DNA from: Neelides folsomi
Lineage: Eukaryota > Arthropoda > Collembola > Neelipleona > Neelidae
Direction of reading: 5' to 3'
Assembly: GCA_034687125.1 (NCBI GenBank)
Contig: JAQGBZ010000007.1
Location: 1-64,000, forward strand
Length of the DNA: 64,000 nucleotides
Of the stretch, positions 1 through 64,000 are shown in pieces. Numbering within the stretch: position 1 is the stretch's first letter; each line of letters begins with the position of its first letter. The translations under genes and the position numbers were made by a program. The notes under the pieces were generated by a model. It saw nothing but the letters and a program-made list of their open reading frames with translations. It was not told where the DNA came from and did not search any database.

Positions 1-104
1 TTAATTATAATTAGTAATTCTGAATATATTTAAATAATATTTCACATATATGTACTATATTTACTCCAATTTTAATTTCTAATTCTCAATATTTTCCATT
101 TTAG

Positions 105-1291
105 TTTTACAGTGGACTTCGAACACCGCTCAGCCTTCATAGACTTCTTTATAAATTTTGGGGAAATGCTTTGCACCTGGCTGGATATGAGCAACAAGAC
201 GCTCATGAATTTTTCATTGCAATGCTCGACGCTCTTCATCATCATTATACGTCGAACCAGGCCGGAGGATGCAATTGCGTCATTGATATGATATTTTTAG
301 GAAGGCTACAATCCGCTGTTACTTGTATGGTTTGCGGGTAATTCTCCTTTATTACCAATAAATTTAATTTAATTCCAATTCTCTCTTAGTTTCATGGTGT
401 TAATTGGAGATAATTTTAATAGACACCAGTCGATTACAGTGGATCCATTCTGGGACATTTCACTCGATTTAATTATTAATTCATTGGACTCGAACGCCAC
501 AATCTCCCTACATGAATGTTTGAACCGTTATACTCGTGTAGAATATTTGGGTTCTTCGGGAATGATCCATTGTAACAATTGTCTCGATTATCAAGAGTCG
601 ACTAAGCAATTGAAGTTCAAGTCTCTACCGCTGGTTCTTTGTCTTCATTTAAAAGTAGAAACATTTCATTTCCCACATTATGATTTCATTCTTAAGGTTG
701 CCTAATTATTTTTTGGTATCTTAATTGTTATGATTTGTTTTGTTTTTAGCGATTCGAACATTCGACGAATTATAAAAAGATAGGAAATTGCGTCAAGTAT
801 CCAGAAAGACTTCAACTTGCTTCTTACACTTCTCAAAATGAAGGGATGATTTCAAGCTCGAGATCAAGACTTTTACAAAAAATCCTAGATGAAGAATTTC
901 AGTAAGACAATTTTAAACCCCAAAAAATGATTTATAGTTTAAACTAATCGTTAAATTTGCGCTATTATTCCAAATGCTTAAGCATATAAGCTAAGTAGTA
1001 ATAAGTCGTAATATAATAGTACTATACTATAGTATATTTACTTACCAAAACACTAATATGAATTAATAACCTTAATGTAAATTTTAATTTTTTTCTTCCA
1101 GGTACACTCTTTTTGCTGTAGTGAACCATGTAGGATCATTCGAAGGAGGACATTATTATGCTTACATAAAGCAGACAAGAAATGAATGGTACAAGTGTGA
1201 CGATCATCTTATTACAAGCGTAAGCAGAGATGAAGTTCTCCGAAGCCCAGGTTATTTACTATTTTATCACAAAACATCTCTTTCTGATTGA
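105..1291 (+). CDS. USP22: USP22/non-stop-like ubiquitin C-terminal hydrolase, 3' part
   Basis: C-terminal part of a ubiquitin-specific protease of the USP22/non-stop type, which in animals removes ubiquitin from histone H2B (and H2A) within the SAGA coactivator. Exons read as 105-337, 423-654, 750-901 and 1102-1291, all with GT-AG introns and continuous phase. Recognisable family blocks are YEQQDAHEF, DPFWDISLDL, YQESTKQLKFKSLP and, near the end, a GGHYYAYI catalytic-histidine block followed by WYKCDD and GYLLFYHK. Two CxxC pairs (CMVC and CNNC) fit the zinc site of the USP finger. The catalytic-cysteine box and N-terminal ZnF-UBP domain would lie upstream of the window. The stop is TGA at 1289-1291. 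The neighbour PNO1 is convergent. USP22 is preferred over USP27X/USP51 because those are vertebrate copies. Confidence 0.93.
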
Positions 1292-2401
1292 TAATCTCCC
1301 ATTATTGATGATATTGGAATTAGCTCTTGGAAGCGTATTGCAGGTTCACGTATGCTCAATCACAATTCAAATTGAATTTAAAGAAACTGAGAATTAGACA
1401 GTGAAATATTTAAGCGGCAGAAATTGAGAATTTGGTAATCATATTTAGATATGGAAATGCTAAACAAAATTCACAAATTAGAGCTTCTGTTTGACCAAGA
1501 GGCCCCAAGAGAAACAAAATGCGTTTTGTTGATCGTATAATTAGGGATGGAAATTAATTAAAATATATAATTACTAATCAAAATTATTTGTCATGTACGA
1601 AGTACTGACACAAAAAGAGCATCAAAATTTTTCGTTAACTTCAAATTACAAAGTTGTTCATAGTGGTAAGGAAAATCGGCTTGACTTAAAGCGATGAACA
1701 ATATTAATTAAGAATTCAAATTCTTGATATTTGTTCTAATATGGCATTATGTAAATTGGGTCTCCATCTTAAAAGAGCCATGAAAATATTGAGGTTTATT
1801 ATTTAAATAATGATTGGGTGGCGTGCATTCCCACACATATTGTTCCTTGTGTTCGTCGACATGGAAGTCGACAATGTTGGTAAAAGGTATTAGGCTTGTT
1901 TAGAGCCAATTAGGTTAAAGTACTAGGTGATTTGTTGGGAACTGAAAATCATACTCGAAAGTTTGTATTGTTTATTACTATTTTACACTATGAGTGACAT
2001 TCCTTATTTTCGTATATTTGTTTTTTTTATTATTATTTTATGGTATGGTGGTCATTTTATTCTTTTGTACCTGGATGTATTTCGATATATTGAAATACAC
2101 ATTATATTACATATTTTATACATATATTTATATTAGCCTCACTCATTTTCATTTTATTGATATTACAAGTAGTATTGTTGGGCGTCGGTAAGGATGCGTA
2201 GGATATGGAAAATAACTCAACACTTCTAGCTCATTCATACTTTTTTTTCTCAAAATGCAAAGAAATAATAATAATTTTATGTGTTTTGTACTAATGTTTA
2301 AATGTGATTTACTGTAATAAAACTAATACTTAAATATTAAACTAACTGACTTAATTAAAATGTAAAAGATTGAAAATGTCAAATAAAGAATATTTTGCGT
2401 T
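1292..2401. other. Intergenic, convergent gap between USP22 and PNO1
   Basis: AT-rich sequence between two convergent stops. The short open frames at 1927-2191 are low-complexity F/I/Y-rich strings without codon structure or recognisable domains. I see no RNA gene or repeat here. The USP22 3' UTR must lie at its left end, but I found no clear AATAAA close to the stop. Confidence 0.5.
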
Positions 2402-2417
2402 TTTATTCCATTTTATT
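2402..2417 (-). terminator. PNO1 polyadenylation signals
   Basis: Two AATAAA hexamers on the minus strand (plus-strand TTTATT at 2402-2407 and 2412-2417) lie 5-20 nt downstream of the PNO1 stop. The 3' UTR would therefore be extremely short. Confidence 0.55.
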
Positions 2418-2421
2418 ATAA

Positions 2422-3066
2422 TTAGAAACTGTTATTTGATTTCCCGACCATCGACTTTAAAGTTCCGTACACTTTGGATGGAGGAGCTCCTAAGATCAAA
2501 TTACAAATTGTCCTCTTTGCAATTTGAATATTCTGATAAGACCCAAGGATGTGAATCTTGGTGTCAGCAACGACGATTCTCGTCTTTGTGGAATTCTCCA
2601 CTGTGAATTTCGTTCTCCCGCCCTTCCCCGCAAGACGGCCGATGGCTCTGGACAAATGATCGCCCTTCAACGGCTTCACATCCTGGATTTCAAATGAGTC
2701 GATGAAGAGATCTTCAAGACGGATGAGAGCCAAAGCATCCTCGATGTCGAATCCGTACACGAAGGCCCTTACGAAGTCTTCGGCCTTTTGAAGGAATGAA
2801 GGTTCTGGGACTTTGTCGCCAGCCCGGATCTCCACACAACGCTTTTTAAGATTAAATCGGATTTGAAGTTCCAAGTTCTCCACAATCGGTTCGTAAATCT
2901 TCATCCAGCTATCTTTTAACGGAGTATAACGATGAGCTGGGATTTCAATCTTCCGTATTTCTCGACGGGGACGCTTCTGCGGTCGGTCGATCTCAGCCAC
3001 AGCGACGTCCATGGCCTCTTCGTAACCCCGCTTGTTTTGATTCATCTTTCCAGCCTCCACTTCCAT
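2422..3066 (-). CDS. PNO1: PNO1 (partner of NOB1) ribosome assembly factor
   Basis: RNA-binding KH-domain protein that works with the endonuclease NOB1 in late maturation of the 40S ribosomal subunit, mainly in nucleolus and pre-40S particles. It is a single uninterrupted exon. The conserved core runs from [19 protein letters not shown] through [22 protein letters not shown] and [20 protein letters not shown] to the end block [17 protein letters not shown]; these match the family almost residue for residue. The GKGGRTKF segment is the KH GxxG-type loop. I chose the ATG at 3066 (MEVEAG, about 214 aa). An in-frame ATG at 3084 would add six residues, and the family N-terminus is variable. The region just upstream (CTAG before AAATGG) could be a 3' splice site of a UTR intron. 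Divergent from UROD, so a promoter is probably shared. Confidence 0.95.
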
Positions 3067-3084
3067 TTCTAGCAATAAAAACAA

Positions 3085-3496
3085 TATTTATTCAAATTTA
3101 ACACAATGTTATAATTTCTCATTTCGCAGAGCATGTTTAGATTTCATAGCTTTTAGCTTTCTTACCTCTTAATGGGAAATGATTTAAGTCAATGGAGATT
3201 CAAATCACTTTAGATTTTACTTATTACATTCAAGTGGACTTTAGGGATGAGAAAAAAGGAATGGTCGCTTAATTGAAGATTTATTTAATTAGTGAAACAA
3301 TGGTCACACCACGTGGAGAAGAATATTGATATTGAATGACCAATAGCTTGTTTGAATTTCCTTATTTTAGGGCATTATTTAATCTGATGGAAGGTTCGAT
3401 TCATTTTCTCAGTAAAAGTAAAAGTCTTAGCTCACATGGTGCGCAGCGCAGGGATTTCATTGAGTTGAACAATTTCAATCCGGCTTCATTCGTTTT
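3085..3496. promoter_or_regulatory. Probable bidirectional promoter between PNO1 and UROD
   Basis: Roughly 400 bp separate the PNO1 start (minus) from the probable first non-coding exon of UROD (plus). No coding potential is visible. The head-to-head order and short distance imply the region drives both genes. I cannot point to a defined TATA box or initiator. Confidence 0.45.
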
Positions 3497-3584
3497 CTTT
3501 CGATCGTCGAGTTTCGTCCGATTAAATTTCATTCTATCAACTTTCGATCGTCGAGTTTCGTCCGATTAAATTTCATTCTATCAA
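3497..3584 (+). repeat. 44-bp perfect tandem duplication in presumed UROD 5' exon
   Basis: The 44-bp unit starting CTTTCGATCGTCGAG occurs twice back to back (3497-3540 and 3541-3584), with a third partial start (CTTTCGAT) at 3585. A consensus splice donor GTAAGTAC follows at about 3600, so the duplication probably lies in the transcribed 5' UTR exon of UROD. Confidence 0.85.
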
Positions 3585-3808
3585 CTTTCGATTTCGATCG
3601 AGTAAGTACCCAACAATTTCCAATTAATGACATAATTTGCATTGCAAAAATATCATTTGTTGGTTTGGTCAAGTTTAATTTAATTTCCAATTTAATATCG
3701 TTGCATTCATATCTATGAGATAAATTTGAAGTATCTTTTCGTCATCCAAAGCGACAAAATCAAGTGACAGTTTGCGAAGCATTGTAAACTTGAGTTGAGG
3801 GCAGTCAT

Positions 3809-3885
3809 ATTAGGTTAAGTTAGATTAGATTAGGTCGTGATAAGTTATACAACTTTAACCTATTCTAATCTAACTTTTACCTAAT
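3809..3885. repeat. Imperfect inverted repeat in UROD first intron
   Basis: Arms of about 26-27 bp (3809-3834 and 3859-3885), rich in TTAGATTAGG and AACCTAATC motifs, are complementary except for about three positions and enclose a 24-nt loop. The location is between the non-coding exon and the first coding exon of UROD. No known RNA family is recognised. Confidence 0.6.
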
Positions 3886-4170
3886 AATAAGGAACTACAT
3901 ATCTCACCCTATCAAGTTTACAAGAGACGACTTCGAAAACTGTGACCTGCATAAGTCCACCCCAAAAGAAATTCACCGATTATAAATTTATAAAGTTAAA
4001 TTTATTGTCAGCATTTCAACATAAAGTTGAGTTAGTAAAATTTAAAGGAACTGTGGTAATTAATGGAAAGATTGTAATTTGGACCAGTAGTAATTTAGTG
4101 CTTTAAACTCAAATTCAAGAGCCCTTAAATATTCATTAAATTATTTTTGCAGATCTCGAAGGATTGCAAG

Positions 4171-5988
4171 ATGGCAAAAATTTACAATGTTGAGGATTTT
4201 CCCAAGGTATTTTTCGCAATTTCATTTGATCTAACACCTAGAGTATACTTTTAAATAGTTAAATGAAAAACACCCTTTGTTCTGTTTGGTTTTATTGATG
4301 ATTTTATTCTAATAGAAATTCCCAAAGCTGAAGAATGACTTGGTCATAAGAGTGGCAAATGGAGAGAATGTTGAACGAATCCCCATTTGGATTATGAGAC
4401 AAGCTGGACGATATTTGCCAGGTATTATTCTAGAATGATTTAATTTATCACGATATCATCTAATTAACTCTTTTATCATCATCTACATTTTATTTTCAGA
4501 GTTTTTGGAGTTGCGAGTGGAGAATTCGTTTTTCAACATTCTGGAAAATCCAAGTCTTACTGCTGAAGGTCATTAAATCATCAAAGTATCATTATTTATT
4601 AACTCAAATAAACATAAAAATAATGAATTTTGATTTAACAGTGACTCTCATGCCAATTAAGAGATTTGACCTCGACGCTGCCATTATATTTTCTGACATC
4701 TTGGTCGTTCCTCAGGCTCTTGGAATGAAAGTGACTATGGAACCAGGAATTGTTAGTCACATTTTACTTTTACTTTGGTTTAGAAAATGATAGAAAGTTT
4801 AATATTAATTACTACACGATTGAATGTTATTATTCTAGGGCCCTGTTATTGCCAAGCCAATTCGGAAGCCATCCGATGTTGATGCTCTCAATTTCAACGC
4901 GAATATCAAAGAGGCTCTAAAAGGAACTCTTGAGGGAATTACCATCACGCGGCATCTTCTCGAAGGAAAAGTCCCATTGTTCGGCTTTTGTGGAGCTCCA
5001 GTAAGGAATTAAATAATAAATATTAACTTTTTCAAAAGATTTTCTTTTCTAGTGGACGTTGATGGGATACATGATCGAAGGCAAGGGAAGTAAAACGCTT
5101 ACCTTTGCTAAGTCTTGGCTCTACAAATATCCCAAGGAATCGAAGGAACTCCTTTCATTGCTGGCTCTGTTCTGTGCTAAATGGTTGGCCTTGCAAGTGG
5201 CAGCTGGAGCACAGGTAATTCACAATCTCAAAAATATATTTATTTGGATTCTCACTTTTTAACTAAATATTCCATTGTTAAAATTCTAATTTGAATTCTT
5301 TGACAATAACTGAATCTGCAATTTAGATGTTGCAAGTGTTCGAGTCCCATGCTGATCTCATTGGAAAGGAGCTTTTTGAAGAATTCTGCATTCCTGCGCT
5401 CACGCTTTTAATGCAAGTTTTCGAAGTTGAACTTCAGACCAAAGGCTTGGAACGAGTTCCGATTGTAATTAAAATAACTTTTTATAAGGATTACAGAAAC
5501 TCGTTAGGGAAAATTTATTGTTTGAATAAAAAATTGAAATTTTAGATCATCTTTGCAAGGGGTGCTCATTATGCCTTGAAGGAAGTGAGCAAATTGGGAT
5601 TCAATGTCGTTGGGCTTGACTGGACAATTCCTACCAAGACTGTCCGATCTGAACTTGGCAAAAACGTTGTAGTTCAAGGGAACTTGGATCCATGTGCTCT
5701 GTTTGCTCCCGATGTATGGCCCATCATATCATTAAAATTAATGCGATATATGACCAAAAATTCATAATTTAATTATCAACATATGAAAAATATATATCAA
5801 TATCAATGTTTAATTGTATCTTAAATTGTTTGTAGGAGGAGATCAGAAAGCTGGCCCGTGCGATTGTACAAGACCTCGGTCCCCAGAGATTGATCTTCAA
5901 TCTTGGCCATGGAATTTACCCCGAGACGCCAATTAGTGGAGTCAAAACATTGGTGGATGCAATTCACTCAATTCCTACGTCCAAATAG
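4171..5988 (+). CDS. UROD: Uroporphyrinogen decarboxylase (UROD)
   Basis: Cytosolic enzyme that removes four acetate carboxyl groups from uroporphyrinogen III to give coproporphyrinogen III in heme synthesis. Coding exons are 4171-4206, 4316-4421, 4500-4568, 4642-4751, 4839-5000, 5053-5214, 5327-5464, 5546-5713 and 5836-5988. All introns are GT-AG and phases match, giving 367 aa, the length of human UROD as I recall it. Diagnostic blocks are [13 protein letters not shown] near the N-terminus, [20 protein letters not shown] (catalytic Asp in FSD), [43 protein letters not shown] and the late NLGHGIYP histidine. The codon start sits three codon-lengths after an acceptor at 4151-4152, so the mRNA begins with a non-coding exon ending near 3599. 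Convergent with the small gene downstream. Confidence 0.97.
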
Positions 5989-6091
5989 TATTACTCTCTT
6001 CGCATTCACTTTCACTTATGGAATTTTAGCCCAGTGAACTTCTTATACGAATGACTCTCATGTTACGGTCTATGGACAATCTGAGTTGAAA

Positions 6092-6097
6092 AATAAA
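6092..6097 (+). terminator. UROD polyadenylation signal
   Basis: AATAAA lies about 104 nt after the UROD stop codon, in the right orientation and before the convergent gene. Confidence 0.6.
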
Positions 6098-6259
6098 ATT
6101 TATTTCTTGAACCACTGTCTAATTAATCTTTGCATTCAAAATATTACTTTTAATTTCTTTTTATATTATTAAATATAAATATTTGAATTGGGGTAGTAAA
6201 CCATATTAACTAATTATTAATTTTCATTGTCATCTTTAAATTATATTCATTTGTTCATA

Positions 6260-6265
6260 TTTATT
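6260..6265 (-). terminator. Polyadenylation signal of the small minus-strand gene
   Basis: TTTATT on the plus strand is AATAAA on the minus strand, about 29 nt past the stop of the 96-residue gene. Confidence 0.5.
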
Positions 6266-6293
6266 TTTGTAGCACTTATGGTTAGATGTATAT

Positions 6294-6653
6294 TTATGGA
6301 CGAGGATTGGGCTTCTGTCGAGGTTCTGGGTTTGGTGGTTCGAGAATGACGGACATCAAAGCACTCGCTTTCTTCATAAAATGTGGAAGTCCTTGCCGCA
6401 ACCTTTGAACTTTGGCCCGTTCAGCACGCCAGTTCGGCTGTTAAAATTTAGGTAAAATTAAAATCTCTTAACTATTTATTATATTTATAAATATTATTTT
6501 CCTTACTTCACCACCGTCATATTTCTCACACCCTGAAGATCCCCCAAAGTCTGGCTTTTGAGTCGACTCATCAATCATTGTTATTGGATCCGTTTGGACA
6601 TCTTGTTCCACTCGATCATCTCGCCGGGTCATCACTTTCTTTTTCATTGACAT
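6294..6653 (-). CDS. Unrecognised 96-residue two-exon protein
   Basis: I do not recognise this protein. Exon 1 is 6653-6507 (49 codons) and exon 2 is 6437-6294 (47 codons plus stop). They are joined in phase 0 by a GTAAGG...TTAACAG intron of 69 bp, like its neighbours. The N-terminal half is charged and polar (starts MSMKKKVMTRRDD, then acidic/Gln/Thr residues and a GGSSGCEKYDGGE stretch). The second half begins PNWRAERAKVQRLRQGLPHF, a probable amphipathic helix, and ends in a Pro/Arg-rich tail (PPNPEPRQKPNPRP). There is no signal peptide or membrane segment. Support comes from splice-site quality, a downstream AATAAA, codon content and its place in a compact divergent pair with VPS51. It is likely intracellular; no function is assigned. 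Confidence 0.6.
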
Positions 6654-7520
6654 TCTTCAATAGCTATTAACTGTACAGAAAATGGTGAAGATTTTAATTA
6701 TTAAAATTGCGATTGTATTTGGTTTTATCGTGATTGGGAAAATTGTGATATTGTATTTAACTTACATTTTTGATAGCTTGGTTTCAATTAGCTCGTTGGC
6801 AATGCTTCAAGGGACTGTCAGTTATGTTTGAAATATAGCGCAGCTCAATTAGACACCGATAAATCTCTTGACAATTACAACTTATTGTTAGCTCTGTGGT
6901 TAAGGAATCTTGAGTTTGTTAATATTGAATTTGTATTAGAATATATAAATTTATGTATTCTATTTTGATTAATTAAAAACGACGTAAGATCTTATATGAA
7001 GTGATCTACTTGTCGATATAAAGATAATTCTTATTCTAAATGACCGGTTCTTATAAAGAGTAACTAAATTTAATGTTTTAAATTAAACTTATACTTTTGA
7101 TCGAAGTTGAACGAACAGAAACTCGGTTTGTTTATGATTCGGTTGCCGTTTGCTGCACAGTGGATTCTCAAATACACAGCAACCAAAACATTGATTGGAG
7201 CTGAGAAGGAATTTTAAATTTAATGTCAACCTTTTGCTAAATTAAATAAGATTCAAGTGAATAAAATAGTAAGTGTCAACAATAAATGACAATTTATTGA
7301 TCAAAATTTTCTATTAAATTTCAAATTAATTTTTTCTCATCGCTAAATTGTAAAAATGTTTAATTGCAAATAAGAAATTTTGAAGTAAAGTTCAAGGTTT
7401 ATAAATATTTAAGGTTAGTAATATTTTTTTATTCAATCAATACGAATTCATTCAATAGATGATATTGATCGTAATAAAATGTAACTCTAAAATTATTTAC
7501 ATTTGTATATTTTATAAAGG
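6654..7520. promoter_or_regulatory. Divergent intergenic region between the small gene and VPS51
   Basis: About 870 bp with no coding signal, between two start codons on opposite strands; presumably it holds both promoters. An AG at 7518-7519 immediately before the VPS51 ATG, preceded by a T-rich stretch, could be the end of a 5' UTR intron, which would move the VPS51 promoter further left. Confidence 0.4.
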
Positions 7521-10500
7521 ATGGAGCCCACAAGTTCTGAAGAAAAGAGGCAAACCAATTCTGGAGAAGGAGGAAGTCCATATGACCTCAACGGAGTTCA
7601 ATTCAATCCTGAAATGTTTATTCAAAAAGTTATTAAGGTGAAGATTCGAATCTCTATTATACTCTATTGTAAATTATAATTAAATTGATCAATTTCATAA
7701 TTTTTAAATCAATTGTTAGGATTATCCTCTTAGCAAATTGATGGAGACGGAATCGAACCTCATTCGGCAAATTCAGGATTTGGATTCTGACATGCAAACC
7801 TTGGTATATGAAAACTACAACAAATTCATTTTGGCGACAGACACCATACGAAAAATGAAAACGGATTTCAGGGAAATGGAAGACAAAATGGGTCTTTTGT
7901 CATCCAAAATTTCCCTAATTACCGACAATTCAAGCCAAATATCTGATAATTTAAAAGTAAGCATTTAACTTTTTCAATTATTTTATTGAAATATGGAAAA
8001 TTCCTCAACAACTCTATTTCTCTATAAAGCTTTCATTTACAACAATCTGTTGATACTTAACATTTATTTAAGGAAAAACGGGACAAAGTTAACAAATTAT
8101 CGAGCATTCACGACCTCTTAAAGAAACTCAAATTTTTATTTGAACTACCAACAAAATTAAAGCAATTGTCAGAAGAAAATAACTACGAAGAGGTAATGCT
8201 TAAAGAATAAAATAATATTAACTTTATTAAATCTCAAAATTTATAATTCTCTTATCTTAAAGGACAATGTTTTATTTATTTATAGGCTGTGAGGTGTTAT
8301 AAAGACGGAGTTGAATTTGTTAGCGAGTTTAAAAGATTCCCAAGTCTCATTGCAATTAAACAAGATTGTCAACACATTGTAGTTAAAATTCGAGAAGATT
8401 TATATAAAGATTTCGAAGATTCGGAGGTAAGATAACGTTAATATCTATTGAATTGAATTTGAAATGTTTACTGAATTTATCCAATGATCTTTATATTTGA
8501 GTTTTCAAAATGTCCTATTAATTTATTTTCATTTAGATGTCTTCTCAGGACTTAACGAGGAATGTAAATCTGCTTTTAAGCCTTGGTGAAAGTCCTTCAA
8601 CGTTAGGCAATCGATTCTTGGCAAATGCTGCACCAAAACTAAATCAAAATCTTGACTCAATGTCTCATTCAAACAATTCAAACGTAAGCTCAACTTGTCG
8701 ATTATCAACTCAATTTAATATGTCGGATGGCTTTGATGCTAATTATTAATTCAATCTTTGTTTTAAGGTTCCAATCGATGAGTATATGGAGCTTGGTTGT
8801 GGAATTTACCTGAGTAATTTAAGCTTAGTTATTGCATCTTTTTCCCATTCGTTCATACAAGCCACAGAGTAAGGATCATTTAATTAATTGATTAAATTAT
8901 AGAATTCATATTTGATACACATGTAATGTAAACATGATATAAAGATTAATTTCAACTTTAATTTCTTCATTATTTAAGATTGAGTGAAGAAAGCCGTCGC
9001 GAGTCCCAAGATAATCTTCATGTATTTGTCAAAGGACTAATGGACAAGTTTTTCAATTTAATGGAAGGCCGACTTCTTGTAGAAGTGAAGCAAGCACACG
9101 AAGATCATAGATTTAGGGAATATCTTCTTCATGCTCTCGATCGTTTACATCGTCGTTTAATGGCCCTTGGAACTCTGATGCCAAAATCTGATTTTGCTCT
9201 GTAAATTACAAACAAACTTAATTTTTGAATTATCAATATTTTAATTATGAAGTAGTTTATATTGAGCCGAGATTTATATAGATTATTTTTCTCTAGATGT
9301 GGATTGGATTTGATATCAAAAGTAAGCCAAGCGGATGCGGCGTTGAGTCTTGAAAATATCAAGAAGTCATTTGAAGTTTCGATGAAGGAGGCCTGCAGGG
9401 AACTTCGATCCCAACCTGGATCCACCCAAGAACTTCTTGGTTCAATTCTCGCAACATTTATTTCCCAATTGAAACTGAGTTTGAAGCATCTTCAGGAATT
9501 TTCTCGTTCGGAATTTCATTTTGCACAAAGCAACGAGTTTCAAAAAAGACTTGCTCATGTAACAGTTCGCGAACAACTTGTCGTTGCTTCATTTAGATAT
9601 CTGGCCGATTTTGGAAGTTCATTTATATCCGGAGACGATTACGACAATCTCACATGGCTCCTTGCTTCTAAACTCTTTCTTGATATCGAAGTCGGAACTG
9701 TTGGTTACATCGTAAGTTAATCAATTATGAATTTCGGATTTATATTTGTGAATTTTATATTCATGATTGATATATAATTTCTTCGAGTATAGTTTTTATT
9801 TCTTTGGGCAGATTAACGCAGTGGAAGTGGATTTTGACATGATTAAAGATAAGAGATCTGGGATTTGGAAAAGTACGAGTGTTTCTGAATTGACCCAAGC
9901 TCTCAATTCTACATCTAAGGCCCTCATTAAAGAGTTCATTATTTATCAAGGGAATCAATTGTCTGAGGTAAAGACGACATATTAATTTAAATTTAAAATA
10001 TAACATAAATCTCATTTAAAATTTCAGAAAAGAATGTAATTACCTAATGACCCAATTAAAATATTTTTCTAGTTGTTGAAGAAAGCCGTGCTTAACAAAG
10101 ATTTGATTTCAATACAAAAACCACCTGAGGGTCCTCAGCCCGAAATGAAGAAAATTGTTGAAATTCTGACCATTTTAGAAAAACATTTAGATTCAATATT
10201 CCCCGATATGGATGTTCAGAGTTATATGAAAAGCGAACGATCTTCCGATTCCTCAAAAAGATCTTACAGGTAAGAGTAATTTCCTTTGTATTCGGATAAA
10301 TTATTATTAAAATAGTTTTAATCCTTATGCTTTGCAGAAAGAATAAATTGTTTTTTAAACCAAGGTTAATTATTTAATTAATGGTTTAATTACTTTTGTT
10401 TTTAGTGTGAATCCATCTTCGAAATCCCTTCCGAGGCCTCCCCTTTGGTCCAACCTCGACCCAAATATGGCAAATAATATTCAAAAGCTTTTCTCAGAAA

Positions 10501-10938
10501 AAGTCGAGATATTTTCTCAAGTCGATTTCCACAAAAGTGACATTCTCATGATGATCATCAAAATTGGGCTAAGGGTGGGTATTAGCGACTTAATAATACA
10601 TATGACATAAAAAATATATTTACTTAATTAAAATGTAATGAGAATTTTATTTATTTATCAAAGGCATTTCTTGAATTTGTTCGATTAAAAACGATATCCA
10701 AATATGGGGTTCATCAAATCCAGGTGGATGTTCATTACCTTCAACTCTATCTTTGGAGATTTGTAAACAATGAGAGGTGAGTTGATTTTATTAAATTGAG
10801 AAATGGAGTAATCAGAATTGGATTTTCAGCTTCATGCATTCCCTCCTTGATGAAATTCTGGCGAGTTCAATCCAAAGGTGCATCAACCCTTGCACACTAC
10901 TCGACACTTCTGCCTTGGAATGTCTCGCCGAGAAGTAA
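7521..10938 (+). CDS. VPS51: VPS51, GARP/EARP tethering complex subunit
   Basis: Subunit shared by the GARP and EARP tethering complexes, which dock endosome-derived carriers at the trans-Golgi network and recycling endosomes. Thirteen exons: 7521-7637, 7720-7956, 8073-8192, 8286-8426, 8537-8683, 8768-8868, 8979-9200, 9297-9711, 9812-9967, 10073-10269, 10406-10574, 10664-10776, 10830-10938. Their lengths sum to 748 codons in continuous phase (747 aa; human is about 780). The near-invariant N-terminal block [20 protein letters not shown], followed by [15 protein letters not shown], identifies the family. Later matches are [39 protein letters not shown] and [17 protein letters not shown]. The N-terminus is predicted coiled coil, the rest helical rod. 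No odd residues or breaks. AATAAA occurs at 10956. Confidence 0.96.
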
Positions 10939-10955
10939 AACGAAACTTTATTTGA

Positions 10956-10961
10956 AATAAA
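10956..10961 (+). terminator. VPS51 polyadenylation signal
   Basis: AATAAA 18 nt after the VPS51 stop codon. Confidence 0.6.
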
Positions 10962-13080
10962 TGCAATAATGAACTGTTTTATTATTAGAAGATGAATCTG
11001 GCCCTCAGCGACCAAAAACCAATACCACCAAAAATTATTTTATTCCAAAAAATTTAACGCTAATCATGTCGTTAGTTGATGTGCAATTATAATAATAAAA
11101 AAATTGTTTGCTATTCTTTTAATACACATATTTACATATATATATATTTATGCTACTGGGATATAACTACGAATGTATAGTGGGTATATGGATTATGTTC
11201 ATGCTATTATTATATGAAAATGTTTAAAATGAAATAATAATGATAACTGTGAATTTTTAAATTACAAATATTTCCTGATAAAAATTGGAAATCATAATGT
11301 GGTTTATTTATCTCGGTGTAAGTCTAAATTTATGGTAATTTATTTAATGTAAATTTTCAAGGAATCATTTTAAACTCAGCTGTGAGAATTTTAACTTCAA
11401 AAGAAAAGTATTTTAAAATAAAAAAACCTTGGAACGTGTTCGATTGATTTCTTTTGGTTCCCCATATTACCATTTATTAAAATCAGAATCTGCCTCGAGG
11501 TTGAGCATTCTACGAAGGATTATAAAACTACCAAGGAAGGATCGAGATGAGAATAAGGAAATGAGGAGTTTGATGGAAAGATGAAAGCTGACAGGATAGT
11601 GGGAACAGCCGAATGGCATAAATGTACATTAGGACTCGAAAACGCCGTTGGTGTTGAAATCAAATAATTCACGTATTATTTTTCTCTATAATAAATGAGA
11701 ATCAAAAAGTATTCTTTAGTTGAATTGGGTTTAGATTGAGAGAGTGATTCCATGAATGGTCTTTGGATCATTGGGAAGAAGTTGGTAAAATTGGGGCACA
11801 TTGAGGAACTGGCGTACAATGTATTGGATGTATGGGATTCATGGACATGAACGCTGTCGTGGCAATTAAAGATGGAGTGATCAATTGAAGAGGTATTATG
11901 AATATATCTGGGCCGGGGGTGGGCCGTGTGGTTTCGAGGATCAAAAGAAGACCGGAGATGTTGATGCGGATAAATGGAGTGTGTGGAAGGGGGGAATGTT
12001 TTCACAGCGTATGCCTCCGCCTGTCTCCCACTTAAACGTATGAATGATGAATATTCAATCAACGAAACACCTGTGCCATATGGGCGAAGAAGACCACGGC
12101 TCTAACATTTTTATTCCTCTCTTCCATTGCGGTTTCTCTCCTCGACACCTCAAATTGTCTCATCTCGGCGTTGGCTCCAGAGCTCGACGGCCGCCTCCCG
12201 CAACTCGTCTCAATTGAGAAGAACAAACACAAGAACAAACTTCGGGACTGCCCCAGACTCACCGTGTTTGTGACCGTTCTAATGGGCAGAGTTTCATTTC
12301 CTTGCTCGGTAGTTCGCTCACAAGCTTGGAAGGTTTGCCTCGTCCTCGTTCTCGCCGTTGACTCTCGCCCTTCTCCGCCCTTCTCCGGGTTCTAATTGAG
12401 TAATAAACAGAGTCAATTGACACTTTTGCACTGCCTTACTCCTTCACGGCACCCAACCCACGTTCCATTTTTTTCATCCATTCACCTCCATCCCTTAATT
12501 AATATAAAATAGAAATGTTTGCCTCACTTGCAATTCCACCTTTGTTGTAATGTAAATACTTTAAAGGGAATAGGAATAAGTTGTGCATTTCATCATTCTG
12601 CTCCATCTCCAGAAGACGCCCCATTAGGGCTCATGGAGATATTTAATGCTAATACTCGAATTAGTTAATGGCTAAAGGGTTGAGGACTTTTAATGACTTG
12701 ACCTTCCAAATGAATCGGTGATCGGATGGCAATTAAGATAAGGGGGCAGGTGAGGAGGCGGAGCAGGTAGGACGTCCACGGGGGCTACCCACCTCGTTTT
12801 CCCTACCTCTCACCTAATGACGAGGGTTCCTCATTGGCTCATCTTCACCTAATTGATTTCCACTTCATGCCTCATTCCCCATCGGACTTTCACCACTCTT
12901 CCGCTCGACTCCTTCAGTCTCCTTTTCACCCGCGGAGGATCCGGATCTCTCACTTACTCCCTGACCCACAAACACCTCCAGCCCATATGCGGATCAACGG
13001 TGGGTTAATCCCATAGACCATCCCTCCACTAATCTCTTTCTGTTTTCCAGGTTGTGGAGATGGTGGGACGAGGTCGAAGG
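10962..13080. other. Non-coding stretch upstream of miR-252b
   Basis: No protein gene is supported. From about 11.6 to 13.1 kb the base composition is clearly richer in G and C than the flanks, and long chance open frames occur on both strands without domain or splice support. Position and composition suggest promoter or primary-transcript sequence for the microRNAs to the right, but I see no direct signal for that. Confidence 0.4.
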
Positions 13081-13083
13081 GGT

Positions 13084-13155
13084 CGATGTGGCTAAGTAGT
13101 AGCGCCGCAGGTGAAGTGTCATTCCCCACCCGCGGCCTACTCCTTAACTCCCGCG
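13084..13155 (+). ncRNA. mir-252b: miR-252b-like microRNA precursor
   Basis: The 5' arm at about 13092-13114 begins CTAAGTAGTAGCGCCGCAGG. This shares the seed TAAGTAG with miR-252b as I remember it from crustaceans and lophotrochozoans, with one internal T-to-C change. The 3' arm at about 13127-13148 (CACCCGCGGCCTACTCCTTA) pairs with it with a few mismatches and a one-base bulge across a loop of about 12 nt, giving a typical pre-miRNA hairpin of about 60-70 nt. It lies on the same strand as miR-252, 3.8 kb upstream. Mature ends are inferred from homology, not read from RNA data. Confidence 0.88.
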
Positions 13156-16100
13156 ATGCCCGAAGTCGTCAAAGTCCTCGTCTCGGCCAGGGGACGATTG
13201 AATGGGGTTCTAACGAGAGGGTCCGAGGAAAGCTGCACAACTCCCCGACATGTGCTCCCAATCACACGTACTTTATTTGAATGCTAAAGAGGGCAATTGA
13301 GGAGAGAATTTTAATGTCAATTCATTTCCTTTTATCTGGCCCTCATAACGATGGAACAATGGTGGTAGAATAAATTAACCCTCCTCTCATGTCACCATTT
13401 CTAACGACTTTTGCTAAATTACGACCCTCACACTCCAAATATCACTTCCATGGGGCGGATAGAACCAGAGAGTATTATTTAGATAAACTAAATAACCATA
13501 TACCATAGTGTGGGTTATTATATATTGTCCGGGAGATGAACGGCGTCTCCACTTAATCGCTCCTTCCTATCTCCCCTCATCCTTATTGTTCAATAGGAGG
13601 TTCAATGATGGGCCAACTACCGTATTCCCAAATCAACTCAATTCCTCCTTCCTCTTTAACTGCTTTTAATAACTGAATAAATGGGCCCTTGGAATAAATG
13701 AACTTCCTTTTGGAGGAAGGGAGACAGAAAGACCCTTAATGAGCCCTTCCCGAACAAAAGTCAAAGTCCCTTTCAAAAACCCACCACTTGGGCCTTCCTC
13801 CACATGAGAGAAGAGGGTTTGTGCAATATTGAGAAGTTGAATCCATTTTGTAAGTGGGAATGGTTGTGACTTGATGAAGCTGTTTGATCCCTCCATGTAA
13901 AGACTCATCCCATATGTCCCTATTAGCTCTCCATATCCCTCGACTCCTCTGTTGCACATTACAAACACGACGAAAGGTCAAATGGGTATATAATGAATAA
14001 ATGAATACTAGTAGGGATATTTTGATCCATGAGAGGATCAGCTCATCTTTCCTTTATTGTGAAATGAACGACGGTTAAATGACTTTGGAAATGATGTACT
14101 TTAACTACTAAGGATAACTCTATGGTTGGAAAATATAACAGTGGAAGGATAGGAGGAGGGTTTAATGAGTCTTAATAATTTCCAGATATACATATTTTGA
14201 ATATATCCTCTTAGACAAGTCAATGGAGAGATGAAGAAGGCGAATGAAGTGAAGCAAAGATAGATAAGTGGAGTGAGATAAAGCTGGACCCCGATTAATT
14301 TTATTTTTTTCTTCCTCAACAGAAGGAGACTCAACTTGTGAACAACGTATTGCTCAAATAAATAAATATTAAATACAAGAACGACCCTCTTTCACAACCA
14401 ATAAACACTCTTCTAATGTCAGTTATCATGACTGAGTTATGTGAGGAAAAATTGTTAATTTTGTTAAATTATGTATTTAAAATTAAAACACTTCTCATTT
14501 GTGAATAAAAATTTTCTCAATTTTCTTCTGAATAATTAAATATTTGTTGAAGCATGTCATTTATTACTAAAGGCTACATATTTAGTTCATACATTGGTTA
14601 CTTGATAAGGATTACACACATTTAAAGTCAATAACGTCTTAAATATCATAATTTAATCCAAGGCAATTTACATATCCATGTGGGATCGAGGTTTATTCAC
14701 CTCAAGTTATTAGCTCAATTAAATTCAAATGAACAAAGACATTTTCTCAGAAAACGACATATCAATAATAATAAAATTAGAGAAATGATGACAAAGGATC
14801 CCAACCTCACAATTTCCATACATCAAAACATCCATTTTTGCGAATATTTGCCTATAGATGATATGTACCATATATATTAGTATTCTCACACGTACAGATT
14901 CTATACATAATAATTATATAATTATCCTAATTTGGATATACATATCTAATATATTTTCATGTTTTAGATAATATTATGATATAAGTGAATAAATGAATCT
15001 GCAATAAATAAGTTTTAATAATTAATGAGGACTTTCGCAGACTTTATTTTTCTAAATTGGATAGTTTACAAAGAACGATTTTATTTACGCCAAAGTTATT
15101 TACCCCATGATAATTTTTGCAAAGCTTCAAAATTTGCTCTCAAAGTCTATAATAATTGTTTTAATTGAGATGGCGTCTAAATTCCGTACATTTACCTAAT
15201 GTTTACTTTACAGTCATTTTAATTACGCTGACTAATGAGACTTTGGGCATCTGTCTAAATAGCAAACATATACTATACATACAGGATTATTAGGAGTACG
15301 TAATTAAATAGATATATTTTTTGTATAGTTATTAGTTATTAGTTTATTACATGTGTTAGATGGTAAGATGAAACGCTCATTATATGCTCTGCTTTCATTA
15401 CGTGTAAACCATCGCAAATACAATTAAGGAAAGAAAATGTAAAAGGATCGTTATTTTTATATAAAATATATACACGTACACTAAATCATATGTATCTATA
15501 CTATTAGTCAATTAGTACTTATGCATAATTTATATCCGCAAGTGATTGTTCAATTTTAAAATACTGAAAATTACAGCATTTAAGCGTTAATTCCGTAGTT
15601 AGTTTATATTTGATCAAACAAAAATACTCAGAAGATTAAAGATAGAAAAACTCGACAATGGAGCGAATAAATTAAAGTACTTGACCCAAACATTGAACCT
15701 ATCTATCAGCAACTCGATGATTACGAATATTATTTTTTATGAGTACCCATTTCTGTATATGAGGAGCAAATGATCAGAATGATCATTGATCATATTAAGT
15801 AAAATTGTAATAATATTGGTAATTCAGTATAGTATTTACATGTAAGTATCCATATAAAAATTACACATCACATATACGTATGTGATATGTGTATTAAATA
15901 CACATGCAAAGAATCAAAATCATACAGCAATTCTGACCTAATTCTTTAAAATAAGGCATTTCTTAATTTCAATCACTCTCCGTAAATAAATAAACATTTT
16001 AATGAAAATAAGTATATTATATGTAGTACGTATGTAATGAATTTATATATATACTTCTCAGAAATTACATTACATTTCTTCATGTATTACAAAATTTATA

Positions 16101-16839
16101 TTAACTATACTTACATTTAACATCTTTGTCTATTAGTTACATGTCACATACCATATTAACACACAGTATGTAAAAAGTTATGCATTTTACACTTTGATTA
16201 TCTTTAGAGTAAATATCTGTATAAGACTATTTGAGTTTATAAGTATGTATGAGCAAAACATGAACCATCAGCGTTGTTTTGCTGTCATAAGTGAATATTG
16301 AATATGGCTTGAGAAATATGTAATTATGTCATATGTATATGGTACATTTCGAGTAATACATATGCTGTATCTTGTGATTGGAAGCCTTCAAAAACTGAGA
16401 GATCGTAAGTCGTTAGATAAGAGCGAACTCCTAAGCATTGATGAACCAAATCAATGTTAATTCTGGTCTTCTTTCTCAATGGGTCTTTGGGGTTTGAAGT
16501 TGGTAAAAGGTTGATTATTTCGGGGAGTGGAATTTGAAGGGAGTTTTTTTTTAGTGTTTCTCCCCTGTGGGGCAGCGGAAGTTTGTAACGAGGACGGTTG
16601 GTCAGTTAATGACACCCTCGATTGGATCTCATTGTGGGAATGAGAGAGGAATTGGAGGTCTGGAGGAAGGGGGACCGAATTAATCTTCTTCATCATCATC
16701 GCCTCTCATCATCTCCCATTCTGGCACATTAAGGGTCACATCCTGTCTCCTCCTTGTGGATATTGACAGGAGACAGAGTCGGTGGGTCAGGCAGTCAGAG
16801 TTCGGCTCCCGGCCTCGGCTCATCTCAAGAGAACCCGAA
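13156..16839. other. Non-coding interval between the two microRNAs
   Basis: AT-rich, with scattered simple TA-rich stretches. No protein gene or further known microRNA is recognised. If the two microRNAs share one primary transcript, this is its middle part. Confidence 0.4.
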
Positions 16840-16930
16840 TCCCCTATTTCGTTCCTAAGTACTAGTGCCGCAGGAGACTGGATCATTACGCTGCTCCTGC
16901 TGCTCTTGTGCTTATCAATGGATATACGGG
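16840..16930 (+). ncRNA. mir-252: miR-252 microRNA precursor
   Basis: The 22 nt at 16855-16876 (starting CTAAGTACTAGTGCCGCAGG) are, as I recall it, identical to the Drosophila miR-252-5p sequence. The 3' arm at about 16894-16916 (CTCCTGCTGCTCTTGTGCTT) is complementary to it apart from a few mismatches, with a loop of about 17 nt, and resembles the known 3p arm that ends in AAGTGCTTATC. Seed, hairpin and arm choice agree. miR-252 is a protostome microRNA expressed in many tissues; its targets cannot be judged from here. Confidence 0.96.
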
Positions 16931-19661
16931 CGAACTTCCTCTGTGGTTGTCTTTCTTGGAATTCCGACCCTTCGTCCACTCACATGGTAGAACATTTATT
17001 GAAACCATAAGTTTATATTACCATATTATATAATACGGAGACCAGTAAGGTACGCAATTAGGAAATTGTTTTTTTCATCGGCTGGTTAAGAGAGATGTTC
17101 AACAGATTGTGGGAGTTCTCATTTAATTGTGGCTCATTGAGATAAAGGATATATATTATATATTTAGCACATGGAGCGTAATGGTAATCTCTATTTTATT
17201 TATGAGTCATGATTCCCCTTCGACCACGGCAGACATTCAAATTCCCCAGCCCGAGACCATTTGAGAGGGCTGGAGACGAATCGTCCGCTTATGTACTTAA
17301 ACATACACTTTGTGGCTTCCTCAAATAAAATAATAAATAAGTACCTACCGTGAACAACAAGTTCCTCCTTTTAAAATGACATATTAATAACCAAAGCATT
17401 CACATCGTATTTCACTTTATCCAGACCCCAATGAATTGATTCAACCCTTCAGTTCCTCATTTGCCTCATATTCAAATCAAACCCTCATATTTGGGAAATT
17501 ACTCAGTATATCCCATACTGGATTATATCTAGTAATCAATATTCATTTATACTTAATATTAAGAACAGTATGGTACATTGAAGAGAATAACTATAAGTCG
17601 TTTAATAAACAGTATGTATATCCGTTCAGGAATATGAAATATGCCTTTATACATAATATATGGTTTACGTTTAACTACATATACATTATATGTAAAGCAT
17701 GAAATTTAGCCCAATAAGCAAACCATTACATTAACTTATTGGCAATCAGTAAAAATAAGATTTTCATACAAGTCCAGTTTATCTATTTATGTACTTTCCA
17801 ATGATTATGCTTAAGATGACGCAATTTATTTTCAATGAATTAACTCCCGAAATTAAATGCCAATTGATACACAAATGAAACTTTAGAATTCTTAAAACGA
17901 TATATTTATAACTATTATATACTCTACCTATACATAAACTTTACTAGGCGCATTGTGTATATAAAATATACAGTTATATTTCGTATGTACGATACTAGTA
18001 TATTTATGCTTACCACGTAATTTAACATTTGCATATTTTTACCATATTAAATATATTTGAAATTTTTATGTTAGGCAAAACAAGTGATTGAAATAAGTGA
18101 TTAACCAACTTTAACTTATTTAATTCTTTATTGATCGTTTTTAAAAGGCACTAGAATTATGGAGTGTTAATCCAAATAAGTTATTTTACACTTTATAAAA
18201 GCTTATTTGTCTCCTCAATTCATACTTTATGTAGTAAAGTTAATTTCCTATATAACCCTTAAACATAAAAAATTTAATTTAGAACACAACAATTTCTATT
18301 TTTTCAGGTTCAAAATCCGACATTTGATTTTGGTAAAATAAAAACTAAAGTCATCACTTTTAAAATGGCCCTAAAGTATATTGTTACATTAGGTGTGTTA
18401 GTAGTCTTTTTTTCGTTGCACATGACATTATCAAATTTAGAATACCTCCAATTCATCAATGTTGTGTAGAAAAAATATTTATATAGCTTAATTAATATAC
18501 TTTATTTATTTACAAGAAAAAATTGGTTCTTTTAGGAGCACGTCGCATGTGAAATTCAGTCAAATTTCTTAAATTTAATGCAACTAATGTAAGATATAAA
18601 TATAAAGTTAGAGCTAAAACGATTCTAAAATAATTAACATGTTAACTTAAGTGGGTCTAAAGAATTGATTCAAATGAAAATATAATAAAAATAAATCTAT
18701 GAATACTAAAAATGGTTCCAGCTTTGAAGCTTCATTAAGAACATAATATTCACTATACATCCATTTGAATTTGATCTGTTTTATAGCTAACTGCCAACAT
18801 GGCTTACTAAAACGTTGAATTAAAATCCATTAAAATCGATTAAATCTGGAAGCACTAAAGAAGCCGAGCATATATATATGTATTAAATGTATAATATTTA
18901 AAAACATATTATATTCCAGTAGATATAAAAAGATCTTTCGTAAATCTCAATCTATAGAACCAGAGATTTATAAAAGTCGGCAATAGGACATTCGAATATA
19001 AATCCATAAATAGTGAAATATCCCTTTATAAATATAGTAGAGTTATCAAGTATCCATATATACCAAGTTATAGATGAGCGTTTTAAGTTTTGTTCAACTA
19101 TGCTTCTCAAAGTCGGTCAATTTTAAAACATTCATATTAGTTGCTAAAAATAGTTAAAACAAATTGAACAAGAAATTGAATAGTTAAAATTCATTTAAAT
19201 CAATTTAAGTATATAAATATACGTCAAATATAATTAAAATTACAAAGTTCCCTTTTATTTTAAAACATTCATGAATTTTTCATTCCATTACTTTTAAACT
19301 TTTTTTGATATAAAGAGAAGGTACATACATTAAGGTTATTCAGAATAGCATAGCAAAATTGCAAACATCCTTCCTCCGACAGCAAACTTTTACACAATTA
19401 ATTAATTTAAGTATCATATGTACAAAGTATGAAATGTAAAGTTTCGTTAACTCCCCCAACGACGCAATTAAAGTTAAATACGAAAAAACTAGATAAATTT
19501 TAAGTAATAAATTGCTCAACAAGTGAATTATACAACTTTGGGCTAAACTCCTCAATTATTTCTATACCTATATGTAATTTATATTATTCGGGTGTTCATC
19601 TTGTTAAGACATTTGATAGGAAGGAGAACACATTGGGCTCATAGATCTCCATCGTTGATTC
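16931..19661. other. Intergenic region between miR-252 and ENT
   Basis: Strongly AT-rich with no coding signal. Short open frames at 17.4-17.7 and 19.3-19.6 kb look random. Nothing else recognised. Confidence 0.4.
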
Positions 19662-21903
19662 TCATCCAAGGCTCACAACCGAAATGAACCAAGGGAAGAT
19701 GAAGGAAAGGAGAACTCCACCGAATATTCCTGTTATAAGAAAAGCAGCTCCAAACATCCCAGCAAGCGGGGCATATTCGCTTTCAACGCTCCTAAACAAT
19801 TACAAATTAATTAATAAAGAGCTATAAATAATATCCAATAAATATTGATTTAAATGTTATTAAAAATAATAAGAATTTCTCAAATGTTTCATAAAATGTA
19901 ATATGAGTAGTCATGTACCTTGGACAATACATCATGGCAAGAGAACTGAAGTATCCACTGGTAAGACCAAGAAGCGCTCCGCCGCCCCAGAAAAACCAAT
20001 CATTAATTAAGGGATTCCCAGGCATGAAGATTCTAGTAATAGCTTGTGGTTGGTAATTGCAGAGAATGAAGAATGGAATAAACAGAAAACGGAGAACAAT
20101 TGGAATCCACAAAAACCTTGGGCCAGGCTGAAATTTAAAATTGAAGTTTAGATACAAATGATATTAGTTTTAGAAAATAAATTCTTCTAATTCAGCATTT
20201 ATTTACTCACCCATTGAATTAATCCGGGAATCATATTTCCAATCATTGCCATAAGATTGAATGTGAGGAAACATGTAACAGCACGGAAATACTTTTCAGA
20301 TATAACAAACTCATCATCAATCGCTTTGACCTCTACAAACATAAAAGAAAAGCATTTTAATATATTTATTTAACACCCTTAAAAATATCCTTCAAATTCA
20401 TTAGAAATATTTACCCGAATAAACAGCAGGAAAAAGAGCCAATGTGACAAAGAAAACGAGGAACACATTGGCACACTGTGGCCAACATTGTTTAAACACC
20501 TTCAAGTACGGAGTTCTTGGCATAGCTCCAAGCTGTGAGGGCAAAAGCCTCTTTTTGTTTTCCTGCTCTTTGCTGCTCAACATTTCATGATAACGGTAGA
20601 ATTTCTGAAATTGGTAAATAAACGGCCCATTAGTGAGGAAGAAAATGGCCGACAAATGTCCATACGTTGAGTGGAAGGGCAAAGTAAGTGTCGAAGCAGA
20701 GGAGAAGAACAAACAGAGCCGTGATGAAGTAATAAATAGCCGCCGTCCTCGGTGTCGGTGCAATGGCAATCGCCAGAATATTAATGAGAGCAGTAAATGT
20801 TCCAGATATGTTCTGTTCAAATATTACACATTCAGTATATATTCTTGTAACAATTGAATTAAGATAAATAAATATATATATAAGATCAGAACACATATGT
20901 TAAAATACAAAATGGAATAACTCACAGATCCAAGAACAACAGCTCCAGTGTAATCTAACTTGGCTGCCATGCCGTAAACAGAATTTTGGTAAATTCCTCC
21001 AGCCACTGTTAAAACACAAAAAAGCCATTTGTATCGATTACACTCGAAATAATTAGAAAAAATAATTGAAATAAGAAACTCACTATTGATAATAACCACA
21101 GACACCATCGTGAGCCAAAAGAAAAGGCCGGGAGAGGCACTCGTGTCAACCATAGCAAGGACAATTGTTGCAATGAACAAAATGGCTTCAATCACAATTG
21201 ACCATACGATTCTTGTTTTCAGGTTCCCACTAAATTACAACAAAAAATTGAATTTGAAAATTAATCTCAAACATTGTCAAAATAATTAATTATTTTACAA
21301 TAACTCACCCAATCTGGACAAAAATGTTCAACCAGTTGAAGACAACATTTGGAATTTGCGAGGCGAATCCGAGATATTGCAAAAAATTCCCTATGTATTC
21401 CGATGTATCTTGGTTAGTGTAATTTGAACTCAGCTTGTAATCCACAAAATACTGAAAAATTAAATAAATCCCAATTATATAACTAATATATATCTACAAC
21501 TCGTTTTAAATTGCATATAAGGTAACATTAAATATTAATGTTAGTGTTAATTATAAATGTTCGAATCTCACCGAACTAGCTGTAATGAACATATTCCAAG
21601 GCATGAGTGTTCCAACGCCATGGATCAGCAAAATAATGTACACCAATTTGAACCTAAAATAAAAATAATAAAAATTTGAAAACAGCAAATTAAATAATGA
21701 ACCGAGTCTTAAATTGGAAATGAATAATTCCTATATATAAATAATTAGTAAATGAGGATTAAAATCCTGAAATGTACCGATCTTGAGGCATAGTGAGAAA
21801 AGGTCTCAACTTTTTACTCGCGTGATATTTGGCCTTATTCACTACGTTCTCATTGTTCTCTGTGAGCTCGACGGGTTCGCCTTGTGGTTTGAGCAAAAGT
21901 GGA
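19662..21903 (-). CDS. Equilibrative nucleoside transporter (SLC29 family), main exons
   Basis: Membrane carrier for facilitated nucleoside uptake, of the ENT1-3 type. Exons on the minus strand: 21903-21778 (start inferred), 21653-21572, 21451-21309, 21229-21084, 21005-20926, 20812-20666, 20604-20415, 20332-20211, 20127-19919 and 19791-19662 (stop TGA). All phases agree. The first exon carries PQDR followed by FKLVYIILLIHGVGTLMPWN, the hallmark first membrane segment. Later blocks are NSVYGMAAKLDYT, FYRYHEML before the large intracellular loop, PRFLWIPIVLRFLFIPFFIL, CNYQPQ, and NDWFFWGGGALLGLTSGYFS. About eleven membrane segments can be counted. From the internal ATG (MPQDR, 21791) the product is 420 aa; with upstream exons it would be about 528 aa. 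The family is certain; the exact paralogue and substrate range are not. Confidence 0.95.
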
Positions 21904-24265
21904 CTGTTGCTCGGAAGAAATCTTTTCGACAATCTCGGAGAATAGAAATAGATGGAAAAGTCTTCAAGAGACGCCAACGGGGCTTTCCTCTCACACATCT
22001 TTCACAACTAGCTCTTTTTTTTGTATTTACGCTCTACTATCAAACTGGCAGATTTGCCAAATTATCCAAACTTGATCTCGGAAGAACATGGGCAATGACT
22101 CCAAAAACTCTTCCCAACCTTTCCACAACAACTCTCACTAGATTCACAACGACAGTTTTCCTCCGAGTTCTCTCTCCAATTGGGGGAAAAATCTCCGGGA
22201 TAATTAAGAACACCGGATTGAGGTCGAGGTGCACAAAGTTTGCACAGAGTTTGAGTAAACTCAAATATTAATATAAAAATTTCCCTAAAACCCCTAGCCC
22301 TAAACCTTCCCTGCTCTCACGGTCTTTTCACCTTTACGCTGACCTTTCCCATTATTCCCTCTTGTTGAAAGAAGAGATGGCGGGAGAAAAAGGGAGCGTG
22401 GCGTGACACACCGACCAAATGAATCGATTTTCGGTTGGTTCCATTGAGGGGAGCCCTGATTGATACAAAACCGGCTGGCTCCCTTTTGTTAAATTCTCCC
22501 CTCCCGATTCAACCCGACGAATTTCAACCCAACGGCTCCTCATTCCACTCTACAAATACACACACACGCACATACACACATGTGTGTAAATACATTAAAT
22601 GCATATATACAGAGTTAGTTATGTGTGTATGAGAAAAGCCGCCCACGGGAAAGTGATTCATCCCTCACATTCCATTTTTCCTATCTTTAGACACATACGC
22701 CCCCAAAATGTTCTACCCGTGTTGGACCAACATAATTTATTTCAATTCACCGGTATATGTAAATATATATAAATTAAATATATACTTATGTATAGGATGT
22801 GTATGTGTGTATATGTAATGTTCCTTAGTTTGCATAATTCCATCACCGCAATGTCTCTTAAGTTTCTTTTCAAACACCGCGAGTGCAATGAAAACAAAAA
22901 CCCCATGACTCGACCAAGATGTTATGTAAAAACAGACCAGGCTTGAATGAAATTTGCTCCCCTTTGTAGAAAACAATTCTCTAATTCGGAGATTCAATTT
23001 CAATGTATGAATACTAAAAGGATTGCTGACAAGAAAGGAGAAGCAATTTAGTATTAATGGCTTTCTCGACTCTTTAATCTTTATTCCCACAAACATTGAA
23101 TTTCACGCCACAATAAGAAAATGGATGATGATAGCAATATCTAATCAGTTAATGTCAAGAAATGTAATAAAAATGTTACTAACGGACGAAATCCAATATA
23201 TGTAATGTACACTATTCCCTTTTCCTTACGTACAATATTTAATCATAATCTTGATAAGGAATTATAAACTGATGGAAAATTACACCCCAAAATTAACAAT
23301 AAAAATTTATTCAAATGAGAAAAGCAATACCCTTAACCCTTATATTGTAATAGTAAAAATAATAAAAGCTTAATGGTAGTAATAGATAGGAATAAAAATA
23401 TTGTTATATATAAGTAAATATCATTTCAATTTCCGTCTATTCATTAGGAAATAATTAAAAGAGGTGTATTCCATATTAAATAAATACTCATTTTAATCTA
23501 TAGTCCAATGATTGATGATGGAGCATCATTTAATGAAATAATAAAATGGCGAATTAATATTAATACCGAATATTGATCATTAAAAGTAAAAACTAATTTT
23601 GAAGAAGTCCAAACAATATTAAAGAAATATCTAACAAAAAATTACATAGTTGTTCTTCAACAACAGAGAGCCTGTTTCACAAACACGTGGATCCAATGAA
23701 ATGAAATTTTAAACAGAAGTTAAAATGTCTTTCAAGAACGTAATATTTATCCTCCCTAGGTCCATAAGGATGTAAAGATTTCGTAAATGAGCCCAATGTC
23801 ATCTTGGCTCAATCTGTTAAGCAAGTGCAGTTGATGTAAATAATACATGTGCGTAATAAAATGTGTATGTGTTCAATGCTGTGTAACATACATTTCATCC
23901 TTTGGAATAATCCTGTGTTTAATAAGCTCTATTAAAAATTAAATTGTTATTTATGAGCCTCATTGGACAATAAATAAATAGGGGAATATATAAAGGGATC
24001 CTTGGAAATTCGCTTTAGCAATTAATATTTCCTTAATTATCATTTACACATAACAAATAATAAAAATAACCTTTAAAGCAAAGGAAATTAAAAGTTTTAA
24101 AATAACTAACTATAAAATAACGTTTACCTTATATTGTAAATTCTATATTAAATTCAGTTAAAAATCTCAAATAACCTCTTAACACCATAAAACCTTATAA
24201 TTAATTAGATTAGTTTGTGTTGATTAATTATATAATGATCAATATATTAGGTATTAAGTGATTAC
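21904..24265. other. Presumed first large intron or alternative promoter of ENT
   Basis: About 2.4 kb without a supported gene. The portion from 21.9 to 22.5 kb is richer in GC and an uninterrupted frame continues upstream of the ENT exon to an ATG at 21998, so a second, internal promoter with a different N-terminus is possible. A short CA/TG microsatellite lies at about 22557-22585. The rest is AT-rich with no recognised element. Confidence 0.4.
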
Positions 24266-24572
24266 CAATCAGATGGCGGAGTGGCGAGATTTGTCACACT
24301 ATTTTGCATTTGGAATTCTTCAGTATTTTGCGGGAGCGTGTCTTCCCATCCAGGTGTAAGACGAACCGGGTCGCTTCGAATGAGATCTGAAGCATCCCCG
24401 AGAAACGGTTGTCTTTCTCCATGCGCTTGGCGTCCCCCTGATCAATTAAAAATCAATGATTAGATAATGAAACTTTTTCCTAATTTCCAATGATTAACCC
24501 TAATGATGAAAAGAAGAAATGATTAAGTTTACTCGGGTCTAAACTGTGAAGTTCAACCTCTTCAATGGACAT
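24266..24572 (-). CDS. Probable 5' coding exons of the nucleoside transporter
   Basis: Two minus-strand exons, 24572-24533 and 24437-24266, are joined by a GTAAAC...TGATCAG intron of 95 bp. They encode MSIEEVELHSLDPR, then GRQAHGERQPFLGDASDLIR, ending NLATPPSD. The second exon ends at a GTAATC donor with two spare bases, which fits exactly the one-base phase of an acceptor at 21904-21905 in front of PLLLKPQGEP. The joined product would add a polar cytoplasmic N-terminus of about 100 residues to ENT, with acidic and di-leucine-like motifs (ERQPFL, PLLL). The link rests on splice phase and orientation only. It could instead be the start of an unrelated gene. Confidence 0.55.
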
Positions 24573-24858
24573 TTTCAAATAGCTGAGATATCAGAGAGGA
24601 GAAACGTGTCTCAAGACAACTTGTAGGAGTTGAGGGAAGCCAATGAAAAGGAGGGCAAAAGTGGTAAAGGATTTCTCATCAAGTTAGATCCATCGACAAC
24701 TTGGACTTCTTCACTCCTTGGACCGAGTTGTGGCGGCGAGTTGGGGAAGACTGAAGTGGGATATATAAAAGTGTGGCTTATCCCTTTGTAATCTTGGACG
24801 ATAGTTAATAAAGACAGTGGTGAAAATATTGTACTCCTCGGCCACACATCTCAATTGC

Positions 24859-25471
24859 TAAACATCATTCCTATTTATAAAGACACCCTGATGCTCCTCG
24901 ATTTCTTGCTTGTGGCCATTAGTTGGCGGGAGTTAGGCGGGACGAGGGTCAATCTTGGTTGAGATAGATAATTGATTGTAATTTTATCAACATGAGGCCA
25001 AAATTCCCTCCAAATCCAAGAAAGACAAATAAATAATAACTTTTTTATGTATAAATGTCAATGAATAAATTATTATTTTCTTATAGGTATTTATCATTTC
25101 ATTATTATTAAAGAGGAATTCAATTCTAGTTAAATTGGATTTAGGAGAAAAGTAGGTTAGCAAAAGATACAATAATGAAATAATGAAAATATAAAAGCAT
25201 GAACTGATTTGTAATGTAAAATGTATTAATTTTAATAATGTATCTTATATAATGTAATAAAATAAACTAAACGCGTCCCGCATTGGGACTGTTTCTCTTA
25301 TGGTATAAAATTATCCATTCCAACTTTGGGGGGAATTTTTGCAACTTATTGATAAAATTATAATAAATAACCATCTTACAACCAAGATTGACCCTAAGTC
25401 CTGCCAACTAATGGTCCCGAGCAAGAAATCGAGGAGAATCAAAGTGTGTTTATAAATAGGAATGATGTTTA
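24859..25471. repeat. Large imperfect inverted repeat with outward TATA-like boxes
   Basis: Arms of about 150 bp (24859-25011 and 25328-25471) are complementary with roughly 85-90 percent identity over the outer half, lower toward the centre, and one insertion of about 10 nt in the left arm. They are separated by about 315 bp. Both arms contain TATAAATAG facing outward: minus strand at 24871-24879, plus strand at 25451-25459. The left one is about 300 bp upstream of the presumed ENT start codon and points at it. Confidence 0.85.
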
Positions 25472-26230
25472 GTAATATGTATATTAGTATAAGAGTATGT
25501 ATAAATTAATCTATTAACAGGGACTAGACATAACATTTGATATGTTGAGATCAGCTTCATGCTATTTCATCTCAAATTACAAGCAAATCATGAGATTAAT
25601 TTTATCAATTTCTCGTCAAACTCATTCATAACAGATTTTTAACTTATTTGAGACATTGAAAGTAATGAGAAACGTTGAATAATAATATTTGTTCTTGGGG
25701 GCACAATTAATATTCATTATCATAATCGTCAGACGAGAAACTTTTTTATTATTTTTAAACACGAGAATGGAAAAGAGCAATTGGCTTATCCTTTTGCCTC
25801 ATTAGCCATCCTTGATAATTGCATCTTCTTGTTTATTTGGCAAATTGGAGCCATTAAGATTATTACACTCCAGACACCATTCCCATTCTATTTAAATAAG
25901 TAGTAAAATGCTGACGAAAGGATATTTAATGAGAGGTAAAGATAGTTAGAAACCTCATTGGAGGAAAAATAGTGGTATAGACAATACACATCTAGCAAGT
26001 TTTAAATATTAACGAGATTAAATTGGTCAAATCTCAAATGGTAATCGTTTAACACGATTAATTGGAATAAATTACTACCATATAACTATAAAGTACTTAC
26101 ATATAATATTAATAATAAACTTTACAACAACAAGTCCTTGTATTGATAACATGAACAGCTTAATTAAAAATGTTATATTAAATATATGATTATATGACTA
26201 AATGACTTCTACTAGTATAAGGTTAGGTGC
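25472..26230. other. Non-coding AT-rich stretch
   Basis: No open frame, RNA gene or repeat recognised. If the right-arm TATA-like box is used, a plus-strand transcript would begin here. Confidence 0.35.
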
Positions 26231-26289
26231 TATTCCTTTACATGCTATTAAGCTACATCACATGTAGCTTAATAGCATGTAAAGGAATA
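26231..26289. repeat. Perfect palindrome, 28-bp arms and 3-nt loop
   Basis: Bases 26231-26258 and 26262-26289 are exact reverse complements around the loop CAC. The arm begins TATTCCTTTACATGCTATTA. The perfect pairing and tiny loop are unlike a metazoan microRNA precursor and suggest a recent inverted duplication or an element relic. Confidence 0.95.
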
Positions 26290-28851
26290 CGAAGGAAATA
26301 AATGGTAAATTGTTACATGATAATGTCTATTAGACTCTTTAAGAACATCTCAATATCTATGAATAAAATAAAAATGGCTTTTAATTTAGATGCTTAACTA
26401 AAATTAACATTAAACATAAAAGGAGTCCGCTGGATAAATATGAATGAATATAAAAATAGTATATTCTGCTGAATAAAAATTAATTATTGAATATTAAAAA
26501 TGTTGTATGCATAAATTAATAGTAGATTAGAGATGACCCTAAACAAATGATTGGGTTGCTTTTAAAGGTCTAATAAATATAAAGTACATAGGTAATGTAT
26601 TTAAAATTATCTTTGCCATTAGATTATAGTTACTTAACTTACTTTCCATTTATTAATCTTTAACTTTTGCCCATGTCGAGGTTGAGTTCAATTCGCATTT
26701 ATTTTATAAATATTCTACTTTTACTATTTATTCAGACTGGCGGCTCTTGTTTGACACACATTAATACCTTATAATTGATTTTTATTTAGGTAATTCTTAC
26801 TTGATCCATCAGTCGACTCTGGGCGTCTCATTATTCTGATTTGTAGAGTTAAAATTGGCAATTATATTTGTTAAAATGAAATACTTTTTTTGTAAATTAA
26901 ATGGCGTGGTTCTCTTTGTACATGTCCAACTTGACAGATAAAAGGATAAAACTTGTCAAATAAAACGCCTCGTGCTTATTTAAAGCTTTGATCGGAAAAT
27001 AAAAAATTAAGTACGTTCGGTCAAGTAATAAATTGGTAATCTCATAATTTGTACGTACAATTATTGTCGTTCATTTATGAAAGTGGTCTTGAACTTGTCA
27101 CACGATCTCTGTTTAAAAATGAATTAAAAACTACATTAAAATAGTTAACAAAAGGGAGTGGGGGAAGAAATGAATGCAACAATTCAACTTCAAGAAGAAT
27201 GTGAATTATTTTCAATCTATGTTCACTATTCCCTTTCTTTAGCCTTTTATTTAAAATCATTTCTCATTTTACCCACCAAATAAATAAACGTTTTAAAAGC
27301 ATCTACTATCTACTGCATGTACATCGATGTAATTTATGTATGTATGTACACTTTATTTTATCTATGTACACCTAAATACCTAAATTACAAATTACTTTAA
27401 AATAAGTATTATGTCGTGCTGTGTTTGTGCCTTGTGTATGCTTTCTTGTTAAGTTTGTCATTTTAAAGAATGAATTGGTCATATCCTTTATTGGGTTTGA
27501 CGTGGCTTTATTTATTAAAATAAAGTACATAAGAAACACGATGTCAAAGTGTCGTCCCCAACGTCACTTGGCTTAAGCTAAGAACTATTAGAATTAATTA
27601 CAATTTAGAATTATAATCATAAGTAAGGAATTACTCTTATTATGTTATACACAACAACTTGTATCATGATTAAATGTTCACAAGATAAAATTGAATATTC
27701 ATCATACGACTATTACATATAAACCCTCTTAGATATTTTTTCAATACATTTTTAAAACAATCACTTATTTTATTCAAGAATCCTTTCACGCCTCTTTTGA
27801 GAAATTGGGGAACAATTCACACCTTACATTAAATATAACGATAATATTAAATAATTGGTCGTTATTGTGCTACAACTAAAGCAAGCTCTTTATCTACAGC
27901 AATCTCAAATGAAATAAATAACTTGTTTACATTTTACATAATTTTAACAATAATCACTTTACTATTTTTATATTTTCAATAAGGTAATGCCACAGGCATC
28001 TTAACACATATAGTATCTTCATATGCTCATTATGTGATTCAAATGAATTGTGTTCATTTGACTTTATTGTAAATTATTATATTAATTACTTGTAATATTA
28101 TTCAACAATTGAAGCAAATAAGAAAAGGTTTTTAAAGAACAATACACAAAAAGGCATCAACCCTTTCAGGCACACAAAGGTAATCCACATTTATGACATA
28201 CATTATAAGTTTACTTATTGAATAGATTTTATCTTAAACCGATCTCGGCAGAAAGGAGGACACTATTTAGATATTGCATTTATTGTCAATACAGCTTAAT
28301 TTTTTCCTTTCATTCACAAGAGAAATTATATTTAATTGATGTGTGTGTTAATTGATTGACGTAAATAAAAATGTCCATGTGATAAATGTAAATAAGTAAG
28401 CAAACCTATGACAGAAATAGAGAAGACAATATATTTTGTTCTCCATTTTCTTCAAATATAATATACAGATATGCTTAAGATTAAAAATTCATATCTATAA
28501 TTATTATTTAATGTAATTATATACCACATTCAATCATAAAGACTTGTTCAAACAGAAATACATAACATATATAAGAATTAAGAAACGGATTCTAAATATT
28601 AACGTTCTTTTCAGAATTGTATAATAAAGCAAGTAAATAATATAAAAGGCTCAAGATGATATGTAAATTGACATATCGATATTAATAATAATTCCTCTAA
28701 GCTTGGATTACTTTTCTCAAAGAGGAATTTAAGATCTAGAAAGCTCTGTCATGTACACATATGATGATTAAAAGATTAAAGGAGTATTTAGCTTGATGTA
28801 AAAGTTAACAAGAGAAAAATTAATAAGAATTATAGCAAAAATACGAATGCG

Positions 28852-28853
<2 letters not shown>
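26290..28853. other. Non-coding AT-rich stretch
   Basis: No supported gene. The only open frame over 60 codons (27075-27260, minus) has no recognisable features. Confidence 0.4.

Positions 28854-28902
<49 letters not shown>
28854..28902. repeat. (AAT)n microsatellite
   Basis: About 16 uninterrupted copies of the trinucleotide TAA/AAT. Confidence 0.95.
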
Positions 28903-28903
<1 letters not shown>

Positions 28904-30188
28904 TAACAACTAGGGGATATTTAGAAATTAAAAGAATTATCATAAATGTGATAATAAAAGACAATGATTTACACAAATGATATGAACAATTCTGAATCTC
29001 CTTTCACTCGTGAACGAAAGAACTGAGCTTTCGCTTGAGAAAATTTCTTCCAAAGACATTTTTCTCAAGACGCGGAAAAGGAAGTCGAATTTTGTACTTC
29101 ACTTTAGATCTGGCTCATTTCATGAACACTTACCAAACTCCAACTTCTAATATTTTACTAATTATACTTATTTATCTACACGACCATATTTTAACACAAT
29201 AGTTAATTAATTTAATATACATTTGGATGTTAATCAGAATGCACATATCCTTGTCTAACTTATTTAATAGGTACACAATGATCATTGATCATTTTAAACT
29301 AATTGTAAGATTGCATAATTAGGTAATTATAGATGCTAATTGACAAAGGAAGTTTTTAAAACAATTCAATATTCATATTTTAAATTAGAGAACAGTTAAT
29401 ATGTAGATATTTGAAAGTGGTTTAAAATTAAGGTAAAATATTAGAAAGTTGAAAATGAAAAGAACACAAAAAGATTGTTATAAAGATAATTGGATAATGT
29501 ATAATAATGTTATTATTAAAACTTATTATGTACCTACTTATTTTTGTAGAAAAAGTTACATTGAAAAAGAAACAAGAAAATAAAGAAAGTTTAAAAGAAA
29601 GTTTGCTAGAAGTATAAAAATAAACATCCTGGTTAAAATTAATCGGTCAATCTCATTATAAATATAACTATAAACCATAGGTATATTCGTAATAACTCAT
29701 TCATGGAAAAACTTTTGGAAGTGAGAATGTTAATTATTAAAATTACTTTAAAATTATGCTTAATAATAAGAAACATCCATAAGTGCAGGAAAGGGATCGA
29801 TCGATGACTCATTCCTTGTATTTATTTTACATTATTAAATATTGAATTGATGTAAAACTTCATATTTAATTTCTCACTTGCTCTCCGTGTTAATTGTAAA
29901 AAAAGGAAATTGATCTTGACATGTTCAACACAGAACCATTGGGAGTGGTGAGGCTTTCATTCATTCTGACAATAAAAGTCGCATTCTTTCACAAATATTC
30001 CTTATAGCAATTCATTCACTCCGTATTTCGTAGATTTATGTTGGGGTCAAAACTCGAAGAGTCGTCTATTCAAAAAACATTTATCAAATATAATTATACA
30101 ATCAATCATGCATGAGGGGAATTAATAGGAAGTATATTTACAAAAGGAAAAGAGGACGATTGTAAGATTTCACGAATGGGTCGTGGAT
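28903..30188. other. 3' flank of the SLC6 gene
   Basis: AT-rich. The right end must contain the SLC6 3' UTR, but no obvious AATAAA is near the stop. Nothing else recognised. Confidence 0.4.
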
Positions 30189-33100
30189 TCAAAGTGTCGT
30201 GATGTCGGATGTTAAGGCAGTGGCTGTTCCTCTGATTTCCTCCAAATTAATCTCAGGCCGAACCAACTTTTTGAATTTCTACTCAACAAACAAATTAAAC
30301 CCATTTAACAAAATCCGCTTAATAAACTTGTTAGAATTTTCAATTCTAAAATTTTGTGTAAAACAGTTTGTAATTAAATTGTAATTTGCGTACCGTTTGG
30401 AAATCCCCTGGAGTTTTTCTCCACAAGTAAATGGCATACCCTGGTATGCACAACATTGAAGTTAAGGCAGTGAACCATCCGAACATATGGGCCATCCACG
30501 GGTATTTGTAGTCAAGGTAAGTGATTTCTGACCACTGAATCAGTTTGAAAAAGAAAACTCCCTGCAACAAAAAATCATTTGTGGTTAATCAAGGAATAAA
30601 TAAGATTTAAATAAAGCTTTAACTTGATTTTCCTACACAGCAAATGCACGGAGTTGAAATGACCCAACAAAACTTCCACCATCCAACCGGATAATACCCG
30701 ATCATGTCCCGAATAGCTTCATAGAACCGACTTGCTCCAAATGCCCAAGAGAACGCAATACACTCGAAGAAAATGACCCAAAGTAGGACGAGACCGCTGA
30801 CAGCATATTGATCCAAAAGTTGAAAAACATACATTCCGCCCTTAAAACAAAGGAATTTCATTAGGCTTTCACAAATGAGTCAAGTCAGAAAAATCCGAAC
30901 CTTTGTAACGCAAGAGAGGCCAATGAGGTAAGAGATGAGGCAGACGACGGCAATGAAGGATTCTTTCCTTCGGCGAAGAAGATGCGGCCATTCGTCCACC
31001 ATGGCCGTAATGAATCCCTCCAATGTGCAAAACTGGGAGTCGAGCCCAATGAAGAGTAACATGATGAAGAAAAGGCAGGACCAGAGTGAGGGAAACGGAA
31101 GCTGCAAAACTGCTGATGGATAAGCAAGAAAGGCAAGTCCCGGCCCAGAAAGAGCAACTTGGTCCACCGGTTTGTTCTGGGTATGAGCCATGAACCCAAC
31201 CACAGAGAAAATGACAAACCCAGCGAAGAAACTTGTACAAGAATTGACCATGCACACAATCAGAGCGTCCCTGAAATAAAAATTTTATAATCCAAGGTAT
31301 ACTAACTTTACTAAAATTATTTATTGGGAGAGACTCACTTGTACACATTGTTGTGGTATTTGTTGTAAGAGCCAAGAGCGATCAAAGTTCCAAGACCCAA
31401 ACCATAAGAGAAGAAAATTTGAGTCACAGCGTCGACCCAAACCTGTGAGTCTCCAAGCTTTGACAAATCGGGCGAAAGATAGAACTTGATGCCAAGGAAG
31501 GCTCCGGGCAATGTGATGCCCCTGATGAGGAGAACAGTAAGAAGAACATATGGGAAAAGGGCTGTGAAGTAAACGACTTTCCCGGTCCATCGAACTCCTT
31601 TCCAAATACAGAAGTAGCAAAGGATCCAAACCAAAAGCAGCGTCCCGGCCAACTCCCAACGCATCTCTCCAACATCGTCCACTCCTGTGGAAATGTCCAG
31701 AACTCGACGTCTAAAATACAAGGAAGATTTGAAGCGATGCAAATAATTAAATACAATTAATATCGATGGACAAAACTCACTCCCAGAATTCTTTAACAGG
31801 GTCGGAGAGATTCGCAAGGGGAACTGTTCTATCTCCAACGGTGCACATTGTCACATTCGTCCCGTTCTGGAAACTCCATCTGCAGATGTCTTCACGTTTG
31901 AATGTCTGGGCAAGGCAGAGATCCGAATTCCAATAATTTTTACAGTCACTCCATGGGAGAACTAAACACAGGCGATACATTTGCTCAATGCTTAATTTCA
32001 ATATTCATTTCATCATTTCTCTTTTGTTGTTCTCCCAATTACTTTCTATGTATTTCAATACTCTAAACCCAAATTTTGACGTTTTTATGTTACATGGGCG
32101 GAAATTCGGACATTTATTGGAAAATACGATTACGTAATAAAAATGGTCCTTTGTTTTGGATTAACTTTGGTTTAAATATCAAACTGTAATAAAAAAATAA
32201 AGGTCGGAAAATAGATGTGTTTAAACCTATTGTTGTTTTGTGTAGTAAGTTGAAAATTTATACAGGAGATGAGAAATTATAAAAAAGCAATGAGGATTTG
32301 AAGGTTGAGAGCTTCCCAATTCTATTAACTTCTTTAGAACATTCATTATTTGATAACCCTGTGAGTTTAAAGCTATTACTTTAACAATAAGTATATAGAG
32401 TAGCATACAAAGTACATATATAAAGGGTATGTGACATTTGAAGTTTAGTTTTCTCCTCTTTCATCCATTTTCATCATAATATATAAAAGAAAGATAGGGA
32501 TAGGAATTTGGGAAGAATATTGGATTAGTTTCGACTCGAAGAGAGCGGAATTTAATTAAGGCCTTTGAAGTTTGGGTTTCCAACTAACCTGCACTGAACG
32601 ACATGATGAAATAGAAAATGGCCCAAGCCAGCACAACAATGTAGTAGATGTTCATCCAGCAAGACATGACAGCAGCAGCATATCCAACGCCTATAAATCC
32701 AAGAATCGGAGTCATATTTATTTTCCCATCTTTGGATCCTCACCCTTGAAGATCGGCGTGATTTTCCAAACTCCGAGGCCGCCAATGGTGAGGAATTGAC
32801 CGACGGCGAGTTCCATGAAGAACATTGGAATCCCTCCCAGAATCACCGTCAGGACGTACGGGATGAGAAACGCCCCTGGAACCATTCATTGTAATAGTTA
32901 ATAGACGCGGGATTCCCATGTCCAACCCAACTAATGGATCTGGCATTAGTTACAATTGGCTCTAATCAACTCGTATGAACAACTCGGAACCCAGGAGTCC
33001 TTAAATCCTCGTATAAATTACATAACTATGTGTTATCTAAATGGCTCCTTCGGCCGATCCTGTTTCTTCTTAAAACTCCATTCTGGGTGATTTGTAATAT

Positions 33101-33752
33101 TAGGAAATGAATGTGTTTTCGGGATAAATTATCATGTTTTACTTTGGATCATTTCCACGGTCGATTTAAAATCAAGGGCGAATGTGGAAAACTCTTCGGC
33201 GTTTCTTTAATATATACATAAATACATATGGATCAAATGGGAATTGAGCAAGTCTAAGTTTTTTGTGCGGATGAACATAAATAAAGACATTAAAATTAAT
33301 TCGATTGAGCTCTGGGACCTAATAACGTGTTGGCTCAGGGAGATTGATGTTATCTCCACGTCCCACATGTCTATGGAGGTGACGTGGGGAACGGGCCAAC
33401 TGTTGCTAGGTGCTAGGAGTATAGATTTTGGACGGGGACGAGAGTTTGGACGAGAGATTAATGTTTTACCTCCTCCGTTTTTGTAGCAGAGGTAAGGGAA
33501 CCTCCAGACGTTTCCGAGCCCGATGGCCAGCCCCACGGTCGACATGATGAAGTCGAGCTTGGAGGCCCATGCCCCCCTTTCGGGGACGTCGTCCTTGTCC
33601 GCCACCTTCCCGGCCTCCTCGTTGAGCTGGGCGGCCACGGCGTTTGTCATCTTCGGGGAGGTTTGTGCGGAGTCGGAAATGAACTGGTTCATTTCCATGG
33701 TGAAGGGCGAGTCTTTGGGGGACGGGGTTCCACTCATCAGTTTCTCACTCAT
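30189..33752 (-). CDS. SLC6 sodium/chloride-dependent transporter, GABA-transporter-like
   Basis: Na+/Cl- coupled plasma-membrane transporter of the GABA/betaine/taurine/creatine branch. Nine exons on the minus strand: 33752-33470, 32875-32744, 32690-32589, 31961-31781, 31710-31339, 31270-30901, 30840-30637, 30561-30394, 30278-30189. They add up to 633 aa in continuous phase. TM1 holds [22 protein letters not shown]3 has [12 protein letters not shown] (the family tyrosine), the extracellular loop has LPWSDC and WN, and TM4-TM6 read [18 protein letters not shown] and [20 protein letters not shown]. Then come [10 protein letters not shown] and [14 protein letters not shown]-x-S/T sites occur in the TM3-4 loop. 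The last four residues TTTL-like end (ITTL) fits a class I PDZ ligand. CYKNGGG and EFWERRVL resemble GAT2/3 and betaine carriers more than GAT1; an invertebrate GAT is most likely. Substrate is inferred. Confidence 0.95.
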
Positions 33753-34634
33753 GGTGAAGTCGGGTCAGAGGGCATGGGCGGGTTTGAGATCAGGAGAGAA
33801 AGGCTGGGCCGAGGGTCGGAGTTCCACTGAGCCACATGGGAGAACCGCACAACTTGGAGGCCAACTCACTTCTCCCTCAATTCCCCGTCACTGGGAGTTT
33901 AAAGTTTGAGGAGGCGAGGTTCAATTGCGGAAGTGTCAATTATCCCCTCTGAGGCAATGAAGAGGTTCGGTTTGACCAGACGACCAATTCGCCCCGTCCA
34001 GAAACCACTGCCAGCCCATGGGTCCCTCTCGGTCATGGCAGGTCTGATTTATTGGAGTCCTTCCTCCTCCACGCTCCCAATTGTCGGCCTGGTCCAGAAC
34101 AGAGTCACCTACGCCCAAAGCCCCCGCCCACGGTTTCTCCCTCCGTGGACTCTCGGGAGCCAATGTCCTTCAAACCCTAATGAGGACCACTCTCTGAGGC
34201 ATACATCATCCAGGATCATTGACACATTCTCACTACATCCTCATTAAATAGACCTACACACATGGACCAATTCAGACTGGATACACGGGAGATCCCCTTT
34301 GTTTCCCTCCCTACAAATTGGTCGGCGATGGTTATCCGACCGTTCCACCATCCCCGACCACGCATGGGACTCCCATTTGACCTTCTAATTCCTCCCCAGT
34401 TAATTTCCGCTCACGAGTTTTCATCCTCCCTACTCAATTGAGGGACCCAAATTCTCCAGTTTCAAATCCAACACACAATTTACATCAAATCCCAATTTAC
34501 CTACCCATTATTCATCCAAACCCTTTTGCACATGGAAATCACTCATTTGCATTAAAACTAAATTAATAACCGCTGGCTCTCCATAAATTACCAACGATGA
34601 GAATTTAATAATAAAAAACTTCTTTTTATGACTT
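33753..34634. promoter_or_regulatory. GC-rich upstream region of the SLC6 gene
   Basis: About 600 bp upstream of the SLC6 start is clearly richer in G and C than the surroundings and has chance open frames on both strands. It probably contains the promoter and 5' UTR. No defined promoter motif is claimed. Confidence 0.4.
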
Positions 34635-34696
34635 GGGTTGAGTGGTCCAGAGGATAGGCTTGCTTTCATAGCCTTGAGATTCAATTCACAAATCCC
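34635..34696 (+). pseudogene. tRNA-like relic or SINE head
   Basis: A 62-nt stretch with tRNA-like parts. GTGGTCCAGAGGATAGG resembles the D-arm/A-box of tRNA-Glu, and AGGCT...AGCCT forms a five-base anticodon-stem-like pairing around a loop containing CTTTCA. TTGAG-ATTCAAT-TCACAA looks like a degenerate T-arm. Acceptor pairing is weak and the length short, so a functional tRNA is unlikely. A tRNA-derived SINE fragment or decayed copy is the best reading. Confidence 0.35.
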
Positions 34697-36736
34697 TATC
34701 ATACAGAAAGACAATGAAATACGAGACAAGGAATTTTTCATTATTTTTATTCAAAGACGACTCTCAAATGGCAGTTATAATGCCTATTATATTAAAACTA
34801 AACTACATAATATTGTTTTTAAAACATTCGAGCATATATTAACTATCTACATATGTATATTACCTTTATGCATTACTTTAAAAAGGTTTGTGCATTGGAA
34901 TAATACATATGTACAGAGATAGGATTATTATTTATTATTGAGTAACATTGGATTGTTCAAGTACATTCATCATCTTTGCAAATATGACTATTTGAGTTAT
35001 TTGCTCCAATTCAAGAATTGTGAAGTTTGAAATACCAAACAAGTATTCATGAAAGAATGCAAGAAAATTAATTTAAAAAATATGCGTATAATAAATAATT
35101 ATTTGAATCCACGGGAGTTTGTAATTTGAGCTCTGAGTGAGAGACACATGGATGATTCTCTCATTGATTTTAACCATCCGTCTGGGCGAGGAGTGATGAG
35201 GTCTCATTGAATTAGATTGGCCATAGCCATAAATAATACTGTAATTAGGAAAAATACTAACCTAACTATCGAGGTCAAATCATTAAACTCTTTATACTTT
35301 ATACCCATATATGTAAATACTTTCTGTATAGTATATCGCCATATACATATACTAATGATCAAGAAATTTACAGTTTTTTTACAGAAAGTACTATTACATT
35401 TGTAGCACTATCCATTTTATCCAACGGTCGGAGCTTCATAGCATTTTTAAAATATATGTAGGAAATGTATTTCAATACAATCGGTGACATATTTTGATAT
35501 GACGATATGACGATATGACGATAAACTATAACCAACCTTATCAAAGTAAAATATAAATATAAATATGTTTTTTGTGCTTATTATACCATACATACTATAC
35601 CTACTATGGTATATTATATAAGTAATGCAGGAGATTCATTTTATAAGCATTATTGATAGCATGGATACATTGTACAAAACATAGTTTATATTTATGTATT
35701 TACAATAAATACCATATAAACATACCTTTGGCATTTAAAAAACTCAAATATAATAATGAACAAGATATTTTCAGTTTTTTTTACAGAAAGTGTTTTAAAA
35801 GTTAAGTTGACGTGTCATTTTGCAATGTTAAAAAAGAAAAGTTTTTGCAAATTATTGGTTCACTTCAGTTTTAAGCTTCGAATTGATTATGAATACATAA
35901 AATAATACATAATAACCTCTGTCCAAATGTACCAACAATAAATGGAAATCAAAATATTAAAACATAACTTATTGTATTTGCAATATCCGTTAATCAAAGG
36001 TGATAAATTTGATAATGAATAGTGAACTATGGAGCATGATGCATACCTAAAACAAACCAAACCTCCATTCCATTATAATTAGTAATACATAATCTGAATC
36101 TAGTATATAAACAAAAGACTTGCAAGCCATGAGTTTTAGTATTATTATGGCAAGAGATGATTGTGAATGTTCAAATTAATTTAAAGATACTGATAGTGGG
36201 ATTTAAATGTTGATATTGACCATTATTTTTACCTTTTATATCCAATTGAGTTTTATCTTCCTTATTCATTCTTGCCAAGATCTTCTTGATCTTGGGACGT
36301 TTCTTGAAATTTTGGTCTTTATGCGCGATAGTATTAGTATTTAGTATACAACTAATATTATATAAAATAATTATTTGTTTATTAAATATCTGAATAAATA
36401 TGTACCTATTTAAGCAGTATGGACAATGAGCGAGATCATATATTAAAAACACTGGATAACTTAATATGACAATCATGTTTAATTAATATAAGTTATTAAG
36501 TAATTAAAATTAATTAATGGAGAAGGAAAAGGTCTGAATTGGATGAAAAGTAGTTGAGGAGATAAAGGGTGCCACATGTTGGAGCTTCAATCAATTCAAT
36601 TCTCCCATCATTGCATCATGGGAGTCTGACAGATCATCGGTTTCCTCAATTCCCATTTATATTATAAGTTACACAAACAATTAGAATTCCAATCTTTATA
36701 TTCCATTCCAAATTTTCTGCAGTGTAGTCTGTACAA
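34697..36736. other. Intergenic, between SLC6 and ALG2
   Basis: AT-rich without a supported gene. A small tandem array of the 8-bp unit GATATGAC lies at about 35496-35523. The region just left of 36737 holds the ALG2 promoter by position. Confidence 0.4.
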
Positions 36737-38578
36737 ATGAGTCGGACGGAGAGTCGAGGTCGGAAGCAGAACGCTTCCAAAAACAAGGGGAAAGTTCAGC
36801 AGAAGGTAATTTAATAAATATGTTAAAATTATTCATGCACTGCCCAATTAAACAACTTGCTATTTCATAGCGATTATAATAAAATATTATTCAATTGGAA
36901 TGTGTGGATTTCAGGGGATCGTGACGTTTCTTCATCCAGACTTGGGGATTGGAGGAGCTGAAAGACTCATCGTCGACGCAGCAGTCGGATTGCAAGAAAA
37001 GGGTTATGAAGTCTCAGTCATTACGGGATATCATGATCCTAATAGGGCATTTCCTGAAACCACCGATGGAACTCTCAAAGTTTGTAACCAATAGGCTATC
37101 ATGGTCCAAATGTATATTTAATTATTTTAATTGCTTTGGCAGGTTATCCGGGTCGGGTCATTTATTCCGAGAAGCATATGCGGCCGTCTCGTGGCTCTCT
37201 TTGCATATTTTAAAATGATCTACGCTGCTCTGTATTTAAATATTTTCAGTCGAATTAATCCTCAAGTTGTCATTTGCGACCAGGTGGGAAATATTTTTGC
37301 CTATTCAATCGATCATTGATTTTCTTTCAATTGTTTTAATCATTATTATTTTAATTGCGGTTAGGTGTCTGCTTGCATCCCGTTCCTCAAGTTAAATCCA
37401 TTCATACGCAGCCCACGTATAATGTTCTACTGCCATTATCCAGATCAGCTGCTAACTAAAAGGGAAACTTTCCTCAAGAAACTCTATCGAATGCCAATTG
37501 ATTTCTTTGAAGAAATCTCCACTGGTCTGGCTGATAAAATTGTCGTGAATAGTCAATTTACGAGTAAGCCAATGTTTCCCAAATGACGTTATTTTTCCAC
37601 CATAAGGATGTACTAATATGAAATTTTTACATAATTAAAGGAAAAGTGTTCAGTGAGACATTTAAAAGGATCAGTCTTGTGCCGGACGTGCTCTACCCAT
37701 CAATCAACTCCAAGCTCTTCGACCAAATTCTTTCCAAAAAATTGACCCTTGATATTGAACTTCCTTCATGTCAATATCTCTTTGTCTCCATCAATCGATT
37801 CGAACGGAAAAAGGACATTGCTTTAGCAATTCGAAGTCTCAGTAAGTTACAACTTAAACACCTACAAAATTAAAATGGTTTCCAATTCTTTTGCTCAATT
37901 GATTTGTAATTTTCGGATATTCTGAATTTTAGCAAAATTGAGATCTTGCCTTGATGAAAATGAATGGAGCAATGTCCATCTGCTCCTTGCTGGAGGTTAC
38001 GATGTTCGTCTTCAAGCCAGCATCGATTATCTTGCAGAATTGAAAAATATAACCAAAACTTTGAAGCTCGAAGATCACGTCACTTTCCTTCTCTCTCCAA
38101 GTGATTCGGTCAAAATTGCGCTCTTGGTTAGAAGCACAGCCCTGGTTTACACCCCTTCAAATGAGCATTTCGGAATTGTCCCTCTCGAGGTATTAAAAGG
38201 ATCTTGAGGAAGATCGTGTAAATATTAATTCATGTTTATTGATGTTATTTTTAAATCCTATTCCAGGCCATGTATTTGGGAAAACCTGTGATTGCTGTTG
38301 ATTCTGGCGGCCCTCGTGAAACGGTCGTTGACGGAGTGACGGGTTTCCTTTGCCCACCAATCGATTCCCACGTGGCTGTCTCGATGGCCCGGCTCATCAA
38401 GGATCCGAAGCTGAAGAACCTCATGGGGAAGAGCGGGAAGGAGCGATTCCTTGAGAATTTCTCTTTCAACGCTTTTTCTCTCACTTGGGATCGAACTGTT
38501 GGTGATCTGAGCCGTAATTCAATTGGGCACAATAAGGACGAAGGCCGTTTTTTCACCATGAGGGATCATCAAGATTAA
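36737..38578 (+). CDS. ALG2: ALG2 alpha-1,3/1,6-mannosyltransferase
   Basis: ER-membrane enzyme, acting on the cytosolic face, that adds the second and third mannoses (alpha-1,3 and alpha-1,6) to the dolichol-linked N-glycan precursor, using GDP-mannose. Exons: 36737-36805, 36915-37079, 37143-37283, 37365-37563, 37641-37841, 37933-38189, 38267-38578; total 447 aa with all phases consistent. The first exon gives a basic tail ([18 protein letters not shown]) before the core. The GT-B fold starts with [19 protein letters not shown]. Further matches are [33 protein letters not shown], and the GT4 E-x7-E motif in [20 protein letters not shown] followed by GGPRETV. It is slightly longer than human ALG2 because of the N-terminal tail. 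The start is the first ATG of the exon. Confidence 0.96.
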
Positions 38579-41500
38579 TTGAAGGTTTGGGTTGCGGGCC
38601 GAGTTAGCATCTTAAAAGCCGTCTCAATGAGGACGGCTCTTTAACATTATAAATATCTTCCCAGTCGAAGGGAGCTTTAACGAAACTCATCGCTGTGTAG
38701 AAACTCTCATTAACTGTCATATTTACCATTGAATGAGTTTTACATATTATTTATGTAATAGTCGCTTCGTGACAAAATTTATTTTGATTGTGCAATACTT
38801 TCCCATGTCCCATTTGACGGTTAAGTTCCAAGGGTCTTGCTGAATTAGTTAAATCAATCTCACATTTAGTAATTTTATCCCATATTAATTAATATTCCCA
38901 TAGGTATCTTATTTTACAAATCTCAGATTAATAACTGGTATGAGCAAATGATCTGGGCAATTCATGACTAAATATGAATACATTTTTAGCAATTATACAC
39001 ACATGACGTTCATTTTATAAATGCTTCCACTTTTGCAAATGTAGCATTTACTCAAGTATGTGTGGTGGGTTTATCTCTATGCATGTTTAGTTATGAATCC
39101 AGATCTCCTTAATAAAAGTAATTCCCCAAATCAAATATTTATTATGCTACTAAATAGCTCCCCTAATTTATTCGATAGTGTTGAACGTTAGTACCATGAA
39201 CCGCTGTGGATGTTAAATTATATTTATCTGTTGCATGAATAATTTCTTTATTTTTAGCAGAGAGAGAGAGAAAGGCTTTTCAAAATCCGCCTCGTGTGAC
39301 TACTTCATTATTTGTATAAAAAAAATGAACCTATGATATGAATATATACCTAAATTATTAATAATATTATACTAACGATGTATTTAACAATACCACAATT
39401 AACATGCAAGTATACCGTCTGATTTGTAAATGTATTTAAAATGTACTTACTTAATAAACTCAATATTATCTAGCTTATATATTGATTTTCAATTAGCTCA
39501 CGATGCTTGGAGATTATGTAAATAAAATTTTAATTCTAATATGCGTGTGATTGATAAGTTTTCCCTATAAAGCGACTCAAGTCGTGGTTCGTAATTAAAT
39601 GGCTGGAATTGATAAGTGGATTTAAAATAATTATTGTACCCTCATTTTTAAGATGTTCCAATAATAAAAAATAAGTTATTAAATCTTCAAGATTCGGACT
39701 TTTTATGTGCTCTAATTGTTATCAATAGTATTAGAAATTTACAATTGGACCTGTTTTAAAACTAGGATGAATATGGAAATAAAGATGAAAATAAAATTAA
39801 ATTTAACAGTTGAATTTATTCAAGAATCAAATATTTTGATAAGACGGAGTATCAAGGAGCTCTACACACGGTCAACACAAATTGAATTCCAACAAGGGGC
39901 GTAAATTACACAAAGATCCACATACTTTTTTAATGATTAATTAACTTTAAATGATAACATTCATTTTTTACTTCTACAACTAGTAATACGAGTAATACAT
40001 AACAAATTTAATTACGATGAATTACTTATTACGATACACATTTAGCATTCACCTACTTTAATATTCCTGATAGTAATTTTTCTCCACATATTGTAATATA
40101 GATAGTTAAATTTATATTTAGTGGTAGTTCGGGTCTCGAATATTTACAAGTTAATTGAACTCCTACTCAGAACGTGCCGACTAGACGACATTTCCTCACA
40201 AAGTTAAGGTTCTTACAATATTTTCTCATATGAGTAGAGAGGAGTTAATAGACTTGTAAATGATATTTTTTCCTAATTCTCATTTCAATTTTTAATTTAG
40301 GAAAGGAAGATGTGTTGGTCTAAAAATGAATTGAAGAGCAGCAGACTTATTTACCGCCGATCACGAGGATTTCAATTCCCCTCCCCCGCAGCCCCCAACT
40401 TCACTGAAAAGAAGTTGTAGCGCGTTTTTACAAATCCCGGGGCCGGGAGGAAGGAAGGAACCTCTCGTAACACTTCGTCCACTTCCCTTGTTTAATGTCT
40501 AATCGAGTCGGGGATCTTCCAATATCATTTTGGAACTCTCGCCGTGTCCTTGTAGGATTATTTTAATAATAATATAATATATTAAACATTATCTTCCCAC
40601 CTTCATCTCACCTCTGTACCTTTGTAGTACAATAATATTATTTATCTCTATGTGTTAATTATATGGATATTATTTTACTCACCAGTCAAGTGCCTTGTAG
40701 GAAAAATGCGCTGGAGTGACGAATCATGTCGGGTAAAGCCATATTAAGCTATATGGCAGCTCATTTTTCACTTGAGAGCAGATTTCATAACAAGCACTTG
40801 ATTGTATATTATAATCATTACTCCCAAATTTAATATTAAATTGTTTAGAATATTATAGTTAGTTAATGTTATACAATATGTTTACACATTTATCTTCATA
40901 GTACATATATAGGTAATTGTTTTCACCACTTAATCCATATCTTAATCCCTTATTTAGATTCCTAGTTAAGAATATCGTAAGAAGTTTTAAACTGAAAGCT
41001 CCTAGGAAGATCGTGAGTTTCCTCTTTTTAATTCTTTAAATTTTGAAAAAGGAAGCTCCCACTAGAAAATTTTCCAGACTAAATTTACATGTTTGAAAAG
41101 CTCTTTTTAGTGGGTTTCCCATCATGTTACTTCCCTATGCTCCTCCCTACAAGGATGAACCAGATTTTGATATCAATGCTATCATTGGAAATATATCTAG
41201 GTACACCTAGGTGTGTACTTGTGTCTATCATTAACATATAGGGTCTTATAATTATGTTAGCAAAATGACTCCCGCTCTCACCAAAATGGAGTTGTGTTTG
41301 TTTTAAAGTAGCAAAGGGTTCTATCTTAAATCAAATAACTTGTAATTATATATTAGATGGTATGTGAATCTAGGTGTCGAGATGTATTATAATATCATCA
41401 GATCCTTACACCTAAAACCGTGATGATATTCGAGAAATTCCCGTTTCCTCACTTCCCTCTCCCACCATCCAGGGAAGATGGTCAACTATGTAATTGTAAA

Positions 41501-43603
41501 TCAAATTGGCCTTAATCTATTCGCAACCTCAAGTAGCGTTTAATTAAACTTCACCCACCCTCAAAAATGTCTTGGATTCAAAAAAATATCAATTGAAATT
41601 CAAGAATTAAAATTAAAAGCGAGATATTGAAAATGGACAAATTACTAACGTAAATTCCTCATCACCGCATGCTTGACAATTAAGCAAAGACGACCAACCA
41701 AGGTCCCCATTGTCAACTCAAAAGGGTAAATAAAGGTTAATAAAAAAATTAAAATTCTTCATTTGACTCTCACATACGATTAATAAGTGTACAAGTTCCA
41801 TTTACATCGAGATGTTTCCCTTCGATGCCACGATATTCGAAATCTCTTAATTAAATTTTTACCCTTTTTGGTCAAATTGAAACGAGTCCTAACCGAATTT
41901 CGCCTGATGAGTTGATGAGGTCGTCGTCCACCCCGCTTTCACTGTATGGCATCACTCATTTTGAACCCCCCTTTAAAGAAATCCAACGCTTTTGGTCCCA
42001 AGGGTGATCCGGTCTATATAATACACATATCCTTTCCTTAACCTCTACATGACTATTAAAGTGTAAAGTGAGTTTGGGATCGGCGGCCCCCGCCCCGAGT
42101 CCCATTCTAAAGCGCTCGGCATCACTTTCCATTTTTTTGGTTAAACCATTGTGGAATCATTGAATCTTAGTTCTCAACCCCAACATAAAATATTTTTTTC
42201 AATACGATAGATAAATAAGTTGGAAAAACGATTGTGAGAGCAAAATTAAAATCCTCTTAAAATTTAATATCCATCTTGTGATGTAAATATGGCTAGGTAT
42301 ATTAATTAATTAATTAATATATTTATAAACTTGACACTCAGTAAATTGATAATTGACAACTAGGGAAATGGGTTAAAAGTATATAGGTACTTAAACGTAT
42401 CTAAACTGCAGATTGAATCCGCAAATTACCTTAAACATTCACTTAAAAGTTAATTAATTGTAATACCCGGGGGTATCTTAATAGTTAAAGTTTTACACCA
42501 ATACTCGGACCCTTAAAACTGTGACTCGACGGGAGTCAAAGCAAGTAAATCATATAATTGTTGACGTAAATACATATATTTAGTTACATGACATTCAAAT
42601 CCTACCTGTAATATTAATAATATGTAAATCCACACTTAAGATATTATAGCATATATATTTATGTATAATGTGTTTAGAAATGAATGAATGTAGCTTGCCT
42701 TATTAATACATATACTGTTAAGAGTATTTCTAATGAAAAAAATACTGTTAGCATTTCTCAAACGCCGTAATTGTCAACTCAAAGCTTGACAAAACATAAT
42801 TGACTTGAAAGTGTCTGTGAGGAGCCACAAGGACCGCACAGTGTATTTAACAATATGATAACAAGATGATTAGTAATATTTATATATATATTTATAATTT
42901 ATAATACAAGAAAGTGATGATTTGATGATGGGGAGAATAATTCTTAAAGTGATTCGCGTAGGTACCTCTACCTACAGGTTCAAAGAATCTCCACCCTAAC
43001 TCAGAATACATATGTACACACGTTATTGAATGAATTGTACATTCAAGAGGCAGCCATTTGGAGATGTCTGGATATTAAGTTGAATGTCGACTAGGTACAT
43101 GGGTGAGGAAGGTCGTGGTTCCGTCTGGGGAGCCAACTATATAAAAATCAACCTTCGTAAATACAATTACACGTCCTCATCATCAAGTATTAAGAGCAGA
43201 ATGATTATCAGCCAGAGTTACATAAGTTCCGTTGCAGTAGGAGTGGACACCTCAGGCACGCACCCATGCACACACTCGTAAAGATTAATAAATTAAACGA
43301 CAGCCAGTTGATGTTCCGAGAGAGCCCTGAAGGACCGTGTGGGTCCGAGGGTCTCCGCAGGTCCGCGAGGGAGAGGATTGTCGGGTGACTAAAGACACTA
43401 GAGGGAAAGGTATTTGGCATCCTTCAGTAAATATAGCACTACGAGGAGTGTCCCGGGAGCGGGACGCGGACCGACGGGAACGCCCTGGCTCACAGGCACT
43501 CAGGAGTTGTCTCGGTGTGTCCACTGCTAGTCTACGTCCACTACGGCTGACTAACTGGATAGGAGGAACTCCGGCGAGGATGGTGGAGATGGTGCGGTCT
43601 CAC
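38579..43603. other. Intergenic, ALG2 to PKA
   Basis: Five kilobases without a supported gene. A 9-10 bp stem with a GCCGTC/GACGGC core lies at about 38614-38642 in the likely ALG2 3' UTR. A GC-richer island at about 40340-40560 and another at 42070-42120 stand out but have no frame or known motif. The right end (43.0-43.6 kb) is GC-rich and probably the PKA 3' UTR. Confidence 0.4.
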
Positions 43604-44712
43604 CTAGAAGTCGGCGAACTCTTTAGCACAACGTTCGGTCGAGGAGATACGAAGGACTTCTTCTTCGTAGTCGTCGAAGTTGCTCGTATCACCAGATCCT
43701 TTACACTTGGGGATGAACGGGGCCTCGACTTTTTTCTGGAAAATGGCGATCCAGTCGGTGGTGGCGAACCATTTGTGGCTCTTGATGTCGTTCACCCCGT
43801 TCTTCAGATTCCCGTACCGCTTGGTGAGGTCCACCTGGAGCAGGTTTCTCAGGAGGTCTTTCAAGTCGTTGGAGAAGTGGGAGGGGAACCGGACCTTCCC
43901 CGATACAATCTTCTCGTAGATTTGTATGGGTTGGTCGGCGAAGAAGGGCGGATATCCGGCAGCCATTTCGAACACAAGAACCCCGAGAGCCCACCAGTCG
44001 ACGGCCTTGTTGTAGCCTTTCGAGAGGATGATTTCGGGGGCGAGGTACTCGGGCGTCCCACACAAGGTCCAGGTCCGCCCCTTGACCCGCTTGGCGAACC
44101 CGAAGTCGGTGACCTTGATGTAGCCTTGGCTGTCGATCAGGAGGTTCTCCGGCTTCAGATCGCGGTAAATCAAGTCGAGGTAATGCAGGTACTCGAAGAC
44201 CAAGACGATTTGGGCGGCGTAGAACCGCGAGTGGGGCTCGCTGAACCGCCCCGTCTTCCGCAGATGGGAGAACATCTCCCCGCCCGGGATATACTCCAGT
44301 ACCATGTACAGGTTGGAATTGTCCTTAAAGTGATACTTGAGAGTCACGAGGAAGGGGAAGTTGATGGCGTGGAGGATTTTCTTCTCGTTCAGCGTGTGCT
44401 CCACCTGCTTCAGCTTCACCACCTTCTGCTTGTCCAGGATCTTCATGGCGTAAAACTCCTTGCTCGCCTTGTGCTGCACCAGCATCACCCGACCGAACGA
44501 CCCTGTCCCCAGCGTCTTGAGACGATCGAAGTCCTCGAGGGTGGCTCCGCTCTGGAAACCCAAAGGTCAGACTCGGGACTCGACCACGACCCTCACCGCT
44601 TCGGAGAGGCCCGAGACAGGAAGGGATGGGATTGTTAAGTTACAACTCACTGTTTGGGGGTTTCGCCATTTCTCCTCGAATTCTTCTTTAGCTTTCTCCA
44701 ACCACTCACGAA
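43604..44712 (-). CDS. cAMP-dependent protein kinase catalytic subunit, kinase exons
   Basis: Serine/threonine kinase that is released from regulatory subunits by cAMP. One large exon (44551-43604) holds the whole kinase domain and stop. A preceding exon (44712-44651) encodes the A-helix ending [11 protein letters not shown]. Motifs seen: glycine loop GTGSFGRV, lysine in [10 protein letters not shown], catalytic [15 protein letters not shown], activation loop [15 protein letters not shown] with the phosphorylated Thr, and a C-terminal tail [12 protein letters not shown] ending EFADF (usual FSEF). Identity to animal PKA-C is very high throughout. The exon at 44712 begins in phase 1, so at least one further coding exon must lie upstream; see the entry at 48715-51183. 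Antisense open frames across this exon are shadows. Confidence 0.97.
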
Positions 44713-47700
44713 CTATGGAGAAAAGAAAGATTAAACCCGGGTCGGGAAGTTGAGGGAGGAACTCAGCCCTCCACCACGGCTCCTAAAATCCCATCAAAAT
44801 CAACATTTCCCACCAAGTGTTGGGAAATGGGGAAAATGGGGCCCAGGGTTCCAAATGGAGCGAATTACCATTTTCGGCCGGGTCACCCTTTTTTGCCGCA
44901 GCATTCCCCATTTTAGAGGTTCACCGGCAATCCACTTGCTCCTCTTTCAAACGGGAATAAATGAATAGAACGTCTCCAAGATCCTGTGCTGGGACATGGC
45001 CGATCCGCAAAATCGATCAAAATGGAAGGAGAGAGAATCGAGAGAAGTGAACTCAACACCGACCCGAAACTCACTCTCACGCCCCAAGGGATTGTTACAA
45101 CACGGCGTATTTCAACGGCTGCTCCCTCCACGCACGCCCAAACCTTACATCCCTCCAACACCCACGGCAATCCACAATCACCCATTCATTTAAATAACTT
45201 ACCTTATTTCAACAATTACACACAACCCAATTAAACCCATCCACATGACCAACCTCCAATTTAAACAATTTTTCATTCATCATATTGTTCAAGTTTTTAA
45301 ACAAGTTAATGCCATTCTCACATGACCAATAAAATTTAATATCGGAAAATTGATGAATATAATAATAATAATAATAATATGTACCTTAATAATACTTGTT
45401 TAATATAGACTTTTTCGGCCCAAAATATGACAACTTACTGAACGAAATATTAAATATTAACCTAACCTAAGCCCTTATTATATAGTCAAATTACTCAAAT
45501 AAAAGTTGTTTGTCATTCATTTCTCAGAATAAACTATGCTTATAATATGCCTATAATTATGTTGTTTAAAATTTGAAAATATGAAATTTTACAATTCATC
45601 AAAATTTAATTCAATCCATCGAAAAATTCGTTGCTAATCTGACGAAAAATATCAGTTTGGCTCATTGGAATTGATCTTATTAGTATTAAAATTACAATTT
45701 TGAATGGGATTTAAACATTTGCTATCGGCTGCTACCCGTGTTCTCATACCCGGTTTTCTACTTTAAACCAACAATGGTTTAAAAGCATTATTAAGGAAGG
45801 TTTGAGCGGTGTGAGCGGAACACCAAATGAACCTTTTTATTCAATTCCAAAGGTGTGGAAGGGGAGTGTCTGATTTGTGGTACTCGGAGTGTAACATCTG
45901 TTGGTTTGGGAGTGAGAGAGAGAATCCACCCTCGAGCCTCACTCACTATTCTTGACTCGCATCGCTATACGTCGCTCTCTGCCCAACTCGTCCTTTTTAT
46001 TTATTGCCTCCTCCGGATCTCATCTCCAAATTAACACCGTTAGTTCACTTACTCATGTCAAAATGCTGGCTTTTCCGTCCCACCGACACTTTACGCCCAG
46101 CTCCGCCCTCCCCATCAGAATCCGACTCTTCGACGGCTAGTACAAAAGGAAACATCGTTTTACATCACCATTCTACATAAATCCGCTTAAATGCATATAT
46201 ATCCAACTAATGTATGAATGCACATAGTACGTAGAATGTACAGATAGAATATTATTTTTCGATTTGATTTCTTGGTCAAAAACTGGAAGACGGGAAGATT
46301 TGCAAGGTTTTGGGAATATATGGGAGGCAGAGCTATTTTGGGTTGTCTCCCTACGTGGGAGCTTTGACACTTACCGAACAGACGGAGATCCTTTTTAATA
46401 GATCACAATTAAACATACAAACTTAACATTTGTATATGAAGGAGATATGTGTATTTAAATATGTCTGGATCAAAATTGGATCGAATAATGAAAAACCGAA
46501 AAGAGAAATCTAACCTTAAGATGTTTTTGAGTGCATTTACCTTATTTTCTTCACCACTGTCAGAATTTATGAACTCGGATATTTTTTGTGATTTTTAAAA
46601 CAAGTGGAGCTCGATCTTTATTTCGCTTTATTTTAAATTCAAGTTTTGTGAACTAAAATTCTTGAAAGGGATTTTGGGGTTTTCCTCGTTTATTTCCCTT
46701 TTATAATTAAATATAAAACCATATACACATACATTTAATTATTATAATAATGTACCTATTGATGTTTAAATACAAATTTGTAGAATATTTATGCACACAT
46801 TATATATTATGAATTATATACCTCTATACATTTATGTATTTACATTTACCTATGTAATGACTACTGTAGATTGTAATGTATGTATTAATATGATATTAAT
46901 TCATGTAAGCTATTAATAATATCATGGTGCATAATTGTAGATATCGGAGATTTTCTTCTTATTTATATTGGTAGAATTCAAAGAAGTAGAAAGAGTGCTA
47001 ATAAAATGAACAATGACGTCGGACTCCATTTGACTATATAAAAAATATAAAGTTGAGTTATTCTGTTATAATATGGTATGTGTACATGTATGTATCATTG
47101 ATATGTACATATGTATGTATGTATAATAATGTATGTCCACGTATGCATATTTTTATCTGCCTTTTATCTAAGCTATTTGAGCTATTTGAGCTCAAATTAA
47201 TTGGTCCTATTCAATGTTCAAATATTCATTACATGACTCAATATGGTTACTATTCATTCTCAAGTAACCCGTACAATTATTAATACAATCCCTGTTATTA
47301 ATCCAAATCATTTTTTTAATCCAAATTTTAACGAATTTTATCCAGAAGCTAAATGAATAAATCTCCATTTCTTCGTAAATTTATTAAAAACTCCAATACA
47401 AGTAATTGAATATCCAATTATAAGGTTTTAATTAATAATATTGAAGAGTGGGCCAATTTAAAATCCTCGGGTTGATTGGATCGCTTCCTTTTCCATGTTT
47501 TAGAAAGGATAATCGTGTCATTTATGTATGCAAAGAGTAAAATCCAAAGGGTTAAAAGTCGGCACTCAACATTGGAAAGTCAGTTAGACATTAAACAATA
47601 TCGATCCGCTAACTAAATCTCATTTTAAATATTAAAACATTGATTCAAGCTTGTGGAGGTGATTCAATTTCACGCAAAGTGACTACTAGGCACGTGCTTA

Positions 47701-48714
47701 GTTTAGGAATCTTATTTAATTCAAGACTATGAGGCTTATGGGGATCCGCTCTCTCAAACTTCTCTATCTAATCTAATAATTAACTTTAAAACGGAGAAAC
47801 ACAGATGCATGCAGGGATATGCCATATAGACATTTATAAACTACATGGTAAAAACATTATCAACTATATGGTGTTTGAAAAACCAATGCTTACCCTCCCT
47901 GCTTAGTATGATAATGAGTTTTATAGTGTCAGGTTGTGTAGGTAATATAATATCCTCATTGACTTATTATCCCATTATTCGCCAATATGAAAGTTATTAG
48001 TTTATTACGCAGAATATATTAATGTGACATATATGACATTCCTATTTAAATGCTCAAAAAATACCATTATACTCCTTTACGCACATTAGTTCATGAAACC
48101 ATTAATTCAATAGTAATAATTAATTAATTAATAACTTAATATTGATATGAAAATGGAAATTTAATTAAGAATATAAAATTTTGATTCTTTTCATAATTTC
48201 ATTAAGAGTTAATCTAAATCAAAAATTGATGGAGATTAAATGTTTTCCGTTCTTTGCTTTCAGTCAGAGTGAATTTAAAACCATGGGGATATTGCAATTT
48301 TAGTAATTAGCATTAATAGATAATTGAACACATAGTTGCATTTATTCTTGATCGAAAGGAGATTGAGGGTTAATTGAATAAATAATAGGTAGGTTGGAAT
48401 TGAATTGAAGGTGATACGAATGTTCCGATAAGGAAGAACTTATCTCTACATATATAGTAATCTTAAGTACAATGTTCATCCAACATTTATTAGAATCTCG
48501 TTTTAAACTTAGGTATTCATTCCCAATGCCTTTCACCAGAATCACCGCGGAAGGAGGGGGCGTGGAATGATGGACAATTTAATTAAATATGAACCATCAG
48601 ATATATGCGTTCATTGTGAGCTTTCCGTCTGTTGACTCAATCCCTGACCCAAGTGTCCAACAAGATCATTTGGGGTGATAGATGGGAAAGAGATTTATGA
48701 AAAATAGGATTTAC
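44713..48714. other. Presumed 4-kb PKA intron
   Basis: No gene supported. The part up to 45.2 kb and 45.8-46.1 kb is GC-richer; the remainder is AT-rich with short TATG/CATA runs (47.08-47.15 kb). Another first exon for a standard short PKA N-terminus could hide here; I looked for one and did not find a convincing case. Confidence 0.35.
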
Positions 48715-51183
48715 CTCCCAAGGAAGGAGTTTGCGTTTCAGCCTTTTTCGTCGGCGTCGAGACTTTTGTGGCCTCTTTCTGGGTGGCTCCATTTGAGACA
48801 TTTGGAACTTTGGCGGGTTGGGGTTCCTTCGGTGACGGCTTTTTCTCTTCTAAAGATTTGGACAAGGAAGTCCGAGGGAATTTTTCTGATGAGAAGTGGG
48901 GAGACGCGATTCCTGTGGTGGACGATTTGGAACTCGAAGCTTCGCCATCGAAATTCTCCTTCAGAGTCAGCTTCTTCACTTGGACCTCTGCGGAAAGGAG
49001 GACAAGAAAAAGGATCAAATTCTCCTTCAAACATTTAAACATCTCCAATTACACACAAACTCAACACTTCTCGACTCTGACAAATATGACAACAACATTT
49101 ACATATCTTCACAACTGTCACCAAGCTCATTATTTATTCTTAACCATTGTGTGGGAATGCTCTATGTACAGATATATATGACTACTACCTATATAAGTAC
49201 TTATGCTAATAGAATTACTAATACATAAATATAGTTAGTTTAGCTAAATATATCGTAACATGATATTAAATTTAGTCAAAACATCAAAAACTTAAAAGGA
49301 CTTTGGATCTTTTAGTTATTTTTTTATTGCTTTTGCATTATAAATATACATACCGTTATCATTCGAAAGAGAGCCCGGGCTCACTTTCGAGCATGGGCTT
49401 TCATTAAAAAATCCAGAAATATTGTTCATTTAAATTTATTTATTTGGTGAATTAACAAAATATTTAATTTTGGTCATTCATTATTGAATTAAATTTCGCT
49501 TTTAGATTAATAATTTTATATCCATACCTAATTCAAATTTTAGTTTCTCTATTCTCTGGCATGTTTTCGGTCAATACCAAATGCTCTACAGTTTTAGTTA
49601 TACATTAATTTTCAGAATATTTAATAGTATAGAGTTTTAAAGAAATGGTTTAGAAATTTTAGTACTTTTAAAGAAAGTTAATTAATAATTAAAATTTAGG
49701 TATTTAGAGACGTATTTAATTAATATATCGTAATTTTGAATAAATTTATGAGTAGAGGGGGTGGGCTTTCTTTCGAGCAGGGCTCTCTTTCGAACATGGG
49801 CTTTCTTTCGAACGATAACGGTATATTGGTATACAAATGAAATATACAAATTAAGATAGAAATTTACAGTCATTAAAAATTATTACTCATTTAAGATAAG
49901 AACTGCAGCATCTGCGTTAAATTAAATTCAAAAGCAGATATTCATTAAATGTTGGTCTCATATTTTTATAATAATTAATACATAGCTTTAAATGTATGCA
50001 GTGGGGTGTATAAATGGAGGGTTTAAAAGTATTGTTGAAAACTAAATTGAATGGATCCATTTTTGATTGGGCAAATGAATGAAAATTTTCTTTTATTTCA
50101 TTTTTATTTAAAAAATACATAAAGGGGAGAAAATTCGTTTGGGCACAATAGCTGTGATGGCATTCCTCTTGCGTGACTGGGTTTGTGATCATGAAAGCGT
50201 CAAGCCCCTGATGAAATATATTATTTATATTTCATTTCGATTCAAGATGTCTGATGATCATCCGCACGAGCTTTCGATTATTGGAAAATTACATGATTGT
50301 AATTATAAAGGTAGTCTTAAATTGGCCAGGAATTTTTCGAGTGGCTCCCTACAAGATACACTCTACATACATTCAAAGTGTGGGGAATAAAGGACATGTA
50401 ATAATTTACTTATTGCCAATTGCCTCGCATACCTTTGACATTTATTTCCTACTAACCCATAATATTAGTAACTATGACCAGTCTAGCCATTTTAATCTTT
50501 GAACTAACTAAATTCATTTATGAAAGTACTGTATTAATAAATACAATCTACTCTACTATAGGTAGGTATACAAATATACCTGTATAGTATATTGTCAAAA
50601 TAATTCTCATATTAAATAGGTATATAGGAGTTTCTTTGCTTTGCAATTACAGACCAAGATAAAGAAATTAATTTATTGATACCACGGAATCTAGCGTTGT
50701 CGATGATAGTAAGTCAATAATACCGACTTGTAAACATCATAATTACCTTATGATTATGAACCAACTCAAGTAATTAGAATTACCTCTTCATTTATTGGCA
50801 CAGGGAATTTAATAAAATTGACGAGAACACTAGCACTTGTAAAATCGTGAAATGTTGGGGTGCCGGTGTTTAAAACTAATTAATAATAAATTGTACTTTA
50901 AACCTAACATACTTTAACTTTTTTATATTTTAATATATTTTATCATATAAGGTGAAATCATGAAACCCTCCAAAAGCCACTTGTACTTTTTAGTTCTCAT
51001 TTCATTTTAAATAATTTAATAATTTTTAATACTAATTTGATATTTTGTATTTCGTATTTATGACTTTCTTATATGTGTTATAAAACTTATATATATATAG
51101 TGAAAGTATAAAATGGTTTAAAACTTACCGGGAGGTTTCGGTTTTTTCTTAAAGAACGGCATATCGAAGGCAAAACAGCGCAT
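48715..51183 (-). CDS. Probable 5' exons of the PKA catalytic subunit (extended N-terminus)
   Basis: Exon 51183-51129 (ATG at 51183 or in-frame at 51162) encodes MPFFKKKPKPP and ends at a GTAAGT donor in phase 1. Exon 48987-48715 (273 nt, preceded by a T/C-rich tract and CAG) starts and ends in phase 1 and encodes EVQVKKLTLKENF, then a Ser/Thr/Pro/Lys-rich stretch ending TPSLG. Its donor GTAAAT leads in phase to the PKA exon at 44712, giving [15 protein letters not shown]. The product would be about 438 aa, against about 350 for standard PKA-C, and would lack the usual MGN myristoylation start. The middle exon is symmetric and could be skipped. Evidence is phase, orientation and splice-site quality; it might be a separate gene. 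Confidence 0.6.
49351..49823. mobile_element. Non-autonomous TIR element (MITE-like), copy 1
   Basis: A 473-bp unit bounded by inverted repeats: left TACCGTTATCATTCGAAAGA..., right ending ...TTCGAACGATAACGGTA, matching at 24 of 26 positions. Inside the termini are 17-18 bp repeats of the form GGGCTYTCTTTCGARCA (about three in the right end, two in the left). The centre is plain AT-rich DNA with no transposase. It lies in the presumed first intron of PKA. TA at both ends fits a TA target duplication. Confidence 0.85.
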
Positions 51184-52124
51184 TACACAATAACCAGAAC
51201 AATTGGATATATATTATTTGATGTCCGGATAAATGACAATTTTTCTTAATAATGTTCACTGGAATGTTTGTCATTTGAAGGGGGGGTTGAGTCCACTCAT
51301 GGAAATTCATTTGAATCATTCCGAATCACTTTGGGAATCATCTTTCTCCTCCGAGCAACTTCATTGATTAACGTCAGTCAACCTTTCTATTTTCACCGAT
51401 TTCTCACTCGACTTGAGGTGAATTCCACCTGCTGAAATATTCAAAACCGATTGATGATAAGCTGATAGCAATTCCCCTTCGGGTTATCTTAGTCATTACA
51501 ATCATTAGCTTTTCTCACTCTTCATCTCTTTCATTCATCGAGAGATATTTAAATGTTATAAAATGTACTTCATGGCCATGGCTAATATAAGAACCTTCTA
51601 GATGTCCTGATTCTCTATTATCTCTATCTATAATTAAATTCCCTTGCGCTTTGAGATAATTTTCATAGATAATTAAAATGTTATGTAATTAAAATAGCAT
51701 GTACCGATAATTGACCATTTTCTGTCCGAATAATCGGGCGTTGATTTTTATAGTATACAATAGTATAGATACATACATATAATAATTTTTATAAATATTG
51801 TAATTTTATAATTTCATAAAAGCAATGTTAATTTATTAAAAGTATAATTTTGAACTGTTAAAATATAAATTAATAGGCAATCTTTTCTAAATTGTCTGAT
51901 TTTTAAAATTAACAAGAATTAGCTTTCTCATTGTATTTGTATTGTATGTACATACTATGGATTTACTGTTCCAACCGTTCCAATTTCCAGCCTACAAGCT
52001 TAGCATGTATGTACAAAATGTGCCTATGGTACTTCCTATATAGGTAGGTATACTCTACATATAATATTTTTCTAGGTAAGCAAGGTATATTTAATATTTT
52101 ACTTTCTACATACTTTACATACTA
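51184..52124. other. Upstream region of the presumed PKA first exon
   Basis: No gene supported. If the exon at 51183 is real, the promoter lies here. No specific motif claimed. Confidence 0.35.
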
Positions 52125-52212
52125 TACAGAGTGGGCCAAATATAGAGAACAGAGAGGTTTTTGAAGATATTATTAATTGGAAAAAACCTCACTATATTTG
52201 GCCCCCTCTGTA
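52125..52212. mobile_element. 88-bp hairpin element with mariner-like ends
   Basis: The left end reads TACAGAGTGGGCCAAATATA and the right end TATATTTGGCCCCCTCTGTA. They are inverted with a single clear mismatch, and GAGGTTTTT / AAAAAACCTC pair further in, leaving only a short centre. Flanking TA is present on both sides. Size, ends and TA flanks suit an internally deleted Tc1/mariner-type element. Confidence 0.65.
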
Positions 52213-54406
52213 TATACAGTTGGGGTATGTAATAAGATAAGTACTACTATTATATAAATATGAATGAATGAATGATACCTTTAAGTATCCAATATCTGCT
52301 TATTATAGTTTAGTGTAAAGAATATATATATATTACATGTACAAATGTTTTCATCTTTTCATGATAGTTTTAATAATCCGAGAAGAATTTTTAAAAGACC
52401 AAAATTAAATAATTTTTCCTCTGTCTATGCTATAGAGCGGAGCGTTTAATATTATGTGCAGAGGTAACAATACAATATAATATAAGGATTCAGTAATATA
52501 TTATAAAAGCCTGAAGAAGAATGCGTTTTAATATAGAGGGAAGCACATTTAGGTATGAGTACAATACATAGACTGTATCAAATAAGACATTTATTTCTGT
52601 TTAAATAAATAAATTTATATTATTACTTGACTGACGTTGAGTGAGGGAAGAATAAATCCTCATTAACTTCCAAATCCTACTTTGAAAAACAGAAATACTT
52701 TTTTTGAATACACTATTACTAATCGCCAAGACATTACTAAAATAAACATGTCAAAATATTATCCGCTTATAGAATTGTTAGGTTGGTCGTATATGTACCA
52801 TATGTATGTGTATAATATTTGAAAAGTACACAATATAATAATTACAGTATATTTTCATATTATGGATATGGCATTCTCTATCTATTGCTTATATTATGGT
52901 TTCTTAATGCTTGTCGTTGTGCCAATTGTACTTGTCAAGTTACAAAATATTTATAAAATGTTCAATATTCCACAAGCTCTTAATAAACGTTAATAGAGAA
53001 TTACCTTGGTTTTAAATTCGACAAGCGATGGAAGTGCAAATTAAAATTGAGAGTTCACACTTTAAATATTAGCATTATAACAATAGTCTTACTGTTGATG
53101 TCCGAATAAAAGTAATCTCAATTTATCGAGCACAATATTTTTTTAATATTTAACTTTTTAATAAATGGAATAATTAATACTGCAGGGCAATTTTAATAAA
53201 AAAGTTTTTTGAATTATTTGTCTTAGAGTACACATTTATGAAGAAAAGAATAAGTAGATATTTATATTCATCAACGTAAGATATTGAATTGAAAATGGGG
53301 GGACTCGTTGATCTAATAAGTGAGTGAATAAAAGTGCGGAGAGAAACGTCGCCGAGTTCCGAATCCACCGGTGAATAAAAGGAAAGAGAAATGGGATGAG
53401 AATGCCCGTGATGAGAATGCCCGTGATGGAGGGAATTAAGAAAGACAGTGGGATTCGGCGGGTCAAACCTAAAACAGCTCCTCTCGCTTTCCCCCGTCTG
53501 ACTCAAGTTCTTATTGATAACCCCGATGACGCGAGACGTTTGTTTCCCCAAACAACCAACACTTCCCAATAGATCACGAGTAGTTGATATATCTATCTAA
53601 ATAAATATATTTGGGTTTATTTATTTCTAATAATGTTAATAACTTCACCAACAACACTCACTCTCTCACAATCAGGTCCTCTTGGGAAGTCAATCTCGGG
53701 CCAGAGATTCACCGGTTATTTAATAGTTTGGAAACTTATCGCCTCCTCTCTCATATCCATTTGTAGGTTTCAGGCTCCAGTGGAAAATAAACCTCGTTGA
53801 ATGGAGGAACGCGAACCAACGTAGGTAATTCTTCCACACCTCTTTTCAAATCCACCTCACTCTGTGAGTGAATGAGGATTCACGGGGACTTGGAGAGACT
53901 CTACAATATTTCCCCAATTCTCCCTATGCATTAAACATGTGGATTTATGGATCCCCTCTTCCTGCTTATTAATTGTAGTTAACACTATTTGGCTCATGAT
54001 TTGGAACGTGTAATTGGGTATATCGGGGAAGGTGATTCTCTCAATCTTTTACCACATCATTTACAATCCGTCTTTCGTCTTTCCCCATTATTATAATAAG
54101 AGATCCTCATGTTGGACCAATGTGAGTATATTTACGAACACGAGCTTGCTATATTTATAATAACATCTATCAACCGGGTTGGTGAGACACATGGCCTCTG
54201 TATATGGGAAATTGGAAGCAAAGTGTAATGAAATTGAGAGCATCTTGGTTATTTCAGAGAGTATTTGGATTGAATGTGTTTAGGAATCAATATGACTTTT
54301 CAGGGAACGATATTGTATTTATGTATATCTTATATATACTAATAAATATATAACCATATTATGCTGTATTTATACAAATAGCTTGGTTACATGTAATTAA
54401 TATAAT
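52213..54406. other. Non-coding stretch with a GC-richer segment
   Basis: No gene supported. A direct repeat of the 15-bp unit GATGAGAATGCCCGT occurs twice at about 53396-53425. The segment 53.3-54.2 kb is relatively GC-rich and has overlapping chance frames on the minus strand; it may be regulatory. Confidence 0.4.
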
Positions 54407-54536
54407 ATACCTAATTCGGTAAAGAGCATATATTATACATCCCAGCATATCGTATTTCTCAATAGCATATTTCTCACATCTCAAAAACGTTTATTTGAGC
54501 GCCATATGAAGATAATAACAAAGGGTAGTTTCGAAC

Positions 54537-54708
54537 ATGGCTCCTCACAAATTCACAATTAGCGAAAGGACATTTATATTAAAAAGTTATTTAATTACTC
54601 GAAGTTATAACGAAACTAAAGTGCTTTTTAGGCGAAAATTTAACGGAAAAGCTCCCCCTCTGGAACATCAATATTTGAATTAGTTAAAAAATTCCACGAA
54701 ACAGGTAG
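54537..54708 (+). pseudogene. Transposase N-terminal fragment, frameshifted plus-strand copy
   Basis: Opens with MAPHKFTISERT and follows the minus-strand copy to the APP residues. A one-base deletion in the cytosine run near 54655 then breaks the frame. Just past the arm, another frame reads KTPHVLTDEKITK, resembling the linker after the first helix-turn-helix of such transposases, so this side retains slightly more of the ancestral gene. Confidence 0.7.
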
Positions 54709-54928
54709 GGAAGAAAACCCCCCATGTTTTAACTGACGAAAAGATTACAAAGTGATCTTACTGCATAATGGGTATTCTTTTGTACAAGGCCTTCGCTGCG
54801 CCCCAAAAGTCTGTTTTAGGAACACCGACACACATTCATTCATTCTAAACTATTCTCTAAACACTCACATATACTGGAAAAACATTTTTTAATCTGTTCA
54901 ATATTTTCAACACTATACTTACCTATAC

Positions 54929-55192
54929 TTATTCTTTCCCACATATACCCATTGTACCTTTTAAATTCTTGGATGACGTACGCTGTATGTTATATAGCTT
55001 CCCTTCTCGATTTTTAACACTACCTGTTTCGTGGAATTTTTTAACTATTTCAAATATTGATGTTCCAGAGGGGGGAGCTTTTCCGTTAAATTTTCGCCTA
55101 AAAAGCACTTTAGTTTCGTTATAACTTCGAGTAATTAAATAACTTTTTAATATAAATGTCCTTTCGCTAATTGTGAATTTGTGAGGAGCCAT
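54929..55192 (-). pseudogene. Transposase N-terminal fragment, open minus-strand copy
   Basis: An 87-codon frame: the first 57 or so residues are a helix-turn-helix domain (blocks FTISERTFILKSYLITRSY and IFEIVKKFHETGSVKN). It then runs into unrelated sequence and stops. A full transposase has several hundred residues with a DDE/D catalytic core, which is absent. Not expected to be functional. Confidence 0.75.
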
Positions 55193-55322
55193 GTTCGAAA
55201 CTACCCTTTGTTATTATCTTCATATGGCGCTCAAATAAACGTTTTTGAGATGTGAGAAATATGCTATTGAGAAATACGATATGCTGGGATGTATAATATA
55301 TGCTCTTTATCGAATTAGGTAT

Positions 55323-58300
55323 CAAATTGATCTTACTGTATGTAATATGCAGTAAGGACATGCATGTTATATATGCATAGCTTCATCATTAAGATCAATT
55401 TGAGTAAGAAAGGAGTTGAGGGTGTGAAAATGGGATTCGGAATGAAATTGCAAGACACATTTTAATGAGAATAGACCAACTTTTCTTTTATGATAATTGG
55501 AGGTCGGGGAGTGGATAGAGTTGTGCGGTGGGTTAATTCCACGAAATGTCAATGCATTTGGAATGGGCCAATGTGGGGTGATTAAATGCTCAACTCTTGG
55601 AGTAGGAAGACGTTCTTCGGAATACAACTAATGGTTCTAATAAGCGACTCAAAATGTGTTCTTTGCCGCCCCTCATTCTTCTGGAGGGCATCTTTTCAGC
55701 CAGGACAAAAGAAGCAAAGGATTCTGGTTGGATCGAGAATAAAGCTGTTCACATTTTCCTCGCGGAACAAACTCAGGTTTCAATTTGCACGCTTCTTCGC
55801 GACTTTGCTCCAACCTTACAATGAACATATTAGAGGCAAAAGGCTTTAATACTTTATATAACCAAGGCTTAGCCAACCATTATAATTCTAACTACCAGAT
55901 GAGTAAATGGAAGTTAATGTAAGTTAATGTGCATACCTTTTATATAAGTTAATGTGTTCCCGAGCTTACTTTACAATAATTAACGTTATAAGTCTTGTGC
56001 CGGTTAAGGGTGTATTGACATTTTTAAATGGTCATATGATTTTCTTCAAATATTACATGTAGTAAAATAATTAGCTAGTTTTAGTGTTATTTTGGTTTTT
56101 TAAACTCTTTCCATTTATATACACATTATTTAAAAAGTGAACATGGGAAGGTTTTTAGTCACTTTAACTTGGTAAAAGTCATAATGTTAGAAGGCTTATT
56201 ATATCCACCAATTCCAATTCCTTTAGCTCTCGAGTCTATTGTGAGGATAATTACATAATTAGAAGTGGAAGTACGAACCTCACCGAGCCCCAGCATCCGT
56301 ATGTATGTTATATTAAAACCCCTGTGTTTGTGCTAATTTCAAATTGACACTCTTCGCCCTTCTTAACAATTCAATGTTACTTTTCTCTCCCTCTAGCCTT
56401 GAGTTGGGAGAGCAAATGTAATGAGCTTTAACAATGGCCAAGTCTCGCCAGTCAACAACTCTTCACACGATCATCACAAATAATATTATACTAATTGCAT
56501 TCTCCTAAATTCTATTACGAGACCCCCAAGTTCCAGAATATATAAATTATTGAAATTCATCTCGGGCTTTTAGACCGAGCAAGAGTTTTCAATTAAAAGA
56601 TGCCTTTGGTGGCCGCAGTTCCCCGGGATTACCTATCGATCTCTATGTGACAATAGAGTGTAATCAACTTACACCTCTTCTTCAACCCCTCACACCATGC
56701 CCTATAAAACACACACTCATGAAATGGAAGGGTTAGATATAAAAGGAGAGGCAGAGTGCGTAATTAAATTCAAATTGTTTTGCAATTTAAATCGTGGTTC
56801 AAAATGAATTCCTTCTATACCTATGCAGATTTCTCCATCACTTGGAAGGATTCCTCTCTTGGAAGTTCCAAATGTATTGACAAGATATCAAATGGACAAT
56901 AAAAACAATATTCCTCATGGAGCTAAATAACTGAGGTCCTCGGCGGAGAATGAGACATTTCAACTTAATTACAGAATGCTTCCATCCATAAACATTAAAT
57001 GAGGAAATAAAGTTTTACGAGAAGTATCTTTGATTCTCAATTATCGAAGAATTTCCCTTTCCGCTCTCCAATTGTAGCCCTTAATATTGGTATACACCAC
57101 GCTTGATTAATTAATAAAATACTCGTGTATAATATACATATAGTTAATTGATATGAAATAAATGAATATTGAATTACTAAAAATTGGTTTATTGGGAAAT
57201 TATATTAGTTAATTTGGTATACATACCTACTCGATTGTATAAGTATAAACCAATGTAATTTTGTATAATATAATATTAGGTATATACATACATACTTTCT
57301 TACATATAGAAACAATATACAATATTCTTACTTTGCAAAAGATAAACCAAGAGATGTGGATGTTTATTAGTCACATATTGATACTTTTAAGATTTATACC
57401 TCATTTATTAATTAATATTAGTTAATACTGTAAGTATAAGGCAAAGAATGATTTCCATTTTGAACCAAAGCATTTCATTTTAAACAGAGTTTTGGTTTTT
57501 AATCAAATTGATATCAATTTAGGTTGAGATGTTGGCAAAGTAAAATTTGCAAGAGAGAGGAACTGCCAATATGATTGATTCAGAAGAGGAATTTAAAGGA
57601 AGAATAAATGAACCTATTTCGAATGAACCTCGTGTTTACCTTCAACTTGGAGCTTGGAAGAGTTCTCAAGACCGAGAAGAAACAAATTGGGAGGAGAGAA
57701 GTTAATCGGTTGTGGTGAGAACAGATTTCCAGATTTTTGTTCTTTTCCTTCGACTCCTCGAAGTGAGGTGAAACGGCACTGTTTTAAGTTGAACAAAGAG
57801 TCGGGTCCTCACAGGGGTGTATTTAATATGGTTGGGTGTATCGGGTTTTTTTCCATCGTTTCGAATCGAGTCTCGATATGGATTTGGAGAGGGAAGGGTT
57901 GAAGGAGTTCCTGGAGATATAACTAATTTGAACCCTCTCTCTCAACTTCTGAAACTTCCGAGTCCCAGCTCTCACCTGAGCCTAATTAGGGGCAGGTGAG
58001 TGAATAAGGTGATATTGTATCCCAGCACTGCCTCTCCATTCAAACGTTTCTTTAATGAGAATCTCCTGAGAGAGTTTCGAGCTTCTCTCACATCTCGTTC
58101 CTCTTCTATCTTTAGCTCGAGCCATTTTCCAATCATCTTCTCTCTATTTAATATTAATTATTCCAACCTAGTCTCTTCAAATGTGCGTATGCTAATTAAT
58201 CGCTCCCCTTTACAAATAAATATTTAGAAAAGTTTGGACAACTTGAAACCATTACTATTTAATATTGGTTATCTCAACGTGTATTTGGCACAGAGGCAAT

Positions 58301-58547
58301 CTAACCATATATAAACATATACCAATTGAGCCCATATATTACCTATAATATACATATTTAAGAGTATTAAAGGTGCCTTTGGAAAATCTGGAGGTTTATT
58401 AGTGCAGTTCACAAGTAGACAAATTATAATGCAAGTATACCTATTATAAATTTTAATTTATTATTTATACGTACTAATACTTTAACTAACTAGTGGGCTT
58501 ACATAAATACCTATGATAGTAATATCTTTGAATATCTAATATATAAG
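55323..58547. other. Non-coding stretch
   Basis: Chance frames at 55.37-55.88, 57.6-57.9 and 58.0-58.2 kb on either strand show no recognisable domain. The GC-richer 55.4-55.85 kb segment next to the foldback element might be decayed transposon sequence. Nothing else is supported. Confidence 0.35.
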
Positions 58548-58987
58548 TACCGCTTTGGCTCGAAAGATAGCCCGGGCTATCTTTTAAAAAATTGGGCCCT
58601 ACCCCCGGCTATCTATCAAGCCCGACTATCTTTTAAACACAGGCTATCTTAAAACCATTCAACTTTTATAAAAAACTTTTAAGATTTTATATTAACTAAT
58701 ATAGTGTTTCTTCCGTTTTCATACTTGTTTCGGATAAATATTGAATGTTTTAGATCTGTATTCACAGCTAAAACATTCAATACACTTGTGATAGTTTAAA
58801 AATTAGAGTCAAACAAACATTTTCATATACTACAAGTATTTATACCTACGTTGTATAGGAAAATGTTTATTTGACCCGGCTAACTTTTGAGACTCGGCTA
58901 TCATTTAAAATCTCACAATGAACCCCCGGCTATCTTTCGAGCCCGGCTATCTTTTAAGCACCGGCTATCTTTCAAGCCAAAGCGGTA
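58548..58987. mobile_element. Non-autonomous TIR element (MITE-like), copy 2
   Basis: A 440-bp unit with ends TACCGCTTTGGCTCGAAAGATA and the inverted TATCTTTCAAGCCAAAGCGGTA (21 of 22 paired; shown here as two families of ends, not joined). Several direct copies of a 17-18 bp motif CCGGCTATCTTTYRAGC sit next to each end (about four left, six right, some diverged). The middle is AT-rich with no coding frame. Architecture and the outer TACCG/CGGTA match the element at 49351-49823. Confidence 0.85.
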
Positions 58988-60702
58988 ATACATATAGATA
59001 AGTTTCTGCACTCAACTAATATTTATATAACTTATAAATACTAAAAGTACTTATATTGTATTTACTATGTGTAATGCATATGCAAATACATATATCTACA
59101 GATATATAAATAATATTTATAGTTATATTCACACATTAAAGAGCTGACAATGAGTGGTGGGGATATTTATAATAATCATATGAAAATATAATGCGAACCA
59201 AATTATGCCTCTTCAATAGTAATAAGCAATAACATTAACTAACACTAACTTTAAGTGATGGTTTTGGTTTATCTATTTAACTGAGGGTAAGTATGTAATT
59301 GTAGTTCTAAGTATATGAGACCATCCCATGGACACACCATGGAAGTAAAGCGGGACTCCGGAGGTGGATCCTTCTTTTTCTATACCTCTTATCTATTTAC
59401 ATGTTCGTATAATTAGATACGTGTGATATCATCTCCGACCTCATCATCACACCATAATCAATTCATCTTCCTTTGAATACAAAATTAAATAACATTTGAT
59501 TAGCGGCTTAATGAATTTGCTCTTCTTCTTCCTCTCCGACAACGTGAAACAACATTGGGAGTGTAATATTTACCAATATACGAAATAAATTTAAGTAAAA
59601 TTTTAAAAGATAAATGTTATTGAAATTGAATAAGATAAATGTTTATGACATTTTATTGTTTTATTATTCATTCATGGATAAATTAGTTAATGCACTGATT
59701 AATATGAAATTTAAAAAAAATCGATTAATTAAGCATGAGATGATGAGAGTATATACTATAGAGTGTTTGTATTGTATATACTTAAATCTTATATGTATAG
59801 TATTATTGCATTATTAATTGATAAGCAAAGCAAAATTTACTTTTATATTAATTACACCTTGGAACTGATATTTAAATGTGAAAATAATAATAATAATAAA
59901 AACAGGCATGGCTCAAGTAAATATCGAACTACATAAACATATTAGATGTTTGTTAATGCATATAAGTTAATTTCTGGTTTAGAGTAATATAAATACAAAT
60001 GTAGCAGGTGCTCAACGAAACCTCACCAACCTATAACTCTGGTTTTAAAATTATAATCATATGAGTGGAAAATGGAGATAAAATTATAAAGTAGAAGTTT
60101 AAACATGAGATGTGAACGTTTATAGGATGGCAAAAGGCTATTCCATGTGGTTAAACTTTTATGCACAATAATTTAGGAAAGTAGTACACCTGAATAAATA
60201 AAATATTGGGGGAGCGAATATATACCATCACATACCAAAACCATATAGGAGTTGTGCGGTGAATTTGAATGTATCTCCAAAGCTCTTTTGCAATTTCTCT
60301 TTTTCACTTTAAGGAATAATTTAACAGATTTTAAACCAAGGATATTAAATAAATTACAACTTTAAAATTTCCATTATTAAATATTATGGTTTTATATACC
60401 TATATTAAATATCACCAGTAATGTGCTCTACTATTTACAATAAATAAATCTAAACGATAAATATCTGTACCTTATTAAACGTCCATTATTAACCCCCTAC
60501 CATACTCATTGTAAGTATGGTAAAATAAGAGTTTATTTAATATAGAATAAAGTAATTAAGATTTATAAGATTAATAATTATATATGATGGCTTATTGATT
60601 GATTGTTCCAAAGAACTGAAGTTGAAGTATTATGCTTTTATGATTAAACAAGAACAATACATATGGTGAATGATTTCCCAAAGTTTTGTTCTTCATTTCC
60701 CA
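58988..60702. other. Intergenic, downstream of KMO
   Basis: AT-rich, no supported gene. Short AAT runs occur near 59.88 kb. Confidence 0.4.
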
Positions 60703-60708
60703 TTTATT
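60703..60708 (-). terminator. KMO polyadenylation signal
   Basis: AATAAA on the minus strand, 66 nt past the KMO stop codon. Confidence 0.55.
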
Positions 60709-60773
60709 GAATTCCAGGATTTTTAGTGTGCAAAGTGTGCCTTTGATAAAGGTCATCTGGAGGAATTTGATCA

Positions 60774-63862
<3,089 letters not shown>

Positions 63863-64000
63863 CTAAAAATATCACCATCAATACAAAATACAATAGATTT
63901 TTATGTATATAATACATAGAAAAGAAATAGCATTTATTTTCTATAATTATATAACATTGGGAGAAAGTTTGCAATTTTTTAATTTAAAAGTTAGGAACTT

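Follow-up and report, generated by a model that had tools for sequence, protein, structure and literature searches.

Two hairpins with a mir-252 core lie on one strand of this DNA, and the question they raise is whether they are genuine microRNA genes and, if so, whether they belong to one cluster. The window (the whole stretch of 64,000 nucleotides that was analysed) is the start of its contig in a 75.1-Mb assembly. The initial annotation had named the pair miR-252 and miR-252b. Both hairpins were found, and both names agree with mature-sequence identity and with Rfam (the a-type above the cut-off, the b-type below it), but a third hairpin on the same strand, resembling mir-2001, had been overlooked (Table 1). 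The order is mir-2001, mir-252b, mir-252a over 4.7 kb, with mir-2001 0.75 kb upstream of mir-252b and 3.7 kb between the two mir-252 hairpins; the Rfam matches of all three, obtained with the models' own cut-offs and in a relaxed scan, are on the + strand. To judge from their sequences, these are very probably three real microRNA genes of the families mir-2001, mir-252b and mir-252a. They are new members of known families, and the notable part is their linkage.

Table 1. Features of the microRNA cluster and its flanks; positions are those of the window, and mature-arm ends in all three hairpins were inferred from pairing with 2-nt overhangs.
Feature	Position	Strand	Evidence
Upstream neighbour, VPS51-like gene	7720-10938	+	Frame 7720-7965 matches Pfam VPS51_Exo84_N (E 2.4e-20); stop codon 10936-10938
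mir-2001-like precursor hairpin	12262-12329	+	Rfam mir-2001 RF03374, 31.5 bits, E 0.0061 for window; whole model aligned (1-72 of 72)
Predicted miR-2001-5p TTGTGACCGTTCTAATGGGCAG	12268-12289	+	Ends inferred
Predicted miR-2001-3p	12304-12325	+	Ends inferred from pairing, 2-nt overhang
mir-252b precursor hairpin	13084-13155	+	Rfam mir-252 RF00838, 38.5 bits, below the cut-off of 45; E 0.00042 for window
Predicted miR-252b-5p CTAAGTAGTAGCGCCGCAGGTG	13092-13113	+	Nucleotide 12 is C instead of T, unpaired
Predicted miR-252b-3p	13129-13149	+	Ends inferred from pairing
mir-252 (a-type) precursor hairpin	16847-16923	+	Rfam mir-252 RF00838, 72.5 bits, above the cut-off of 45; whole model aligned (1-77 of 77), E 3.7e-13
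Predicted miR-252a-5p CTAAGTACTAGTGCCGCAGGAG	16855-16876	+	21/21 identical to the printed Blattella miR-252-5p (PMC3462697)
Predicted miR-252a-3p CCTGCTGCTCTTGTGCTTATCA	16896-16917	+	Ends inferred; 19/21 identical to the reverse complement of the printed Blattella miR-252-3p inhibitor (PMC3462697)
Downstream neighbour, nucleoside-transporter exons	19825-20899	-	Pfam Nucleoside_tran, E 3.9e-15 (19825-20163) and 1.4e-9 (20633-20899)

The a-type hairpin exceeds the cut-off of the covariance model. Folding of 16837-16933 gave one stem (-34.4 kcal/mol, z -4.14; 1 of 200 shuffles as good) with the arms that had initially been named, and both arms of this stem correspond to the Blattella sequences given in the table. 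The 5p arm is also identical at 19 of 21 positions to its printed Biomphalaria counterpart (PMC7328434).

The match of the b-type hairpin to the same model appears with the cut-off lifted, in the relaxed scan. Its low score was not counted as a failure, since mir-275 (49.2 bits, cut-off 56) and mir-305 (64.5 bits, cut-off 66), which lie 108 bases apart in this genome and served as a yardstick, fall below their cut-offs as well. The 5p arm, taken over 13092-13114, is identical at 21 of 23 positions to the sequence printed for Marsupenaeus japonicus miR-252b_1 (PMC8804360) and at 18 of 22 to that of Biomphalaria bgl-miR-252b-5p (PMC7328434). The region 13072-13165 folds into one stem (-37.7 kcal/mol, z -2.87; 1 of 200 shuffles as good), again with the arms as initially named, and the 5p arm on it has the b-type eighth nucleotide (CUAAGUAG). 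A T-to-C change had been remarked upon in this arm; it concerns nucleotide 12, a position beyond the seed that has no partner in the predicted stem. Its reading as a lineage-specific variant fits the literature: of 12 papers whose main texts contain an exact match to any of six strings, nine have the T form and none has the C form. A candidate 3' splice site, with an exon start at 13051, precedes miR-252b-5p by 41 nt; it shows nothing, because four of the 89 candidates, this one included, share the best pyrimidine score.

With three mismatches allowed, the window has two mir-252 cores and no others, CTAAGTAGTAGCGCCGCAGG at 13092-13111 and CTAAGTACTAGTGCCGCAGG at 16855-16874, both on the + strand. 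In the assembly of 75,104,828 bases they are the sole two among the matches listed at up to two mismatches, both exact, and no further mir-252 copy stands among these; as in all core searches, the assembly counts are lower bounds. The backwards control equally gave two assembly matches at up to two mismatches, so the tolerance alone proves little.

The mir-2001-like hairpin scores far below its gathering cut-off of 74 bits. In the relaxed scan, matches outside the cluster to mir-297, MIR529, mir-4012, mir-3149, mir-548 and SCARNA7 also lay far below their cut-offs and were taken as chance. By E-value, MIR529 (0.021) and mir-297 (0.093) come fairly close to mir-2001, so this measure would not suffice by itself, and the case for the candidate rests instead on its mature arm, its stem and its place. 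The predicted 5p arm is identical at 20 of 23 positions to the Biomphalaria bgl-miR-2001-5p printed in PMC7328434 and at 19 of 20 to Marsupenaeus novel_mir24 as given in PMC8804360, and the region 12250-12342 folds into a single stem (-32.5 kcal/mol, z -2.71 against 100 shuffles). A 20-nt core with nucleotide 12 left free has one place without mismatch among the assembly matches listed, none of the others there coming below three mismatches. The nine other places listed have three mismatches each, the backwards control having given 11 places in all; seven of the nine were tested and had no Rfam match at E 0.05. Nucleotide 12 of miR-2001-5p is C, where the published forms compared have A, and the occurrence of a difference at this nucleotide in both miR-2001 and miR-252b is taken as coincidence. 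The shortfall of mir-2001 against its Rfam cut-off is much larger than those of the mir-275 and mir-305 pair.

An 8.6-kb region devoid of protein genes had been described around the hairpins. No gene was recognised there, none of the 17 stop-to-stop frames of at least 70 aa wholly inside the gap having a Pfam match at E 0.01, but the size was understated: from the stop codon of the upstream neighbour to the exon beginning at 19825 the gap measures 8,886 bases. That stop codon, the last frame and the frames 8962-9201, 9256-9717 and 10359-10607, these three without Pfam match, were assigned to the VPS51-like gene in a reading by eye; on the downstream side, the frame 20404-20823 likewise has no Pfam match. 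GC content is 42-49% in 12000-13999 and 16500-16999 and about 26-32% in 14000-16499.

The intergenic region was also scanned for stems on both strands in windows of 80 bases that began between 10600 and 19395 (thus covering 10600-19474); on each strand, the stems kept had to start 60 or more bases from one another. Among the 19 stems kept, the sense hairpins rank fourth (mir-252b, z -3.03), seventh (mir-252a, z -4.09) and ninth (mir-2001, z -2.71) by energy. The most stable is the antisense of mir-252b (-41.0, z -5.93), and others lie at 17220-17299 (- strand, z -4.31), 10855-10934 (+ strand, z -3.55) and 15835-15914 (- strand, z -3.52). The hairpins are not singled out by fold energy. The expectation that ORF-based pipelines would miss these genes is fair, as Rfam's own cut-offs recover one of the three, the a-type. 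An ORF-based annotation would pass over all three of the conserved regulators in this gene-poor stretch, and two of them, mir-252b and mir-2001, would be overlooked by Rfam's cut-offs too.

If expressed, the hairpins would be processed by Drosha and Dicer, and the 5p arm of each would supply a guide some 22 nt long. In the predicted folds the 5p arms of both mir-252 hairpins start with an unpaired C, and because this first nucleotide is unpaired, loading of the 5p strand into Argonaute would be favoured. The guides would then repress mRNAs through pairing of their seeds, nucleotides 2-8, to 3'UTRs. The two mir-252 guides had been credited with different seeds; nucleotide 8 does differ, but nucleotides 2-7 (UAAGUA) are common to both, so their target sets would overlap without being identical.

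From strand and distance a common primary transcript, as initially suggested, is plausible. It is a serious possibility, somewhat short of an even chance, that the hairpins are real but separately transcribed, each from its own promoter. The 3.7 kb between mir-252b and mir-252a are AT-rich over 14000-16499, and in Blattella the temporal profiles of the two differ, with peaks at different times (reported in PMC5637074); that difference, between genes some 40 kb apart, argues against an obligate shared transcript. Set against separate transcription, though not as measures of transcription itself, are the common strand, the short span and the absence of any Pfam-recognised frame between the hairpins, together with the linkage of the same families reported in Lottia and Capitella (PMC3763532).

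The identity of the individual hairpins has three further challengers. Decay of mir-252b, and perhaps also of mir-2001, to the point where no functional guide is made in this lineage would account for their scores below the Rfam cut-offs and for the departure of both 5p arms, at nucleotide 12, from the published forms compared. We consider such decay improbable, given that nucleotides 1-11 of both are intact relative to the Marsupenaeus sequences printed in PMC8804360, that the 3' arms of both still pair in the predicted folds, that mir-275 and mir-305 of the same genome share the low scores, and that the altered mir-252b nucleotide lies unpaired outside the seed. Processing of the mir-252b hairpin from the antisense strand, alone or additionally, would give a different microRNA, and the antisense is indeed the more stable of the two (-45.9 against -37.7 kcal/mol; z -5.28, 0 of 200 shuffles as good) and heads the stem scan. 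Part of that extra stability, though, comes from guide nucleotides 1 and 18, whose A.C mismatches turn into G.U pairs on the antisense, and a mismatch at guide nucleotide 1 is normal. With an Rfam score of 38.5 bits on the + strand against 28.5 on the antisense, and with the + strand 5p arm identical at most positions to the miR-252b sequences printed elsewhere, antisense processing seems very unlikely. Chance resemblance was rejected as having next to no probability: the pattern CTAAGTANTAGYGCCGCAGG does occur by chance at two places, both bacterial, in a 257-Gb prokaryote collection, neither with a match to an Rfam microRNA model at E 0.05, but 0.01 core matches would be expected in the window at three mismatches, and here three hairpins of two families stand side by side with pairing arms and relaxed Rfam matches. 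A pattern scan of viral contigs gave no match.

What the linkage means depends on where the genome belongs. The contig carrying COX1 (15,157 bases) requires the invertebrate mitochondrial code, other genes on it being recognised by eye from translations. ARAGORN found 22 tRNAs on this contig, 21 of them named and one undetermined, and trnL(taa) lies between COX1 and COX2, which we take to be a pancrustacean mark. Patterns of miR-932, miR-14 and miR-989, presumably of the insect type, had no match at up to two mismatches, a weak hint that the animal is not an insect. Of mir-965, the genome has a copy scoring 62.3 bits (Rfam cut-off 43), and the pattern search for it gave one match with one mismatch, the backwards control also giving one match. 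This microRNA is described as mandibulate-specific (PMC4987109), and the position of trnL(taa) together with mir-965 places the genome in Pancrustacea.

The b-type mir-252 had itself been offered as a clue to the organism, on the ground that it is lost in insects. A general insect loss is wrong, since miR-252b is reported from the cockroach Blattella germanica (PMC5637074) and from the honeybee Apis (PMC8532292), and the clue is weak, miR-252a and b being reported also from amphioxus (PMC2728532) and Daphnia magna (PMC6828783). In the pea aphid a mir-252 tandem duplication is listed among the microRNAs that are not clustered in Drosophila (PMC3763532). For miR-2001, reports exist from ticks (PMC3141673, PMC6739385), shrimp (PMC3411463) and two millipedes (PMC7523956), while it is recorded as lost in a spider and said to be commonly lost in metazoans (PMC4987109). 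The conserved arthropod clusters listed in a passage of the millipede paper do not name mir-252 with mir-2001 (PMC7523956), nor is mir-2001 mentioned in the main text on Daphnia magna (PMC6828783). Conservation of the trio is thus patchy at best, the Daphnia text naming mir-252a and b without a mir-2001 that is commonly lost. No arthropod case of the trio was found in the main-text passages covered by the literature search, which also yielded nothing on mir-2001 in copepods and no MirGeneDB-style paralogue names.

For Lottia and Capitella, Marco et al. (2013) describe a tandem duplication of mir-252 that is accompanied by mir-2001, and the source of that cluster is given there as duplication/new hairpin (PMC3763532). 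Known from a mollusc and an annelid and found here in a pancrustacean, the trio is most simply read as having arisen once, before the protostomes split, though the same genes may instead have come together independently. The pancrustacean placement makes it more likely that the linkage predates the split, and most likely it dates to the protostome ancestor or earlier. On balance we lean towards the view that the trio formed a polycistron already in ancestral protostomes, perhaps in ancestral bilaterians, and that at least one pancrustacean has kept it together. If so, the trio of Lottia and Capitella would be no innovation of the lophotrochozoans, and its scattering or partial loss among insects would be the derived state. 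Linkage to mir-2001 in a pancrustacean would offer a possible gene-order character common across protostomes, and it bears on the view, argued by Marco et al. (PMC3763532), that old clusters arose once and were then kept together or lost whole.

Compared with known systems, the mir-252a hairpin is like the Rfam RF00838 model over its full length and above the cut-off. The mir-252b hairpin also matches that model at full length, but it differs from it in the C at nucleotide 12 of the 5p arm, in a loop 4 nt shorter and in one base missing from the 3' arm, and it stays below the cut-off. The mir-2001-like hairpin matches RF03374 at full length and is unlike it in nucleotide 12 of its 5p arm and in its score. 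In Blattella germanica, Mir-252a and Mir-252b are reported as linked, as here, although they are some 40 kb apart there and 3.7 kb here (PMC5637074). The closest likeness is to Lottia gigantea and Capitella teleta, in which two mir-252 copies are clustered with mir-2001 within the 10-kb limit of the paper that describes them (PMC3763532); both are lophotrochozoans, whereas the present trio is in a pancrustacean, and the likeness is one of membership.

Conserved microRNAs were also found on other contigs of the assembly. The mir-275 and mir-305 genes, a known arthropod pair, lie 108 bases apart on the same strand, each scoring slightly below the Rfam cut-off, and the mir-965 gene differs by one mismatch from the 20-mer used as the search pattern. 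The protein-coding matches in the window include DUF4817, a domain known from arthropod transposases, and a protein-kinase frame that appears PKA-like when inspected by eye.

Conserved microRNAs elsewhere in the assembly (G000) and other protein-coding matches in the window
Feature	Location	Strand	Evidence
mir-275 + mir-305 pair	L015 1450-1713 (G000:C43, around 30926)	one strand	Rfam scores slightly < cut-offs
mir-965 gene	L014 1494-1567 (G000:C56, around 117111)	-	Rfam score > cut-off
DUF4817 helix-turn-helix match	54932-55210	-	E 3.1e-9
Protein-kinase frame	43607-44566	-	320 aa, without stop
Open frame opposite protein-kinase frame	43331-44635	+	435 aa

At 13078-13162, the minus strand of the mir-252b hairpin gives a more stable predicted fold than the sense strand, and this antisense stem ranked first in stability among the 19 stems kept in the scan of 10600-19474. 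Nucleotide 12 is C in both miR-2001-5p (12279) and miR-252b-5p (13103), a position at which both differ from the published Marsupenaeus and Biomphalaria forms compared.

The mitochondrial contig (G000:C742, the source of stretches L004 and L005) is 15,157 bases long. As far as it was read, with trnN, ATP8 and the rRNAs outside the confirmed part, its gene order is the ancestral pancrustacean one.
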